The notes beneath the pieces are model-generated. The model ran no database searches and was not told the origin of the DNA. It worked only from the letters and a program-made list of their open reading frames with translations. Position numbers and translations under genes: made by a program. Shown here piece by piece: positions 1 through 64,000 of a stretch of 64,000 bases of DNA. Position 1 is the stretch's first letter; every line of letters starts with the position of its first letter. The stretch is from Aquiflexum gelatinilyticum (GTDB lineage: Bacteria; Bacteroidota; Bacteroidia; Cytophagales; Cyclobacteriaceae), in assembly GCF_024741135.1 (NCBI RefSeq), contig NZ_JANSUY010000017.1:1-64000 (forward strand), written 5' to 3'.

Positions 1-1
1 A

Positions 2-829
2 TTCAACTACAACAAAGCTTCTATCTTCTTCAACTTTGGAACTACAGGTGCTGTGGCTGGTGAAAAAACATATTACTTCGATGACATGGCTTTTGGTGCA
101 GCAGTGGAATTAAAATCTCAGGTTATTACATTTCCTGCAATTGCATCCAAAACTCTAGGTGATGCCCCTGTTGCAATGAATGCATCATCCACATCCGGCT
201 TAGAAATAACATATTCTAGCTCTGATGACAAAATTACTATGGATGGAAACATGGCAACTATGACAAAAGCAGGTAGGGCTACTATCACTGCTTCTCAAGC
301 TGGTAACAATGAATTTTTACCAGCAGAGCCTGTTTCTCAAAGCTTCTGTATCAATCCTGCTAAGCCGACCATAAGTGTTTCAGGTACCAATACTGAATCT
401 GTCACATTAACTTCAAGTGCAGCTGCAGGCAATCAGTGGTTCTTGAATGGAAATGCAATCACAGGTGCTGTTAGTCAAACTTTGGTAGTAACCACATTTG
501 GAAATTATTCCGTACAGGTTAAAGTGGATGATTGTCTAAGCACAATTTCAGATGAGGTTTCTTTGATCATCAATAGCGCAGAAATCGGTAAAATCCAAGA
601 AATGACCGTATATCCTAATCCTGCAGAAAATTATATCTACCTAAAAGGAATTAATGGTCCTATCCGAAGTGCAGAAATGATCGATATGGCAGGAAGATCA
701 AACCCGATAGAATTTGAATTGTATGATGAAATCTATTCAGCCAATGTTCAGAATCTTTCACCGGGTATTTATGTCCTTTGGATCCAGCAAGGAAATAAGA
801 GTTATCCTTTAAGAGTCATCAAAAAATAA
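2..829 (+). CDS. C-terminal part of a secreted T9SS-exported protein (5' end outside window)
   Basis: The frame is open from base 2 with no start codon, so only the C-terminal ~275 residues are present. The first residues (ending in YYFDDMAFG) look like the last strands of a beta-sandwich carbohydrate-binding module. An Ig-like stretch rich in Ser/Thr follows (repeating fall-to-rise pattern ITYSSSDDKIT, ATITASQAGN), then a second beta-rich segment. The last ~80 residues form a type A T9SS sorting domain: VYPNPAENYIYLKG, a GIYVLWIQ strand and the basic end PLRVIKK. In this family the tail directs export and surface anchoring and is then removed. The catalytic part lies upstream and cannot be identified; a polysaccharide hydrolase is a reasonable inference only. 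A GTG at 53 is an internal codon, not a start. Confidence 0.85.
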   Translation, partial: FNYNKASIFFNFGTTGAVAGEKTYYFDDMAFGAAVELKSQVITFPAIASKTLGDAPVAMNASSTSGLEITYSSSDDKITMDGNMATMTKAGRATITASQAGNNEFLPAEPVSQSFCINPAKPTISVSGTNTESVTLTSSAAAGNQWFLNGNAITGAVSQTLVVTTFGNYSVQVKVDDCLSTISDEVSLIINSAEIGKIQEMTVYPNPAENYIYLKGINGPIRSAEMIDMAGRSNPIEFELYDEIYSANVQNLSPGIYVLWIQQGNKSYPLRVIKK

Positions 830-919
830 GTGACAAGCTGTTTTTGCCCAATCATCGCCCATTGATGGCTTTGATTGGGTGAAAACAAAGTCTCAAATTT
901 CAACCTAATCAAAGAAAAA

Positions 920-1375
920 ATGAAGAAACAATATTTTCAAAAAAAGATAAGCAACATGGTTTTATCCATGATGTTTTTGATTGCCTTGTCACTTTCGGGT
1001 TGTGGAGATGATCCCACCCCTCAACCTTCCGCTCAGGATGTTGCTAGGGAAAAACTAACAGCAACGACCTGGAAACTTACAAAAGTAACAGTGGATGGAG
1101 TAGACCAGACCAGTGTTTACCAAAATTTGACACTGACTTTCACCAATACCGCTTATAGTTCGACAAACGGGAAGGTTATTTGGCCTGCAAGCGGCACATG
1201 GTTATTCAACAATGATCAGGCAACAGAAATGAAACGAAATGACGGATTGGAAATTTCCATTCAAAACCTGACAGATACTTCTTTGAGGTTAGGATTGGAT
1301 TGGGAATCAACATCCATAGGTACAGGAAGAGTTTTGGCTATAGGAGGCCAACATGTTTTTGAATTTGGAAAGTAG
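920..1375 (+). CDS. Lipocalin-like outer-membrane lipoprotein
   Basis: A 151-residue protein. I start it at the ATG at 920 because this gives a clean lipoprotein signal: a basic MKKQ N-terminus, a hydrophobic stretch and the lipobox LSGC followed by GDD. An in-frame upstream start at 875 would bury the signal. The mature part (KLTATTWKLTKVTVDGVDQ, then alternating beta strands ending HVFEFGK) resembles the small lipocalin-like lipoproteins common beside Bacteroidota polysaccharide loci. It lies 90 bases after the T9SS protein on the same strand and is closed by a strong terminator, so the two may share a transcript. Ligand and function are unknown. Confidence 0.75.
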   Translation: MKKQYFQKKISNMVLSMMFLIALSLSGCGDDPTPQPSAQDVAREKLTATTWKLTKVTVDGVDQTSVYQNLTLTFTNTAYSSTNGKVIWPASGTWLFNNDQATEMKRNDGLEISIQNLTDTSLRLGLDWESTSIGTGRVLAIGGQHVFEFGK

Positions 1376-1393
1376 GGTTTATTTGTAATGCAT

Positions 1394-1427
1394 AGAAGCC
1401 GGAGATTTTCTTCGGCTTCTTTTTTTG
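1394..1427 (+). terminator. Rho-independent terminator
   Basis: Perfect 8-bp inverted repeat AGAAGCCG / CGGCTTCT (1394-1401 and 1413-1420) followed by seven T. It lies just after the lipocalin-like lipoprotein gene. Confidence 0.85.
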
Positions 1428-1549
1428 TGTTTTTTGAAAGTTTGCCTATTCAAACTTTTTGCTTTTTATATAAAAATATGACCACCATTGTTTAACCGAG
1501 GATTTTGAAGTAATTATACAACTGTTATAATTCTACTTCAACAATCATA

Positions 1550-2386
1550 ATGCGAATAGACAGCCACCAACATTTTTGGAAATATGATCCAATGGTTCAT
1601 TCTTGGATGGATGATTCAATGAAATCAATCCAAAGAGATTTTCTACCCTACGATCTTAAACCAATTTTGGAGGAAACGGGATTTGATGGTTGCATTGCTG
1701 TTCAGGCTAGCCAAACGGAAACTGAAAACTCATTTCTTCTCTCTTTTGCTCATCAAAATAATTTCATCAAAGGTATTGTCGGATGGGTTGACTTGCAGTC
1801 AAATAACATTATTGATCGTTTGGATCATTATAGTCAGTTCCAAAAAATCAAGGGGTTCAGGCATATTCTACAAGATGAACCTGATATTGATTTTATGCTT
1901 CACCCTTCTTTCATTAATGGAATTAGCAAATTGAATCAATATGGTTTTACATATGATATTTTGATATATCCCGATCACCTTCCAAATGCTTTTACTTTAG
2001 CCAAATCTTTCCCCAATCAACTTTTTGTGATTGATCATCTCGCCAAACCCAAAATCAAAAAACAAGAAATTGCAAACTGGAGTAAGCAGATAAAAAAAAT
2101 TGCAGCACTTGAAAATGTATTCTGCAAGGTTTCAGGCATGGTGACAGAGTCGGATTGGAATAATTGGAAAGAAGAAAACTTCAAACCTTATCTGGATATA
2201 GTTTTAGACGCTTTTGGGATAGAAAGACTGATGTATGGATCAGATTGGCCAGTTTGTACTTTATCTTCTTCATATCAAAATACTCTTAAAATTGTTAGGG
2301 AATACTTTTCAAAGCTGTCTTTTTCCGAACAGGAGTTGTTTTTTGGAGGCAACGCGACCTCATTTTATAATCTGGATGTTATGTGA
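1550..2386 (+). CDS. Amidohydrolase family protein, lactonase-like TIM barrel (COG3618 type)
   Basis: 278 residues with no signal peptide, so probably cytoplasmic. The N-terminus MRIDSHQHFWKYDP carries the metal-binding HxH pair (His6, His8) typical of the amidohydrolase-2/L-fuconolactonase group. FVIDHLAKP and LMYGSDWPVC are the two other hallmark motifs, the second with the conserved Asp at the end of the barrel. The length fits the family (about 275-300). Family members hydrolyse sugar lactones or related carboxylic esters; the substrate cannot be told from this sequence. It is a monocistronic-looking gene after a terminator, with a 174-base upstream gap. Confidence 0.85.
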   Translation: MRIDSHQHFWKYDPMVHSWMDDSMKSIQRDFLPYDLKPILEETGFDGCIAVQASQTETENSFLLSFAHQNNFIKGIVGWVDLQSNNIIDRLDHYSQFQKIKGFRHILQDEPDIDFMLHPSFINGISKLNQYGFTYDILIYPDHLPNAFTLAKSFPNQLFVIDHLAKPKIKKQEIANWSKQIKKIAALENVFCKVSGMVTESDWNNWKEENFKPYLDIVLDAFGIERLMYGSDWPVCTLSSSYQNTLKIVREYFSKLSFSEQELFFGGNATSFYNLDVM

Positions 2387-2535
2387 TTTTTTGCTGAAAT
2401 CCCGGATTGCTTGGTTTATCCTAACTATTTTAAATTCCTTCATTTTGGAGAGTGATTTTTTTACCTTAACTTAAGGAAGGTATTGATTTCCAATACTTTA
2501 TTTTTCAAATGATTCTTCACCAAAATTATAGCAAC

Positions 2536-3522
2536 ATGGAAACAAAAGAGGTATCTCCGGAAATTTTAAAGAAAAAATGGATCGGATCAAGTGTCGCCGA
2601 GCGCGAAGGTCAAGAGTGGGATAAGAAAAAGGAAATGGATTTTACCTATACCAACATAGACAAATTCATAAGGACAAGTCTTGGGGAAAATGCACATTTC
2701 AGCAATGCAATGTACAATGGGGATTATACCATGAGCTTGGAGCAAGCACAACTTAAGAAGTACGAATTTGTCACCAAGGAGCTGGGAATAAAAAAGGGAA
2801 GTAAAGTCCTAGACTTGGGATGCGGATGGGGCGGATGGCTGAAGTACTTGCGTGATGTTGTCGGTGCAGACGGAATAGGGGTAAATCTCTCAGACGGTCA
2901 GGTAAAGGCCTGTCGGGAAAATGGCTTAAAAGCCTTTATCAAGGATGCAAGATTTGTAAAGCCTGAGGATTTCGGGACTTTCGATGCAGTTACTGCCTTT
3001 GGGAGTTTTGAGCATGTGGCTTCTGTTAAAGACTATCTAAATGGAAAACAGGATGAAGTTTATGAAGATTATTTCAGACATGTAGCCAACCTGCTCAATC
3101 CCGGAGGTAAGTTTTACATGCAAAGCATGGTTTTTGAAAAAAACATGATTCCTTTTGACAAAATCGATATCAATGCACCCAAGGATTCCGACAGCTATAT
3201 TTTTGCTTTACTTCTCAAGCATAATCCTGATTCTTGGATTGCATATGGGCATGAGCATATTATCAGAACTGCTGAACCGTTTTTTAAAAATACCTATTAC
3301 AGTGACGGCAGGCTCGATTATATCAAAACCAACCGAGAATGGACCAAGCTGTTTTATAAATTCAATTTGAAGAAATACCTCTGGTTTGCATCCCTAGTTC
3401 CGAAATTGATCACAGACAAGGAATTCAGGCATCAGCTTGCAATTCTCAGGGTTAGACCGAATAGGGTTTGTTTCGAAAGGGAGATTATGGGCCATGCAAG
3501 ATTGATTTTTGAAAAGAAGTGA
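2536..3522 (+). CDS. SAM-dependent methyltransferase, cyclopropane-fatty-acid-synthase-like
   Basis: 328 residues from the chosen ATG (METKEVSPEI); an in-frame ATG at 2509 would add nine residues and cannot be excluded. SAM-binding motif I is clear (VLDLGCGWGGW), followed by an acidic motif II region and FDAVTAFGSFEHV. The spacing, the N-terminal HFSNAMYNGDYTMSLEQAQ segment and C-terminal FEREIMGHARLIFEKK resemble the CFA/mycolic acid synthase group, which methylates unsaturated acyl chains in phospholipids. The C-terminal half differs from classical CFA synthase, so a different small acceptor is possible. It lies between two unrelated genes on the same strand. Confidence 0.75.
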   Translation: METKEVSPEILKKKWIGSSVAEREGQEWDKKKEMDFTYTNIDKFIRTSLGENAHFSNAMYNGDYTMSLEQAQLKKYEFVTKELGIKKGSKVLDLGCGWGGWLKYLRDVVGADGIGVNLSDGQVKACRENGLKAFIKDARFVKPEDFGTFDAVTAFGSFEHVASVKDYLNGKQDEVYEDYFRHVANLLNPGGKFYMQSMVFEKNMIPFDKIDINAPKDSDSYIFALLLKHNPDSWIAYGHEHIIRTAEPFFKNTYYSDGRLDYIKTNREWTKLFYKFNLKKYLWFASLVPKLITDKEFRHQLAILRVRPNRVCFEREIMGHARLIFEKK

Positions 3523-3557
3523 TTGGTGTTTAGATAGTTAAATAACAAGAAATTGTG

Positions 3558-3596
3558 GAAGTCATCCAAGAATATCCTTGGCTGACTTCTTCATTT
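3558..3596 (+). terminator. Probable terminator hairpin
   Basis: Long inverted repeat GAAGTCA-t-CCAAG / CTTGG-c-TGACTTC between 3558 and 3589, placed just after the methyltransferase gene. Only a short, interrupted T-run follows, so termination strength is uncertain. Confidence 0.5.
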
Positions 3597-3660
3597 TGTG
3601 AGGTGGTGATTGGACTTTTCTAAATCAGAACTGTTGTTTTTAGCTTTGCGTTAAGTGGTT

Positions 3661-4764
3661 ATGTCTAGAAAATTCTCAGCCTTAGCTTTTTTACTTTTTA
3701 CCTTATGCCGGTATTCAATTGCCCAAGAGAAAATTTTTGATTTAAACTCTACCAACAAGATCATATTGGAAAATTCAAGTTTCAATTTGTCTGATGTCAT
3801 TTACGATCAGGATGAATCGGCTTCAATTGGGAAAATATATATCGCTCAAAATCAACCCAATAAAGCAATCATTAAAAATGGATTGGCAGGAGGAATCAGC
3901 ATTTTTTACAAAAACTCAATCCAAAAAACTGATAATGATAGAACCATCCAATTGAAAGTTCTGGAATTTACCATTAATGAGAAACTGCAAAGCAGTAAGG
4001 TTGCATCAGGGGAGTTGAAAGTCAAATTTGGATATTTCCTGAAAACATCATTTGAACCTGTCCATTTGGTGGATTATGAAGCTGGGATTACTTACCAAAG
4101 GTCCATTCATCGAACTGATTTAGTAAATCAGATCTTAAGCAGGGGGATTTCAAATTCAATTGTGTTTATCAATGATTGGATAAATGAACATGCTACACAC
4201 AATAGAAAACTTGCAAAAACTGTCCGGTTGGAAATAGTGGAAAAAATGAACAGAAGTGACAGGGATACAGTTTTTTATCATCCCGGTCGTAGACTTACTT
4301 GGAGTGACTTCAGGGAAAGTCCCAATCGGAACTCAGGATACAACGCTACTATTTTTACAAGTTTGGCTATGGAAGGTTCGCCCTTCATGGAGGATGGAGT
4401 TTTGGTACTTCCTGTAGAAGTTAAAGTTTATATGTTACCCGAATCTTCTTGGGTAAAAACCCAAGGGAAAAATGATTATTCATTGAACCACGAACAAAAG
4501 CATTTTGACATCACCCGAGTGGTTGGCAACAGGTTGGTCAACAAGTTGAAAAACCTCGAAGTTACTCCTGAAAATTATGAAGCTGAAGTGAATGAGGCTT
4601 TTTTTGACTCTTACAGAGAAATGAACAAGCTGCAGGAAATCTATGATGCAAGGACAAGACACGGCTTGGATAAGGAGGTTCAATCCCGGTGGAATGACAT
4701 CATCGGTCAAGCTTTAAAAGGTGATATGGAAGAAATTGAAAGAGAATTAGAAAAAGGAAAGTAA
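3661..4764 (+). CDS. Secreted DUF922-like protein with HEXXH zinc-protease motif
   Basis: 367 residues from the ATG at 3661; a GTG two codons earlier is less likely. The N-terminus is a signal peptide (MSRKFSALAFLLF...SIAQEK), so it is periplasmic or exported. The C-terminal third has LTWSDFRESPNRNSGYNA and NHEQKHFDI, with HEXXH at His277-Glu278-His281, matching the DUF922 pattern of predicted secreted zinc-dependent proteases. The end is charged and alpha-helical. The first ~200 residues have no domain I recognise. The gene stands 143 bases before the serine hydrolase gene on the same strand. Proteolytic activity has not been shown for this family as far as I know. Confidence 0.7.
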   Translation: MSRKFSALAFLLFTLCRYSIAQEKIFDLNSTNKIILENSSFNLSDVIYDQDESASIGKIYIAQNQPNKAIIKNGLAGGISIFYKNSIQKTDNDRTIQLKVLEFTINEKLQSSKVASGELKVKFGYFLKTSFEPVHLVDYEAGITYQRSIHRTDLVNQILSRGISNSIVFINDWINEHATHNRKLAKTVRLEIVEKMNRSDRDTVFYHPGRRLTWSDFRESPNRNSGYNATIFTSLAMEGSPFMEDGVLVLPVEVKVYMLPESSWVKTQGKNDYSLNHEQKHFDITRVVGNRLVNKLKNLEVTPENYEAEVNEAFFDSYREMNKLQEIYDARTRHGLDKEVQSRWNDIIGQALKGDMEEIERELEKGK

Positions 4765-4907
4765 GGAAATATAAATTTAAACTAATAATCAAAATCAAAT
4801 TGTGGATGAGATATGGTTTGATTACCTTATTCATTCCCATTGAAGAAAATATGCGTATTTTTATCTCCAATACTTCAAAATCCATTAAAAACCGCTCAAA
4901 CTTGACA

Positions 4908-6425
4908 ATGAAAATAACCACGTTCTTCCTTATACTTTTTCTGATTTACCTTCCAGCAATTGCCCAAAGTTCTCTTCCCAGAAGTACTCCAAAAGCCCAA
5001 CAAGTTTCCTCCGGAGGGATTTTGAATTTTATCGAAGCTATAGAGAAAAGTAACCATGAAGTCCACAGCTTAATGGTGCTGAGACATGGAAAGGTAATTG
5101 CAGAGGGATGGTGGGATCCATACAAGCCAGAACTTAAGCATACCATGTATTCGGTCAGCAAGAGTTTTACTGCCACAGCTATTGGCTTCGCAGTAGTTGA
5201 AAACAAACTCAAAGTAACAGATAAAGTCATTTCATTTTTTCCTGAATCTTTGCCCAAAACAATCAGTCCAAACCTTGCCAAATTAGAAATCAAGGATTTG
5301 CTTACTATGAGCGTGGGGCATGACAAAAGCTTTAATCAGGAAGTTTTTACCACTGAAAATTGGGTGGAAGCCTTTCTGAATATGCCGATTGCCAATGAAC
5401 CGGGCACAAAATTCCTGTACAATACTTCGGCGAGCTACATGATGTCTGCTATCATCCAAAAGGTTACCGGACAAACCCTCTTGGACTATTTGGAACCAAG
5501 GTTATTGAAACCTTTGGGCATTTCAGGCTTGGACTGGGAGACGGATTTACAGGGTATCCAAACCGGGGGTTGGGGTATCCGTGTCAAGACAGAAGACATG
5601 GCCAAATTCGGTCAATTGTTCCTACAAAAAGGGAAATGGAACGGAAAACAAATACTACCGGAGTCATGGATAGAAGAAGCCACCACTTTGAAAATCTTGC
5701 AAGAACCCAATGCTTCCCCAGAAAAAATGGCTTCTAATGATTGGATTCAAGGATATGCCTATCAGATGTGGAGAAGCCGGCACAATTCCTACCGTGCTGA
5801 CGGTGCTTTTGGACAATATATTTTGATTTTGCCTGAAAAAGATGCGGTCATTATCCTTACCTCAGAGACCAACGACCTGCAAGGTTTACTTGACTTGGTC
5901 TGGGAAAATCTCCTATCTGCATTTGATGATTCATCCGATCAGGATTCAGTGTTGAAAGATAGATTGGAGAAGCTTTCTTTGACTCCTTTGCAAAGCGAAA
6001 GCAATCCAGAGATGGAGAAAAAAATTAATGGAAAAAATTATACCATAACTTCAAATGTGGATAAAATCAGTTCTTTTTCTCTGAACTTTCAGGAGGGGGT
6101 TTGTCTTTTGAATTATGTTCAAGGCCCAAATACTTACAGGTTGATTTTTGGATCGGGAAGATGGATCAAAGATGAAACCGATAAAGTAGGACCAAATCTT
6201 TTTACTTTTGCTCAGAACCAACAGGTAGGCTTGGCTCCATTCAAAATCGCAGGAAGTTATGCTTGGATAGATGTGAATACTATCGAACTTCAGCTCAGGT
6301 ATATCGAAAGTCCCCACACTGAAATCATCAGGATCACATTTGAAGGAGAAAATGCAAAGCTTACATTTATCAACAGCTTTGAAGGGGAAGGTAAGAAGGT
6401 GAATTTTGAGGCGAAAGTTTACTGA
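4908..6425 (+). CDS. Exported serine hydrolase, beta-lactamase (class C) fold
   Basis: 505 residues from the ATG at 4908, which opens a good signal peptide (MKITTFFLILFLIYLPAIAQ). The active site SxxK is Ser82-Val-Ser-Lys85 in YSVSKSFTAT; LYNTSASY supplies the second YxN-like motif and HNSYRADGAFGQYI the third region. Residues ~40-330 form the beta-lactamase/esterase domain. The remaining ~175 residues are a beta-rich C-terminal domain of unknown role. Members of this superfamily are esterases, D-Ala-D-Ala peptidases or amidases, and resistance to beta-lactams is not implied. The catalytic domain is closely similar to the C-terminal half of the ChbG-like fusion at 50638-52488. Confidence 0.85.
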   Translation: MKITTFFLILFLIYLPAIAQSSLPRSTPKAQQVSSGGILNFIEAIEKSNHEVHSLMVLRHGKVIAEGWWDPYKPELKHTMYSVSKSFTATAIGFAVVENKLKVTDKVISFFPESLPKTISPNLAKLEIKDLLTMSVGHDKSFNQEVFTTENWVEAFLNMPIANEPGTKFLYNTSASYMMSAIIQKVTGQTLLDYLEPRLLKPLGISGLDWETDLQGIQTGGWGIRVKTEDMAKFGQLFLQKGKWNGKQILPESWIEEATTLKILQEPNASPEKMASNDWIQGYAYQMWRSRHNSYRADGAFGQYILILPEKDAVIILTSETNDLQGLLDLVWENLLSAFDDSSDQDSVLKDRLEKLSLTPLQSESNPEMEKKINGKNYTITSNVDKISSFSLNFQEGVCLLNYVQGPNTYRLIFGSGRWIKDETDKVGPNLFTFAQNQQVGLAPFKIAGSYAWIDVNTIELQLRYIESPHTEIIRITFEGENAKLTFINSFEGEGKKVNFEAKVY

Positions 6426-6512
6426 ACGGGACGGAAGTAGGTGGTAAAAGGTGAAATTGAGAGTTACCAGTAATTCTATAGGACGACTCCAAGCGAAATA
6501 AAGTGAATTAAA

Positions 6513-7028
6513 ATGAAAGACTTTATAAAAAAAATTAGACTTGAAAAATGGCATTTCTATTTGCTTGGATTTTTGCTTATAAATTTTTGCATAGGACTAG
6601 TATCAGGGTATAAACTAAATCAAAACCTGACATTCATTCTAAAGATAATTTTATACCTGACAGGACTAATTTTGTTCTTGACGACACTTAGACCATTTAA
6701 GAAAACAGCCATTTATTATTCTTTTTATGCTATTTCGGGCGTTTTGACAGGACTTTTCTTTTTGTTTGGTGGTATTTTACCTGCAATAATATCTTCACTT
6801 GTATTAATTCCAATTGTTCCAAAACAAACTGAGTATAAAACCGAGACAATTAAAATCTATAACAGATTTCAAGATTTTATGGCTAGTTGTTGTTCATATG
6901 AAGTTGTAGAACCTAAACTCTATATTTTTGAAAAACATTTAGGTTACATAATATTGAAAAGCCTATTGAAGCTGACAAGGACGAGTTTAGTTTTAAAAAT
7001 AACACGATTATTTATAAGTACGAATTAG
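6513..7028 (+). CDS. Hypothetical membrane protein, probably broken by a frameshift
   Basis: 171 residues with four hydrophobic segments (WHFYLLGFLLINFCIG, ILKIILYLTGLILFL, IYYSFYAISGVLTGLFFLF, ILPAIISSLVLIPIV), followed by a soluble tail. I do not recognise the family. The tail seems to change frame at the A5 run 6931-6935. In the frame shifted by one base, translation continues as FRLHNIEKPIEADKDEF and then a typical soluble sequence to a stop at 7087, giving about 190 residues in total. The last ~30 residues of the uninterrupted frame (GYIILKSLLKL...) look like out-of-frame translation. A one-base deletion, either real or a sequencing error, would explain this. Confidence 0.55.
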   Translation: MKDFIKKIRLEKWHFYLLGFLLINFCIGLVSGYKLNQNLTFILKIILYLTGLILFLTTLRPFKKTAIYYSFYAISGVLTGLFFLFGGILPAIISSLVLIPIVPKQTEYKTETIKIYNRFQDFMASCCSYEVVEPKLYIFEKHLGYIILKSLLKLTRTSLVLKITRLFISTN

Positions 7029-7261
7029 ATAATTATGGACAAACAACAACAGTTAGAGACACGACAGAAATACTTAATTTTGAATAGAAGTTCTACCGCT
7101 GACAGCAGTATTGCAAAAGAGGGGAGGAGGGTGTAATTCTAAGAAAGTGAGATGCTAAATTCAAGTTTTATGCATCTATTGAAGTTTAGTGCTGAAAAAC
7201 CCCCATTAGCAAAGCGGCAAAACGGTAAAGGAATTAATGATATAATTAGAAAAATAATCAA

Positions 7262-7729
7262 ATGAACAAGACAGCATCAATCATCGAATCCATAAAAGAA
7301 ACAAAAGGCGAAATCAATTGGCAGGAATTGTTGGAAAACATCATCTCAGCTTTTGATTGTACTACAGGAACTATCCACACCCTTGACAAATCGACCAATT
7401 TTCTGATGCTTAAATCCCAGAAAGGCATTCCTGATTTTTTGTTGCCAAAGATGTCGGTGATTCCGATCGGCAAAGGAATGGCAGGAATCGCTGCAGAAAG
7501 AAAACAGCCTGTCGAAATGTGTAACCTGCAGACAGATTCATCCGGAGTGGCAAGGCCTGCCGCAAAGGAAACCAAAGTCGAAGGTTCCATCGCTGCACCG
7601 ATGTTACTTGATGGGGAATTGTATGGAACCTTGGGCATCGCCAAGCCTGTGCCTTATGATTTTACCAAAGAAGAGAGTGAGGCATTGTTAACAATTGGCG
7701 AGGAGATTGGGAAGTGGCTGAGAGGTTAA
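7262..7729 (+). CDS. GAF domain protein
   Basis: 155 residues, essentially a single GAF domain. FDCTTGTIHTLD begins the sensory fold, IPIGKGMAGIAAERKQPVEMCNLQ is the GAF signature region, and APMLLDGELYGTLGIAKP closes it before an amphipathic helix. No signal peptide, no membrane segment and no output domain are visible, so it would be a small cytoplasmic sensor or a free-methionine-sulfoxide-reductase-like protein. The Cys residues present (Cys35 region and MCNL) are not arranged clearly enough to claim the fRMsr activity. The AT-rich gaps on both sides suggest a single-gene transcript. Confidence 0.8.
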   Translation: MNKTASIIESIKETKGEINWQELLENIISAFDCTTGTIHTLDKSTNFLMLKSQKGIPDFLLPKMSVIPIGKGMAGIAAERKQPVEMCNLQTDSSGVARPAAKETKVEGSIAAPMLLDGELYGTLGIAKPVPYDFTKEESEALLTIGEEIGKWLRG

Positions 7730-8008
7730 AATGAAAAAGAATTGACAGAGGTGAAAGGTTTGGTAAAAACCTTATAAATGTTATTTCCACTTTTGGAATT
7801 AATATTCATGTTTCTAGGGTAGAGTTGATTTTATTTAAAAACGATATGATGCAGATGAAGAAAATGGATTTCAAAAAATGGAATTTATTAGGAGAGATCA
7901 TAGAAGATTTTTTTATCTAATCCTTTAAATTCAAAAGGTATTTTTAGTGGGTTTTTAGTTTCTTTTTACCAGAAGATTTATCTTGGGCTTGTAGAAAAAT
8001 TTAGGACA

Positions 8009-8842
8009 ATGTACCTCAGCAACCAAAACGAAAAACTAATCCGGAAATTTATTGAGCAGAATTTCCAAGAACTGAATAGTAATTCTATCAAAACAAAAAT
8101 AGCAACTTGGGACAAAAACCCTGATAGGATTTTTGAGGAAATAGGAAAGCTAAAGGCAATTGTCGAAAACAACCAATTCTCTAAAATTAATCCATCAAAA
8201 TTCGGAGCTTATATAGAAAAGGAATTGGCTGAAACTGAATTCAAAATCTTTGAAAAGAAAATTTTGTCTTCACGAGTCAGAACCGAAGAGAATTTTGCTA
8301 GGGTAATTTTAGATTATTTGGGTGATGATTATATCCAAAAGAAAGATTTGATTAAGCGGTTTTTTAGTGGAAAATACTTTTATACTTCTGAAAAATCTTT
8401 GTTAAAGCTTCTGAATGAAGTTAGCACCAAAATCAAGTTAGAAAAGCTAGAATCAAAACTCAAAAACAAAGACCCAAAATCAGGGAAAACTGCTATTGAG
8501 GATTTAGATAAAATGACAGGAGTCGAATTTGAGAATTTTTTAAAAACATTTTTTGAAAGAAGGGGATTCAAAGTCACAACCACCAAAATTTCAAATGACC
8601 AAGGGTGTGACCTAATTTTACAAAAACTTGGCGAAAAGACCAGTGTTCAGGCAAAAAGGTATGTAGGTACAATTGGAAATGATGCTATCCAACAAGTTGT
8701 AGCCTCTCTGAAATATTATAAATGCGACATTGCTTTGGTGATTACCACTAGTAAATATACTAAAGCAGCTGAAAAACTTGCAGAAGCCAATCATGTGGAA
8801 TTATGGGATCGCGAGGCTTTAAAGAAGAAGTTGAAGGAATAA
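8009..8842 (+). CDS. Mrr-like restriction endonuclease family protein
   Basis: 277 residues. Residues ~165-277 are an Mrr-type PD-(D/E)xK nuclease domain: MTGVEFENFLKTFFERRGF at the start, then Asp201 in GCDLIL and Gln214-x-Lys216 in SVQAKRY as the catalytic set, and TTSKYTKAAEKLA near the end. The first ~165 residues are mostly helical and charged and match nothing I recognise; they may be a DNA-target or regulatory domain. Mrr proteins cut modified foreign DNA. No methyltransferase or partner gene lies nearby, which fits a type IV-like solitary enzyme. The gene is AT-rich and sits among other accessory-looking genes. Confidence 0.8.
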   Translation: MYLSNQNEKLIRKFIEQNFQELNSNSIKTKIATWDKNPDRIFEEIGKLKAIVENNQFSKINPSKFGAYIEKELAETEFKIFEKKILSSRVRTEENFARVILDYLGDDYIQKKDLIKRFFSGKYFYTSEKSLLKLLNEVSTKIKLEKLESKLKNKDPKSGKTAIEDLDKMTGVEFENFLKTFFERRGFKVTTTKISNDQGCDLILQKLGEKTSVQAKRYVGTIGNDAIQQVVASLKYYKCDIALVITTSKYTKAAEKLAEANHVELWDREALKKKLKE

Positions 8843-8997
8843 GTTAAATATTCCGGATGAAATTTAATTCAAAAACATTTTCATCCTATCCGAAATGGTC
8901 CAATTTTATAAAATAAACCAAATTATTCAAATAATTCCCAAAGACCATCTTAAATAAAATTATGGATATTCCAAAACCCTTTGCTAATTTCCATCCT

Positions 8998-10635
8998 ATG
9001 AACCTATCCATAAAAATCCTTTCCACGCTGTTCCTTTTTTTAATAGCCTCTCTTTCTTATTCTCAAGAGACAAAATTTACCAGAGCAGATACGCTTCGTG
9101 GAAGTATCACACCTGAAAGGGAATGGTGGGACCTGAATTACTACCACCTTGCTTTGGAAGTATTCCCTGAAACCAAATCCATCAAAGGAACCAATACAGT
9201 CCGTTATCAGGTAAAGAAAGCACATCAAGTCTTGCAGATAGACCTGCAAGAACCTTTACGGATTATCGATGCAAAGCAAAATGGGCAAAAACTTGAAATC
9301 CGAAAGGAGGGAGCCGCCCATTTAATTAGCCTACCCAAAAAACAGATTGTGGGTGCATTTGAAGAAGTCATCATCTCTTATGAAGGCCAACCTAAAGAAG
9401 CTGTACGTCCGCCATGGGACGGAGGGATTACTTGGCAAAAAGATGAAAATGGAAACCATTTCATCGCATCATCCAATCAAGGAATCGGTTCGAGTATCTG
9501 GTGGCCAAGCAAAGACCATCCTGCAGATGAGGTAGACAGCATGCTGATCAGCGTGACGGTCCCAAAAAATCTGATGAACATTTCCAATGGCCGGTTGCGG
9601 AAAACAGAAACAAAAGGGCAAACCAAAACTTACCATTGGTTTGTCAGTAACCCCATCAATGATTATGGGGTGAACATCAACATTGGCGACTATGTCCATT
9701 TTTCAGAGAAATATCAGGGCGAAAAAGGCGTTCTCGACATGGAATATTATGTGATGCGGGACAATCTGGAGAAAGCCGAAAAACAATTTATGGATGCAGG
9801 ACGGATGATGGAGGCTTTTGAGCATTGGTTTGGGCCTTATCCTTTTTATGAAGACAGCTACAAACTCGTAGAAGCGCCTTATCTCGGTATGGAACATCAG
9901 AGTTCGGTTACTTATGGCAACGGCTACCGAAACGGTTATCGCGGCACGGACCTTAGCGGAACAGGTTGGGGGATGAAATTTGACTTTATCATTATCCATG
10001 AATCCGGTCATGAGTGGTTTGCCAACAATATCACTTACAAGGATGTCGCAGATATGTGGATCCACGAGAGCTTCACCAACTACTCCGAGAGCCTGTATCT
10101 CGATTATTTTTATGGCAAAGAAGCCGGACAGGAATACGTGCGGGGCACGAGAACCCGTATAGATAACAAACTTCCTATAATAGGAAGGTATAGCGTCAAT
10201 AGCCGGGGTTCAGGAGATATGTATTACAAAGGTGGGAATATCCTGAACACACTTCGGGAAATAGTCAATGACGATGAAAAATGGAGAAAGATCCTCCGTG
10301 GATTAAACAGCGAGTTTTACCATCAGACAGTCACGACGGCACAGGTGGAAGATTACCTTTCCATGGAAACGGGTATTGACCTTTCCAGCTTCTTTGACCA
10401 ATACCTCAGAAACAGTTCTTTGCCCGTGCTCGAATACTTTTACTCAGATGAGCAGACACTCCAATACAGATGGAGCAATTGCATTGCGTCCTTTGACATG
10501 CCTATTGATTTGGAATTGGGAGAAAACAAAATAAGAGTAATTCCAAGTACCAAATGGAGTGAATTGAAAGTTTCCAAGCAAACCGATGTCAAAGTCGATT
10601 TGGATTATTATGTGGGAAGTTTTCGGTTAAGGTAA
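8998..10635 (+). CDS. M1 family zinc metallopeptidase, exported
   Basis: 545 residues from the ATG at 8998, which starts a signal peptide (MNLSIKILSTLFLFLIASLSYSQ); an ATG at 8962 would add twelve residues in front of it. The zinc site is complete: His334-Glu335-x-x-His338 in HESGHEWF and the third ligand Glu357 in WIHESF (HExxHx18E). YLGMEHQSSVTYGN is the substrate-binding GxMEN-like loop. The N-terminal ~200 residues form the M1 beta-sandwich and the C-terminal domain is short, giving a compact M1 enzyme. It should remove N-terminal residues from peptides in the periplasm or outside. A 94-base gap follows, and the next gene converges on it. Confidence 0.9.
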   Translation: MNLSIKILSTLFLFLIASLSYSQETKFTRADTLRGSITPEREWWDLNYYHLALEVFPETKSIKGTNTVRYQVKKAHQVLQIDLQEPLRIIDAKQNGQKLEIRKEGAAHLISLPKKQIVGAFEEVIISYEGQPKEAVRPPWDGGITWQKDENGNHFIASSNQGIGSSIWWPSKDHPADEVDSMLISVTVPKNLMNISNGRLRKTETKGQTKTYHWFVSNPINDYGVNINIGDYVHFSEKYQGEKGVLDMEYYVMRDNLEKAEKQFMDAGRMMEAFEHWFGPYPFYEDSYKLVEAPYLGMEHQSSVTYGNGYRNGYRGTDLSGTGWGMKFDFIIIHESGHEWFANNITYKDVADMWIHESFTNYSESLYLDYFYGKEAGQEYVRGTRTRIDNKLPIIGRYSVNSRGSGDMYYKGGNILNTLREIVNDDEKWRKILRGLNSEFYHQTVTTAQVEDYLSMETGIDLSSFFDQYLRNSSLPVLEYFYSDEQTLQYRWSNCIASFDMPIDLELGENKIRVIPSTKWSELKVSKQTDVKVDLDYYVGSFRLR

Positions 10636-10729
10636 TGCCTCTGATTAAAATTTTGGATGAAGGAGGAACAGCAATGTTGAATGGTTATTTACATTTATTG
10701 GAGAAAATTGAGTTTCAAATCCTGCCTAA

Positions 10730-13393
10730 TCAGAAATTGTCCCTGACGATATAAGGTGATTTTCCATCGATTATCTCTAAATTTTGTTCCAAATGACCTT
10801 CTCCCGAAGTAATAATTACTTTGTAAACTCCCGCTTTTATAAATTGATCATAGTGAATGAAATATGGGTTGTCACTTGTTTCCTTTTTCACAATCAAATC
10901 CCATCGGTATTGGTTAAAACCTTTAAAACCAGTTAGATTGGTTTTCCATATTTCCGTATTTGACAGATCAACCACTGAAATAGTAACAGATTTTGATTGG
11001 CTTAGCCAAAAAGAAAATGTTGCTTTTTCAACAGTTCGATAATCAGGTTCACCGTGAGATGAATTAAACCAAGGTCTCGCTGTTTTACCGATTTCAAAAA
11101 AATGATCTTTGTCTTCAGGAAGGTTTTCGCTTACTATTTTCTGAATGGGAAGAAGGCTTGTTTTATAAATCCCCCGCCCATGGGTACCTACCACTAGGTC
11201 CATTGTAGGTAAATATATTTCCAAGTCAGCTACAGCCGTGGCAGGCATGTTGGTTCCAAGGTAGGACCAGTTTTTTCCCCGGTCTATAGATACATATACT
11301 CCACGTACAGTGCCTGCATATAAGATATTTTCATTTGAAGGATCTTCCTTCACCACATTAATTGGTTCATAGGGTAGGCCTGCGGCAATGGTTTTCCAGG
11401 TCATTCCAAAGTCTTCAGAAGCATAGAGATAACTTTTCAAATCATCATAATTAATTCCGGTCATAGCCATGTAAACACGTTGCACTTTGTGATTGGAGGG
11501 GGATATGCTCCGAATGTAGTTGTTGGCTATTCCCTTTGAATGCTCTTCCCAACTCTCACCATCGTTTTTTGAAACCCAAAAAGCCCCGTTATCGGTACCA
11601 GCATAAAGCAATCCTTTTTGTAAAGGGGATTCTACGATTGCCCCGGTGGCAAATGATTTCTTTTCTTTCTTTGAAGAATTACTAAGGTTGGGGCTGATTA
11701 CTTTCCAGGTATCACCACGGTCAGTACTTTTTAACATGAAATTTCCTCCATGGTATAGTGTTTTACTATCATAAGCAGACAAAAAGTAAGGAGTCATGTA
11801 GTTAAAGACCAGTGTATCCTTCATTTCCTTGGGAAGTGTTGGCCTGATGGAGACTGCCACGTCTTTGGATTTGTCCAACCTCATTGCATCTCCATGTTGG
11901 CGGCTGTAATAAATAATCGATTTGTCTTCAGGGTCAATTTGAGTAACGCAGCCATCCCCACCATCCCATGCATCGATCCAGACATATTTCCATGGATCAG
12001 GAAATTTGGTATTCAATTCCTTTGCTGGTCCAGAAACAGTAGCATCATCCTGTGTTCCCCCATAGATGGTAAAATCTGATTGGTCAATGGTGATATCATA
12101 AAATTCACCTGTTGGAATGTTATTATAATGAATCCAAGATAATCCTTTGTCATAGCTCACATAGTATCCTCCATCATTGCCCAATGCCAAATGGTTGGGA
12201 TTGGTTGGGTTGATCCATAATTCGCATTGGTCCAGATGTAAGCCTTGGGCTAAGCTTGGTGTCATGCGGGTAACCTGCCCCCCTATAAAAGAAAAAGTCT
12301 TGCCGCCATCGAGACTATGTGCAAGTCTGACTCCTAGACAAAATACTTCTTCGTCATTTTTGGGGTTGACATAAACATCGGTAAAATACCACCCTATGAC
12401 GGAAAATATTTGGAAAGGTTCAGAATGGGTTTTGGTCCAGTTCAACCCACCATCGGTAGTTTTGTAAAGTTCTGCTGCATGTTCAGTTTCATTGTTCAAA
12501 TTGTCTATAAGCGCATAAGCTTTGTCAGGATTGGTTGAGGAAACAGCAAGACCTATCCGTCCTGTTTTTGGACCTGAAGGTAATCCATTGGTACATTGTG
12601 TCCATGTTGTTCCTCCATCTATGCTTTTATAAATGCCGCTGTTTTTTCCGCTTATTCCAGGATATACTTCCCATAAAGAAGAATACATGATTTGAGGATT
12701 GGTAGGGGAGATGACCACTTCATTTGCCCCGGTCATCTCGTCTTTGTAGAGTACATGTTCCCAAGTTTTTCCTCCGTTCATCGTTCTGTATAATCCTCTG
12801 TTTGGGTTTTTGGACCAAAGGTGTCCCAGAACACACACGAAAACGATATCAGGATTAGTAGGATGAATTTCAATCTCAGCGATTGACCATGAATCCTCCA
12901 GACCAATCTTGTTCCAGGTAAGACCCGCGTCGTCAGATCGGTACATGCCTGTTCCGGGCAAAGTGAAGTTTCTGGGCTTCTTTAGGTTTTCTCCGGTTCC
13001 TAGATATATGATATTGGGGTCGGAAGGTGCCAATTCAACATCACCGATCCCAAGGGAAGACCGCTCTTCAAAGACCGAATTCCAACTCAGACCATGATTG
13101 GTTGTTTTCCACAATCCACCTGACCCAAATCCCGCATACATTGTTGCTGGATTTGTGTGATCCACCTGTACAATATCAGCACGGGCAGAGTTGACGGTAG
13201 GCCCCAAGGATATCCATTCCAATTTGAAACTGGTTTCTTCCTTCATCTTTTTATAGTCTTGAAAGGAAGCTTCCAAAGGGGAGAATGGCTGCTGTGCAAA
13301 AAGCTTATTGGAAGAAAAGAAAAATAGCATAAAACAAGCCACTAGGGCTATTGCAAAAGCTGAATTTCTTTTCAAATTATTGATATATTTCAT
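10730..13393 (-). CDS. Exported BNR/sortilin (VPS10)-like beta-propeller protein
   Basis: 887 residues with a signal peptide (N-terminal MKYINNLKRNS, hydrophobic core, cleavage near LFAQQ). The body holds many Asp-box repeats of the form S-x-D-x-G-x-T-W, for example SDDAGLTWNKIG, SIDGGTTWTQC, STDRGDTWKVI and SKNDGESWEEH, as in VPS10/sortilin and plant photosystem-assembly propellers. At least two seven-bladed propellers are expected. The C-terminal ~120 residues are a beta-sandwich (DLIVKKETSDNPYF) as in many Bacteroidota 'glycosyl hydrolase' annotations; no glycosidase activity is supported by the sequence. Probably a secreted protein that binds or processes peptides or glycans. Confidence 0.85.
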   Translation of the reverse strand: MKYINNLKRNSAFAIALVACFMLFFFSSNKLFAQQPFSPLEASFQDYKKMKEETSFKLEWISLGPTVNSARADIVQVDHTNPATMYAGFGSGGLWKTTNHGLSWNSVFEERSSLGIGDVELAPSDPNIIYLGTGENLKKPRNFTLPGTGMYRSDDAGLTWNKIGLEDSWSIAEIEIHPTNPDIVFVCVLGHLWSKNPNRGLYRTMNGGKTWEHVLYKDEMTGANEVVISPTNPQIMYSSLWEVYPGISGKNSGIYKSIDGGTTWTQCTNGLPSGPKTGRIGLAVSSTNPDKAYALIDNLNNETEHAAELYKTTDGGLNWTKTHSEPFQIFSVIGWYFTDVYVNPKNDEEVFCLGVRLAHSLDGGKTFSFIGGQVTRMTPSLAQGLHLDQCELWINPTNPNHLALGNDGGYYVSYDKGLSWIHYNNIPTGEFYDITIDQSDFTIYGGTQDDATVSGPAKELNTKFPDPWKYVWIDAWDGGDGCVTQIDPEDKSIIYYSRQHGDAMRLDKSKDVAVSIRPTLPKEMKDTLVFNYMTPYFLSAYDSKTLYHGGNFMLKSTDRGDTWKVISPNLSNSSKKEKKSFATGAIVESPLQKGLLYAGTDNGAFWVSKNDGESWEEHSKGIANNYIRSISPSNHKVQRVYMAMTGINYDDLKSYLYASEDFGMTWKTIAAGLPYEPINVVKEDPSNENILYAGTVRGVYVSIDRGKNWSYLGTNMPATAVADLEIYLPTMDLVVGTHGRGIYKTSLLPIQKIVSENLPEDKDHFFEIGKTARPWFNSSHGEPDYRTVEKATFSFWLSQSKSVTISVVDLSNTEIWKTNLTGFKGFNQYRWDLIVKKETSDNPYFIHYDQFIKAGVYKVIITSGEGHLEQNLEIIDGKSPYIVRDNF

Positions 13394-13470
13394 AGAAAAT
13401 TTCTTTCTTGGTAATGGTATGAAGGATTCGCCCGTTAAGCAATATAATTATTTCTAAGAAACTAGACTCC

Positions 13471-14355
13471 ATGGTGGCATTTATTTGGATTTCACTCGCC
13501 ATCCTTACGGTTTGGTTTACCCTTGTATTGACGAGGGATTTTCTCAGACATAAAAAAAGGTTGGAACCTAGCAGTTGGAGAAAAACTTCCGTGATCGGAT
13601 TTGTGGTCAATTTTTTTGATGTGTTGGGTATTGGTGCCTTTGCTCCTCAAACAGCGTTGTTAAAATTCACCAAACAAACCGAGGACAAGCTTATTCCCGG
13701 TACAATGAATGTTGCCAACACGCTACCTGTATTATTACAGGCTCTGATTTTTATCACGATCATTGAAGTCGAGCCAAAAACCCTTATTCTGATGCTTGTC
13801 TCGGCTGCAATCGGTGCCATCGTTGGTGCAGGTGTAATTTCAAAACTTTCCGAACGTAAAATCAGGCTGACTATGGGATTTGCTTTGCTCATTACAGCCG
13901 GTTTTATGCTTGCCCGCAACTTGGATTGGATTCAGGGAGGTGGCGAGGCTATCGGCCTTGAAGGAGGTAAACTTCTGATTGCGATCGTTGCCAACTTTTT
14001 TCTGGGTGCGTTAATGACTGCCGGTATTGGTTTGTATGCCCCTTGTATGGCTTTGGTTTTTGCGCTTGGGATGTCGCCGCAGGTGGCTTTTCCGATCATG
14101 ATGGGATCATGTGCTTTTTTGATGCCGCCCGCATCCATTCGTTTTATCCGTGAAGGAGCCTATAATAGAAAAGCTGCAGTAGCCATGGCCATTCCGGGTG
14201 TGGTGGCCGTGCTGATTGCTGCATTCATTGTGAAATCGTTGCCATTGGATATTCTCAGATGGCTTGTGATTGTCGTTATTCTTTACACTTCCACAGTGAT
14301 GCTGAGAGCTGGATTGGTTCAAAAGGAATTGAGTATGGATTTGGAGAAAAAGTGA
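13471..14355 (+). CDS. TauE/SafE family membrane transporter
   Basis: 294 residues with about eight hydrophobic segments and the family signature FVVNFFDVLGIGAFAP near the N-terminus, repeated in the second half as NFFLGALMTAGIGLYAPC. TauE/SafE proteins export small anions such as sulfite, sulfonates or sulfoacetate; the substrate is unknown here. Its start is 77 bases from the divergent BNR protein gene. A degraded copy of its last third lies at 14934-15157 behind greB, so the family was duplicated here. Confidence 0.85.
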   Translation: MVAFIWISLAILTVWFTLVLTRDFLRHKKRLEPSSWRKTSVIGFVVNFFDVLGIGAFAPQTALLKFTKQTEDKLIPGTMNVANTLPVLLQALIFITIIEVEPKTLILMLVSAAIGAIVGAGVISKLSERKIRLTMGFALLITAGFMLARNLDWIQGGGEAIGLEGGKLLIAIVANFFLGALMTAGIGLYAPCMALVFALGMSPQVAFPIMMGSCAFLMPPASIRFIREGAYNRKAAVAMAIPGVVAVLIAAFIVKSLPLDILRWLVIVVILYTSTVMLRAGLVQKELSMDLEKK

Positions 14356-14373
14356 ATTGGAATTATTTTGAAA

Positions 14374-14889
14374 CTACTTTTGATACTCTATTTTAAGAAT
14401 TTTCCATACAAAATCACCCATTTTTGTATTCACTATCACCTCATCTCCAACAGCTTTACCAAGAAGCGATTTAGCCATGGGAGAGTCCATAGAGATATAA
14501 TCCTTGTTACCTATTAACTCCTCGTAACCAACAATACGAAAACGATTTTGAAGACCTTTCTTTTCGTTTTTAATTTCTACCCAAGCACCAAAATTCACTT
14601 TTCCTTCTTGGTTGGGGTGATAGTCAATAACTTTAAAGTCATCAATACACTTACGCAAGTAGCGTAGGCGATTATCAATTTCTCGGAGACGTTTTTTGTT
14701 ATAATGGTAATCGGCATTTTCTGAACGATCTCCCAAACTTGCTGCCCATGCAACCTTAGCGGTAACGTCCGGACGTTCAACCCGCCATAAATGATCATGT
14801 TCTTCCTTTATTTTTTGTAAACCTTCGGAAGTAATAAATTGGGAGCGATTGAGTTTTGGTAGAGTTGACTCTGGGATTTTTCGCCTCAT
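14374..14889 (-). CDS. greB: Transcription elongation factor GreB
   Basis: 171 residues from an internal ATG (MRRKIPESTL); an ATG at 14919 would add ten residues. The N-terminal coiled coil has the conserved stretch AASLGDRSENADYHYNKKRL, whose tip acidic pair DRSENAD is the RNA-cleavage-stimulating site. The C-terminal FKBP-like domain has FGAWVEI, FRIVGYEEL and KDYISMDSPMAKSLLGK. It rescues backtracked RNA polymerase by inducing transcript cleavage. The similarity to gammaproteobacterial GreB is strikingly close along the whole length, and it stands between an intact transporter and a remnant of a second copy. Both facts suggest acquisition by horizontal transfer. It ends 18 bases from the convergent TauE/SafE gene. 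Confidence 0.9.
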   Translation of the reverse strand: MRRKIPESTLPKLNRSQFITSEGLQKIKEEHDHLWRVERPDVTAKVAWAASLGDRSENADYHYNKKRLREIDNRLRYLRKCIDDFKVIDYHPNQEGKVNFGAWVEIKNEKKGLQNRFRIVGYEELIGNKDYISMDSPMAKSLLGKAVGDEVIVNTKMGDFVWKILKIEYQK

Positions 14890-14933
14890 GATAAATGATC
14901 TTACTTTGAAAATTTTCACAAGATAATATAATG

Positions 14934-15157
14934 ATGGGATAGGTTTGTATTCTCCTTGTATAGCTTTGGTTTTACACTTGGAATGTCACCTCAGGTTGCC
15001 TTTCCGATAATGATGCGTTCATGTGTTTTTTTTTGCCGCCTGCCTCAATACGATTTATTCGTGCTGGTGCATACAATAGAAAAGCAGCCATGGCTATGGC
15101 AATTCCGGGTGTGGTGACCGTATTGATTGCTGCATTTATAGTGAAATCGTTGCCATT
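14934..15157 (+). pseudogene. Remnant of a second TauE/SafE transporter gene
   Basis: About 224 bases align by eye with 14025-14250 of the intact TauE/SafE gene, covering LYAPCMALVF through IVKSLPL. Two one-base indels break the frame: one after GCTTTGGTTTT, one in the T9 run near 15025. Similarity stops abruptly at 15157, in the sequence TGCCATT. The 5' two thirds are absent and greB occupies that side. It cannot encode a functional transporter. Confidence 0.85.
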
Positions 15158-15195
15158 CCTAAAAATTACATGGATATTTTCAACTCCTAAATTGA

Positions 15196-16080
15196 TTAAT
15201 ATTTAAGCTTTTCTTCTTTATCCCAAAGCCCCCAATAAGCCCCAACATCTCCTTCAGCACCGACTTTCCATGACTCATCAAATGATGAAAAATAGAAAAT
15301 TTCAATATTCTCCTCTTTTGACCACTTCTGTGAATTGATGAAATATTTGATAAAATTTTCATCAGAAGGCATGGCAGCTCCTAGGCTGGTTCCCTGGCTC
15401 GGCCAACCGGTTTCACTGATGACAACAGGTTTGCCTTTGGCGGCAAGTTTTGCCCTGTTATACATTTCCTTCATGTATAACAATGAATAGTCTATGTGAC
15501 ATCCTTCCCAATAAGGATAGCAATTGGCCAAGATAATATCACAGGCTTCAGCAATTTTTGGATAATCCTCAAATTCATAATAGGCATCTACATAACCAAC
15601 TGGAATCCCCTTAATTGCAGATTTCACTTTTTGCATGAAGGTTAAAAGCTCGCCCTCGGTGAGATCCTCACGGTACATGACTTCATTTCCAACAGCGGCA
15701 ATGTCAACATATCCTTCATTAGAGATCTTGATCAGATTTTCTATCTCCAACTGATTGATTTTGTCATCCTTGCCAAGCCATGCACCCACTAAAGTTTTCA
15801 ACCCATATTCCTTGGCGATTTTTGGAATCAGCTCATTCCCATCCGTACAGGAGAAAGAGCGAACCCAAGATGTATATGGCCGGATGATTTCCAGTCTCCT
15901 TCTTATCTGTTCCGCCGAAATGATGTCTCCGGGTTTTTGTCCTTCTGTGTATGGGCTGAATCCAATCCCATGCATCCCAAAATCCAAGACCTTTCCATAC
16001 AATTCCTTCAAGGTTTCAAAAGAAGCACCCTCAAATGAAACACCTGCCAACGATAATAATTTTTCAGCTTTTGAAGACAT
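15196..16080 (-). CDS. GH17-family beta-1,3-glucan hydrolase, cytoplasmic
   Basis: 294 residues, a bare GH17 TIM barrel with no signal peptide. Both catalytic glutamates are visible: the acid/base Glu133 in AVGNEVMYR and the nucleophile Glu223 in ISETGWPSQG. The conserved GFSPYTEGQ, WVRSFSCTDG and ILANCYPYWEG blocks line the cleft. GH17 enzymes cut beta-1,3-glucans such as laminarin oligosaccharides, with retention. It starts two bases after the stop of the transporter-GH17 fusion and is clearly a paralogue of that GH17 domain (shared motifs throughout). It is the last gene of the glucan operon. Confidence 0.9.
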   Translation of the reverse strand: MSSKAEKLLSLAGVSFEGASFETLKELYGKVLDFGMHGIGFSPYTEGQKPGDIISAEQIRRRLEIIRPYTSWVRSFSCTDGNELIPKIAKEYGLKTLVGAWLGKDDKINQLEIENLIKISNEGYVDIAAVGNEVMYREDLTEGELLTFMQKVKSAIKGIPVGYVDAYYEFEDYPKIAEACDIILANCYPYWEGCHIDYSLLYMKEMYNRAKLAAKGKPVVISETGWPSQGTSLGAAMPSDENFIKYFINSQKWSKEENIEIFYFSSFDESWKVGAEGDVGAYWGLWDKEEKLKY

Positions 16081-16082
16081 TC

Positions 16083-18425
16083 CTAGATGTATTTTAAGTT
16101 TTCATTCTTATCCCAAATTCCCCAACGTTGACCGACATCACCTTCATGGTGTATTTTCCATGACTCATCGAATGAGGAAAAATAGAACATATCTACCTTC
16201 TCTTGTTGGGACCAATTGTTGGCATTAATAAAGTACTTCATTGCGTTCTCTTCAGAAGGTTCGGCGTCTTGGACTTTATCTCCCTGATTCGGCCAACCTG
16301 TTTCTGTAACGATGATTTTTTTACCATTTGCAATGCCTTTTGTAGAGGTATACATTTGCTGCAAATGGGAAGATGCTTCTTCAATACTTTTTCCTTCCCA
16401 AAAAGGATAACAGTTTGCTAAAATGATATCACAGGCATCCACCAATAAGGGATGCTTTTGGTGTTGAAAATAGGTATCCACGTAGCTGACAGGCGTATTG
16501 GGTAAGGATTCTTTCACCTCCTTGATGTAATCTAATATTTCCTTCTCCGTCAATTCATTTCGAAGTAAAACCTCATTGCCAACCACGGCGATATCCACAA
16601 ATCCTTGTTGTGCCAAGCTGATCAGATTTTTAATCTCCTGTTCATTTTTCGCTTTATCGACTCCAATCCAAGCGCCCACCATTGTCTTAAGTCCTTTTTC
16701 ATGGGCTGCTTTGGGAATGTATTCATTTCCGTCTGTACATGAAAAAGAGCGAACCCATTTGACATGTTTTGAAACCAAGTCCATTCTCCTCCGGATTTGA
16801 TTTTCGGATAACTGATCACCTACATTCTGACCTTCCAAATAGGGGCTAAAGCATAGGCCATGTATGCCCGAATCAAGTGTTTTGGAATAGAGTTGCTTTA
16901 TTTCGGTGTTGGATTTAGTTGAAAAATCAATGTCTGTTTTGGGAGAAGTTGCATTTTGCACTTTGGCCAATACCGCTGAATTTTCATTTTGCGAATATGG
17001 GTTTTCAAGGTTTTTTTTGGCCTCTGCCCGCTTTTTTAATTCTTCACGGATTTCGTTGGCCCTTTTTTCATCCACATCATAGTCATGCATGAGGTACATG
17101 GCCGCTATGGTTCCCAACATCGGAAGCCCCGAGAAGAAAATCCTCAGACCATCCACAGCACCTTCAGGCTGAACCGCTGCATTTCCATCAAAACCTACTA
17201 CGGTCAGAATCAATCCACTCAAACCGCCTGCAATGGCAAATCCGAATTTGACCATATACCAATAAATGGCGCCAAATACCCCTTCCCTTCGTTTTCCATA
17301 ATTAAGTTCGTCTAAGTCGATCACATCAGCAGTCATAGACATCATCAACACAAAAAGACTCCCGATTCCAAAAGAATGTAATGGAAGGGAAAAGATGAAC
17401 ATCCAAGGCTTACCCGGTACAAAAAGAAACCACAAAGAAAGATATCCGACTAAGGCAATCCTTTGGGATACCATGAATGCGTTTTTCTTGCCGATTTTCC
17501 TAGACATCCTAGCTACCACAGGAATGACAATAAAGGTAGTGACCAACGCACCGATACTTCCGAATAAGGGCGTCCAATAGCCGGCTGCCCCAGCATCGCC
17601 ATTAAACAAATGCCAAACCACTATAAAAAAGACAAAGCCTGCTACTGTATTAAAAGCGTTGAAGATAAAAAATGTGGAAATACACAATTTTCTAAATGGT
17701 GTTGAGGAAAAGGCCTGTTTGAAACCACGGATGATTTGGGAAAGACTGTCGCCTATTGCATTGAAAGTAAGGGGAGAAAAATTCTCATTTTTGGTGGATT
17801 TACTGGGAATGAAAATAGCAGGAACCATGGCGCAAACGGCAAAAATCACTCCGACCCAAATCGATAATTCACGTGTAGCAGCTTCCGGGGATGGGAACCA
17901 GCTAGGGTCGTACATGATGACCCAAAACCAAGGTGCAATCACCCATGCCCATTGACCGATCCATTGGGCAATGGCCATGATCTGTGTTCTTTCATGGAAA
18001 TCCTCGCTCATTTCATAGCCCATGGCTACATAAGGGACACTGAAAATAGTAAGCCCGAGGTAAAAGGCAAAAGACCCAAATAGAAAATAGGTGAAGTTAT
18101 AATTCACACTATTATCCCCATAAAGTTGCCACATTACCGAAAAGGTAATCCCCATTAAAATAGCGCCAATAAATACAAATTGTCTTCGCCTACCCCATCT
18201 GGATTTGGTATTATCTGAGACAAAGCCCATGATAGGATCTGTTACAGCATCGAATACACGCGGAAGGAAGTAAACGATTCCCCACATCCAACCGGGAAAA
18301 CCCAGGTTTTGAACAAGGACCACCATGAATATTCCGAGCGAAGCAGGAAACATTTGGTTGGCTAACATACCTACACCGAAGGCGATTTTTTGGCCCATCG
18401 GGACTTTACTCGAGGTGGTTGACAT
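16083..18425 (-). CDS. MFS (GPH/MelB-type) sugar transporter fused to a C-terminal GH17 domain
   Basis: 780 residues in one frame. Residues ~1-465 form a twelve-helix glycoside-pentoside-hexuronide type transporter: the start GQKIAFGVGMLANQ, the DPIMG loop near residue 63 and the basic loop SRWGRRRQ near 75-81. After a charged linker (ELKKRAEAKKNLEN) residues ~505-780 form a complete GH17 domain. Its catalytic residues are Glu618 in VVGNEVLL and Glu708 in VTETGWPNQG. Both ends of such carriers are cytoplasmic, so the glucanase would act at the inner mouth of the channel. Operon position: 62 bases after the exported GH17 gene and overlapping in logic with the next GH17 gene. Confidence 0.9.
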   Translation of the reverse strand: MSTTSSKVPMGQKIAFGVGMLANQMFPASLGIFMVVLVQNLGFPGWMWGIVYFLPRVFDAVTDPIMGFVSDNTKSRWGRRRQFVFIGAILMGITFSVMWQLYGDNSVNYNFTYFLFGSFAFYLGLTIFSVPYVAMGYEMSEDFHERTQIMAIAQWIGQWAWVIAPWFWVIMYDPSWFPSPEAATRELSIWVGVIFAVCAMVPAIFIPSKSTKNENFSPLTFNAIGDSLSQIIRGFKQAFSSTPFRKLCISTFFIFNAFNTVAGFVFFIVVWHLFNGDAGAAGYWTPLFGSIGALVTTFIVIPVVARMSRKIGKKNAFMVSQRIALVGYLSLWFLFVPGKPWMFIFSLPLHSFGIGSLFVLMMSMTADVIDLDELNYGKRREGVFGAIYWYMVKFGFAIAGGLSGLILTVVGFDGNAAVQPEGAVDGLRIFFSGLPMLGTIAAMYLMHDYDVDEKRANEIREELKKRAEAKKNLENPYSQNENSAVLAKVQNATSPKTDIDFSTKSNTEIKQLYSKTLDSGIHGLCFSPYLEGQNVGDQLSENQIRRRMDLVSKHVKWVRSFSCTDGNEYIPKAAHEKGLKTMVGAWIGVDKAKNEQEIKNLISLAQQGFVDIAVVGNEVLLRNELTEKEILDYIKEVKESLPNTPVSYVDTYFQHQKHPLLVDACDIILANCYPFWEGKSIEEASSHLQQMYTSTKGIANGKKIIVTETGWPNQGDKVQDAEPSEENAMKYFINANNWSQQEKVDMFYFSSFDESWKIHHEGDVGQRWGIWDKNENLKYI

Positions 18426-18487
18426 AGTTATTAGGGTTTATAAGTGACTTTTTGATCGAAAATAATGTGGGTATTTATGGTTAAATT

Positions 18488-19753
18488 TTACTTTGCCGGT
18501 GGCACCAATACTTCCTTAAAAAGTGCTTCCTTGTCTCCACCATAGGTTTTTGTAATTGGGTTACCATCTCTGCCCAAACCCTCAAAAACACCTTTGTCTA
18601 CCAATTCCCAAAGGGCAAATTTTGCTTCACCTTTGAGGGTGAAAAGCCCGAAATGATTTTCTGAACCGTTAGGATTTCCGGCATCTTTCCATTGCTCATT
18701 GAAAGCTTCAAAATAAAAACAGGAAATACCTGCAGCGGATGTCCACTCACGCATGTGTTTGTAATAGAGCCCTTGCTTGTATTCGTCAGTTGCCCTTGAT
18801 CCTTCTGATCCATAAAACCCATCAGATTCAGAAGCCCAACCGGTCTCACCGATATGGATCGGTTTTTCAACCCCCAGACTTTTTACATAATTGGCGACAG
18901 AATCATACTGCATTTTGGCAAAATCTTTTGCCCTCAACATGGCTGCATCGATTTTTTCAAGATCCGACTTTTGGCTTTGGTCTTCAGGAACAAACCAAAA
19001 AGCAGGATTATAATGGGTATTATGGTAAGGATAGGTATGTAGGGAAATATAGTCTACCGCTTTGACCAGTTTAGCAAGGTCTTCGGTATGGTAGCTCGAG
19101 TCAGCACCTCCCCAGGATGAAAAATCATCGGAACAGGTAATCCATAATTCCTTTGGAAGTTTGCCTTCGGATTTCAATGATTGTAGGTGGTTTACCCATT
19201 TGAGTATGACTGAAGGTTGCACAAAATAACTGGTCGCCCATCTGACCATAGCTTCATTGCCTACTGCAAGGATCTTTACAATCTCAGGGTATTGATTGGC
19301 AAGTGCTACAGCCCTTTCGATTTCTCCCTCATTTTGTTCGCTTTCCGCATCATGGTCAGGTGTTTGATCCGTCCAGGCATTTTTACAATCTATCCAAGCA
19401 CCCAACATCACATACATTTCAAAATCAGGGTTTTCGGTTTGAAGTTCTCGGATTGCCTTGAGCAAATTTGAAGCGTGGGGAAGTTGGACATTGTAGGTTC
19501 TCAATATTCTGATACCCATTGCGGACAAAATCTTTACGTCTTCTTTAAGTTCAGCTACGGTTGGCTGTTGCTCTCTTGATTTTTGACGATACCCCTCATA
19601 AGATATAGCCATGTAATTGGGATTGCCTAAGATTTCTTTTGCTGTCACTTCTTTTTTGGTTAGTTGATTTGTCTCTTCTTTTTGTTTTGGGCTACAATAA
19701 AAACAGGTAGTTAATACTACACCTACCATGATTAATTTCAATGATTTATCCAT
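18488..19753 (-). CDS. GH17-like exported glucan hydrolase, possible lipoprotein
   Basis: 421 residues. The N-terminus has a short signal (MDKSLKLIMVGVVLTT) followed by Cys residues and SPKQKEE; neither LTTC nor CFYC is a perfect lipobox, so lipidation is likely but not certain. The barrel carries Glu167 in LAVGNEAMVRW as acid/base and Glu303 in HIGETGWASE as nucleophile, both GH17-type. FEMYVMLGAW, ISLHTYPYHNTHYNP and CFYFEAFNEQWK are further family blocks. It is more divergent than the other two GH17 domains of this operon and is the only one with an export signal, so it probably cuts beta-1,3-glucan outside the inner membrane. It lies 44 bases after the GH3 gene. Confidence 0.85.
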   Translation of the reverse strand: MDKSLKLIMVGVVLTTCFYCSPKQKEETNQLTKKEVTAKEILGNPNYMAISYEGYRQKSREQQPTVAELKEDVKILSAMGIRILRTYNVQLPHASNLLKAIRELQTENPDFEMYVMLGAWIDCKNAWTDQTPDHDAESEQNEGEIERAVALANQYPEIVKILAVGNEAMVRWATSYFVQPSVILKWVNHLQSLKSEGKLPKELWITCSDDFSSWGGADSSYHTEDLAKLVKAVDYISLHTYPYHNTHYNPAFWFVPEDQSQKSDLEKIDAAMLRAKDFAKMQYDSVANYVKSLGVEKPIHIGETGWASESDGFYGSEGSRATDEYKQGLYYKHMREWTSAAGISCFYFEAFNEQWKDAGNPNGSENHFGLFTLKGEAKFALWELVDKGVFEGLGRDGNPITKTYGGDKEALFKEVLVPPAK

Positions 19754-19797
19754 TTTATTTTCAGCTGTTTATGGTTTTACCAATTTTATTTATAAAC

Positions 19798-21543
19798 CTA
19801 TTTATTGCCTGCATACTTCAATCCAAAACCAATTGGAAAAAGCGGTTGGATTGCATTTCCCCAAAAATTGGGACCATACTTTCCTGCATAATCGTCTTCT
19901 GATTTAGGCCATGAGTGGGGAAGTTTCCCTTTAAAATCATGTTCACCGTAAAGGACCTCTGCTATACCATCACCTTCAGACCCCGGCAACCATGCCACTA
20001 CGAAGGCATCTGAATGTGCAATTTCTGAGGTGACAACCAATGGCCTCCCTGAAATTAAGATGGTTATAACTTTTATCCCTTTCTGAACATAATTATTGAT
20101 CAGCTGCCTGTGTGCTTCCGTAAGAGTCAATCGATAAGCGTTCATTTCACCACCGATATCCCCAAAAAACTCAGCGTAGGGAGTTTCGCCAACTACCACA
20201 ACCGCAACATCTGCTTCATGATTTTCACTCCCGTCCCTGTCATAGGCAACTTCTACTTTTGAAATTTTCCTAAAACCTTCCAAAATGGTAGTCGCTCCTT
20301 TGTAATTTTCTTTGGTTCCTTGCCAATTAACGGTCCAACCACCTGATTGTAACCCTGAATTGTCTGCAAATTCACCAACCACCACTATTTTGGCATCCTT
20401 CCCAAGGGGTAAGATATTTTCTCTGTTTTTTAGTAAAACCAAAGATTCGCGCACTGCTTGCCTAGCTACTTCGCGGTGCGCTTTAATACCGATTTTTTTG
20501 GTTTGTTTTTTATCCGGAAAAGGATTTTCAAACAAGCTAAGCCTGAATTTTTGTCTCAATATTCTACGCACAGCATCTTTCACTCTCTCCAATGCAACAA
20601 CACCACTTGCAAGAGCCTCTTTAAGACCATTTTGAAACCCATCCAAATCTCCATCTACAGCCATCACCATGTCTATACCGGCATTGATAATATCAGTTTC
20701 TCCAAACCTGGAGTATCCCTTCCAATCTGAAACCATGATGCCGTCAAACTTCAGTTCGCCTTTCAAAATATCAGTTATCAATTTTTTATGGGCATGCATG
20801 GACAGGCCATCCAATTGGTTAAAAGATGCCATCACCGCACCTACACCTTCCTCGACAGCTGCTTGGTAGGGTGGGAGCAACCGCTCCCGAACCTCATTCA
20901 TTGACAATGAGGTGTTTCCCCCTTCGACACCAAAATCCGTCGCCCCATCACCGATAAAATGCTTGGCGGTTGCCAAAACATTTTTGCTTTTCTTCAATGA
21001 GCCTTGGTGTCCTCGGACAGATGCCCTTGTCAATTCCACGGTTATTTCCGTGCTTTCAGAAAAAGCTTCGTAAACTCTTCCCCATTTTTCGTTGTATGGA
21101 ATGGCCACACAAGGCGAAAAGACCCAGTTAAAACCGGTTGCCTGCGCCTCCAATGCTGTAATTTCGGCAATTTGCCTGACCAAGTCAGGATTTGCTGTAG
21201 CCCCCAAACCAATATTATGTGGAAAAATCGTAGCACCTTCAAATGTGTTTTGGCCATGAATGGCATCTACGCCAAACAGCAAAGGAATTCCCAAACGCGT
21301 TGACAAAGCCTGCTTTTGTAATTCGAAAAATTTGGCTTGCCATTCAGAAGCATGCTGCCCAGGGACCGGACCCTGAGTATGGATAACTGACCCAATGAAT
21401 TTTGTCCTCACATCATCTCCTGAAATATCATCAAAATGCCTTACTTGGGTCATTTGGCCGATCATTTCGTCAACCGACATCATTGCGATCAATGATTCGA
21501 TTTTTTCCTCAATGATTTGAACATTTTTCAATTTTTTATCCAT
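19798..21543 (-). CDS. GH3-family beta-glucosidase, apparently cytoplasmic
   Basis: 581 residues with no signal peptide (starts MDKKLKNVQIIEEK). Domain 1 is the GH3 barrel: IPLLFGVDAIHGQNTFEGAT, LATAKHFIGDGATDFGV and the nucleophile Asp273 in IMVSDWKGY. Domain 2 is the alpha/beta sandwich with VARQAVRESLVLLKN and the end WPKSEDDYAG. The sequence resembles exo-acting 1,3/1,4-beta-glucosidases. Most GH3 relatives are exported; the absent signal here fits the cytoplasmic layout of this operon. It would release glucose from the oligosaccharides made by the GH17 enzymes. It lies 61 bases after the phosphorylase gene. Confidence 0.9.
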   Translation of the reverse strand: MDKKLKNVQIIEEKIESLIAMMSVDEMIGQMTQVRHFDDISGDDVRTKFIGSVIHTQGPVPGQHASEWQAKFFELQKQALSTRLGIPLLFGVDAIHGQNTFEGATIFPHNIGLGATANPDLVRQIAEITALEAQATGFNWVFSPCVAIPYNEKWGRVYEAFSESTEITVELTRASVRGHQGSLKKSKNVLATAKHFIGDGATDFGVEGGNTSLSMNEVRERLLPPYQAAVEEGVGAVMASFNQLDGLSMHAHKKLITDILKGELKFDGIMVSDWKGYSRFGETDIINAGIDMVMAVDGDLDGFQNGLKEALASGVVALERVKDAVRRILRQKFRLSLFENPFPDKKQTKKIGIKAHREVARQAVRESLVLLKNRENILPLGKDAKIVVVGEFADNSGLQSGGWTVNWQGTKENYKGATTILEGFRKISKVEVAYDRDGSENHEADVAVVVVGETPYAEFFGDIGGEMNAYRLTLTEAHRQLINNYVQKGIKVITILISGRPLVVTSEIAHSDAFVVAWLPGSEGDGIAEVLYGEHDFKGKLPHSWPKSEDDYAGKYGPNFWGNAIQPLFPIGFGLKYAGNK

Positions 21544-21604
21544 CAGTTTTTTTCAAAAGGACAAGCAAAAAGCCAAGACCAATTCAAGGATTAGGTGTTT
21601 TCTT

Positions 21605-24600
21605 TCAATCGAAGGTATTTTTATTGAAATGGGCAATTATTTGGACAATTTCTCCAGTTCGCCCAAATACATTTTTGCTCATTTCTAGGTCAAGGCTAAG
21701 ACTTTCATTTTTCGAAATGGAGCCATTTCTCATCACTACCTCTAATTGGGTGATATCCCCAAGTTTATAAATGACCGGTACCTGACAAAATGAAAATGCA
21801 AGTGATCCGGGTTCCAAATTCAGGTGCTGAAATTCAGAATTGACATCTACATAGCTAAAAGCTTTCGGTTCTGTAAGAAACTCGCCCTTTCTCAACATAG
21901 AAGGATAAAAACCGAGTTTACCATCTTTTACAAATACCCCAAGCTCCCCAAATCGGCTTAAAATATCCTCTTTTACTTGACCTGTCATACCGGGTTGCTG
22001 AACTCCTTTGCTCATTGGTGTATGGGAATATGGGTCGGTCGGGAAAGCGCCGTAAAGGGTAGGGGACTTGTGGATCCCGATCCCCTCGTTGATTTCATAA
22101 TAATGGTTCAGGAGCTGTTTGACCAATTCCTCATTTTCATTGGATTCGATTGCTCTGAGGCAACATTCCTGCACAGCCAATAAAAGCTTGGAAACCATGT
22201 GCCAATAAATCGATCCCAAACCTTCATAGCCAAAAAATGTTCCTGACCTTCCTGTAAAGGATTTATGGTTAAAAATATCCTCAAATATCTCCAAGACTTT
22301 AATTTTTTCGGACTCATTCAACCCTTTGAACCGGGTTTGATAAAGTGAATCCAATTCTTTTCGCAGGTCATTTCCATTTTTAAAACTTCCATTGAAATGG
22401 TAAGCACCTTTGACATCTCTTTCTACGATTTGGGTGTTACCTTCATCGATAAGTGTCTTCAGGATCAGTGAACTAGATATAGCTTCCTTTGGAATGTTAT
22501 TTTTTTCAAGGAATCCTTTTAAATTTTTATTTGGATAAAGGATGTAGCTGTTTTGATCAGGTCTGTAAAGGGCGCTATTTCGCATGCTCTCCAATAATTT
22601 CAAAACCTCAGCGGACGACAAGTATCCTGAACTTAAAACGGCTACTTGTCCTTCCAACATTTCGCTCAGGTAAGAGACTGAAATCTCTTGTTGATTTTCA
22701 ACCGTCATCAGGTTGTATCCATGGTAAAGGCTATCCTGTCTTTTATTGGCACGTATGGTATGTTCCAAATAGTCTAGGCTCAATCGGGTGAAAACCAGCA
22801 ACTCTTTTATTGATACAGCTTCCTTCCTGTTGCTGAATGAATGTGCATAGATTTGGGTCCTGTATTTACTTCCCGACAATCCCAAGCCATCCAAAATCCT
22901 TTTTCTATCCTTGTTGGTGAATGAATGCGTCAATATTCCTTTATTTTCCAAAAGCAAATCGGACACTTCCTTAAAAAAGGTCAACAATTCCTCAGAAATC
23001 TTGACTTCTTGGATGGATGATTTTTGAAGAAGGTTTTCAAAAAATGTCAGGAACCTTCGGAGATAATATAATGTGACCATGGATAAACCATTGCCCACCA
23101 AAGCATTGTTTGCGTCATTCCATTCAGGTCTTTGGGTGTTCATCCAAATCCCGCCCTCAGGAATAAAATTGGATATTTTTGCCAAAACTGTAGCCAAAAT
23201 CTTTTCCATGAAATTGACATGGTATATCGATCCTTGCTTATCTTTTAACAAAGCGCTGTCTGCACCTAAGGATGTCCAGGTTTCTTTGATTTTGGTATCA
23301 AGGGCATGGTCAAAATCAATGGTATCTTTGGGATTTTTTAATATCTCCTGATATTCTTTGATTTTATACGGGACATTGGCATATACAAAGTCATTGTTGT
23401 CAAAATAAGTTTCCAGCTTTCCCGGATGATGCATTTCACTGAATTCCAAGAACTTCAACAAGTAGATGATTTGATGGTCACCCCAATAACCAATGTAAGA
23501 CCAAGGGTCATCTGGTTCTATCCTTTCCCAATCAATCCCGTTTTTGGTGACACGATAAGGATTATACCCATCAAAAGTGGAGGCATTCAAAAATTTGAAA
23601 ATCATGCCATCTATGAAAAGAGGGTAGGAGTGTACCAATGCCTCCCAATTTTGAAAAATGTCCCGCCAATTTCCCTGATAATCAAGAATTTTTGACCCGT
23701 CCGATTCATTATATGTATTAATAGAAAACTGATTCCATGGTCTGCTAGGATCACCATGCCTTCGGCTAAACTTAAGGGGCAAATACTCCAAGCCTAACCT
23801 TCTGAAATCAGAATGTTCGGATTTTTTCACCAATTCCTTAAAACTGCTGAGCGTCAGTTTAGTGGGTAAGCTGTCACTGATTTTTTGCCAATAGGATAAA
23901 ACCTGTCTGTTGGTTTTGGAGAAATAATTTTCAAGATCAATTTTCTCCAAGACATAATTTTCATCGAATATCCCACCCCTCATGACATTAAAAAGGGAAT
24001 TGGCGAAATGCCGGGTATCTTTCAAAGAATCATTTGTCATTTGTATGCCATCGGCAGCGGCATTGAGTTTGATTAGCTGCTTGGTACCTGCTTCAATATC
24101 TGCGATTACTTTTTGACCAAATTGCTTGTCATTTTTTATGTTTTCTGCTATTTCAATGAGTTGGGATACGGAGTTATTTACATTGGCTACTATCAGCCAT
24201 TCCTTTTGTTTACCCGGAGAAATTGACAAATCTGCATTTAAAAAGTAAGCCCCTTTTTCAGCTTTGATATCGGTTTCTTCATGGACAGGTAGTCCTTTTC
24301 TGAAATTTTCAAGTTGCAATGCAGAAAGCAGGTACTTACAGTTTTCCAAACCAAGAGACCAGGCAATATTTGCCTTTAAAGCTTCACTTGGTTCAGGTTT
24401 ATCTACAATTATCACACTGAGTGCAAATATTCCCAGCCCACTTTCTTTATCCAATTCACTGCGCTTATATGCATCCACCAGGTTGCTTAATGAATTTTGG
24501 ACAGAACTGCCCACACCGCAGGGTACAATGTTTTGGATTCCGTCTACCAAGGAAACCTCTACCGTTTTGGTATTGTGATTGATCAGCCTGCTTTTTTTGA

Positions 24601-25045
24601 CAAAGCCATAAAGATGGCTTGTATTCCATTGGTATTGGAATGTTAAATTCAGGTCATGATTTATCTCCTCAAAGATTATTGAATTACCAAATGTGCTTTT
24701 ATATAGATTTCTCTGTGTTTTGTATTTGTCTCCGTTTCTGACAGAAAAAGGTTCCCATACCAAAAATCCGTCTTCGGTTTTTACCTGAAAAATAGATTTG
24801 GATCCTGTGATATCGGCAGACTCAGTAATTTTATCATCTGTATAGTATGGAAATAAAGCAAAATCGGAATTTTTTCTTCCGGCACTAATCCCGCCATTGC
24901 TGCTAATAAAAAGCCAATGATTGGAACTGCTGACAATACTCATAAAGAATGGCCGCATTTGATCGACATTCAGGATTTGAAAGTATGTTTGGTTGTCAAC
25001 TTCAACCATTCTCAATTCAGATTTTTCTTTTGAAACTGCCTGCAT
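21605..25045 (-). CDS. Large inverting glycoside phosphorylase (clan GH-Q; GH94/GH149/GH161-like), likely beta-1,3-oligoglucan phosphorylase
   Basis: 1146 residues, no signal peptide. The core resembles GH94-type phosphorylases: RRHGDPSRPWNQFS, NWRDIFQNWEALV, DGYNPYRVTKNGIDWE and IGYWGDHQIIYLLKFLE, then WMNTQRPEWNDANNALVG, where Asp644 in EWND is the likely general acid. A beta-sandwich domain fills residues ~25-330, and a region after ~700 ends in KSPTLYGAFPTDPYSHTP. The size is well above GH94 cellobiose phosphorylase (~800) and is nearer to the GH149/GH161 beta-1,3-glucan phosphorylases. With inorganic phosphate it would release glucose 1-phosphate. It is the first gene of the glucan operon. 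The exact family cannot be fixed by eye. Confidence 0.75.
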   Translation of the reverse strand: MQAVSKEKSELRMVEVDNQTYFQILNVDQMRPFFMSIVSSSNHWLFISSNGGISAGRKNSDFALFPYYTDDKITESADITGSKSIFQVKTEDGFLVWEPFSVRNGDKYKTQRNLYKSTFGNSIIFEEINHDLNLTFQYQWNTSHLYGFVKKSRLINHNTKTVEVSLVDGIQNIVPCGVGSSVQNSLSNLVDAYKRSELDKESGLGIFALSVIIVDKPEPSEALKANIAWSLGLENCKYLLSALQLENFRKGLPVHEETDIKAEKGAYFLNADLSISPGKQKEWLIVANVNNSVSQLIEIAENIKNDKQFGQKVIADIEAGTKQLIKLNAAADGIQMTNDSLKDTRHFANSLFNVMRGGIFDENYVLEKIDLENYFSKTNRQVLSYWQKISDSLPTKLTLSSFKELVKKSEHSDFRRLGLEYLPLKFSRRHGDPSRPWNQFSINTYNESDGSKILDYQGNWRDIFQNWEALVHSYPLFIDGMIFKFLNASTFDGYNPYRVTKNGIDWERIEPDDPWSYIGYWGDHQIIYLLKFLEFSEMHHPGKLETYFDNNDFVYANVPYKIKEYQEILKNPKDTIDFDHALDTKIKETWTSLGADSALLKDKQGSIYHVNFMEKILATVLAKISNFIPEGGIWMNTQRPEWNDANNALVGNGLSMVTLYYLRRFLTFFENLLQKSSIQEVKISEELLTFFKEVSDLLLENKGILTHSFTNKDRKRILDGLGLSGSKYRTQIYAHSFSNRKEAVSIKELLVFTRLSLDYLEHTIRANKRQDSLYHGYNLMTVENQQEISVSYLSEMLEGQVAVLSSGYLSSAEVLKLLESMRNSALYRPDQNSYILYPNKNLKGFLEKNNIPKEAISSSLILKTLIDEGNTQIVERDVKGAYHFNGSFKNGNDLRKELDSLYQTRFKGLNESEKIKVLEIFEDIFNHKSFTGRSGTFFGYEGLGSIYWHMVSKLLLAVQECCLRAIESNENEELVKQLLNHYYEINEGIGIHKSPTLYGAFPTDPYSHTPMSKGVQQPGMTGQVKEDILSRFGELGVFVKDGKLGFYPSMLRKGEFLTEPKAFSYVDVNSEFQHLNLEPGSLAFSFCQVPVIYKLGDITQLEVVMRNGSISKNESLSLDLEMSKNVFGRTGEIVQIIAHFNKNTFD

Positions 25046-25428
25046 TTGATCTTGATTTCTTTTTTCTAATTCTTGGTTGGATTGTAATTTCCGGGTCTTT
25101 ACGAAGATAATTGTATTTTATAAATTCAAAAAGATGAAATCAAGAGCAAAGGTGGTTTGTGTATTTTTGATGTAGTGGTAAAGCCGAAAAAAGACTACTT
25201 TAAATCTTTCATTTTTTTTTGAAATGGAAAAAATCAAAAGGTTTAAAGATTGAGCTGTAGGAAATAATATAATGATTTAATTTGTTATATAATTTACATT
25301 ATGTTAAATAAAAATTGAGGACCAACTTAAACTACTATTCAGAGGGATATTGAACAGAATTCACCGCCCCAATGATTCTGATTTGATTTCCTTGATTTTT
25401 TTGGTAATTAGAAGTTTCAATTGCTGAC
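25046..25428. other. Divergent intergenic region without recognisable gene
   Basis: 383 AT-rich bases between the divergent phosphorylase and SLC13 transporter genes. It must hold promoters for both directions, but I found no convincing TAnnTTTG element, operator palindrome or small gene. Confidence 0.5.
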
Positions 25429-26895
25429 ATGAACCCGAACACTACTTCACGGATCGGTATCATTCTTGGACCGGTTTTATTTCTACTGATTTTATTTTTT
25501 GTACAACCTGAGGCAATGTCTGCTGAAGCTTTGGCAATGATGGCTGTGACAGTTTGGATAGCGACTTGGTGGATTACTGAAGCGATTCCAATTGCGGCTA
25601 CAGCATTGTTGCCATTGGTACTGCTCCCAACTTTAAATGTATTGCCGATAGCTGAAACAGCTGCATCTTATTCCCATCCCATGGTCTTACTCTATATGGG
25701 CGGATTTATGATCGCAATGGCCATCGAAAAATGGAACTTGCACAAGCGGATTGCGTTGAGCATTATTTCATTTATCGGCACCGATATCCAAAAGATTATT
25801 TTAGGTTTTATGGTAGCGACTGCCTTCCTTTCCATGTGGATTTCGAATACCGCAACTTCCCTGATGATGTTGCCCATCGGCGTGGCTGTAGTGACGCAGT
25901 TGACTCCTGGTGCGGCCATCAAGGAAGTCCTTCCAAACAACCTCGGGAAAGCGCTGATGTTGGGAATTGCCTACAGCGCTTCTATAGGCGGCATGGCTAC
26001 TTTGATCGGCACGCCTACCAATATCATTTTGGCCGGTGTCATAAAAGACATGTATGGCTATGAAATCAGCTTCTCACAATGGATGCTGTACGGCTTTCCC
26101 GTTGCAGTATTGCTTTTGGCCTTTTGTTGGTTTTATTTGGTGAAATATGCCTTCCCTTTTGAAAAAGACTTTAAGATTGAAGGCGGCAAAGAAGAAATTC
26201 AACGTCAATTGGCCCTATTGGGTCCAATGACAAAGGAAGAAAAGCGGGTTGCTTGGGTTTTTGGAACAGTCAGTTTTGCATGGATCAGCAGGACATTTTT
26301 GCTTCAAGATTTGATTCCTGCCTTAGATGATACGATTATTGCGATTGCTGGTGTTTTGATATTGTTTGTACTCCCCTCTTCCAAACCGAAAACTAAACTA
26401 CTAGATTGGAAAACTGCTGAAAGCATTCCTTGGGGAATCTTGTTGCTTTTTGGTGGCGGTTTGTCTTTGGCAGAAGGATTCAAATCCACCGGATTGGCTT
26501 CTTGGATAGGCAATCAATTTGTATTCCTTGATTTTATAGCCTTTGGGTTGTTTTTGTTGGTAATCATAGCAGCAGTCAATTTCCTGACCGAGATCACTTC
26601 CAATGTCGCTACGGCTTCCATGATATTGCCGATTTTGGCGGCTGTCTCCTACTCTATGGGCGTTCATCCTTTTGGATTGATGGTCGGGGCGACGATGGCT
26701 GCGAGCTGTGCTTTTATGCTTCCTGTTGCCACACCGCCCAATGCCGTGGTCTTTGGTTCGGGTTACCTCCGGATTCCCGATATGGTCAAAGCAGGGTTGT
26801 GGATGAATATGGTTTCGATTCTTTTAATTACCCTATTTACTTATTATCTATTGCCACTGATTTGGGGGATTGATTTGAAGGATTTTCCTTTTTAG
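25429..26895 (+). CDS. SLC13/DASS family anion symporter
   Basis: 488 residues with about eleven membrane segments. The two Ser-Asn-Thr/Val motifs of the divalent anion:sodium symporter family are present: SMWISNTATSLMMLPI in the first half and EITSNVATASMILPIL in the second. LIGTPTNIILAGV and VATPPNAVVFGSG are the matching re-entrant hairpin tips. The length is standard. It should couple uptake of dicarboxylates (or sulfate) to sodium. It stands alone on the plus strand, 34 bases from the convergent tail-tube gene. The substrate is not determinable. Confidence 0.9.
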   Translation: MNPNTTSRIGIILGPVLFLLILFFVQPEAMSAEALAMMAVTVWIATWWITEAIPIAATALLPLVLLPTLNVLPIAETAASYSHPMVLLYMGGFMIAMAIEKWNLHKRIALSIISFIGTDIQKIILGFMVATAFLSMWISNTATSLMMLPIGVAVVTQLTPGAAIKEVLPNNLGKALMLGIAYSASIGGMATLIGTPTNIILAGVIKDMYGYEISFSQWMLYGFPVAVLLLAFCWFYLVKYAFPFEKDFKIEGGKEEIQRQLALLGPMTKEEKRVAWVFGTVSFAWISRTFLLQDLIPALDDTIIAIAGVLILFVLPSSKPKTKLLDWKTAESIPWGILLLFGGGLSLAEGFKSTGLASWIGNQFVFLDFIAFGLFLLVIIAAVNFLTEITSNVATASMILPILAAVSYSMGVHPFGLMVGATMAASCAFMLPVATPPNAVVFGSGYLRIPDMVKAGLWMNMVSILLITLFTYYLLPLIWGIDLKDFPF

Positions 26896-26929
26896 GGTTT
26901 TTAGAACATTCGAAAATTTGAAAAATAAT

Positions 26930-27418
26930 CTAAAAGGTTTTAGTAAACTTTCTATATTTCAAAGTCAAGGTCTCTATCGTAAATTCATTTTTCTCAGATC
27001 CTATGGCTGCAAGTTCCCAAGAAATAGGAAATACCTGTTCAAAAGACCATACGGCCAGTGGAAAATTGGCTACACCTTCATTTGCTTCTGATTTGGAAGA
27101 TACCAATCTCAAATTGATGTCGAATGGCTTGAATTCAAAATTCTCAATGGCATCCCTACACCATTTTTCAAGTTCCGTACTTTTTGTTAGGCATCTCTTG
27201 AGGACTAAGTTTTCATAATTGATGGATTTTGGAAGTTGGTGGGCAAAGAAATTGTCACCCCCTTCCCTCTTCTCCGGATTTTCCACTGTTACTTTCAATC
27301 CGGATACTTCCTGGAAAATACTTTTCATCTTTTCGTTGCCTTTCCCCAAGAAAACAACTTCAAAATAAAATACTTTTAGGGGAATATCACCTTGTTTAAA
27401 AAAACTTGTGGAATCCAT
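26930..27418 (-). CDS. Contractile injection system tube protein (gp19-like), second copy
   Basis: 162 residues of the T4 gp19/Hcp-like tube family: FYFEVVFLG at the start, then IFQEVSGLKVTVENPEKREGG, which is the conserved 'EVSGL' strand, and the end FTIETLTLKYRKFTKTF. It is more divergent than the upstream tube protein and has an extra ~12 residues, as in the Afp5-type initiator tube of extracellular contractile systems. It starts five bases after the stop of the first tube gene and is the last of three co-directional genes. No baseplate, spike, LysM or AAA+ ATPase gene follows. Confidence 0.8.
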   Translation of the reverse strand: MDSTSFFKQGDIPLKVFYFEVVFLGKGNEKMKSIFQEVSGLKVTVENPEKREGGDNFFAHQLPKSINYENLVLKRCLTKSTELEKWCRDAIENFEFKPFDINLRLVSSKSEANEGVANFPLAVWSFEQVFPISWELAAIGSEKNEFTIETLTLKYRKFTKTF

Positions 27419-27423
27419 CCTTT

Positions 27424-27876
27424 TTAACCGTTAGCAATAGTAAGCCCTTCGTGCGAAATCTCGATGGTTTCCACAGCCACTTCATTAGCATCAGATTTCA
27501 TATCCGTTGAGCTGATTTTTGTTGGCCATGCGTTGGCTAATGTCCAGGTCATGGTTGGGTTGCCCCCTTCGTCACATAGTTTGATGACCACATTTTGACG
27601 TTCGACAGTATTTATTTTGATTTTGGCATACCAATCTAAGAACTTATTGTCCTTTGCAAACACGCCCTTTTTCAATGTCACATTGTTGTTTTTGACAATT
27701 CCGGGCATATTGATGGTTGAAAAAACCGGGCTATTGCCATGTCTATATTCTATCGGCTGTGCTGTAACTTCCAATCCACTAACTTCCTGAAAAGGTACGT
27801 CTGTGGTACTTCCTAAATCTACTTTGAAGTAAAACTTGGGTAAAGGCCAATTGCTGTCTTGTTTATCTCCTGCCAT
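27424..27876 (-). CDS. Contractile injection system main tube protein (gp19-like)
   Basis: 150 residues. FYFKVDLGSTTDVPFQEVSG and then EVTAQPIEYRHGN form the diagnostic beta-barrel start of Afp1/gp19 tube proteins; VTLKKGVFAKDN and NEVAVETIEISHEGL are the later strands. Hexameric rings of this protein stack into the inner tube that the sheath drives through a target membrane. It is 79 bases downstream of the sheath gene on the same strand. The length matches eCIS tube proteins (140-155). Confidence 0.9.
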   Translation of the reverse strand: MAGDKQDSNWPLPKFYFKVDLGSTTDVPFQEVSGLEVTAQPIEYRHGNSPVFSTINMPGIVKNNNVTLKKGVFAKDNKFLDWYAKIKINTVERQNVVIKLCDEGGNPTMTWTLANAWPTKISSTDMKSDANEVAVETIEISHEGLTIANG

Positions 27877-27955
27877 GATATTAGTATTTTAAGGTTTTGA
27901 TTAAATTTTTAAATTTCGCTTTGAAGAAAAATTGATAATATCAACTTTCCAAAAA

Positions 27956-29503
27956 TTAAGATTTCTGCATTTGTTGTTGGAAAGTGACCACGATGAATTC
28001 TGCCGGTCTGACAATAGCCAATTTGACTGAAACCAGCATTTTGCCTTGTAAAATGTCCAATCCTGTCATCGTAGCACCCAAGCCGATCTGCACCTCAAAT
28101 GCATCCTCGGGAGATGAACCTGCCAATGCACCTTGCTTCCACTTTTCAGTCAAGAAACTGACAATCATACTCTTGACAGTGGTCCAGGTATTGGCATCAT
28201 TGGGTTCAAAGACATAAGACTGAAGTGCCAACTTGATCGATTGCTCGAGCATGATGATGGTTCTTCTGACATTGATATATCGCCAGTCGAGGCTGTTACC
28301 ATCTAGGGTCCTTGCACCCCAAACCAAAGTCCCTACACCTGGAAAAGTCCTGATAGCATTGATTGATTTTCCTGAAACATGTACATTTAAATTCTCCGGC
28401 CCTTCAGGGGATATCTCCACAGCAGGCTTAATCACGGCATTCAGGGAAACATTAGCCGGCGATTTCCAAACACCTCTGTTATTGTCTACCATCGTATATA
28501 CTCCTGCCAAAGCAGCTGCAGCTGGCAATAAATTCACCATACACCTTATTTCTTCCAAAATTGAGCCATATGTTGGACTTGTTGCCATCAAGCCAAAGTG
28601 TAAGTGGACTTTCTTCTGATTGACAAAGTCATTGAAAGTAACCTCAGGTATTTGGGAAATATTGGGAAATTCCTTTTGAAAGGCAATTCTAAATTCAGCT
28701 TCATTCTTTGGAAATTCCATTATCAATTTTTTTGCATTTGGCTCAGGTAGAATTGATTCCAAATCTATTTCAGGATCAAGGTTTCTAAAACTCACTTCAC
28801 CTTTTTGGACCAATGTGGTATGAAGCCAAGGATAATAAGCGGCAGCATAACTCAAAAAATCCGTACCTATATTCTCTCTGAAAAAATCTATCGGATCGTC
28901 TTCTTCTACTCTACTTTTGTACCCATCATAAAGGTCAAAAATCCCGATTCTGTTTTGCATTTCCCCACAATGTATCAAGACTTGCTTGTAGACCTCATAG
29001 CATTCCTTTCCCAATAAAACCGCCTCCGGTATAACTACCAGAGTAACTTCCTGTTCCTTTTCCAATGAGCGCAAACCCTTTCCCAAAAGTTGATCTTTAT
29101 GGATTTTTAGAGAGCCTGTGACCTCATATGTACCAACTGAGACTATATAGCAAGTTCCTCCCCCATTGGCATAAAACAGCCTGATGCTGTTATAAAAAAG
29201 TAGATGGTTGTCCTCCGCATATTTTATAGCAAATTCAGTATCTCCAATAATAATTTTACTTCTATCTCCATCATATGGTGTTTCAAGTTTGAATAATGGA
29301 TTAAAAGCACCTCCAAATAATTCTACATATTCCGCCAAAGACGTAATCCTTGTGGGGATATTTAAAAGCGATTTACCGTTGCGGGAGGCCTTTTCGGTAT
29401 ACCCGATAAATGCGGGTATGGCTGTGGCGACTTCTACAACAGAACCGAGGAAGACGTTTTTTTCTTCAATGTAAATTCCCGGAGTTTTAAGATTTTGAGG
29501 CAC
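27956..29503 (-). CDS. Contractile tail sheath protein (phage/eCIS type)
   Basis: 515 residues. The N-terminus LKTPGIYIEEKN and VATAIPAFIGYTEKA is the classical sheath linker region; the C-terminal domain has GVWKSPANVSLNAVIKP, NAIRTFPGVGTLVWGARTL and YINVRRTIIMLEQSIKLALQ, which carry the inter-subunit handshake. FVVTFQQQMQKS ends the protein. The internal ~150-residue variable domain has no known fold by eye. The length fits Bacteroidota eCIS sheaths. It heads a three-gene set (sheath, tube, tube) with no other injection system genes around it and lies just past tRNA-Thr. Confidence 0.95.
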   Translation of the reverse strand: MPQNLKTPGIYIEEKNVFLGSVVEVATAIPAFIGYTEKASRNGKSLLNIPTRITSLAEYVELFGGAFNPLFKLETPYDGDRSKIIIGDTEFAIKYAEDNHLLFYNSIRLFYANGGGTCYIVSVGTYEVTGSLKIHKDQLLGKGLRSLEKEQEVTLVVIPEAVLLGKECYEVYKQVLIHCGEMQNRIGIFDLYDGYKSRVEEDDPIDFFRENIGTDFLSYAAAYYPWLHTTLVQKGEVSFRNLDPEIDLESILPEPNAKKLIMEFPKNEAEFRIAFQKEFPNISQIPEVTFNDFVNQKKVHLHFGLMATSPTYGSILEEIRCMVNLLPAAAALAGVYTMVDNNRGVWKSPANVSLNAVIKPAVEISPEGPENLNVHVSGKSINAIRTFPGVGTLVWGARTLDGNSLDWRYINVRRTIIMLEQSIKLALQSYVFEPNDANTWTTVKSMIVSFLTEKWKQGALAGSSPEDAFEVQIGLGATMTGLDILQGKMLVSVKLAIVRPAEFIVVTFQQQMQKS

Positions 29504-29601
29504 GACAGATTTGAAATTGGATGGTTGAAAAAACTTTTAGTTGATTTTTTACCGGCATTCAATATATCAAATATCTACAAAAAATGAAATAGGCCGAAAT
29601 G

Positions 29602-29630
29602 AAAAAAGGGTAGCTATTGCTACCCTTTTG
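29602..29630 (-). terminator. Terminator of tRNA-Thr
   Basis: On the minus strand the hairpin GGGTAGC-AATA-GCTACCC is followed by a run of six T. It directly follows the tRNA 3' end. Confidence 0.85.
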
Positions 29631-29703
<73 letters not shown>

Positions 29704-29830
29704 CTTTTATTTAACTTTTCAAGACCGTTGTCTCAAATCGTGGTGCAAATATAGATTTATCATGGAATCGAGCAAAAAGAATTTCAAAAAAAATAAGGAG
29801 ACAATTGTTATCTCCTTATTTATGAGTGTA

Positions 29831-31684
29831 TTAAAATTCTTTGAGTATGGTCAGTTTTTTCTTTAGCTTCTCGATTTCACTCTCTGCCTTTTGAATTTTC
29901 TCATCAAATTGGTTTTTGAGCTTGTCGGCAGTCTTGGATGACGCAAAAAATTCAATGTTATTTTTCCACAAAGTCACATTATTTTCCAAATCTGTGATTT
30001 GTTTTCTAATCCCATGCTCTTTTTTGTTGAGGACACGGTTACTGTTAGGGTCAGACTGAAGTTTGTTCAAATTCAATCTGAAAAGAAAATCGTCTTTTTC
30101 CCCACCTGCAAAACCAAGATTTTTGACATATTCATCGACTGCCTCATTGAATTTGCTGAGAATTTCCTTCATGTTTTTTCTTGGGACAAATCCTAAAGAA
30201 TTAAACTTCGAAATATAACCTTCTAATGAACTTTCAGAGACAGAATCACTCTTGGCCTCTTCTTTTATTTTTTTGATAAGTTCTTCCTTTGCAGAAAGAT
30301 TTTGCTCAAATTCTTTATTCACCTGCTTGTTTGAGTTTCTTCGGTTCTCAAAGAAGGCATCGCAAGCTAATTTGAATCTTTGGTATAGTTCGTCCCTAAC
30401 TTTTTCAGGTGTAGGTCCTATTTGTTTCCATTCCTGTTGAAGGGAAATCATCTGGTTAGCAGTTTGCTGCCAATCTGTATTTTCCTTTAAGGATTCAGCT
30501 TTGGCTATAAGCTCTTCCGCTTTGATTTTATTTTTATGACGGATTTCGTCAAGTTCTTTGAAGAAGTGATTTTTGTTTTGGAAGAAATGTTTGAAAAGAC
30601 CCCAAAACTGCCTGTTGATCTCTTTTCCATTTTCTCTTGGAACCGGACCAATTGCTTCCCAATCTTTTTGAAGGGCTAAAATTTCTTTCGTTTTACTATT
30701 CCATTCTTTGATCTTGGTTCCTTTATATTCTGAGTCAGCCTCTAATTTCTTAATCAGGGCTTCTTTCTTTTGAAGGTTTTCCTTCAAGCTTTCTTTTTGC
30801 CCGTCATAAAACTCTTTTCGTCTTGAATATACCGCATCAGAAGCTGCTTTGAACCTATTCCAAAGGTTTTCCTGTTCTTCACGCGGAACAGGTCCCATAT
30901 GCTTGAATTCTTCGTGAAGATCATTTAGGATTCTTATAGCATCCTTAAGGTCTTCCATGTCAACCAAAGCTTCCGCTTTTTCACATATTTCAAGTTTTTG
31001 CTCAAGATTTTTCTTCCTGTCAAGTTCTTTTAACTCAAAGTAGATACTTCTATTGTCATAAAACCTATCCATCAAGGCATTAAAGGACGCCCAAAGGTTT
31101 CTATTCTGTACTGCAGGAACAGATCCTATTTTCTTCCATTCTTCTTGTATATGCTTGATGGTATTTATACTGTGGGTAGTCTCTTCGCCATCTACAAGTT
31201 CTCTGAGTCTGTCAAGAATCGCATTCTTTGCCAAAAGGTTTTTTTCCTTATTTTTCTCCTGTTCTCTAAGAAATTCAGATTTTTTTTCTCTGAATTCATT
31301 TAATCCAGCAAATAGAGAACGGTCTTCTTCTGAAGGTCTATATTCAAAATCATCAGGAGAACCACCATTAGAAGTAAATTCTTCTAAGGCAGAATCTTTT
31401 TCCTTGTGAAAAATCTCTTCAAAATGTGATTTGATTTCTGCTATCTGACTGTCTATCTTCAGATATCTGCCTGTTTCTAAAAGCTGTTTTAAAGCAGTTA
31501 AAAGTTGGGATTTGGAGAAATTTGAGTAATCGACAGATTCTGAAATTTCCTCTTCAGAATCATGGTCTGTTGTTTCAGTCTCTGAAACTTTATCATCGAT
31601 AATTACACTACCCTGAACTTCTTGAATTACTTCATTGGTTTGGGTCACCTTGTCTTCTTCAGACACTTCTTTTTCATTGCTCAT
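29831..31684 (-). CDS. DUF349 repeat protein
   Basis: 617 residues, cytoplasmic and strongly charged with long coiled-coil stretches. At least five DUF349 units are marked by a tryptophan or hydrophobic residue followed by a G-x-V/T-P-R/E motif: WKKIGSVP, FKHMGPVPRE, WEAIGPVPRE, WKQIGPTPE and FNSLGFVPRK. Each unit is about 75-80 residues. The N-terminal ~60 residues are acidic and low in complexity. The C-terminus is a coiled coil (KAESEIEKLKKKL). Function is unknown; related short proteins have been linked to ribosome or RNA processes. It is probably transcribed alone, 54 bases after YqgE in the same direction. Confidence 0.9.
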   Translation of the reverse strand: MSNEKEVSEEDKVTQTNEVIQEVQGSVIIDDKVSETETTDHDSEEEISESVDYSNFSKSQLLTALKQLLETGRYLKIDSQIAEIKSHFEEIFHKEKDSALEEFTSNGGSPDDFEYRPSEEDRSLFAGLNEFREKKSEFLREQEKNKEKNLLAKNAILDRLRELVDGEETTHSINTIKHIQEEWKKIGSVPAVQNRNLWASFNALMDRFYDNRSIYFELKELDRKKNLEQKLEICEKAEALVDMEDLKDAIRILNDLHEEFKHMGPVPREEQENLWNRFKAASDAVYSRRKEFYDGQKESLKENLQKKEALIKKLEADSEYKGTKIKEWNSKTKEILALQKDWEAIGPVPRENGKEINRQFWGLFKHFFQNKNHFFKELDEIRHKNKIKAEELIAKAESLKENTDWQQTANQMISLQQEWKQIGPTPEKVRDELYQRFKLACDAFFENRRNSNKQVNKEFEQNLSAKEELIKKIKEEAKSDSVSESSLEGYISKFNSLGFVPRKNMKEILSKFNEAVDEYVKNLGFAGGEKDDFLFRLNLNKLQSDPNSNRVLNKKEHGIRKQITDLENNVTLWKNNIEFFASSKTADKLKNQFDEKIQKAESEIEKLKKKLTILKEF

Positions 31685-31738
31685 AATAAAACTGATACTT
31701 TTTTGCAGGACGTCTAAAACAAAAGTAATAAAATTGGA

Positions 31739-32308
31739 TCAATTTAGCCTCGGATCAATAGGATAATTTGCCAATAGCTGAAATTCCCCTCCCATGTTTT
31801 TTAAGATATTTCTCCATAATTCTACAGGTGAATTATTGAAAATATTCTCGGGTTCAATTTTTTCACAAATGATCCATGTTTTATCCTCTAATTCCTCATC
31901 AAGCTGTCCTTCAGTCCACCCTGAATACCCAATAAAAAACCGGATATTGCCATCGTTTAACTCCCCATTTTTGAGTTTTTGAGTCAATGCTTCAAAGTCT
32001 CCTCCCCACCACAAACCTTCTCCAAGTTGGATACTCCCGGAAAGTGCTTCTTCTCCTGAGTAAACAAAATGAAGGGTATTCTGTTCGACGGGCCCTCCCA
32101 CGTAAACATCAAGGTCTAAAAAAAACAAATCTTCAACAAGCTCACTGATTTTTAATATCGAAAGCTTATTCAATACAAGTCCAAAAGACCCCTTCTCATT
32201 ATTTTCACAAATAAGAATGACAGATCTTACAAAATTCTCATCCTGTAAAAATGGCTCAGATATCAATAGCTGACCGGCGGAAGGCGTTTTTTTTAAACTT
32301 TGGCTCAT
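31739..32308 (-). CDS. YqgE/AlgH family protein (DUF179)
   Basis: 189 residues with the family pattern GQLLISEPFLQDENFVRSVI at the start, GSFGLVLNK in the first third, VYVGGPVEQNTL and FFIGYSGWTEGQLDEEL later. The length matches the family (about 185). The molecular function is not settled; AlgH was first described as a regulator of alginate genes in Pseudomonas. It is divergent from pdxH, with 90 bases between the start codons that must contain both promoters. Confidence 0.93.
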   Translation of the reverse strand: MSQSLKKTPSAGQLLISEPFLQDENFVRSVILICENNEKGSFGLVLNKLSILKISELVEDLFFLDLDVYVGGPVEQNTLHFVYSGEEALSGSIQLGEGLWWGGDFEALTQKLKNGELNDGNIRFFIGYSGWTEGQLDEELEDKTWIICEKIEPENIFNNSPVELWRNILKNMGGEFQLLANYPIDPRLN

Positions 32309-32398
32309 AAAAAATGTCTTTGATAATTTTCTTAAGTTATATCTAAATTTTATAAATGCAATAAGTCTGGTAATTTTAGAATAAAATTTAAAAACCCT

Positions 32399-33034
32399 AT
32401 GAAACTGGCAGATATCCGTATTGACTATACATTAAAATCCCTCGATGAAAAAGATGTAAAACCGTCCCCTATAGATCAATTTAAAATCTGGGTTGAGGAA
32501 GCGCACCAATCCAAAGTTCATGAGTGGAATGCAATGAACCTTTCAACAGTAAGACCTGACGGAAAGCCAAATTCAAGAATCGTTCTCTTGAAAGAGGTGG
32601 ATACAGGTTTGGTTTTTTTTACCAACTATAATAGTGCCAAAGGAAAGGAACTTGAAAACAATCCATTTGCAGCGATTACTTTTTTTTGGCCGGTTTTGGA
32701 AAGGCAGGTCAGATTTATCGGGGAAGTAGAAAAAATCAAAATAGAGGAATCTGATGCCTATTTCTTTTCAAGGCCTTTCGCCAGTCAGATTGGAGCATTG
32801 GCATCTCCTCAAAGTCAGGTAATACCTAACCGTGCATTTCTGGAGGAAAAAGAAGCTGCGCTTCTGAAGAAAACCGATGAAAATACAATCAAAAGACCAG
32901 AGCATTGGGGAGGTTATAGGCTGGTTCCTGAGGAAGTGGAATTTTGGCAAGGTAGGTCAAGCAGGCTTCATGACAGGATCCACTATCAAAGAGAAGGTGA
33001 AGCCTCGTGGAAAATCGAAAGACTTGCTCCTTAA
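32399..33034 (+). CDS. pdxH: Pyridoxamine 5'-phosphate oxidase
   Basis: 211 residues, the standard length. FMN-binding and catalytic blocks are clear: RIVLLKEVD, FFTNYNSAKGKELENNP, WPVLERQVRFIGEVEKI, SRPFASQIGALASPQSQ and the C-terminal RLHDRIHYQR...WKIERLAP. It oxidises pyridoxine or pyridoxamine 5'-phosphate to pyridoxal 5'-phosphate with FMN and oxygen in the cytoplasm. It converges on bshB1; a long hairpin lying across the 3' end of that gene probably ends its transcript. Confidence 0.97.
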   Translation: MKLADIRIDYTLKSLDEKDVKPSPIDQFKIWVEEAHQSKVHEWNAMNLSTVRPDGKPNSRIVLLKEVDTGLVFFTNYNSAKGKELENNPFAAITFFWPVLERQVRFIGEVEKIKIEESDAYFFSRPFASQIGALASPQSQVIPNRAFLEEKEAALLKKTDENTIKRPEHWGGYRLVPEEVEFWQGRSSRLHDRIHYQREGEASWKIERLAP

Positions 33035-33045
33035 ATTCAACAAAG

Positions 33046-33083
33046 AATCACGGATTTATTTTAGGTCAAATAAATCTGTGATT
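33046..33083. terminator. Convergent hairpin shared by pdxH and bshB1 ends
   Basis: 15-bp arms AATCACGGATTTATT (33046-33060) and AATAAATCTGTGATT (33069-33083) with one G:T position and an 8-base loop. The bshB1 stop codon lies in the left arm and loop region, so the hairpin overlaps its coding end. A true T-run is missing, so the strength is uncertain. Confidence 0.55.
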
Positions 33084-33772
33084 CCCAAAGTTCTTTCAAC
33101 TGTGAAGCCTTCTCCGTATTTGACCATTATACTGTGACCAAACTCCCTAGAACGGGCCTCTACAAAGTCTAAAAATTCGGCAGATGAAATAAAACTTTGA
33201 GGTTCCTTGTTATTTGGATCATAAAACTGGGACCTGAAAGCTTTGATACTTTCTATTTTTATACCCCAAAAATCAGTAATATCCACGACGAAATCGGGCT
33301 TTATGTAATTGTTTTGGATGTAATGATAGACATATTTTGGTCGCCAAGGAGCTTGATCGATCCCATCAAAATGGGTCTCAATTTTCCTTAACCCACTCAT
33401 AAAACAAGCATTGGAAGCCACAGCACCACCTTTCCCATGATCCGGATGCCTGTCCGTTACGGCATTTGCCAATACTATCTCGGGCTTATATTTTCTTATT
33501 ATTTTTACTATTTCAAGTCTGTGGCTATCATCGTCTCTGAAAAAAATATCTTTAAACCCAAGGTTTTCTCTTATTGAAACACCTAAAATTTTAGAAGCCT
33601 CCTCAGATTCCTGCATCCGGATTTCAGGAGTACCCCTTGTCCCCATTTCTCCTTTGGTAAGGTCTAAAATTCCAACCTTATACCCTTTGGCAACCTGTGC
33701 GGCAATAGTGCCAGAGCAAGCCAATTCAGCATCATCGGGATGTGCTGCAATAACAAGGATATCCAATTTCAT
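33056..33772 (-). CDS. bshB1: Bacillithiol biosynthesis deacetylase BshB1
   Basis: 238 residues from the internal ATG at 33772 (MKLDILVIAAHPDDAEL); an upstream ATG would add ten residues before the conserved start. Metal and catalytic residues of the PIG-L/LmbE fold are visible: AHPDDAEL, then TDRHPDHG. The motif LTKGEMGTRGTPEIR is typical of the BshB1 group. It deacetylates GlcNAc-malate to GlcN-malate in bacillithiol synthesis, a low-molecular-weight thiol of Firmicutes and Bacteroidota. No bshA or bshC is in the window. Confidence 0.93.
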   Translation of the reverse strand: MKLDILVIAAHPDDAELACSGTIAAQVAKGYKVGILDLTKGEMGTRGTPEIRMQESEEASKILGVSIRENLGFKDIFFRDDDSHRLEIVKIIRKYKPEIVLANAVTDRHPDHGKGGAVASNACFMSGLRKIETHFDGIDQAPWRPKYVYHYIQNNYIKPDFVVDITDFWGIKIESIKAFRSQFYDPNNKEPQSFISSAEFLDFVEARSREFGHSIMVKYGEGFTVERTLGITDLFDLK

Positions 33773-33814
33773 AACTTCAGAATTTAATTGTATTGTAGGC
33801 AAAATACCAAATGA

Positions 33815-34849
33815 TTATTTCACTCTTAATCTTCTGCCAACCTTAAGAATGGTATTTGTCGAAATTCCGTTCAATCTTGTGAGGGTGCTTACCCTTACCC
33901 CATATCTTCGGGCTATGGAACTCAATGTCTCCCCGCTCCTCACCCGATGATAAATCGCTTCCTGTGTTTTGATTACATGATCAAAACTTGAGGAAGTAAC
34001 ATCATAATATTGACCTTTGATACTTCCGATATTAAAATCAAATACTTCTGTAGGATTGATAGAAAGTCCTTGGAACCTGATCTCGAAATGCAAATGGGGG
34101 CCGGTACTTCTTCCCGTATTTCCACCTAAGCCGATTAATTCACCTGCTTTTACTTCCTGACCAACTTCTACCCTAAACTTAGATAAGTGGCCATAAAGTG
34201 TCTCAAGCCCATTTTTATGCCTGACTACCACATAGTATCCATACCCGTTTCTATCATAAGACCTAATTCTGACTATCCCGTCAAATGCACTATAAACAGG
34301 GTCGCCCACATTCAACTTCAGGTCTGTACCATGATGCCACCTATATCTCCTAAATCCAAACTCTGATGTAATTCGGGTCTCATCCAAAGGCATTTTCCAA
34401 TCAGTCCCAAAAAATGGATCGAATAACTTAATTTGGACTGTATCCTTAAATTCCTTTGGGTTAAAATCGTATATATTAATTTTCTTGCTGTCCCAAGAGG
34501 AATAATATTCAAAAGCAGTCACCCAAATGCTGTCAATCAAAACCTGTTCAGAAACCTGAACTAATTGATTTGTCGGAGCCCAATCAAGCGAAATTGTGTC
34601 CTCGGCTACGATACTCAGCCTTTTCTTTAATTCCACATAATCTTTGAAAAGAAGAGAATCCGTGGTTTTGGTAATATCCTGTAGATATTTGTCAGGATCA
34701 AAAAGTCTTAAATCTCTTAATAAAGGATTGGATTTGGGCTGATCGATAGACTTTTTCTTAATGATCTTTGGAAAAATTTGGGCATGGGATTGAATAGATC
34801 CCATGCCCAAAAGTAAAGCTATCAATATCCAAAGACCTTTTATTTTCAT
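33815..34849 (-). CDS. Exported M23 metallopeptidase with C-terminal LysM
   Basis: 344 residues with a signal peptide (MKIKGLWILIALLLGMGSIQSHAQ). Residues ~145-265 are the LytM/M23 domain: SEFGFRRYRWHHGTDLKLNVG supplies the first His/Asp ligands, YGHLSKF follows, and TGPHLHFEIRF holds the HxH pair. Residues ~295-344 are one LysM module (YHRVRSGETLSSIARRYGV). It should cut or bind peptidoglycan cross-links in the periplasm. It starts nine bases after the trxB stop codon, so both genes are likely co-transcribed, although their roles are unrelated. Confidence 0.93.
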   Translation of the reverse strand: MKIKGLWILIALLLGMGSIQSHAQIFPKIIKKKSIDQPKSNPLLRDLRLFDPDKYLQDITKTTDSLLFKDYVELKKRLSIVAEDTISLDWAPTNQLVQVSEQVLIDSIWVTAFEYYSSWDSKKINIYDFNPKEFKDTVQIKLFDPFFGTDWKMPLDETRITSEFGFRRYRWHHGTDLKLNVGDPVYSAFDGIVRIRSYDRNGYGYYVVVRHKNGLETLYGHLSKFRVEVGQEVKAGELIGLGGNTGRSTGPHLHFEIRFQGLSINPTEVFDFNIGSIKGQYYDVTSSSFDHVIKTQEAIYHRVRSGETLSSIARRYGVRVSTLTRLNGISTNTILKVGRRLRVK

Positions 34850-34858
34850 TTTTCCAAA

Positions 34859-35803
34859 TTAAGCAGATTCTTTAGCAGCTAGGTATCTCTCTGCATCTAA
34901 AGCCGCCATGCAACCGGTTCCTGCGGCAGTTACCGCCTGTCTATAAATATGATCTTGGGCATCGCCACAGGCAAAAACACCTTCCTTATTGGTCCATGTA
35001 CTTCCCGGGATTGTCTTGATATATCCGTTCTCATCCATATCAATAATATTTCTAAAAATATCTGTATTGGGATGGTGACCAATTGCCACAAAAAAACCAG
35101 ATACTTTAAGTTCTTTGGTTTCTTTGGTTAGGTTGTTAAATATTCTTACTCCGGTGACTTCTTCTTCACCTAGGATTTCATCCGTTTCGGTATTCCAAAG
35201 TACTTCGATTTTAGGATTATTTAATACCCTTCTCTGCATTATCAGCGATGCCCTCATTTCACTTTTTCGGACAATCATGTAGACCTTGTTACAAATATTT
35301 GCCAGATATGAAGCCTCCTCACAAGCGGTATCACCCGCTCCTACTATTGCAACATCCTGACCTCTAAAAAAGAACCCGTCACAAACCGCACAGGCTGAAA
35401 CCCCTCTCCCATTCAATCTTGTTTCACTTTCTAAACCAAGCCATTTTGCAGAGGCGCCAGTAGAAATAATCACTGTATCCGCATGAATTTCGGACTGGTT
35501 ATCGACAATAACTTTATGCGGAATGGTATCGAAGTCTACTGAAGTCACTACTCCATACCTAACTTTAGTCCCAAATCTTTCAGCTTGTTTTCTAAAATCC
35601 TCCATCATCTCAGGTCCCTGAATCCCTTCAGGATACCCGGGGTAATTTTCTACGTCTGTGGTGATAGTCAGTTGGCCACCGGGTTGTCCCCCCGTGTATA
35701 GTATTGGATTCAATCCGGCTCTTGATGCATAGATTGCCGCAGTGTATCCTGCGGGTCCCGAACCAATTATCAAGACTTTGATTCTTTCAATTTCGGAAGT
35801 CAT
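34859..35803 (-). CDS. trxB: Thioredoxin-disulfide reductase
   Basis: 314 residues, the usual length. FAD-binding motif IIGSGPAGYTAAIYASRAG near the N-terminus, redox-active CAVCDG in the NADPH domain, NADPH motif VAIVGAGDTACEEA, and the C-terminal GVFACGDAQDHIYRQAVTAAG for FAD. It transfers electrons from NADPH to thioredoxin in the cytoplasm. A TAACTTTG element 50 bases upstream of the start is a candidate promoter. It is followed closely by the M23/LysM gene. Confidence 0.97.
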   Translation of the reverse strand: MTSEIERIKVLIIGSGPAGYTAAIYASRAGLNPILYTGGQPGGQLTITTDVENYPGYPEGIQGPEMMEDFRKQAERFGTKVRYGVVTSVDFDTIPHKVIVDNQSEIHADTVIISTGASAKWLGLESETRLNGRGVSACAVCDGFFFRGQDVAIVGAGDTACEEASYLANICNKVYMIVRKSEMRASLIMQRRVLNNPKIEVLWNTETDEILGEEEVTGVRIFNNLTKETKELKVSGFFVAIGHHPNTDIFRNIIDMDENGYIKTIPGSTWTNKEGVFACGDAQDHIYRQAVTAAGTGCMAALDAERYLAAKESA

Positions 35804-35852
35804 TTGGTTGAAATTTTGAAGTTGGCAAATTTTGTTAAAATACCCTTCACAA

Positions 35853-35860
35853 CAAAGTTA
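35853..35860 (-). promoter_or_regulatory. Candidate Bacteroidota -7 element of trxB
   Basis: TAACTTTG on the minus strand matches the TAnnTTTG consensus and lies 50 bases before the trxB start. No clear TTTG element is seen at the -33 position, so confidence is limited. Confidence 0.4.
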
Positions 35861-35945
35861 ATGGGTGTTAAAATTCCCTAATTGTGGTCTATGCCATGAA
35901 GTTCAGTGAGTTAAATTTTCCGAACCCTTCATTGTGGTAAATAAA

Positions 35946-35970
35946 CAAAAAAAGGGGACAAATCCCCTTT
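35946..35970 (-). terminator. Terminator of the primary sigma factor gene
   Basis: Minus-strand hairpin AAAGGGGATTTGTCCCCTTT followed by T-rich sequence, 28 bases after the stop codon. Confidence 0.85.
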
Positions 35971-35998
35971 AATTATTATTCTTATTCAGCCTCAGTAA

Positions 35999-36862
35999 TT
36001 AGCCAAGATATGGTTTTAATGTTTTACTTCTTGAAGTATGTCTTAATCTCCTGATAGCCTTCTCTTTAATTTGTCTAACCCTCTCTCTGGTCAAATTAAA
36101 TTTTTCACCAATTTCCTCTAAAGTCATCGCATGCTCTCCGTTCAAACCGAAATAAAGTGTAATCACATCTGCTTCCCTTTGGGTCAGTGTTGAAAGTGCT
36201 CTTTGTACTTCTTTCCTCAATGAATCGGTCATCAAGCCATCATCAGGCTTTTCATCTCCATCATTTTCAAGAACGTCCAACAAACTATTTTCTTCTCCCT
36301 GTACAAAAGGAGCGTCCATAGACACATGTCTTCCAGAAATTTTCATAGTATCCACGACCTCAGCTGCGGTAACTTCAAGGACCTCAGCCAATTCTTCAGG
36401 TGAAGGCTCTCTTTCAAACTTTTGCTCAAGTTCACTGAATGTTTTACTGATTTTATTCAATGAACCAACCCTGTTCAATGGAAGCCTTACTATCCTCGAT
36501 TGTTCAGCCAATGCCTGAAGGATAGACTGTCTGATCCACCATACCGCATAAGAAATAAACTTAAAACCTCGCGTTTCATCAAATCGTTGGGCTGCTTTGA
36601 TCAGCCCGAGGTTTCCCTCATTGATCAAGTCACCCAGCGAAAGACCTTGGTTTTGATATTGCTTGGCTACAGAAACAACAAATCGGAGGTTGGCTTTTGT
36701 AAGTTTTTCTAAAGCCAATTGATCACCTTCTCTGATCCTTTTTGCAAGAACCACTTCCTCATCGGCTGTCAATAGATCTACTTTTCCAATCTCCTGTAGA
36801 TATTTATCAAGGGACTGACTCTCCCTGTTGGTGATCTGTTTGCTAATTTTTAGCTGCCTCAT
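35999..36862 (-). CDS. rpoD: Primary RNA polymerase sigma factor (sigma-70, RpoD/SigA)
   Basis: 287 residues. Region 1.2 ([19 protein letters not shown]), region 2 ([37 protein letters not shown]), region 3 and region 4.2 ([20 protein letters not shown]) are all present. Region 1.1 is absent, as is normal for Bacteroidota primary sigma factors, which are only ~285-290 residues. It recruits RNA polymerase to the TTTG/TAnnTTTG promoters used for most genes. It is transcribed alone with its own terminator. The upstream gap to pnp holds no clear promoter. Confidence 0.95.
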
Positions 36863-36947
36863 TCAAGAATATAATTTTCAGTTAAGATTCAATTAATAAC
36901 AGGAATCCAATTAAACAAAGTTCAAAATAGCAAATACGCTATTGAAC

Positions 36948-39089
36948 TTAATCGTTTTTATCAGATTTTTCTGGTTTTGGCAATAATACTTTTCTGGAAA
37001 GTTTAAATTTTCCTGTTTTTTTATCAACATCAATCAGTTTAACCATTATTTCTTCTCCTGGTTCGAGGACACCTTCCATATTTTCAAGTCTTTCCCACTT
37101 AATTTCAGAAATGTGAAGTAAACCATCTTTTCCAGGCATGAATTCCACAAAAGCTCCAAAAGGCATGATGTTTTTCACTTTGCCGGTATAGGTCTCTCCT
37201 ATTTCAGGTTGAGCAACAATCGCCCTGATTCTTGAAATAGCAGCATTCATAGATTCTTGATTGTTTGAGAAAATGTTGATTTTTCCCATATTATCTTTTT
37301 CTTCAATGATGATGGTAGCTCCGGTATCTTTTTGGATTTCTTGGATGACTTTTCCTCCAGGACCGATAACTGCTCCGATAAGTTCTTTAGGAATACTCAT
37401 CATGAATGACCTAGGTGTATGAGGTTTAAGATCCGGCTTAGGTGCTGAAATGGTCTTTTTGATTTCATTCATGATATGTAATCGACCTTCTTTGGCTTGG
37501 TACAACGCTTCTTTCAAAACACTGTAATCAAGACCCTCGACTTTCAAGTCCATTTGACAGGCAGTAATCCCTTTTTCTGTACCTGTAACCTTGAAATCCA
37601 TGTCTCCCAAGTGATCCTCGTCACCCAAAATGTCAGAAAGAATAGAATATTTTCCTGTCTTTGCATCAGAAATCATTCCCATAGCAATTCCCGTTACAGG
37701 AGCCTTAATCTGAATACCTGCATCCATCAATGCCAATGAACCTGCGCAAACAGTTGCCATAGAAGATGATCCGTTTGATTCCAAAATGTCAGATACAATA
37801 CGGATTGTATATGGATTCTCGTCTCCTGAAGGAAGAACTTTTTTCAAAGCTCTCATGGCAAGGTTGCCATGGCCCACTTCTCTTCTTCCTACACCTCTAT
37901 TCGGCTTAACTTCACCGGTAGAGAAGCCAGGAAAGTTATAATGAAGGTAAAACTTATTATAACCTGAAATCATCGCGCCATCGATCATTTGCTCATCCAT
38001 CTTGGTACCAAGGGTACAAGTGGTTATAGATTGGGTCTCACCTCTGGTGAATACTGCAGATCCATGAGCAGAAGGTAAATAATCAATAACCGACCAAATA
38101 GGCCTGATTTCATCCAATTTTCTACCATCCAATCTCTTTTTTTCATTCAAAGTTAAATTTCTGGCAGCTTCTTTATGGATTTTTGAAAAATATGGTCCGA
38201 TTAAACTTGTCTCAAAACCATGTTCTTCACCCAATGACGCAACAAACTCTTCCTTTACAGCTTTGATGAGATCATATCTTTCAGATTTGTTGGCAATTAG
38301 CTTGGCAACAACATCATAACACTTTCCATAAAGCTCAGTATGCATTTTTTCGTACAAGGCAGGGTCTAATTTTTCATGGTTGTATTCTCTTTTCTTTTCT
38401 TTTCCAACGGCAATAGTCAGTTCTTTCTGGATTTTGCAGTGTTTCTTTATCTCCTCATGGGCAAACTGAAGAGCTTCTACCATTTCATCCTCAGATATTT
38501 CATTAGCTTCACCTTCCACCATCAAAATATATTCCTCAGAACCTGCAACTATAAACTCCAATGAAGCTAATTCTAACTGAGCAGGTGTAGGATTAATAAT
38601 CAACTTTCCATCAATTTTTCCGACCCTAACCTCAGAAATCGGGCCATTAAACGGGATGTCGGAAACAGCTAATGCAGCAGAAGCTGCAAGTCCGGCCAAA
38701 CAGTCAGGAAGGACTTCAGAATCTGCAGACATCAAAGTAATTCCAATTTGGGTGTCAGCATGATAATCATCAGGAAAAATAGGTCTGATTGCCCTGTCCA
38801 CTATTCGGCTGATCAATATTTCATAATCGGAAAGTCTACCTTCCCTTTTCAAAAAACCTCCGGGAATCTTTCCGGATGCAGCAAATTTTTCTTGGTAATC
38901 AACTGACATTGGGAGAAAGTCAACTCCCTCGCCTACTTCTTTTTTGGAAACAACAGTGGCTAGCAACATGGCTTTACCCATACGGACTACCACCGCTCCA
39001 TCAGCTTGTTTTGCCAATGCACCTGTTTCAATAATGATTTCTCTACCATCTTCAAGGACAATAGATTTAGAAATTACGTTTGGTAACAT
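36948..39089 (-). CDS. pnp: Polyribonucleotide nucleotidyltransferase (PNPase)
   Basis: 713 residues with the full PNPase order: two RNase PH domains ([20 protein letters not shown], then [19 protein letters not shown] and [20 protein letters not shown]), a KH domain ([16 protein letters not shown]) and an S1 domain ([19 protein letters not shown]). The basic C-terminus follows. It degrades RNA 3' to 5' using phosphate. It lies directly downstream of rpsO, the classical arrangement, but a strong terminator separates them here (39162-39187). Confidence 0.98.
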
Positions 39090-39153
39090 ACAATTTTGTA
39101 AATAGTAATAGGTGTAGAATAGTTATAAAAGTAAGGCTTAATATCAGGGGTAA

Positions 39154-39187
39154 ATAAAAAAGTAAGGTTCTCCCATGAGAACCTTAC
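39154..39187 (-). terminator. Terminator of rpsO
   Basis: On the minus strand GTAAGGTTCTC / GAGAACCTTAC, an 11-bp perfect stem with a 4-base loop, followed by six T. In the 109-base gap between rpsO and pnp. Confidence 0.9.
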
Positions 39188-39198
39188 AATGAATCGAG

Positions 39199-39474
39199 TT
39201 ATTTTCTAATTCCTAATTCGGTGATAATAGCTCTGTATCTTTCGATATCGTTTTTAACAAGGTAATTGAGAAGGCTTCTTCTTTTACCTACTAATTTCAA
39301 AAGACCTAATCTTGATGAGTGATCTTTTTTGTTTGTTTTCAAGTGGTCAGTCAAATGCTGAATTCTGAAAGTGAATAACGCGATCTGCGATTCCGGAGAA
39401 CCTGTATCGGTTTCAGCTTTTAACCTGCCATGATTTTTAAACAACTCCGCTTTTTTCTCTGATGTTAAATACAT
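39199..39474 (-). CDS. rpsO: 30S ribosomal protein S15
   Basis: 91 residues, standard length. The S15 signature is visible: [31 protein letters not shown], quoted here only in part as [18 protein letters not shown], then [15 protein letters not shown]. It binds 16S rRNA in the central domain of the small subunit. The promoter at 39508-39537 and the terminator at 39154-39187 suggest mainly monocistronic transcription. Confidence 0.98.
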
Positions 39475-39507
39475 GCCTAGTTAATTAATTATATTTTAAA
39501 ACAGGTA

Positions 39508-39537
39508 CAAAGGTAAAGCTTATAATCGAATTTCAAA
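39508..39537 (-). promoter_or_regulatory. Candidate Bacteroidota promoter of rpsO
   Basis: On the minus strand TTTG at 39537-39534 and TACCTTTG at 39515-39508 are separated by 18 bases. This fits the TTTG / TAnnTTTG pattern, and the start codon lies 34 bases further on. Confidence 0.6.
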
Positions 39538-39539
39538 AA

Positions 39540-41414
39540 TCAGTTCTGAGTTTTAGCAGTTTTAAACCCAAATTTGGCTTTAATCTTTTTGAAAAATTCA
39601 ATATATGTCTCCGGTTCAAACAATCTCGCATCTTTCCTTGCCTGTCTGAGAAAAAAGAAGCCAAAAGGCAACAATACCAAATTGGAAAACCATGTTCCAA
39701 ATACAGAGTTGGTCACTCCTTCTTTAGCCCATTTCTCTCCTGTAATTGTAAGCATGTAAAACAAAATGAAGAAAATGATTGACATCAAAACAGGCATACC
39801 CAATCCTCCCTTTTTAATAATAGCTCCCAAAGGTGCTCCAATCATAAACATCACAATACACGCAAAAGCGGTAGTGTATTTTTGATACCAGGCAATCTCA
39901 AACCTTCTGAATTCCCTTTCCAAAGCATCAATTTGAGTCAGTTTGGTACTGAAGTTATTCTTTATAGTCCGGGCATTGTTCATTCCGACTGTAGCTGCTT
40001 TTGATTTGTAATCTCCTTTGAGGATTATTGAATCCAAAGCAGCCTTTTTTTCAATGGTAAAAGTGGAAGTTAATTGGGGAGAATTTGAGGTTTCAATGTT
40101 TTCCTCTCTTGAAACCAAGCTGTCATTTTCAGATTTTTGGAGGATTGAATCTACATTGCTGATCTGTTTATTCAATTTTAAAACTTTTCTATTGATCTTC
40201 TTATTTGGAACGACTGCATCATTTGCCAATGATTCCATTGAAGTAGGAATATTAACATCTGCAAGTAATTGATTTGGATCAGAAAGGTTAGGAATGGAAT
40301 CTTTTTCAAAAACCAATTCTCTTTCAATTACATTAACTGAATCAAATCCACCATTAAAAGCTTGTTGATTTAATGAATCCTGCGGTTTAGAAGCAGTCAA
40401 ATTCATACTGAGATCTGCTTTATTTTGTAAAGCTGCCTTGGCTATTTTGAGAGAATCATCTCTTTCTTTTCTCCTTACAATTTCTGCAGGAGGTGCCAAT
40501 TTCCTGTCTCTCGTAAAATATGGATAAGAGGACTCAGTATTCAGGTAGTTAAAATAAACAATCTGATTGATTTCAGAATTCATAGAATCAAGCCCGAGTT
40601 TGAGTTGCGCAATATTTTTTATGGATCGGTTTGTTGACCATAAATCCTCGGGTGTCCTATTTAACTGAAAAGAGGCAAGGTCAAATACAATCTGATTCTC
40701 TGAAAAAGTTGTCCTGCTAAGGTCTACAGGTTTTTCATTGATACCCCTTTGGGATCTTGATTCTTCATAACTGACTCCATGATATAAAGTCAATTTCATA
40801 TAGTTGTCATTAAAAAATGGTTCCATCCTTCCTGAATCCGCCATTATTACATTGATATTTCCTTGTCCTTCAGAATGGTTGTAAATGATGATATCGTTAA
40901 GCCTTACTTCATCGAGTTTTTTATTCACTTTGATGCTGTAATTTGGAATCCCATTGTAAAAAACACCCTCTTTAATATCAAGGGCAGGTGACTTCATCCT
41001 GATATCATACAGCAATCCAAATGTTTTAAGATTTACTTTTGGTACCAGATAATTATTGGAAAGGAAAGCAGCAACAGTAAGGAACAATACAAAAACACCT
41101 ATCGGCAATAGTGCCCTGACCAAGGATATGCCTGCACTCTTCAAAGCAGTAAGTTCAAAATGTTCTCCAAGATTACCAAAAGTCATCAGAGCGGAAAGGA
41201 GAACCGCTAATGGTAAAGCCATGGGGGAAATACTAATAACAAAATAAGAAAAAAGCTCCATGTAAATCCAAAAACTTAAGCCCTTGCCAAAGATTTCGTC
41301 AAAATATTTGAGCATATTTACTGTGAGAAGGATAAAATCCACCACCACAAAGGTCAAAAAGAAGGGGCCTATAAAAGACCCCAAAATCAATTTATCTATT
41401 TTTTTCATTAACAA
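39540..41414 (-). CDS. LptF/LptG family permease with a large extra periplasmic region
   Basis: 624 residues. Three membrane segments lie in the first ~110 residues (FIGPFFLTFVVVDFILLTVN; ISPMALPLAVLLSALMTFGNLGE is the family hallmark), and three in the last ~110 (CIVMFMIGAPLGAIIKKGGLGMP, another hallmark). Between them is the jellyroll domain that carries lipopolysaccharide across the periplasm, interrupted by ~200 Ser/Asn/Asp-rich residues (around positions 300-480). Typical LptF/G proteins have ~360 residues. Function: part of the LptB2FG exporter. Partner genes are not in the window. Confidence 0.9.
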   Translation of the reverse strand: MLMKKIDKLILGSFIGPFFLTFVVVDFILLTVNMLKYFDEIFGKGLSFWIYMELFSYFVISISPMALPLAVLLSALMTFGNLGEHFELTALKSAGISLVRALLPIGVFVLFLTVAAFLSNNYLVPKVNLKTFGLLYDIRMKSPALDIKEGVFYNGIPNYSIKVNKKLDEVRLNDIIIYNHSEGQGNINVIMADSGRMEPFFNDNYMKLTLYHGVSYEESRSQRGINEKPVDLSRTTFSENQIVFDLASFQLNRTPEDLWSTNRSIKNIAQLKLGLDSMNSEINQIVYFNYLNTESSYPYFTRDRKLAPPAEIVRRKERDDSLKIAKAALQNKADLSMNLTASKPQDSLNQQAFNGGFDSVNVIERELVFEKDSIPNLSDPNQLLADVNIPTSMESLANDAVVPNKKINRKVLKLNKQISNVDSILQKSENDSLVSREENIETSNSPQLTSTFTIEKKAALDSIILKGDYKSKAATVGMNNARTIKNNFSTKLTQIDALEREFRRFEIAWYQKYTTAFACIVMFMIGAPLGAIIKKGGLGMPVLMSIIFFILFYMLTITGEKWAKEGVTNSVFGTWFSNLVLLPFGFFFLRQARKDARLFEPETYIEFFKKIKAKFGFKTAKTQN

Positions 41415-41484
41415 TTAAGTCCTCTACAAAGGATTCTAACGGCAAAGGTTAAAAATATTTTCAAAAGAAAAGAAAATACTCCAA

Positions 41485-41880
41485 TTAACCCCCGATAATT
41501 TCTTTGAGCGTATGGATCAGACTTTCCCAAATTGACTCCAACTCCTCATCATCATAAGAATCACTGTAATCTATGACTTTCAAAAACATGGTTTGAGTCA
41601 GTTCGTTTTCATCCACTTTAAATTCAATAAAAGAATTGTCCTTTTCCTCCGGATTTGTAGGATCAAAAAATTCAAACTTCACATGAATATTTGTCCTAAG
41701 TGCTGTGATTCTGGCGTAATGATCTTCGCCATCAAAATGAAACCTATAAGTCTTATCCTCATTGATGTTTACATCATCCGCAAACCATTCAGCCAATCCA
41801 CTTGCTGTACTTAAATATGGAAATAAAATTTTCCTCGAAGTATTGATTTGATAATCAGCAACAAACTTATTTTTTACCAT
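41485..41880 (-). CDS. START-like (SRPBCC fold) domain protein
   Basis: 131 residues with the START-like pattern: an N-terminal strand with KNKFVADYQINTSRKILFPYL, then LAEWFADDVNINED and FEFFDPTNPEEKDNSFIEFKVDENELTQTMF quoted in part (FIEFKVDENEL), ending in a helix WESLIHTLKEIIGG that closes the cavity. This fold binds small hydrophobic ligands in other proteins; the role here is unknown. It shares orientation with the LptF/G gene, 70 bases upstream of it, and precedes it in transcription. Confidence 0.8.
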   Translation of the reverse strand: MVKNKFVADYQINTSRKILFPYLSTASGLAEWFADDVNINEDKTYRFHFDGEDHYARITALRTNIHVKFEFFDPTNPEEKDNSFIEFKVDENELTQTMFLKVIDYSDSYDDEELESIWESLIHTLKEIIGG

Positions 41881-41972
41881 TATTACATTAATTTAGTTAA
41901 CAAAAAGTCACTTTTTTTGGAGCATTTTGTTTGCAATTCAAGACTTAAGACCTCATATTTGCAATCCGATTT

Positions 41973-42046
41973 GGCGAGGTAGCTCAGTTGGTTAGAGCGC
42001 AGGATTCATAACCCTGAGGTCAGGGGTTCAACTCCCCTCCTCGCTA
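41973..42046 (+). tRNA. tRNA-Met (CAU anticodon)
   Basis: 74 bases with a complete cloverleaf: acceptor GGCGAGG / CCTCGCT, D-arm AGTTGGTTA, anticodon arm AGGATTCATAACCCT with anticodon CAT, T-arm AGGGGTTCAACTCCCCT, discriminator A. No CCA is encoded. The start GGCGAGG rather than CGCGGG points to the elongator type. Its 3' part (42025-42046) is the first base of the 357-bp repeat units that follow. Confidence 0.95.
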
Positions 42047-42050
42047 CATA

Positions 42051-42077
42051 AAGCTTCTCCTTTGAGAGGCTTTTTTT
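42051..42077 (+). terminator. tRNA-Met terminator (also copied at 42408 and 42765)
   Basis: Hairpin AAGCTTCTC / GAGAGGCTT with a 4-base loop (CTTT) followed by seven T. The same hairpin recurs at +357 and +714 as part of the repeat. Confidence 0.85.
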
Positions 42078-42096
42078 ATTTCTATTATTTTTAAAT

Positions 42097-42351
42097 ATGT
42101 ATACTGTATACGTCCTATATTCTTTTTCGGCCTCCCGATTTTACACCGGAATGACCTCAGATCTCATAACCCGTTTCAAGTTTCACAACGAGAAAGGAAT
42201 CAAAGGTTTTACAACTCGATTTAGGCCTTGGTACTGCATCCATGTGGAGTTTTTTGAAGATAAATCAAAGGCACTTCAAAGGGAAACAGAACTCAAATCA
42301 GGCAAGGGAAGAGATTGGATTAAATCAAATATTCTTCCACTTTATATGTAG
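42097..42351 (+). CDS. GIY-YIG nuclease domain protein, copy 1
   Basis: 84 residues made of a single GIY-YIG domain: YTVYVLYSFSASRFYTGMTS holds the two motif halves (YVLYS and FYTGMT), DLITRFKFHN supplies the catalytic Arg helix, and FFEDKSKALQRETELKSGKGR the conserved Glu. This is the UPF0213/YhbQ type, small and with no accessory DNA-binding domain. Structure-specific or homing cleavage is plausible but unproven. It sits 50 bases after tRNA-Met within the first 357-bp unit. The gene product is identical to copy 2. Confidence 0.9.
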   Translation: MYTVYVLYSFSASRFYTGMTSDLITRFKFHNEKGIKGFTTRFRPWYCIHVEFFEDKSKALQRETELKSGKGRDWIKSNILPLYM

Positions 42352-42353
42352 CA

Positions 42354-42403
42354 AGGATTCATATCCGCCGCGGCGGACAGCGGTTCAACTCCCCTCCTCG
42401 CTA
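42354..42403 (+). other. tRNA-Met 3'-half remnant 1 with GC palindrome
   Basis: AGGATTCATA (matching the anticodon arm of tRNA-Met) is followed by the perfect palindrome TCCGCCGCGGCGGA at 42364-42377. The T-arm and acceptor sequence GGTTCAACTCCCCTCCTCGC comes next, ending in TACA. There is no 5' half, so it cannot be a functional tRNA. Confidence 0.85.
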
Positions 42404-42738
42404 CATAAAGCTTCTCCTTTGAGAGGCTTTTTTTATTTCTATTATTTTTAAATATGTATACTGTATACGTCCTATATTCTTTTTCGGCCTCCCGATTTTA
42501 CACCGGAATGACCTCAGATCTCATAACCCGTTTCAAGTTTCACAACGAGAAAGGAATCAAAGGTTTTACAACTCGATTTAGGCCTTGGTACTGCATCCAT
42601 GTGGAGTTTTTTGAAGATAAATCAAAGGCACTTCAAAGGGAAACAGAACTCAAATCAGGCAAGGGAAGAGATTGGATTAAATCAAATATTCTTCCACTTT
42701 ATATGTAGCAAGGATTCATATCCGCCGCGGCGGACAGC
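42382..42738 (+). repeat. 357-bp tandem unit 2
   Basis: Identical by eye to unit 1, including the second GIY-YIG gene and the palindrome. It begins in the T-arm part of remnant 1. Confidence 0.95.
42454..42708 (+). CDS. GIY-YIG nuclease domain protein, copy 2
   Basis: 84 residues, identical in sequence to copy 1 (same start MYTVYVLYSFSA, same end NILPLYM). It lies in the second 357-bp unit, exactly 357 bases after copy 1. Perfect identity of both genes and flanks argues for a very recent duplication. The gene ends two bases before the next tRNA-like remnant. Confidence 0.9.
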   Translation: MYTVYVLYSFSASRFYTGMTSDLITRFKFHNEKGIKGFTTRFRPWYCIHVEFFEDKSKALQRETELKSGKGRDWIKSNILPLYM

Positions 42739-42760
42739 GGTTCAACTCCCCTCCTGGCTT
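42711..42760 (+). other. tRNA-Met 3'-half remnant 2 with GC palindrome
   Basis: Second copy of AGGATTCATA plus palindrome TCCGCCGCGGCGGA (42721-42734) plus T-arm sequence. The acceptor part reads CTCCTGGCTTCATAAAG and differs at two positions from the other copies. Confidence 0.85.
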
Positions 42761-42795
42761 CATAAAGCTTCTCCTTTGAGAGGCTTTTTTTATTT
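42739..42795 (+). repeat. Partial third unit, 57 bases
   Basis: GGTTCAACTCCCCTCC..., terminator hairpin and T-run match the start of units 1 and 2, with two mismatches. Similarity stops at 42796. It probably is the displaced original 3' end of tRNA-Met. Confidence 0.85.
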
Positions 42796-43053
42796 ATTCC
42801 TGTTTCAGTTTTATCCATAAATTTTAACACCAAATTGACATAATCGTTTCCAAATTTTTTGATTGCAAACTAATCCTGTTTTCTTACAGGCCTATTATGG
42901 TAGGCATTCTGTAGATTTTTGGGATTGGTTTTTTGAATTATAGGACATTTGTAATATAGCAAAAAATCCCAAATTGACCTTGTCCAATTAAAAAATAGCC
43001 ATAAAAAAAGCCCCGGTTTGGGGCTTTTACAATTAAAATAAGAAAGTGCGTTC
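42796..43053. other. Gene-free gap between repeat array and rplT
   Basis: 258 AT-rich bases. They contain the rplT terminator (43003-43028); nothing else recognisable. Confidence 0.5.
43003..43028 (-). terminator. Terminator of the infC-rpmI-rplT operon
   Basis: Minus-strand hairpin AAAAGCCCCAAACCGGGGCTTTT ending in seven T, 26 bases after the rplT stop codon. Confidence 0.9.
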
Positions 43054-43398
43054 TTATTTTACTTTTTCAACAACAGCTTTGAATGCCTCAGGATGGTTCA
43101 TAGCCAAATCTGCAAGAACTTTTCTGTTCAATTCGATATCTGCTTTTTTCAACAATCCCATAAATTGAGAGTAAGAGATGCCATATTCTCTGGCACCTGC
43201 ATTGATACGCTGAATCCATAAAGCCCTGAATTCTCTTTTCTTGGCTTTTCTGTCTCTATACGCGTATTGTAAACCTTTTTCGTACTTGTTTTTGGCTACT
43301 GTCCAAACGTTTTTACCTCTTCCGAAGTAGCCTTTTGTTGCTTTAAGGACTTTCTTTCTTCTTGCTCTTGAAGCGACGGAGTTTACTGATCTTGGCAT
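43054..43398 (-). CDS. rplT: 50S ribosomal protein L20
   Basis: 114 residues. Starts [20 protein letters not shown], a basic N-terminal tail that reaches into 23S rRNA, followed by [14 protein letters not shown] and [19 protein letters not shown], all strongly conserved in L20. It is essential for early assembly of the large subunit. It follows rpmI after a 111-base gap, longer than usual, and L20 is known to regulate this operon in other bacteria; no leader structure was worked out here. Confidence 0.97.
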
Positions 43399-43509
43399 AA
43401 TTTTTTGATTTTTTGACCCTTGGTGCCAACCTTTTTCTCAGTTGATCTTGTAGACCGAAGCGCCTGGTGAATAAATAAACCTAATTTTCAATAGAAATAA
43501 GATAACGGA

Positions 43510-43707
43510 TCAACCGATTCTCAACATTGCTTTTACTCTTCCTTCATCTGATTCATGAACCATTCCCATTTTAGTAAGATTTCTCTTTCTTTTGGTTGAT
43601 TTTTTGGTCAGGATGTGGCTTTTGTAAGCATGCTTTCTTTTGATTTTACCGGTTCCCGTTAAGGCAAACCTTTTTTTTGCACCTGATTTTGTTTTTACTT
43701 TAGGCAT
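43510..43707 (-). CDS. rpmI: 50S ribosomal protein L35
   Basis: 65 residues, basic, with the L35 pattern [18 protein letters not shown] and [20 protein letters not shown]. It is a small peripheral large-subunit protein. It starts 21 bases after infC and precedes rplT in the conserved infC-rpmI-rplT order. Confidence 0.97.
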
Positions 43708-43728
43708 AACTGTGTTTGTTTGTTGAAA

Positions 43729-44313
43729 TTATTTCTTTGATGACTTCGGAGCCAAGAATAGAAACATTCGTTTTCCTTCCAATTTGGGAAGCTGCTCTAC
43801 TTGGGCATATTCCTCAAGCTCCTGCGCAAATCTCAATAACAACATCTCTCCTCTTTCCTTAAATACGATAGACCTTCCCACGAAATGAACATAAGCTTTA
43901 ACTTTTGCCCCTTCCTTTAGAAAGTTGATCGCATGTTTCAATTTAAAATTGAAATCATGATCGTCAGTATTCGGTCCAAATCTGATTTCTTTTAGAACAG
44001 TCTTCGCAGCATTGGCTTTGATTTCCTTTTGCTTCTTTTTCTGTTCGTATTTAAATTTCGCATAGTCAATCACCTTACATACAGGTGGAGTGGCATTTGG
44101 AGAAATTTCTACGAGATCAAGTTCATTCTCTTCAGCTACTTTAAGGGCCTGAGCGAGCGTCAAAACAGCGTTTCCGCCTTCTACGTAGTCTCCTACAACT
44201 CTGACTTCCCTTGCTCTGATCCTGTCGTTAACCTTATAAGGTTCTTCTTGTCTCTGTCTGAACGGTGGTTTTCCTTTCAAATTCTTATTGTTATTTAATG
44301 AAATTGCGTGCAA
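43729..44313 (-). CDS. infC: Translation initiation factor IF-3, non-ATG start
   Basis: About 183-194 residues. The N-domain has [20 protein letters not shown] and [22 protein letters not shown], the linker is Lys-rich and the C-domain has [20 protein letters not shown] and [10 protein letters not shown]. It keeps 30S subunits apart and checks the start codon. No ATG lies between the upstream in-frame stop and the conserved region. Candidate starts are TTG at 44313, ATT at 44304 and TTG at 44280. Rare starts such as ATT in infC underlie its autoregulation in other bacteria. Confidence 0.93.
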
Positions 44314-44366
44314 ATATCGGAATTAATTTGAGATTTAAAAAATCTGCTTGATTAATACCGATTAAA

Positions 44367-46316
44367 TTAATTTTTTATAGACTCTCCTATTATTCCTTTG
44401 AAATAGGATACAAACTCAACCGGAGATAAACTTCCTATATCGCCTTCCCCGTGCTTCCTTACAGAAATTTTACCTTCCTGTTGCTCTTTCTCCCCTACAA
44501 TCAACATAAAAGGGATTTTCTTAACTTCCGCATCCCGGATTTTCCTTCCGATTTTTTCATCCCTATTGTCAATCAACCCGATGATGTCGCTTTCTTCAAG
44601 AATTGCCTTGACTTCTTCCGCGTATTCAATGAATTTCTCTGAAATCGGAAGAATCGTAATCTGCTCGGGAGAAAGCCAAAGAGGGAAATTTCCTGCACAA
44701 TGCTCAATCAAAACTGCAACAAATCTCTCCAAGGAACCAAACGGTGCCCGGTGAATCATCACAGGTCTGTGCTTCTGATTATCCGAACCTATATATTCCA
44801 ACTGGAACCTTTCTGGAAGGTTATAATCAACCTGAATAGTTCCCAATTGCCATTTTCTTCCCAAGGCATCTTTGACCATGAAATCAAGTTTCGGGCCATA
44901 GAAAGCGGCTTCGCCCAATTCAGTGACAGTTTCCAATCCTTTCTCAGCGGCTGCTTCTACAATGGCAGATTCTGCTTTTTCCCAAGCTTCGTCTGTTCCA
45001 ATGTATTTTTCCTTTTTCTCAGGATCTCTCAATGATATCTGCGCAGTATAGTCATCAAATCCCAAGGCTTTGAATACATATAAAACTAAGTCAATGACTT
45101 TAATGAATTCCTCCTTGACCTGATCAGGTCTGCAGAAAATATGTGCATCATCCTGTGTAAATCCACGAACTCTGGTCAATCCATGCAGTTCCCCGCTTTG
45201 TTCATAGCGATAAACAGTTCCAAACTCAGCATATCTAATCGGAAGATCCTTATATGACCTTGGCTTGTGCTTGTAAATCTCACAATGATGGGGGCAATTC
45301 ATTGGCTTCAACAAAAACTCCTCTCCCTCATTAGGAGTATGGATTGGCTGAAAGGAATCCTTCCCGTACTTCTCATAGTGACCGGAAGTTTCATAAAGTG
45401 CCTTATGTCCAATATGTGGTGTCACCACTTGTTGATACCCTGATTTATCCTGGGCCTTCTTCATGAAGTTTACCAACCGCTCACGAAGCAGTGTTCCCTT
45501 TGGCAACCAAAGCGGTAAACCCATTCCCACTTTTTCAGAGAAAGTAAACAGCTCCAATTCCCTTCCCAGCTTCCTGTGGTCACGCTTTTTGGCTTCTTCA
45601 AGCATAAAAAGGTAATCCTGCAGTTCTTTGGCTTTTGGAAAAGTAATGCCATAAAGACGGGTCAGCATCTTGTTTTTTTCATCCCCTCTCCAATAAGCTC
45701 CCGCGATATTGAGCAATTTTACGGATTTGATAAAACCCGTGTTTGGAATATGCGGACCGCGGCAAAGGTCTGTGAAGTTGCCCTGCTCGTAGAAAGTAAT
45801 TGAACCATCTTCAAGTCCTTCCAACAAATCAAGTTTGTAGGGATCATTTTTTTCCGTGAAATAGGCTACTGCTTCTTTCTTAGGAACTTCCTTTCTGATA
45901 AAGTCGCTTTTCAGTTTGGCCAATTCCATCATTTTGGCTTCAATCTTTTCGAGTTCAGTACCATCGATGGATTTATCCCCAAAATCAACGTCATAATAAA
46001 AGCCGTTTTCCAAAGGAGGACCGATTCCGAACTTTGTGCCTGGGTAAAGCGCTTCCAATGCTTCTGCCATCAAGTGGGCTGAGGAGTGCCAAAAAGTATT
46101 CTTTCCTTCCGGGTCATTCCAGGTCAATAATTGAACTTTGGAATCTTGGTGAATGGGCCTTCCAGCATCCCAAATTTCACCATTTACTTTTGCTGCAAGT
46201 ACGTTTCTGGCTAGACCCTCGCTGATACTAAGTGCAATTTGTAGCCCCGAAACTCCTTTTTCATACTCCCTGACAGAACCGTCGGGAAGTGTAATGTTGA
46301 TCTGTTGGTTAGACAT
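44367..46316 (-). CDS. thrS: Threonyl-tRNA synthetase
   Basis: 649 residues, normal length. It has an N-terminal TGS domain ([16 protein letters not shown]), the editing domain ([19 protein letters not shown] and the zinc/His set), catalytic motifs including [20 protein letters not shown] and motif 3 [19 protein letters not shown], and an anticodon-binding C-terminal domain ([20 protein letters not shown]). It charges tRNA-Thr. It precedes infC in transcription with a 53-base gap, the classic thrS-infC-rpmI-rplT arrangement. Confidence 0.98.
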
Positions 46317-46481
46317 TTAAAATTTTAACTTGATGAAACATCACACCTTTACAAACAGGTGTGTTTTTGATTTGCAAATATGCGAATTGATGTTGGCTTT
46401 TTTTTAGATATAAGGAACAAACTCCATTATTTTTTTGAATTCAGGATAGGCTTTCAAAACCCCAATCCAGATGTTTTTTCC

Positions 46482-48962
46482 TTAAAGAATAATCTGCGCG
46501 CTTACTTTAACCCCAAACGAATTTGCACCCGGATTATCCAAATAGGTTAGTCTATGGAAAAAATCCACCCTAAAGAATTTGAAAATATTCTCAATACCAT
46601 ACCCCACTTCAATGTAAGGCAGATCCTGATCTAATCTTCCAAAAGCAGGAATCGGATTTCCCTCCTCGTCCAGATCTGAGGAATTCATCAGGTTCTTATC
46701 ACTTACGCTTCCCCAAAGTACGTTTGCGTTGGCCACTGCTCGCCATTTGAGTTTCTTGATCAAAGGGATCCAGTTTAACCCAAATCCCTCAAAAGAATGT
46801 CTGTAACTCAAACTTGCAAACCGATCACTTGCAAATTCATTGAAATTCATCAAGTTAAAAGCCACAGTGGTATAAAAGATGGTCTCGTTTCCGATGTGGT
46901 TTTCAAGCAATGGATAAGGTACGGTCCCACGGACAAAACCCGACCTCAATTCATACCTAGAGACTCCTATCAGCCCCAAGTTGAGTTTTTGGTACACACT
47001 CAAGACATATTTTTGATAATTGATATCCCCGCCAAGGCTATTCAGTCCCTGCGTAAACCTAAAATCAAAAACCGGCCATTTTACCGGACCAAGAGAAACC
47101 CGGTAATTGTCATTAATGATGTTTACCTCATCTTTTCCATACCTGATTCCAAGGTTGACCTGTGCAAGGTCAAACCTACTTTGGTATGTTCCTGTAGTTT
47201 CATCCAAATAATTGAAATCAAAAACCGGATCAAATTCTTTCCTTGTAAATCCGGCAGTCAGGTTAAAACCTTTGAATACTTCACGCTGTGTGATCAGCCG
47301 ATAATATTTGGCATAATAGGGTTTATTTAAAGTTCCAAACCTCGAGGCAGCAAGAAATATACTGTTGAGTGAAAGGTTTTCGATTTCCAATCCCACCTGA
47401 TCTATTTCCCTTTGGGTATTGAGCTGAATGGTTGTCCACCTCTTCCGGTCTAGTATTTTGGTTCCTGAAAGGAAGTATTTGACCTGATTGTCTGCAAAAC
47501 CATAGGCCAAGTAACCCGACAAAACATATTTATTGCTGAATTTTAGGTTTGTCCGGAGTCCCGCACCCAATCTGAGGCCTTCAACATTGTTGTAATTCAA
47601 CAGACCTGTCCAAGGTCCAAGGTCAACTTTCCCGACAGGCAAAAACCCGGTTCCCAAAAACTTGATTCCCTCTGAATAAAACCTGATTACCGGAATCCTG
47701 CTCAGCGTATCCACCATCTGACGGGAAACAATTTCCTGATCTGAAAGCTGCTCAGGTCTAACACTTTGCCAAAACTCCTCAGTACCCTTGCCAAAATCTT
47801 CTTTGAGCTGTATGGCTTGAAAATAGAAACTTGGAGGCTTTGGGTTATTTACGATAAAATTTTGGCCTGAATTGTAGAATTTGGCAAGCAGACCAACCGT
47901 ATTTTCTGTGATTTTGGAGATTTTGATTAGTACACGGGTTTTGGATGGAAGCAATGGTCCTGCATCGGTGGCTACCAATTCCTGTTGGATTTTAATCCTT
48001 TCTATAAAGTTAAGGTTAGCCGATTTTGGGATCGTCAAATCCACCTGCTTCAATGCATAATCTTCCTTTTTGATCCAAATGGTTCCTGTAAATGCCAAAT
48101 CCTGTTCCCTGAGCGGATAAACTTTCAGCATGTAGCAAAAATCCTCTCCGACCATCACTGAATCCATCAGGTCGTAATCGTAAAAAGTCTTCCAACCATC
48201 TGCAATCGGCGAGACGAATTCCTTTTCTACGATGGTTAACCAGTTTCTATAAAAATTATATTCCTGAAATGCCGAACCCGTGATTTGAGATACCGTCGTC
48301 CCATCGGTAATTCCCACTCCGCTTAATTTTGAGTTTTCGATGACTTCCTTTTTCAACAAAGGATCCGTGCGGAAATAGAATTTGGAGTAGGTTTCTGAAA
48401 AGAAAACAGGAAGTATTTTTTTTCCTTCATCATTGGTCAGCTGCTTGATGCTGTCCATTACGGCAATGACTTTTTTGACTTGGTTTCTTTCTTTGAAAGC
48501 ACCTTCGACCTCATCCAAATCCAGTTCTATTTTGGTATAGTTTTCTGATTCGTAGGCTGTTAGGTTTCTCTTGTCAAACTTCTCTTTCATCTCCACAGCT
48601 TTTCGGATGATAGGAAAAGCCGGGTTTTCACCTGATTCAAAGACAAACTCTGAGAGGTTGAAAGTAGAAGGAACCAATTGGAAATTGATGAGGATAGTTT
48701 GGGAATAGACCACAGGTTTGCTTTGCGAAATGTACCCGACATAACTTACCTGAAGGCTATCCGCTTTGACGGATGTCGAAATGGTATAATTTCCTTCAAA
48801 ATCAGTGGTAATCCCCACTTTGGTTCCTTTCAGAATCACACTTGCAAAAGGAATTGGATCGCCTGTTTCTATGTCCGTTACTTTACCTTTAATGACATAT
48901 TGGGCAAGGGAAACACTCAAAAAGCCAAAAAAAATAATCACTGATAAAAGTATACTTTTCAT
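46482..48962 (-). CDS. DUF5686 outer-membrane protein with CarboxypepD_reg-like domain
   Basis: 826 residues with a signal peptide (MKSILLSVIIFFGFLSVSLAQ). Residues ~22-105 form the carboxypeptidase-regulatory-like beta-sandwich (VIKGKVTDIETGDPIPFASV, VSYVGYISQ), common at the start of Bacteroidota outer-membrane proteins. The remaining ~700 residues match the DUF5686 type: a periplasmic part and a C-terminal barrel rich in alternating aromatic strands (GFTRKEFDPVFDFNYLDE, FHRLTYLDNPGANSFGVKVS), ending with SAQIIL. No TonB box or plug is visible. Function is unknown. 165 bases upstream of thrS in the same direction. Confidence 0.88.
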   Translation of the reverse strand: MKSILLSVIIFFGFLSVSLAQYVIKGKVTDIETGDPIPFASVILKGTKVGITTDFEGNYTISTSVKADSLQVSYVGYISQSKPVVYSQTILINFQLVPSTFNLSEFVFESGENPAFPIIRKAVEMKEKFDKRNLTAYESENYTKIELDLDEVEGAFKERNQVKKVIAVMDSIKQLTNDEGKKILPVFFSETYSKFYFRTDPLLKKEVIENSKLSGVGITDGTTVSQITGSAFQEYNFYRNWLTIVEKEFVSPIADGWKTFYDYDLMDSVMVGEDFCYMLKVYPLREQDLAFTGTIWIKKEDYALKQVDLTIPKSANLNFIERIKIQQELVATDAGPLLPSKTRVLIKISKITENTVGLLAKFYNSGQNFIVNNPKPPSFYFQAIQLKEDFGKGTEEFWQSVRPEQLSDQEIVSRQMVDTLSRIPVIRFYSEGIKFLGTGFLPVGKVDLGPWTGLLNYNNVEGLRLGAGLRTNLKFSNKYVLSGYLAYGFADNQVKYFLSGTKILDRKRWTTIQLNTQREIDQVGLEIENLSLNSIFLAASRFGTLNKPYYAKYYRLITQREVFKGFNLTAGFTRKEFDPVFDFNYLDETTGTYQSRFDLAQVNLGIRYGKDEVNIINDNYRVSLGPVKWPVFDFRFTQGLNSLGGDINYQKYVLSVYQKLNLGLIGVSRYELRSGFVRGTVPYPLLENHIGNETIFYTTVAFNLMNFNEFASDRFASLSYRHSFEGFGLNWIPLIKKLKWRAVANANVLWGSVSDKNLMNSSDLDEEGNPIPAFGRLDQDLPYIEVGYGIENIFKFFRVDFFHRLTYLDNPGANSFGVKVSAQIIL

Positions 48963-49096
48963 AATGGTTTATAGGTACGGCTCAAAACACGCAAAAGTCT
49001 TGGAAAAGTTCTAATTCTGTTGTTTTTGAAATGGAAAAAGAACGCTTCATAGTTTTATGCCCCAAAATTATACTGTTCAAAAATAAATCCCATCCT

Positions 49097-49104
49097 TATA
49101 TTTG
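49097..49104 (+). promoter_or_regulatory. Candidate Bacteroidota -7 element of lhgO
   Basis: TATATTTG matches the TAnnTTTG consensus and lies 19 bases before the chosen ATG of the L-2-hydroxyglutarate oxidase gene. The -33 box is not clear. Confidence 0.5.
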
Positions 49105-49122
49105 TCTGCAATTATACAGAAA

Positions 49123-50328
49123 ATGACATACGATATCATCATTGTAGGAGGAGGAATAGTAGGCTTGGCCACGGGCTTAAAAATCAAGCAACAAAAACCT
49201 GATCTGAAAGTCGCAATTCTAGAAAAGGAATCCGAAGTAGCCAAGCATCAAACAGGCAACAACAGCGGGGTCATCCATTCGGGACTTTACTATAAGCCGG
49301 GTTCTTTGAAAGCCACCAACTGTATCAATGGCTACCATGAACTGATTAAATTTTGTGAAGAGGAAAATGTTCCTTTTGAGCTGACAGGAAAGGTCGTTGT
49401 CGCTACCAGACATGAACAGGTTCCGATTTTGAACGGGCTTCTGGAAAGGGGATTACAAAATGGATTGACAGGAACACGGGCAATATCTTTGGATGAGTTG
49501 AAGGCTTACGAACCTTACTGTGCCGGGTTGGCTGCCATCCATGTCCCCCAAACAGGAATCGTCGATTACAAAGTCGTGGCGCAGGCATTTGCTGCAAAGT
49601 TTGAAGCAATCGGCGGGACCATTTTTTTCAACCATAAAGTAAAAGAAATCAAAACCTTGAACGGGATCTCTTACGTCAGGTCGGCATACCATGAATTTGG
49701 CTGCAAACTTGTGATCAACTGCGCAGGCCTGTATTCAGATAAAGTCGCCCAAATGAACCAAATAGAAGAGATTGATGTCAAAATCATCCCTTTCCGCGGT
49801 GAGTATTACAAAATCAAAAAAGAAAGAGAATACCTGGTCAAAAACCTTATCTATCCTGTTCCCGATCCAAATTTCCCTTTCTTAGGCGTCCATTTTACGA
49901 GAATGATGAAAGGCGGTGTTGAGGCCGGACCCAATGCAGTTTTGGCATTTAAGAGAGAGGGATATAAACGCTCTGACATCAACTTATCAGAGTTGGGAGA
50001 AACACTTGCATGGCCGGGATTCCAAAAAGTAGCGGCAAAATATTGGAAAACCGGAATGGGTGAAATTTACCGATCATTTTCCAAAGCCGCATTTACCAAA
50101 GCATTACAGGAATTGATTCCCGATATTAATGAATCAGATTTGGTGGATGGTGGTGCAGGTGTGCGTGCCCAAGCATGCGACCGAACAGGTGGCTTATTGG
50201 ATGATTTCAGCATCAAAGAGAGTGAGTTTGCAATCAATGTACTGAACGCCCCCTCCCCTGCTGCAACGAGTTCTTTGTCGATTGGCGGTACTGTCTGCGA
50301 ATTGGCTTTGAAGAGATTTGGGAAATAG
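49123..50328 (+). CDS. lhgO: L-2-hydroxyglutarate oxidase
   Basis: 401 residues from the ATG at 49123, chosen because the FAD motif follows directly (MTYDIIIVGGGIVGLATGLK); a TTG at 49102 would only lengthen the tail. Other family blocks are HQTGNNSGVIHSGLYYKPGS, LKATNC, HVPQTGIVDYKVVAQAFA and RAQACDRTGG near the end. The enzyme oxidises L-2-hydroxyglutarate to 2-oxoglutarate, feeding electrons to the respiratory chain. It is alone on the plus strand and is followed by a repeat-rich gap. Confidence 0.93.
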   Translation: MTYDIIIVGGGIVGLATGLKIKQQKPDLKVAILEKESEVAKHQTGNNSGVIHSGLYYKPGSLKATNCINGYHELIKFCEEENVPFELTGKVVVATRHEQVPILNGLLERGLQNGLTGTRAISLDELKAYEPYCAGLAAIHVPQTGIVDYKVVAQAFAAKFEAIGGTIFFNHKVKEIKTLNGISYVRSAYHEFGCKLVINCAGLYSDKVAQMNQIEEIDVKIIPFRGEYYKIKKEREYLVKNLIYPVPDPNFPFLGVHFTRMMKGGVEAGPNAVLAFKREGYKRSDINLSELGETLAWPGFQKVAAKYWKTGMGEIYRSFSKAAFTKALQELIPDINESDLVDGGAGVRAQACDRTGGLLDDFSIKESEFAINVLNAPSPAATSSLSIGGTVCELALKRFGK

Positions 50329-50400
50329 CATTTTTGGTCCTGCCCCCTGAGTTTTCAACTTAATAAGAAATGTTTAGAAAAGGCAGTGACATAGATTTAA

Positions 50401-50497
50401 AACCCCCAAAGGGGGTTGAATCATGATTAGCCCCGGGTTGAAACCCAGGGGTCAGGGCGAAACGATATTCAGGCCAACCCCAGAGGGGTTGAATATC
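50401..50497. repeat. Composite intergenic repeat with three hairpins
   Basis: Hairpin 1 is AACCCCC-AAA-GGGGGTT (50401-50417). Hairpin 2 spans CCCCGGGTT...AACCCAGGGG (50431-50451). Hairpin 3 is GATATTC...CAACCCC-AGA-GGGGTTG-AATATC (50464-50497). They share the CAACCCC/GGGGTTG theme and have no coding sense. From memory such sequences occur many times in Bacteroidota genomes; I cannot confirm copy number here. Confidence 0.75.
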
Positions 50498-50559
50498 GTC
50501 CAATGAATTCAATTCTGTCAATGGTAGTTAAGAATAGAAGAGCCTCTAATGCTTAAAGA

Positions 50560-50600
50560 AATTCTTCACCTCCGCAAGCTCCGGTTCAGAATGACGCAAC
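50560..50600. repeat. Possible second dispersed intergenic repeat
   Basis: The segment around ATTCTTCACCTCCGCAAGCT and CCGGTTCAGAATGACG resembles a short dispersed repeat of Bacteroidota genomes. Recognised from memory only. Confidence 0.4.
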
Positions 50601-50637
50601 AATATTCTTCATCCCCTTTTCTTTAAATGTCAATTTC

Positions 50638-52488
50638 CTACTTCAAGGCAGGCAACAAGTGTTTCCAGATTAAATTGATTTCACCCTGCATGTCCTGAAT
50701 GTTTGCCGTTGCGACAATGACAGCATCTTTTTCAGGAAGAACCAATACAAACTGACCATTGGCCCCATCAGCGCGGTAGGAATTGTGGCGGCTTCTCCAA
50801 AGCTGGTAGCCATAGCCCTGAAGCCAATCGCTGTCTTTGGCTTTCACTTTTAGGTTTTCTCTTTTGACACCGGCTGGCAGTGAAGGAACTTGGGCGGTGC
50901 TTGCCTCTTCTATCCAAGCTTCTGAAAGCAACTGTTTGCCATTCCATTTACCTTTTTGGAGATAAAACTGTCCCAACTTGGCCAAATCTTCAGTTTTCAA
51001 ATGAAGTCCCCAACCACCGACAGGAATTCCCTGCGGACTTTCTTCCCACCTGGCTGCCACGATTCCCAAAGGTCTGAACAACCTCGGCTGCAGGTAATCT
51101 ATCACCCTTTCCCCTGTGGTTTTTTGAAGTATGGCAGACAGGACATAGGTCGCAAGGCTGTTGTAAACATACATCGTCCCGGGTTGATGATCGACAGGGA
51201 CCGCTAAGAAAGCTTCCACCCAATCCTTTTCTGTTTCGCTTCTAGTGGCCCTTGTAGGATCGGTATCATGTCCCGTAGTCATGGTCAAAAGATGCCTGAT
51301 TTCCATGTTTTTGAGGTTCTCACTGACATCGGAAGGCAGTTTATCAGGAAAAAATGAAATTACTTTGTCATTGACTTTGAGCAGTCCTTCCTGAACGGCA
51401 AAGCCTATTGCAGTTGAAGTAAATGTTTTACTGACTGAATGAAGTACATGGGGTTTGTTAGCAGCATTGTCTCCAAACCAATACTCTGCCACCACTTTGC
51501 CATGCCTGATTATCATCAAGCTGTGAAGTTCCTGTCCGCTGGCTTTTACGGCTTCCAGATAATTGGCAATATTTTTTGGATTTACATTTTCCGCAGCCGG
51601 ATCACTTCTAGGCAATGCTTTGACCAAGGAAGGGAAATTGACCAAAGCAATCCCTTTGCCAGAGATGGCTTTTTTGACTTTTTCACTCGTCCAAGTGTCG
51701 GTGACACCTTGACGGTCCTCAGCTACATTTTCATAACCGATATGGCCCACACCCTGCATTTCGACGTTATCGTAGGAAGGATGGTCTACAAACATGTAAC
51801 TTTTGCCCGGCTCAAGCTTGTCCAGCATACGGATAAATGCAGCTTCTTTTTCGGCAGAGGTGATTTTAGCTCCCTCATAAGTCGCTCCTGAAATCCCCAA
51901 ACCCTGCATCACAGCCCTACTCATCACCGGCAAATCATATTCTGCAGAGAGGCGGTCTACCATTTCAGCCACCTTGGGGTCAAAACCTGTCGAACCCATA
52001 TGCCCTGAAAGATGGCTGATCTGAGGAACATGCTTCAATGCAAACTCAATCTGTGCCCTGAATTCCTGTTCAATTTCTTCCAGATTCCATTTGTTTTCAG
52101 AAATGGCCAAACTGGGATAGTTCTTATTTGGCCCCATCATGGGTAAAAAGTAACCGTCCGCATCCACAAGACTCGGCGCCTGGGTCAAAGGCCTCCACTT
52201 GATGCCATCCCATTCGGAAGTGATAACCAAGTGCAGTCCCACATCAATTGCAGTGTTTTTTCGGAGCAATTGTGCAGCTTCGGGAAACCATGGCGTGACG
52301 ACCATCAGCTCAATGGAGGTCTCTATGCCATTGACAAAAGTCTCTATGCTCGCAAGATTGGCAGAGCGGCTCGAACCCATGTCATCTCCCCTTACGATCA
52401 GCTTTGGACCACTGACTTGCTGTCCAAATACCGAAAGGGAGACTAAAAGAAGAAATCCTAAGAGCGCATGTTTTTTGAAAAACTTCAT
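50638..52488 (-). CDS. ChbG/YdjC-like deacetylase fused to a beta-lactamase-fold serine hydrolase
   Basis: 616 residues with a signal peptide (MKFFKKHALLGFLLLVSLSVFGQ). Residues ~28-300 are a ChbG/YdjC-type domain: KLIVRGDDMGSS with Asp35-Asp36, VGLHLVITSEW, HLSGHMGSTGF and FVDHPSYD provide the metal-binding and catalytic set used to deacetylate N-acetylated sugars. Residues ~310-616 are a beta-lactamase-fold serine hydrolase with the SxxK site Ser351-Val-Ser-Lys354 in HSVSKTFTST and RADGANGQFVLVLPEKDAV. The second half is closely similar to the enzyme at 4908-6425. Both halves have their catalytic residues. Confidence 0.88.
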   Translation of the reverse strand: MKFFKKHALLGFLLLVSLSVFGQQVSGPKLIVRGDDMGSSRSANLASIETFVNGIETSIELMVVTPWFPEAAQLLRKNTAIDVGLHLVITSEWDGIKWRPLTQAPSLVDADGYFLPMMGPNKNYPSLAISENKWNLEEIEQEFRAQIEFALKHVPQISHLSGHMGSTGFDPKVAEMVDRLSAEYDLPVMSRAVMQGLGISGATYEGAKITSAEKEAAFIRMLDKLEPGKSYMFVDHPSYDNVEMQGVGHIGYENVAEDRQGVTDTWTSEKVKKAISGKGIALVNFPSLVKALPRSDPAAENVNPKNIANYLEAVKASGQELHSLMIIRHGKVVAEYWFGDNAANKPHVLHSVSKTFTSTAIGFAVQEGLLKVNDKVISFFPDKLPSDVSENLKNMEIRHLLTMTTGHDTDPTRATRSETEKDWVEAFLAVPVDHQPGTMYVYNSLATYVLSAILQKTTGERVIDYLQPRLFRPLGIVAARWEESPQGIPVGGWGLHLKTEDLAKLGQFYLQKGKWNGKQLLSEAWIEEASTAQVPSLPAGVKRENLKVKAKDSDWLQGYGYQLWRSRHNSYRADGANGQFVLVLPEKDAVIVATANIQDMQGEINLIWKHLLPALK

Positions 52489-52864
52489 AGCAGAAAGGTG
52501 TTTTTGGGTAAAATAGGTTTATTGAAAATCAATTTTAAAACCTTTCCAATTAACTGGAAACGATCTACACACCGAAAATAAAGCCAAAAACAGGAAGGAT
52601 TGTTACCGTTCAAAGCATTTGCAAAAACAAGTTTGAATATTCTGGAAAGAAAGAAGACCGGCCCGAGATATCCTCAGACCATAAGTCGAAAGGTTGATTT
52701 AACCTAATCAACTAGAAAAATAATCCGAAGGAAAAATTAATCTCACTTTTATACAGGTTAACCCAACATTGATTTTCTATAAAGACGTATCGAGCAATTG
52801 CCATCCAAAGTCGGTTTTTGGATCAAAAAAACATTTTGTAGATTACAATACAAATTGTGATCTT
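52489..52864. other. Divergent intergenic region without recognisable gene
   Basis: 376 bases between the deacetylase-hydrolase fusion and the amidohydrolase gene. No promoter matching TAnnTTTG, no hairpin and no supported small gene was found. Confidence 0.5.
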
Positions 52865-54595
52865 ATGAAATTCAACGCATCATACCTCTCAGTTTTCTTG
52901 CTTGTCTGCATTTTTTTTTCATGTAACAGACCTCTCGAAAATTCCCAAATGGAAAATGTCACACTATATCATGGAGGTGATATCCTGACGATGGTCGGTG
53001 ACCAGCCACAATACATTGAAGCACTTGTAGCCAAGGATGGGAAAATCGCTTTTACAGGTAGTTTAATTGAAGCTAAAAAGAATTACCCTAGCCCTGCCTT
53101 GGAAGTAGACCTGAATGGAAAAACACTCCTTCCCGGGTTTATTGATGCACATGGCCATATTTTCAACACAGGAATACAGGCACTTGCAGCCAATTTATTG
53201 CCTCCACCTGATGGTGAGGGACAGGACATCCAATCCCTTTTGGATATCCTGGCAGATTGGAAAGGTAAAAACCAGGATGTAATCGATAAATTTAATTGGA
53301 TCATCGGTTTTGGGTATGACGATTCCCAGCTTAAAGAAAAGGTGCATCCCACCGCTGAAGATCTTGATAAGGTTTCCAAGGATATTCCTGTGATCATTAT
53401 CCACCAATCGGGACATTTGGCCTCTATGAACAACAAAGGCCTTCAACTCATGCGCTATGTTGAAGGAATAAAAAACCCTCCGGGTGGGGTTATCCGTCGG
53501 ATTGAGGGAACCACAATCCCAAATGGCGTATTGGAGGAGATGGCATTTTTTGTTCCTATTTTCAAAATATTTGGAAGTCTTGATTCAGAAGCCAATCAAA
53601 GAATCGCTTTGGCCGGTCAGGACTTGTACATGGCATTTGGTTTTACCACAGGTCAGGAAGGTCGGGCCAACAAGGATGCTACCGAAATACTAAAAAGCCT
53701 GGCTCAAAAAGGTCAGATTTTGATTGATATCGCCGTTTTTCCTGATATTCAAACTCAATTGGATTATATCAAAGAGGTTGGTGTAAGCGATACCTATCAA
53801 AATCATGTCAGGGTAGCAGGGGGCAAAATCTCTCTGGATGGATCTCCCCAAGGAAAAACAGCATGGCTTTCAAAACCATATAAGATCCCTCCAACAGGTC
53901 AGGATAAATCTTACAGGGGGTATCCTGCCATTCAGGAAGATTCAATTGTATTCTCTTTGATAAATGCGGCTTTCGAAAATAACTGGCAGATATTGGCCCA
54001 TTGCAACGGGGATGCTGCCGCCGACCAATATATTCGTGCAGTTAGCAATGCCGCTGCCCTTTTTGGAAATGAAGACAGGCGCCCGGTCATGATCCATTCC
54101 CAAACAGTGACCGATCCACAACTTGATCAAATGAAGGAACTTGGGATAATTCCATCTTTCTTTGGGCTGCATACTTACTATTGGGGGGATTGGCATGTCA
54201 ACGAAGTTTTGGGAAAAGAGCGTGGCTTCAAGATTTCCCCTGCGGGTACCGCCCTGCGCAAAGGAATGATATTCAGTCAGCACCATGACTCCCCCGTCAT
54301 ATTGCCAAATAGCATCATGATCTTACACACTGTGGTAAACAGGACTAGCCGTTCAGGCCAAATTATCGGGCCGGATGAAAGGATAAGTCCCTACGATGCT
54401 TTGAGAAGTATCACTGTTTGGTCGGCATTCCAATATTTCGAGGAAAAATCAAAAGGGACATTGGAAGTGGGCAAACTAGCTGATTTTGTTGTTTTGGATA
54501 AAAACCCCTTAAAAGTGGAGCCGTCTACCATCAAAGACATCAAAGTAATAGAAACCATTAAAGAAGGGAATTCGGTCTATCAAAAGAAAGATTAA
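52865..54595 (+). CDS. YtcJ-like amidohydrolase, lipoprotein
   Basis: 576 residues from the ATG at 52865, chosen because it gives a lipoprotein signal (MKFNASYLSVFLLVCIFFSC) with Cys20 before NRPLEN; upstream in-frame starts would put 32 residues ahead of it. The metal-dependent barrel has LPGFIDAHGHIFNTG with the HxH pair, IIHQSGHLASMNNKG, ILAHCNGDAAADQY and VGKLADFVVLDKNPLK at the end, as in COG1574/YtcJ-type amidohydrolases. The substrate is unknown; family members act on N-substituted amides. It lies alone between divergent and convergent neighbours. Confidence 0.88.
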   Translation: MKFNASYLSVFLLVCIFFSCNRPLENSQMENVTLYHGGDILTMVGDQPQYIEALVAKDGKIAFTGSLIEAKKNYPSPALEVDLNGKTLLPGFIDAHGHIFNTGIQALAANLLPPPDGEGQDIQSLLDILADWKGKNQDVIDKFNWIIGFGYDDSQLKEKVHPTAEDLDKVSKDIPVIIIHQSGHLASMNNKGLQLMRYVEGIKNPPGGVIRRIEGTTIPNGVLEEMAFFVPIFKIFGSLDSEANQRIALAGQDLYMAFGFTTGQEGRANKDATEILKSLAQKGQILIDIAVFPDIQTQLDYIKEVGVSDTYQNHVRVAGGKISLDGSPQGKTAWLSKPYKIPPTGQDKSYRGYPAIQEDSIVFSLINAAFENNWQILAHCNGDAAADQYIRAVSNAAALFGNEDRRPVMIHSQTVTDPQLDQMKELGIIPSFFGLHTYYWGDWHVNEVLGKERGFKISPAGTALRKGMIFSQHHDSPVILPNSIMILHTVVNRTSRSGQIIGPDERISPYDALRSITVWSAFQYFEEKSKGTLEVGKLADFVVLDKNPLKVEPSTIKDIKVIETIKEGNSVYQKKD

Positions 54596-54861
54596 GTTTT
54601 AGAACAAAATAATCCAAAGTGATCATTCAGAACCCCCAAAAGTCCACCCCGAGATGCAAGGATCGGGTTAAAATGCGCAAGGTTGGGAATTGTATTGGAG
54701 GGAAAAATAAATGAAAGATAGATGGCAACGACCCGGAATAAGCTAAACTTTTTTGAATCAGGATTTCAAATACCGAAAAAATAAATGGGTGTTATTACGA
54801 ATTCCAACCAGTTGAATTTTCTAATCAACATCCGAAGGGGGTTACCGAATTAGTCAAGAAC

Positions 54862-55833
54862 CTACCCTACCGGCAAATTCAAAAACTCCAAAAACCTGTA
54901 CTCCGCCCATGTAAATTCCTGACCGGGAACCAAAAATCCGGTGTGACCTCCCCTATTGGGCATTTCAAGAAAAATATGGGGATGGGTTTCGGCAAGCTTG
55001 ACGGGAAAGCAGCGGTCCATGATCAGCGGATCATTGAGTGCATTGATGATCAAAGTCGGGATCTGGATATGCTCCATCCAATTGTCGGCACTGACGCTTC
55101 GGTAAAAATCCTGCGCATCCCTGAATCCATGCACTTTGGCGGTAAAGTGGGTATCGAATGTGTCAAAGTCTTTGACTGATTTGAGCAAATCCAAATCTAC
55201 CAATCCCGGAAACTGTTCCCCTTTCACCTGTATTTTAGCTTTCAGCTTACCGAGAAACCTGTTTTTATAAAATGCATTTCTCTTTTCTCTCAATGTTGCT
55301 GCCGAGTCAGGCAGGTTGCAGGGAGTGGAATAAACGGCCGCTCTTTTGATTTTTGAATTGAGGTCAAGTCCGTTTTCTCCCAAATATTTCAAAGTCTGTG
55401 CTCCCCCCATGCTGATTCCTGCCAGATAATAGGATTCGTAAGTAAGGGATTTTTCGACATGGTCGATGACAGTTTTTAGGTCATATGAAGCACCGTGATG
55501 GTAAAGAATTGGACCTTTGTTCATCTCTCCTCCACAGGACCTGTTGTTCCAAGCCAAGGCATCGAATCCATGTTGGTTAAACAGTTTGGCCAATCCCATG
55601 GCATAATGCCGGTCAGAACTTCCTTCCAATCCGTGAGAAATGATCAGTAGTTTTTTGCTTCCAGTTTTGGACCAATCCAGGTTCAAAAAATCCCCATCAG
55701 GAGTATTGATCTTTTCCCTCGAATATTGGATCCCTTGAATTTTTCTAAAAATACTGGGTATGATCGTTTCCAAATGCCCGTTGAAAAGGAATTTAGGAGG
55801 TTTACCATAAGTGGATTTTCCAATCAAAGGCAT
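54862..55833 (-). CDS. Alpha/beta hydrolase of the YheT family
   Basis: 323 residues from the ATG at 55833 (MPLIGKSTYGKPPKFLFNGH); the longer frame to 55878 begins with a poor hydrophobic stretch and overlaps the neighbour's promoter. LETIIPSIFRK is the YheT-type start; ISHGLEGSSDRHYAMGLAKL has the oxyanion HG; AGISMGGAQTLKYLG has the nucleophile Ser; IINALNDPLI the acid; NRGGHTGFL the His. It would be a cytoplasmic esterase of unknown substrate. The M20 gene is divergent, 94 bases away. Confidence 0.9.
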   Translation of the reverse strand: MPLIGKSTYGKPPKFLFNGHLETIIPSIFRKIQGIQYSREKINTPDGDFLNLDWSKTGSKKLLIISHGLEGSSDRHYAMGLAKLFNQHGFDALAWNNRSCGGEMNKGPILYHHGASYDLKTVIDHVEKSLTYESYYLAGISMGGAQTLKYLGENGLDLNSKIKRAAVYSTPCNLPDSAATLREKRNAFYKNRFLGKLKAKIQVKGEQFPGLVDLDLLKSVKDFDTFDTHFTAKVHGFRDAQDFYRSVSADNWMEHIQIPTLIINALNDPLIMDRCFPVKLAETHPHIFLEMPNRGGHTGFLVPGQEFTWAEYRFLEFLNLPVG

Positions 55834-55927
55834 AAAAAAGGAGAAGTTAAGAAGGCGAAAATAAAAACATATCCACAAAACAGGGAAATATTTGTTTTAT
55901 TTGGTTTACAAAAATAAATCAATCCCG

Positions 55928-57271
55928 ATGAAATTGATAAAAAACACCCTTTTCCTTCTTATGATGTCTCTATTCCTTACCGATATGATTATCGCCCAAA
56001 CTGTCGATACCTTCATTGACAAGATTTATCCAGAGCTAGACGGATTATACAAACACCTGCACCAAAACCCTGAGCTTTCACTGCAGGAAAAGGAAACTTC
56101 GGCAAGAGTAGCCAAAGAACTGAAGGCCCTAGGCTACACCGTTACAGAAAACATTGGCGGATATGGGGTTATAGGTGTTTTTGAAAACGGTCCAGGACCT
56201 GTTTTACTGATCCGCTCTGATATGGATGCCTTGCCTATGGAGGAAAAAACAGGTCTGCCATATGCTTCCACTAAAAAAGGAATTTCCAATGATGGCAAGG
56301 AAACTTTCATCACGCATTCCTGTGGTCACGACATCCATATGACGGTTTTTATTGGGACTGCCAAGATGATGATGGAATATAAAAACTCTTGGAGAGGAAC
56401 TTTGCTAATGGTGGGTCAGCCCGCTGAGGAAAATGGCATGGGGGCTTGGAACATGATGAATGATGGTTTGTACAAGCGGTTTCCCCATCCGGATTATGCC
56501 ATTGCACTCCATGATGATCCATTTCTTCCCGCAGGAATGTTGGGTTACAAGGAAGGTGCTTTGATGGCAGGCGTCGATATGATGAATGTGACGGTCAATG
56601 GTGTCGGTGCACATGGTGCTGCGCCGCATACCGGAATTGATCCGATTGTATTGAGTGCGCAGATGATTCAGGCTTATCAGACAATAGTGAGTCGGAGAAT
56701 TGCCCCAATGGAACCTGCAGTCGTCACTGTGGGATCGATTCACGGCGGTACAGTGCACAATATCATTCCCGATCAGGTGGTCATGCAACTGACTTTGAGG
56801 TCATATTCGATGGATGTGCGGGAAGAGATGATTTCCAGTGTCAAAAGAATTTCAGAAAACCTTGCCATAGCAGCGGGAGTTCCGGAAAACAAAATGCCGA
56901 CTTATTGGATCAGGGAACCGCATACACCGGCCTTACTCAATGATTCCAAACTGACCAAACAAATGGTGGAAGTGTTCAAAAAGAATATCGGGGAAGATAA
57001 AGTCGTAGAAGTAAAAGCACAAATGATCGGTGAAGACTTCAGCAGGTTTGGGATGCAGGAAAGGAACATTCCAATCACCATGTTTTACCTTGGAGCAAGT
57101 GATCCAAAATTTTTAGAGGAAGCAAGAGAAAAGGGATTGGAAATTCCTGGATTACACAGCCCCTTCTTTGCACCATTACCCGAACCCACCATCAAGACAG
57201 GCATAAAAGCCATGAGTCTGTTTGCGATGGATATTTTGAAAAACCAGGAAGTGATGATGGAAAAAAAGTAA
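55928..57271 (+). CDS. Exported M20-family amidohydrolase (hippurate/IAA-amino-acid hydrolase type)
   Basis: 447 residues from the ATG at 55928, which starts a signal peptide (MKLIKNTLFLLMMSLFLTDMIIAQ). The M20 metal site is typical: HLHQNPELSLQEKET, IRSDMDALPMEEKTG, HSCGHDIHMTV and GQPAEENGMGAW, with VNGVGAHGAAPHTGIDP as the dimerisation domain and MIGEDFSRFG near the end. These enzymes hydrolyse N-acyl amino acids. The export signal is unusual for the family but known in Bacteroidota. It converges on the arsenosugar-type genes. Confidence 0.93.
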   Translation: MKLIKNTLFLLMMSLFLTDMIIAQTVDTFIDKIYPELDGLYKHLHQNPELSLQEKETSARVAKELKALGYTVTENIGGYGVIGVFENGPGPVLLIRSDMDALPMEEKTGLPYASTKKGISNDGKETFITHSCGHDIHMTVFIGTAKMMMEYKNSWRGTLLMVGQPAEENGMGAWNMMNDGLYKRFPHPDYAIALHDDPFLPAGMLGYKEGALMAGVDMMNVTVNGVGAHGAAPHTGIDPIVLSAQMIQAYQTIVSRRIAPMEPAVVTVGSIHGGTVHNIIPDQVVMQLTLRSYSMDVREEMISSVKRISENLAIAAGVPENKMPTYWIREPHTPALLNDSKLTKQMVEVFKKNIGEDKVVEVKAQMIGEDFSRFGMQERNIPITMFYLGASDPKFLEEAREKGLEIPGLHSPFFAPLPEPTIKTGIKAMSLFAMDILKNQEVMMEKK

Positions 57272-57441
57272 CATGGTCAAGGTTTGTTTTTTTGAAGACA
57301 CAAAACATGGCGTAAAAGAAGCCTAATAGAAATAATTTAACATACTGCAAGGATATGTTCACAATGGCTTAACCAAGTTGAAATTTTGATGGTATACTTT
57401 TGTGGCAGTAAGTTTTCTTCATAGGTATTGATGATATTTTA

Positions 57442-57470
57442 AACGGAACGGCCCTGCTGTTCCGTTTTCT
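57442..57470. terminator. Convergent terminator hairpin
   Basis: AACGGAAC / GTTCCGTT with a 9-base loop, followed on the plus strand by TTCTTATTTC. It lies between the convergent M20 and glycosyltransferase genes and may serve both. Confidence 0.65.
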
Positions 57471-58156
57471 TATTTCAATAACCGGGAATACAAAACCTTG
57501 AGTTTTGAAGGTGGATGGTTTAGAAAAAAAAGACCAAATACAATCAGATTTGCCACCTGAACCCTGAACCAAGAATTTTTTTCATACTTACGGGCGGAGA
57601 CCAAAATCCTTTTTTGAATTACTTTAAAGTTGTACTTTTTCTTAATCCTCCTGACCAGTTCAAAATCCTCCATCAGGCAGTATGTCTCATCAAATCCCCC
57701 CAATTCCCAAAAAACATCCATTCGGATAAAGAGGGTCTGATCGCCTCCTCCGGAAAGCAATCCGTTGAATTGCGTAAACCATGCATTGACCTTTAGTAAT
57801 TTCATAGTTGAATCAAAATCATAGGCAAAACAGCCCACCGGAAAACCTTCTTCCAAACACGCTCTGATTTCATTCATAAATGTCGGCAAGATCCTTACAT
57901 CGGCATGGACAAAATATAATACATCCCCTTTCGCGACTTTAGCACCCAAATTCATCTGAGATGCCCTGCCTCTGATCGGACTTTCCAAAAATCTGAAACC
58001 GGCCTTTTCTACAACTTCTTTGGACCTGTCTGTACTCCCACCGTCCACTACTATCACTTCCAGTAACCCTGAATTTATATCCTTGGGAAACAAAAGCAGC
58101 AATTCTTTGAGGTTCTTCTCTTCATTTATTACCGGAATAATGACACTTAATTTCAT
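57470..58156 (-). CDS. TIGR04283-type glycosyltransferase (arsenosugar biosynthesis)
   Basis: 228 residues, a GT2-type catalytic domain: KLSVIIPVINEEKNL, VIVVDGGSTDRSKEV, RGRASQMNLGAKVAKGDVLYF with the HADVRILP metal motif, LSGGGDQTLFIRMDVFWELG and MEDFELVRRIKK. This pattern fits the TIGR04283 group that co-occurs with TIGR04282 proteins in proposed arsenosugar pathways. It starts seven bases after the DUF6134 gene stop, so the three genes are one transcript. The sugar donor is not known. Confidence 0.9.
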   Translation of the reverse strand: MKLSVIIPVINEEKNLKELLLLFPKDINSGLLEVIVVDGGSTDRSKEVVEKAGFRFLESPIRGRASQMNLGAKVAKGDVLYFVHADVRILPTFMNEIRACLEEGFPVGCFAYDFDSTMKLLKVNAWFTQFNGLLSGGGDQTLFIRMDVFWELGGFDETYCLMEDFELVRRIKKKYNFKVIQKRILVSARKYEKNSWFRVQVANLIVFGLFFLNHPPSKLKVLYSRLLK

Positions 58157-58163
58157 GGGAACA

Positions 58164-58757
58164 TCAAGGGTCTTTCCTCTTTACGACAAAGTTTTTGATC
58201 GGGAATTCCATCACTGCTTTGTCTAATTTTCCATTGATGTAGTAAAACCTGTTTTTGTTTCCATTGACATTGACTTCGTAATGGTCCTTGTGTTTGGTCA
58301 CAGGGCAAACCAATCCATATCCTTCAGCAAAAAACTCTTTTACATTTTTGGGTTCTTCGAAATAAAAGGAAGCGGAACTGAAAAAAACCTTTTTCCTAAC
58401 CTCAGTATCCAACTCGTATTTGTAATTGCGTGAATTCACTATATAATGGTCATTGATCCAGATGATGATTGAGCGGAAGTTTCCTTTGTTTGTCTTGGAA
58501 TTGACTTCACTTTTGACAAAATGATTGCCTTTAAAAACCGATAGGGTATGGTAATCGAGTTCGATTTTTCCAAAAAACCAAAATCCGACCTTACTTCTGA
58601 TGTCAATTTGGGAATCTTCACCTGTAACTTTTTTTGAAGCAGTCATCTCACCGATTGATATTCCCGCTATGGATATGTCGTATTTTTGGACATTCTGGGC
58701 AAAAAGTCCCACTGGGAGAAAAAACAGGATCAGGAATAATCTAGTGATGGATTTCAT
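58164..58757 (-). CDS. DUF6134-like exported protein
   Basis: 197 residues from the ATG at 58757, chosen for its signal peptide (MKSITRLFLILFFLPVGLFAQ). The mature part is beta-rich with KYDISIAGISIGEMTASK, IDIRSKVGFWFFGKIELDY and FYYINGKLDKAVMEFP, the pattern of small Bacteroidota proteins named DUF6134. Function is unknown. It is periplasmic or outer-membrane associated by its signal. It lies between the two arsenosugar-type glycosyltransferase genes, so it may belong to the same process. Confidence 0.75.
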   Translation of the reverse strand: MKSITRLFLILFFLPVGLFAQNVQKYDISIAGISIGEMTASKKVTGEDSQIDIRSKVGFWFFGKIELDYHTLSVFKGNHFVKSEVNSKTNKGNFRSIIIWINDHYIVNSRNYKYELDTEVRKKVFFSSASFYFEEPKNVKEFFAEGYGLVCPVTKHKDHYEVNVNGNKNRFYYINGKLDKAVMEFPIKNFVVKRKDP

Positions 58758-58815
58758 GAATTGATTGGTTCTGGCAACGCCAAATTCCAAAATTAAAATG
58801 ACAACTTGAAATGAT

Positions 58816-59424
58816 TTATTTGGGGAATATTGCAATCAGGTCCTCCTCGGTATCTATATCGCGCAATGTTTTCAATAAATCAAAGCTGATTTGTCGGCTA
58901 ATTAGTATTTCCTTGGTCTTGGCAGTTACTTCAGAAGAGCTCCAAGGGATATTTTGAAAAAGGAATTCATGGAATCTGCGCATTCCGAGTAAATAATACC
59001 CCCCATCCAATGCAGGGCCGATACAAACTTCATTTTTTTCCAAAGAGCGAAATGCGGCATCAATGTCGCTGCTCTGGATTTCCGGACAATCTGTTCCGAT
59101 AATGACTACTTTTTTGTACCCTTCTTGAAAAAGTTTCCGAAAAGCGTTTGACATTCTTTCTCCCAAATCCCCACCCACTTGGATTTCTTTGTATTCAGCC
59201 TTGTATGCTGATTCTGAAGCAAATTCAATAAAATCTGAATAAAAGATTGAGGTATCGATTCCATTTATCTTACTGATTTCACCAAATGTGTGCAAGAGCA
59301 ATGATTTATATATTTCCAAGGCCTTTTCTTCCCCGATTGTAGCAGCAAGCCTGGATTTCACTTTTCCCAATACTGCGTTTTTTTGAAAGACGATCAACGC
59401 ATTTTCATTATTCATACTTTTCAT
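58816..59424 (-). CDS. TIGR04282-type glycosyltransferase (arsenosugar biosynthesis)
   Basis: 202 residues from the ATG at 59424 (MKSMNNENAL); an alternative ATG is three codons later, and a longer frame reaches 59463. ALIVFQKNAVLGKVKSRLA is the nucleotidyltransferase-like start, KVVIIGTDCPEIQSSDID the metal/nucleotide loop and IGPALDGGYYLLGMR the signature of TIGR04282. It is paired with a TIGR04283 protein two genes downstream. No arsM- or arsS-like gene is in the window. Confidence 0.9.
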   Translation of the reverse strand: MKSMNNENALIVFQKNAVLGKVKSRLAATIGEEKALEIYKSLLLHTFGEISKINGIDTSIFYSDFIEFASESAYKAEYKEIQVGGDLGERMSNAFRKLFQEGYKKVVIIGTDCPEIQSSDIDAAFRSLEKNEVCIGPALDGGYYLLGMRRFHEFLFQNIPWSSSEVTAKTKEILISRQISFDLLKTLRDIDTEEDLIAIFPK

Positions 59425-59597
59425 TTCGTAGCAAACTATCAAGATTAATGGAATATCCTCCAATTTTTAAGCTCGGCAATTTATAAATAGGTTTAAAATC
59501 TCTTAAAAACCTTATTTTTTTTCAAATTCTGAACTTTTAAAGAGAAGGACAAGTTAATACCCTATATTTTCTATAGACTTTAAATCAAAAACAAACC

Positions 59598-60233
59598 ATG
59601 TCACTAAGATTAGGAGATTTAGCACCGAATTTTGTCGCTGAGACGACCGAAGGAACAATTGATTTTCATGAATATTTAGGCGATGGTTGGGGAGTATTGT
59701 TTTCCCATCCTGCAGATTATACGCCTGTTTGCACCACCGAGCTTGGTGCTGTCGCAAAATTGAAATCCGAATTTGAAAAAAGAAATGTCAAGGTAATGGC
59801 CTTGAGTGTGGATGGATTGGTAGACCATGCAGCATGGATTAAAGACATCAATGAAACCCAACATACGACGGTCAACTTTCCTTTGATCGCGGATAAGGAC
59901 AGGAATGTTTCACAACTTTATGACATGATCCATCCGAATGCGAATGAGAACTTTACCGTCAGGTCGGTATTTGTGATCGGGCCTGATAAAAAAATCAAAC
60001 TTATCATCACTTATCCCGCAAGCACAGGCAGAAACTTTGATGAATTGCTCAGGGTAATTGATTCTTTGCAATTGACTGCAAAATACTCCGTTGCCACCCC
60101 TGCCAATTGGAAACATGGGGAAGATGTGGTCATCGCACCTGCTATCAAGGATGAGGACATCCCGGAAAAATTTCCTAAAGGGCATACCAAAATCAAGCCC
60201 TACCTGAGGACTACCCCTCAACCGAATATTTGA
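59598..60233 (+). CDS. 1-Cys peroxiredoxin (Prx6/AhpC-TSA type)
   Basis: 211 residues. The peroxidatic Cys45 is in DYTPVCTTELG; SVDGLVDHAAWIKDI and FPLIADKDRNVSQLYDM are the usual later blocks. No other Cys occurs, so it is the 1-Cys type. The C-terminus FPKGHTKIKPYLRTTPQ is the long Prx6-group tail. It reduces hydrogen peroxide and organic peroxides in the cytoplasm. A strong terminator follows at 60243. Bacillithiol, for which bshB1 is encoded at 33 kb, could in principle recycle it, but that is only an idea. Confidence 0.95.
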   Translation: MSLRLGDLAPNFVAETTEGTIDFHEYLGDGWGVLFSHPADYTPVCTTELGAVAKLKSEFEKRNVKVMALSVDGLVDHAAWIKDINETQHTTVNFPLIADKDRNVSQLYDMIHPNANENFTVRSVFVIGPDKKIKLIITYPASTGRNFDELLRVIDSLQLTAKYSVATPANWKHGEDVVIAPAIKDEDIPEKFPKGHTKIKPYLRTTPQPNI

Positions 60234-60242
60234 TACTGATCT

Positions 60243-60275
60243 AAAAAGCCTTGGCAAATCCAAGGCTTTTTCTTT
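60243..60275 (+). terminator. Terminator of the peroxiredoxin gene
   Basis: Hairpin AAAAAGCCTTGG / CCAAGGCTTTTT with a 5-base loop and a T-rich tail, right after the stop codon. Confidence 0.9.
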
Positions 60276-60347
60276 GCTGTTTATTGATTGATTTTAATAA
60301 TTTATTGCTTACTTGGATTCTTAATCCAAGAGCCAAAAATCACCACC

Positions 60348-61424
60348 ATGCCAACCTATACCGTAATCAAAGGTTCAGGTTCTTACCTGCCGGAAATCAT
60401 TGTTAAGAATGAGGATTTTTTGAATAATGAATTTTTGGATGCCTCAGGGCAAAAAATCCAAAAAGAAAATTCAGCCATCATAAAGAAGTTTCAGGAAATC
60501 ACTGAAATAGAAGAAAGAAGGTATTTGGAACCTGGATTAAATACTTCTGATATGGCATTTATTGCTTCGCAAAGGGCCATAGAAGCTGCAGGAATAGATC
60601 CTGAGACTTTAGATTATATCATCGTGGCCCACAATTTTGGTGAAATCAGGCATGGTAATAAAAAAAGTGACTTGGTTCCGACGATTGCATCAAGGGTTAA
60701 GCATTTGCTCAAAATCGAAAATCCGGACTGTGTGGCCTATGATCTGCCTTTTGGCTGTCCGGGATGGGTTCAGGGAGTGATCCAAGCAAATTATTTTATC
60801 AAATCTGGCGATGCCACACGTGCCCTGATCATTGGTGCGGAAAACCTTTCAAGAATCGTCGATCCGCATGATATTGATACCATGATCTACTCCGATGGTG
60901 CAGGAGCGGTGGTGGTTGAAGGAATAGAAAGTGAAAAACCTGTGGGTATCATTGCACATAAGACCAGAACAGATACCTTGACTCAAGCCCATTACTTGAG
61001 AATGGACGTATCATACAATCTTAATTATGAAGATGATACACTTTTTATGAAGATGAATGGCCGAAAGCTTTATGAATATGCACTGAATACCGTTCCGGTA
61101 TTGGTAAAACAGGTCATTGAAAAAGCAGGGTTTGGAATAGTGGATGTAAATAAAGTCCTGATTCATCAGGCCAATGCCAAAATGGACCATGCGATCCTTG
61201 AAAGGACTTTCAAACTCTTTGAAAAAGAAGCAATGCCTGAACAAATCATGCCGATGATCATTGCCAAAATGGGAAACAATTCAGTGGCTACAGTTCCGAT
61301 CTTATACGACAAGATTGTCAGAAACGAACTGCCAGCTCATCATTTCAATTCCGGTGATGTCTTGGTATTTGCCTCTGTTGGTGCAGGGATGAATGTCAAT
61401 GCTTTTGTTTATATCCAACCATAA
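60348..61424 (+). CDS. FabH-like 3-oxoacyl-ACP synthase III
   Basis: 358 residues from the ATG at 60348 (MPTYTVIKGSGSYLPEIIVK); an upstream frame to 60288 adds an unconvincing hydrophobic stretch. The catalytic triad of KAS III is intact: Cys137 in FGCPGW, His273 in IHQANAKMD and Asn310 in MGNNSVAT. It differs from housekeeping FabH by a ~30-residue N-terminal insertion (EDFLNNEFLDASGQK), so it may start or modify a special acyl chain rather than ordinary fatty acid synthesis. It follows a terminator and is alone. Confidence 0.9.
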   Translation: MPTYTVIKGSGSYLPEIIVKNEDFLNNEFLDASGQKIQKENSAIIKKFQEITEIEERRYLEPGLNTSDMAFIASQRAIEAAGIDPETLDYIIVAHNFGEIRHGNKKSDLVPTIASRVKHLLKIENPDCVAYDLPFGCPGWVQGVIQANYFIKSGDATRALIIGAENLSRIVDPHDIDTMIYSDGAGAVVVEGIESEKPVGIIAHKTRTDTLTQAHYLRMDVSYNLNYEDDTLFMKMNGRKLYEYALNTVPVLVKQVIEKAGFGIVDVNKVLIHQANAKMDHAILERTFKLFEKEAMPEQIMPMIIAKMGNNSVATVPILYDKIVRNELPAHHFNSGDVLVFASVGAGMNVNAFVYIQP

Positions 61425-61431
61425 ATGAGGG

Positions 61432-62217
61432 TCAGATAAAAATCCTTCCGATCAGAAAAGTCACTGCATTTCCGGTCAGGATCACCCTGTCTCCGACCAA
61501 TTTACAGCCCAATTTACCTTCCCTTGGTGAAACCTGAACGGCAGTCAATTCATTTTTTCCTAATTTCTCAGCCCAGATCGGAGTCAAACTTGTATGGGCA
61601 GAACCTGTCACCGGATCTTCAGGTACTCCCACCTTCGGCCCAAAAAACCTGGAAACAAAGTCCACATGATCTCCTTTTGAAGTGACAATTACTCCCCTGA
61701 CTGGTAGCGTGGCAATTTGAGCAAGGTCAAAATCAAGGTTCCTGATTTGGCTTTCATTCTCAAAAAGCAAAATATAATCCGTTTTCCCCTTGAATGCCTG
61801 AAAAGGTTTGGGAGAAAAAGGATTGGTCATGAGGTCTGTCAACTCAATTTCCTGAATAGTATCAAGTGGAAAATCCATCACGAGTTGGCTTCCCTCCTTT
61901 TTAACCTTTAAAATCCCTGATCTCGGTGATAAAAAGGTAATCTCTTCTCCTTCAAATCCTTCATGTTCAAATAATACATGCGCAATAGCAAGAGTAGCAT
62001 GACCACAAAGATCTACTTCTGTGCCCGGGGTAAACCATCTGAGAATGACCCTATCTCCGTCGATCACATAAAAAGCAGTTTCGGAAAGGTTGTTTTCTAA
62101 AGCGATTTTTTGGAGAATTTCGTCTTCCAACCATTGAGTCAAGGGTACGACAGCGGCGGGATTGCCTCTAAAAACCTTCTCTGAAAATGCATCGACTTGG
62201 TAGATCTTAAGTTCCAT
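61432..62217 (-). CDS. PhzF-family isomerase-like protein
   Basis: 261 residues of the PhzF/DAP-epimerase-like fold. KVFRGNPAAVVPL, ENNLSETAF with the catalytic Glu, VDLCGHATLAIAH and DPVTGSAHTSLTP are the family landmarks. PhzF itself isomerises a dihydroxyanthranilate in phenazine synthesis, but most bacterial members have unknown substrates and phenazine production is not implied. It ends seven bases from the convergent ketosynthase gene. Confidence 0.93.
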   Translation of the reverse strand: MELKIYQVDAFSEKVFRGNPAAVVPLTQWLEDEILQKIALENNLSETAFYVIDGDRVILRWFTPGTEVDLCGHATLAIAHVLFEHEGFEGEEITFLSPRSGILKVKKEGSQLVMDFPLDTIQEIELTDLMTNPFSPKPFQAFKGKTDYILLFENESQIRNLDFDLAQIATLPVRGVIVTSKGDHVDFVSRFFGPKVGVPEDPVTGSAHTSLTPIWAEKLGKNELTAVQVSPREGKLGCKLVGDRVILTGNAVTFLIGRIFI

Positions 62218-62372
62218 AGGGTAAAATGGCTATAGTTGTTATATTTGTTGTAATGGTCGTAATTGTTGTAAGGTTGTCAATGTTGTCTGGATTTGAGATT
62301 TAGAGAAAACTGAGACTGATAACTGAAATCTGCCTTCTGAGACTGCCTTCTGCGACTGAAAACTGCCTGTTG
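62218..62372. repeat. Degenerate low-complexity tandem tracts
   Basis: On the plus strand a GTTGT-rich tract (62235-62290, variants of TTGTTGTAATGG) is followed by imperfect repeats of ACTG/CTGCC, such as ACTGAAATCTGCCTTCTGAG and ACTGAAAACTGCCTG, to ~62372. No protein is supported. Confidence 0.65.
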
Positions 62373-63368
62373 CTATTGACCACTGCTCTTGCCATCTCCC
62401 AACTTTTGAGCAATAGCAGATCCTACCATCAACTGTTGGGCGTGATAAATCATCAAAGGTAAAAGCATAACCCCAAAAACCACCGGGTCAGGAAACATCA
62501 CCCTACCCATCACAGCTCCCTGGATCATGGATTTTTTACTTCCGCAGAATATTACAGTGATCATATCTTCTCTTGAAAATTTCAAAGCTTTGGACAAAAG
62601 GTACATCACCCCCATCATCAGAAGGAAAAAAGCCAACATCAAAACTCCCAAAAGAACCAATTCCGCAACTGAATGTCCGTCAAACATATTTGCTAAAAAT
62701 GACTCAGCAAAAGCAGTAAAAATGATCAAAAGAATGATAGCTTGATCAATATTCTTCAAAGTAGCCTGGAATTTATTGACAAAATTCACCAAATACTTAT
62801 GAAAAAATAAACCCAAAATCACCGGTACCAAAACCTGAAAACTAAGCTTAAAAATTGTATCTGTCAGGTCAAAATCTACTGCAGTCTCGGGCAACATCAG
62901 GTCCATCCAAAGTGGTGTAATGAAAATCCCTACGATACTAGAAATGCTAGCATTGAAAATTGCAGCCGGAAGATTTCCTCCTGCAATCGAAACCATGACT
63001 ACAGAAGAAGAAACTGTAGAAGGTAAGGCTGCAAGGTAAAATGTGCCGATCCAAAATAGGTTTGCCTCGTCTCCCCAAAAGTAATACAGTAGCAACACTA
63101 CCAATGGAAAAATCAAAAATGTGGTGGATTGAACCAACACATGAAGCTTCCAGTTGGATAAACCTTGTTTAAGTTTTTCCGGACTTAGTTTGACACCATA
63201 AAAAAAGAAAATGAAGGAAATGCCTATTCCTGTTATTGTTTTCAATGGATCGAGAATAGCTTCGGCACCCCAATCCGGAAAGGTACTTGCCAAAAAAATC
63301 ATTCCAATAAGTAGGAAAAAGAAGGTATTCAATCCTACACGGTTTAGAGTTTCCCTCAGTTTGGCCAT
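62373..63368 (-). CDS. Bile acid:sodium symporter-like (SBF_like/BASS) transporter
   Basis: 331 residues with about nine or ten membrane helices. FFLLIGMIFLASTFPDWG at the start, GIGISFIFFFYGVKLSPEKLKQ as the family hallmark, AALPSTVSSSVVMVSIAGGN as the unwound sodium-site helix, and VIFCGSKKSMIQGAVMGRVMF later. This matches the SBF_like (YfeH-type) group. The natural substrate is unknown, and bile acid is not implied. It lies 19 bases upstream of the TrmH gene stop, in the same direction. Confidence 0.92.
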   Translation of the reverse strand: MAKLRETLNRVGLNTFFFLLIGMIFLASTFPDWGAEAILDPLKTITGIGISFIFFFYGVKLSPEKLKQGLSNWKLHVLVQSTTFLIFPLVVLLLYYFWGDEANLFWIGTFYLAALPSTVSSSVVMVSIAGGNLPAAIFNASISSIVGIFITPLWMDLMLPETAVDFDLTDTIFKLSFQVLVPVILGLFFHKYLVNFVNKFQATLKNIDQAIILLIIFTAFAESFLANMFDGHSVAELVLLGVLMLAFFLLMMGVMYLLSKALKFSREDMITVIFCGSKKSMIQGAVMGRVMFPDPVVFGVMLLPLMIYHAQQLMVGSAIAQKLGDGKSSGQ

Positions 63369-63387
63369 CCTGATTCAGTGGTTGATT

Positions 63388-64000
63388 TTAAATTGAATTC
63401 CTTTTCATGTTGTCACAGAAGATGGCTGTTGCCACAGCGACATTCAATGATTCGGCATGTCCAAATCTTGGGATGGTGATTTTATGACTCACATAAGGCT
63501 CAAGTTCTTTAGAAATGCCATTGGACTCATTTCCCATCAGGATAATACCCCCTTTACCAAATTTTGAATCATAAATTGATTTACCTTCCAAATAAGCACC
63601 GTAAATGGGCAGGTCAGATTTTTCGAATAGCTTTTTCAAATCTGTGTAAGAAAACATGATTCTGGAAAAACTTCCCATACTTGCATTTACGACTTTAGGA
63701 TTGTAAAATTCTGCTGATTCTTCGCTCAAAAACAATTTTTGGATCCCGTACCAATCTGCAATACGGATTATCGTCCCAAGATTCCCAGGATCTTTGACAT
63801 CATCTAGGGCAATTGCCCATTCGTCCGAAGCCAATCCGATGGGAATATTGGGTTTGCATTTGGCCACGGCAAGGACTGAATCATTGCTTTGGAAAGAGCC
63901 TACTGATTCCAATGTAGACTGACTTACTTCAAAAATTTCAGCTTTGATAGCATTTAATAGAACTGAATTGTCCTTGCCAAATTGTGTGGTAAACAATACC
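63388..64000 (-). CDS. TrmH/SpoU-family RNA methyltransferase, 5' end cut by window
   Basis: Only the C-terminal ~204 residues are present; the frame is open to the end of the window, so the start lies outside. The SPOUT knot motifs are clear: WAIALDDVKDPGNLGTIIRI, KVVNASMGSFSRIMF, GGIILMGNESNGIS and HAESLNVAVATAIFC. These enzymes 2'-O-methylate rRNA or tRNA. The part before it would be the SpoU substrate-binding domain. It probably is transcribed with the downstream BASS transporter. Confidence 0.93.
   Translation of the reverse strand, partial: VLFTTQFGKDNSVLLNAIKAEIFEVSQSTLESVGSFQSNDSVLAVAKCKPNIPIGLASDEWAIALDDVKDPGNLGTIIRIADWYGIQKLFLSEESAEFYNPKVVNASMGSFSRIMFSYTDLKKLFEKSDLPIYGAYLEGKSIYDSKFGKGGIILMGNESNGISKELEPYVSHKITIPRFGHAESLNVAVATAIFCDNMKRNSI

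Follow-up and report, generated by a model that had tools for sequence, protein, structure and literature searches.

The window analysed here is a stretch of 64,000 nucleotides from Aquiflexum gelatinilyticum (genome G000). Behind an intact tRNA-Met gene it carries an array of two 357-bp tandem units and a third piece of 57 bp (Table 1). The units are identical at 357 of 357 bases, and the third piece (42739-42795) repeats the first 57 bases of the unit with two mismatches, at 42756 and 42760. Each unit runs from the 3' part of the tRNA through its terminator and an 84-codon GIY-YIG gene to AGGATTCATA, the palindrome TCCGCCGCGGCGGA and the start of another tRNA 3' end. A preliminary description had reported the identical units and the third copy, and this is correct to the base. 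Its 84-residue GIY-YIG gene in each unit corresponds to two open reading frames with a Pfam match, and the anticodon-arm copy, palindrome and new tRNA 3' end that it placed at the close of each unit are seen in both. When up to two mismatches are allowed the palindrome occurs only twice in the window, against 0.01 expected. The intact tRNA is assigned to the elongator type by a rule of our own (an anticodon arm without GGGCTCATAACCC) and it alone reached an Rfam gathering score, which the remnant did not. The array is flanked by a START_2-domain gene and by rplT, which both lie on the opposite strand.

Table 1. Features of the tRNA-Met array, numbered by position in the window.
Feature	Positions	Strand	Basis
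Intact tRNA-Met(CAT)	41973..42047	+	ARAGORN; Rfam RF00005, 69.9 bits
Array unit 1, 357 bp	42025..42381	+	Identical to unit 2
Intrinsic terminator of tRNA-Met, copy 1	42050..42073	+	Terminator scan
GIY-YIG nuclease gene (predicted), copy 1, 84 aa	42097..42351	+	ORF; PF01541, E 4e-15; model pLDDT 95.6; conserved residues
Partial tRNA-Met anticodon-arm copy AGGATTCATA	42354..42363	+	Repeat analysis
Hairpin palindrome TCCGCCGCGGCGGA replacing tRNA bases 38-47	42364..42377	+	Repeat analysis
tRNA-Met 3' part copy, from base 48	42378..42404	+	Repeat analysis
Array unit 2, 357 bp	42382..42738	+	Identical to unit 1
Terminator, copy 2	42407..42430	+	Terminator scan
GIY-YIG nuclease gene (predicted), copy 2, identical to copy 1	42454..42708	+	ORF; sequence comparison
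Second partial anticodon-arm copy	42711..42720	+	Repeat analysis
Second hairpin palindrome	42721..42734	+	Repeat analysis
Third tRNA-Met 3' part, two mismatches to unit	42735..42761	+	Unit comparison
Terminator, copy 3 (repeat ends at 42795)	42764..42787	+	Terminator scan; unit comparison

The GIY-YIG nuclease superfamily is defined by a domain with conserved tyrosines, an arginine and a glutamate. The window protein matches the Pfam GIY-YIG domain (PF01541, E 4e-15), and Y5, Y16, G18, R26, H30 and E63 are invariant in a 30-row alignment of its relatives. A structure model of the 84 residues has a mean pLDDT of 95.6, and its closest fold neighbours are UPF0213 BH0048 and Slx1, followed weakly by I-TevI. 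On its domain, residues and modelled fold the protein is assigned to this superfamily, with nuclease activity predicted. PDB sequences matched at E 0.01 number seven, all of them UPF0213, SLX1 or SLX1 homologues. This makes the UPF0213 GIY-YIG proteins (PDB 1ywl, 1zg2) and the GIY-YIG domain of Slx1 the closest solved relatives in both sequence and fold, and we know of no link between either of them and tRNA. NCBIfam gave the window protein no name. Among the 30 relatives, five touch TIGR01453 (group I intron endonuclease) and four touch phrog_314, a PHROG named homing endonuclease.

Could the array be a chance tandem duplication or an artefact of assembly? The two-unit copy number in the window rests on a draft assembly of 57 contigs, and the repeat is perfect. 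However, among four sister genomes searched, two have the same two-copy array, and single-contig genomes contain longer ones of three to five copies. There, all five copies are identical in G298 (L122), as are all three in G136 (L165), and the five in G174 (L121) match at 94-100%. An artefact is rejected for the phenomenon on these grounds, although the exact number of copies in the window may differ from two, and this explanation as a whole is scarcely credible.

Relatives of the gene are present at E 0.001 or better in all five genomes of the genus searched. At the tRNA-Met site its distribution is patchy. Two copies each are found in G000, G002 and G003 (three of the five genomes), and G001 and G004 have scars only. 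The two copies in G002 and in G003 are identical within each genome, at spacings of 357 and 372 bp, and both genomes also have hairpin-bearing pseudo-tRNAs upstream of the intact tRNA-Met. These pseudo-tRNAs lie between the START_2 gene and the tRNA (L087, L088), and one at L087 carries TCCCGATAGCTATCGGGA in its D-loop region. A wider search at family level covered 41 genomes, 38 with a START_2 gene at E 1e-30, and gave 29 new loci that make 34 with the five from the genus. A tRNA-Met adjoins the START_2 gene in 26 of the 34, the neighbourhood being recognised by its START_2 side and not by rplT. The preliminary description had proposed comparing occupied with empty sites in relatives, and this one neighbourhood provides the comparison. 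Of the 26 sites, seven have the nuclease gene (one broken, L203), four have a remnant only (two recognised by pattern, two by eye) and in 15 neither was found. A single chromosomal site is thus occupied, scarred or empty among relatives.

Between species the Met-type genes of G000, G002 and G003 have a dS of 0.17-0.34 and a dN/dS of 0.07-0.13, whereas copies inside each genome are identical. Val-type pairs with defined ratios have a dN/dS of 0.16 or below. Judged by these substitutions, the nuclease gene is under purifying selection and array copies are homogenised within genomes. The tRNA-Val array of G003 (L026) is not homogenised; neighbouring copies differ by a dS of 0.61, and one is nearer to a G004 copy (dS 0.40).

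How general is the arrangement? A first scan of named genomes gave 43 loci, mostly from Bacteroidota but including metagenome bins assigned to KSB1, Ignavibacteria, Kryptoniota, Cloacimonadota and Brennerbacteria, assignments that can be wrong. A 30-row profile (A1) was then used, which is biased to tRNA-linked loci because its rows were picked largely from them. At E 1e-12 or better it matches in 178 of 296 sampled Bacteroidota genomes. Eighty regions were taken from the best-scoring listed places of this phylum search, so the survey figures apply to the better-scoring part of the family. Removing duplicates leaves 166 clusters, of which the genus contributes 22, the named genomes 40 and the phylum search 104. 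ARAGORN places a tRNA within 500 bp in 136 of them (18/22, 30/40 and 88/104, respectively), and the closest one is on the same strand as the gene in all 136, at a median of 50 nt. Among the stricter 112 clusters, whose tRNA is free of any long hairpin, there is no opposite-strand tRNA within 500 bp. A tRNA remnant is present in 13 of the 30 clusters without an ARAGORN tRNA, several of which lie at contig ends, leaving 17 of 166 with neither. In contrast, of 139 control windows taken 900-1400 nt leftward of the clusters, 1 gave a tRNA-like match. The preliminary description had staked its idea on a link between this gene and tRNA ends in related genomes, and such a link was clearly found. At least two profile matches, which include broken pieces of one gene, are found in 51 of the 166 clusters (maximum 8).

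The tRNA species involved are diverse. After correction the tally is Met 45, Asn 17, Ser 15, Val 14, Asp 12, Arg 12, Ala 6, Thr 4, Pro 3, Cys 3, Gly 3, Phe 1 and Gln 1, the Met class combining initiator with elongator tRNAs and also, by the calls as made, CAT-anticodon isoleucine tRNAs. The link fades with distance from the profile, because of 16 weaker matches, taken at E 1e-8 or better from six genomes that had supplied earlier loci, five have a tRNA within 500 bp (Gln, Lys, Pro, His, Ser) and 11 are without one. Seven of the 16 were inspected, and three of these have the full layout with hairpin remnants. Two of them, beside tRNA-Gln and tRNA-Pro, belong to a Kryptoniota bin; the third, next to tRNA-Lys in a Brennerbacteria bin, has a broken gene.

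By the raw calls the tRNA is upstream of the gene in 112 clusters and downstream in 24. At both L003 and L107 the closest call is a remnant with a hairpin, and a clean tRNA lies upstream, so the figures become 114 and 22, with the total unchanged at 136. When the tRNA leads, the unit consists of the tRNA 3' part, terminator and gene. When it trails, which is the case in the Ser(tga) arrays L162 and L165, the unit is a short leader, a hairpin-bearing 5' part of the tRNA and the gene; in the tRNA-downstream arrays inspected the partial copies are 5' pieces. A full tRNA gene within the amplified unit is absent from the window and from the arrays inspected, where the units hold partial copies. The preliminary description had pictured a minimal self-duplicating element entering the 3' part of a tRNA gene. 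The idea of a self-duplicating, tRNA-linked element is supported, but the restriction to the 3' part does not hold, given the 22 of 136 with the tRNA downstream and their 5' pieces.

A displaced tRNA 3' end beside a restored gene is familiar from integrative elements and prophages at tRNA attB sites. Perhaps, then, the array is an ordinary integrase-type element reduced to a one-gene footprint, for which displaced 3' ends would be typical. What does not fit is that there is no integrase gene between the flanking genes. From the START_2 gene to rplT, the ORF list with its 60-aa minimum comprises the two nuclease genes plus two frames that overlap them, and therefore there is no room for one. 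The array also differs from attB-site elements in that the repeats extend past the tRNA through the terminator, a hairpin is present, the tandem units have one gene each and 5' variants exist. An integrase footprint is very improbable.

The clades of the nuclease are matched to tRNA species. The protein tree has 158 members, of which 130 have a labelled tRNA, and on it species changes 32 times, compared with 75-88 in 200 shuffles. In a stricter set of 104 rows without duplicates, limited to clusters whose tRNA is free of a long hairpin (which also loses some normal tRNAs with long anticodon stems), the changes number 23 against 57-68. The tree was built on 77 columns and draws 67 of its 152 inner branches open, for which reason nothing finer than the overall shuffle contrast is usable. 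Layout behaves likewise, with 11 changes against at least 18 in 200 shuffles of the raw labels, and 6 against 10-12 in the stricter rows. Initiator and elongator Met change only twice, so target switching is rare. Several clades can reside at different tRNAs within one genome (Asn, Asp and Ser in G298), and the Met clade spans several phyla, going by genome labels. Vertical descent at fixed loci may add in part to the tRNA-species signal.

The partial tRNA copies have a hairpin in them. A search for perfect hairpins, with stems of at least 6 by construction and tRNA sequence on both flanks, found one or more in 97 of the 136 tRNA-linked clusters, 86 with the TCC...GGA type. At least two of the listed hairpins are natural tRNA arms (L030, L115), so the 97 may be 96. 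Positions were numbered with base 34 as zero, giving 112 locus-positions. Bases 38-47 are replaced in 38 (Met, and one Asn), the anticodon arm 27-43 is exactly replaced in 19 (Val, Ala, Gly, Pro, some Arg, one Asp) and the T-arm is partly replaced in nine, all of them Asp and comprising most Asp; the other 46 are scattered over other places. On the protein tree hairpin position changes 30 times across 91 loci, against at least 32 in 300 shuffles within species, none of which was as low. This signal is clear only when species are pooled. Within single isotypes the test is weak, as the observed value was reached by 26 of 500 shuffles for Asp, 24 of 500 for Asn and 104 of 500 for Arg. In the pooled data hairpin position thus tracks the nuclease beyond tRNA species.

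Horizontal transfer was considered for the tails of 63 Met remnants and rejected. The host tRNA is the best match for 38 and a foreign one for 18, with seven ties, but the majority of those 18 tails are truncated and have no good match at all. The only telling case is L044, with 6 mismatches to the host tRNA and 2 to that of another genus.

A related system is known from phage. SegB of phages T4 and T6 is a free-standing GIY-YIG homing endonuclease (PMC13096335, PMC2988022). It cuts inside tRNA genes with the motif RAWTSGAAC, and segmental, tandem amplification of its locus needs both catalysis and recombination (PMC13096335). We read this motif as the T-loop on the other strand. The likeness is a GIY-YIG gene among tRNA genes, with tandem amplification of tRNA and nuclease gene. 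However, SegB is a phage gene, whereas the element here is found in bacterial chromosomes, in clades specific to tRNA species and with hairpin-bearing partial tRNA copies. The preliminary description knew of no described system built this way; SegB is a related one that has been described (PMC13096335). For bacteria, full-text searches found no report of such a system in the titles and abstracts of the matches listed, subscription papers and preprints lying outside the search. A phage origin of the bacterial element was also considered and rejected. Two protein queries returned no phage records, viral contigs gave two partial matches of 29 residues and none for the Asp type, and plasmid records were two and weak.

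By analogy with SegB, we think it probable, if by a small measure, that the array is a minimal chromosomal parasite of tRNA genes, consisting of a single-domain GIY-YIG gene and a hairpin-bearing partial copy of the host tRNA. The nuclease would cut its matching tRNA gene, close to the stretch whose place the hairpin takes. Recombinational repair across the tRNA half and the terminator would retain one intact tRNA, and the same repair would copy the nuclease gene into uncut alleles and create or shrink tandem units. The hairpin would mark copies with a destroyed target, which would hence be neither cut nor used as a tRNA. One intact gene, partial copies and like tandem units would be the expected residue of repeated cutting and repair. 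We infer the cutting and the movement of the element; the link between clade and tRNA would support allele-specific cutting as in a free-standing homing endonuclease. For the most part the repeated tRNA end and terminator belong to the host itself, and duplication or gene conversion therefore suits them no less well than an element importing a tRNA end would.

There is an observation that sets this element apart from homing proper, where the target is absent or altered in the allele that carries the nuclease. The intact tRNA-Met has the same sequence in occupied G000 and in scar-only G001, so the resident tRNA is not protected by a sequence change. Its own locus would therefore be cut unless the site spans the flank or activity is rare. 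Possibly the recognition site reaches into flanking DNA. For this reason the protein is not filed as a homing endonuclease, only as something working like one. Nor does homing explain why the copies contain a hairpin rather than any mutation.

What if the nuclease recognises the hairpin itself? REP/RAYT systems are a precedent, with short palindromes tied to one small nuclease gene and present in dispersed copies. Here the enzyme might spread its hairpin in the same manner, the tRNA copies being one landing place. Palindromes, one small nuclease gene and dispersed copies are common to both, but RAYT belongs to a different enzyme superfamily and the palindromes here sit within tRNA copies at set positions. 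The hairpins have a common form, with TCC...GGA ends in 136 of 176, variable loops and partly clade-specific stems. The preliminary description had suggested counting the palindrome, and TCCGCCGCGGCGGA occurs at 11 places in G000, against 0 for the reversed control. Three are within tRNA-Met copies (two in the window array, one at L012), and at the other eight ARAGORN finds no tRNA. A profile match is present in 33 of 36 palindrome-rich genomes but in 145 of 260 others (p 1.6e-5, uncorrected for kinship; three of the 36, G034, G183 and G235, also have at least 10 reversed-control matches). In addition, some distant relatives of the gene sit among other dispersed inverted repeats. Against this, many clades keep to a single tRNA species and a constant hairpin register, which points to recognition of the tRNA; the palindromes may be older dispersed repeats unconnected to the nuclease gene, and G230 has 17 profile matches and zero TCCGCC palindromes. 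A mover of palindromes is unlikely, if worth keeping in mind. The same doubt applies to a mobile system of palindrome and tRNA in Bacteroidota and several candidate phyla, in which each clade of small GIY-YIG nucleases would read one tRNA gene and write its own hairpin at a set position in the copies, and sister clades would serve other dispersed palindromic repeats.

G000 has two further relatives of the window gene. One follows two tRNA-Val genes and precedes a Val-like copy with a hairpin in place of the anticodon arm. The other has an internal stop and is at a contig end, before a hairpin-bearing tRNA remnant. At L012 (G000:C12, about 57394-57514) an initiator tRNA-Met is accompanied by two hairpin-bearing remnants, with no nuclease gene in view; these remnants are a scar of the same kind as the array.

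Could the element instead have been domesticated? A pseudo-tRNA transcript or the nuclease might protect or regulate the tRNA gene, for example as a decoy for integrases that target tRNA 3' ends. Purifying selection would be consistent with this, as would the exact replacement of the anticodon arm at 19 of 112 locus-positions, as if the RNA fold mattered. However, stripped of its terminator the Met remnant does not fold better than shuffled sequences (z -0.44), the 5'-type arrangement lies away from tRNA 3' ends, and one site within one genus is patchily occupied and scarred. A host function is rather improbable.

To return to a parasite of tRNA genes, recurrence beside many kinds of tRNA in many bacteria suggests a little-noticed class of selfish element. 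The nuclease profile matches in 178 of 296 sampled Bacteroidota genomes, yet no description was found among the literature matches listed. Since tRNA genes are essential and conserved, a nuclease for a single tRNA gene would be a neat form of selfish DNA on an indispensable site. If the code from clade to tRNA is real, nature would have provided a set of small single-domain nucleases whose DNA specificities are separable, and ideas on the origin of tRNA gene arrays, tRNA pseudogenes and dispersed palindromes could be tested with it. If the palindrome-and-tRNA system were true, it would add to REP/RAYT a further way in which an enzyme and a short palindrome invade bacterial genomes, and it would give rise to dispersed palindromes and to arrays of tRNA pseudogenes.

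Some minor observations concern the repeats and the gene boundary. Of 17 loci tested that hold more distant GIY-YIG relatives not near tRNAs, nine have dispersed-repeat motifs similar to GTCATTCTGA no more than about 600 bp away, a count without a control and from a motif list picked after examples were seen. The nine are L031, L035, L041, L084, L246, L248, L251, L252 and L253, densest at L035, L041 and L246 and with a single match at L084, L248 and L253. Possibly this is a second link between nuclease and palindrome. Around 1501-1514 at four places (L006-L009), the window palindrome also terminates longer repeats that share a ACCCATGGCT-like flank. At L025 and L079 the nuclease gene takes its stop codon from the tRNA sequence of the next remnant.
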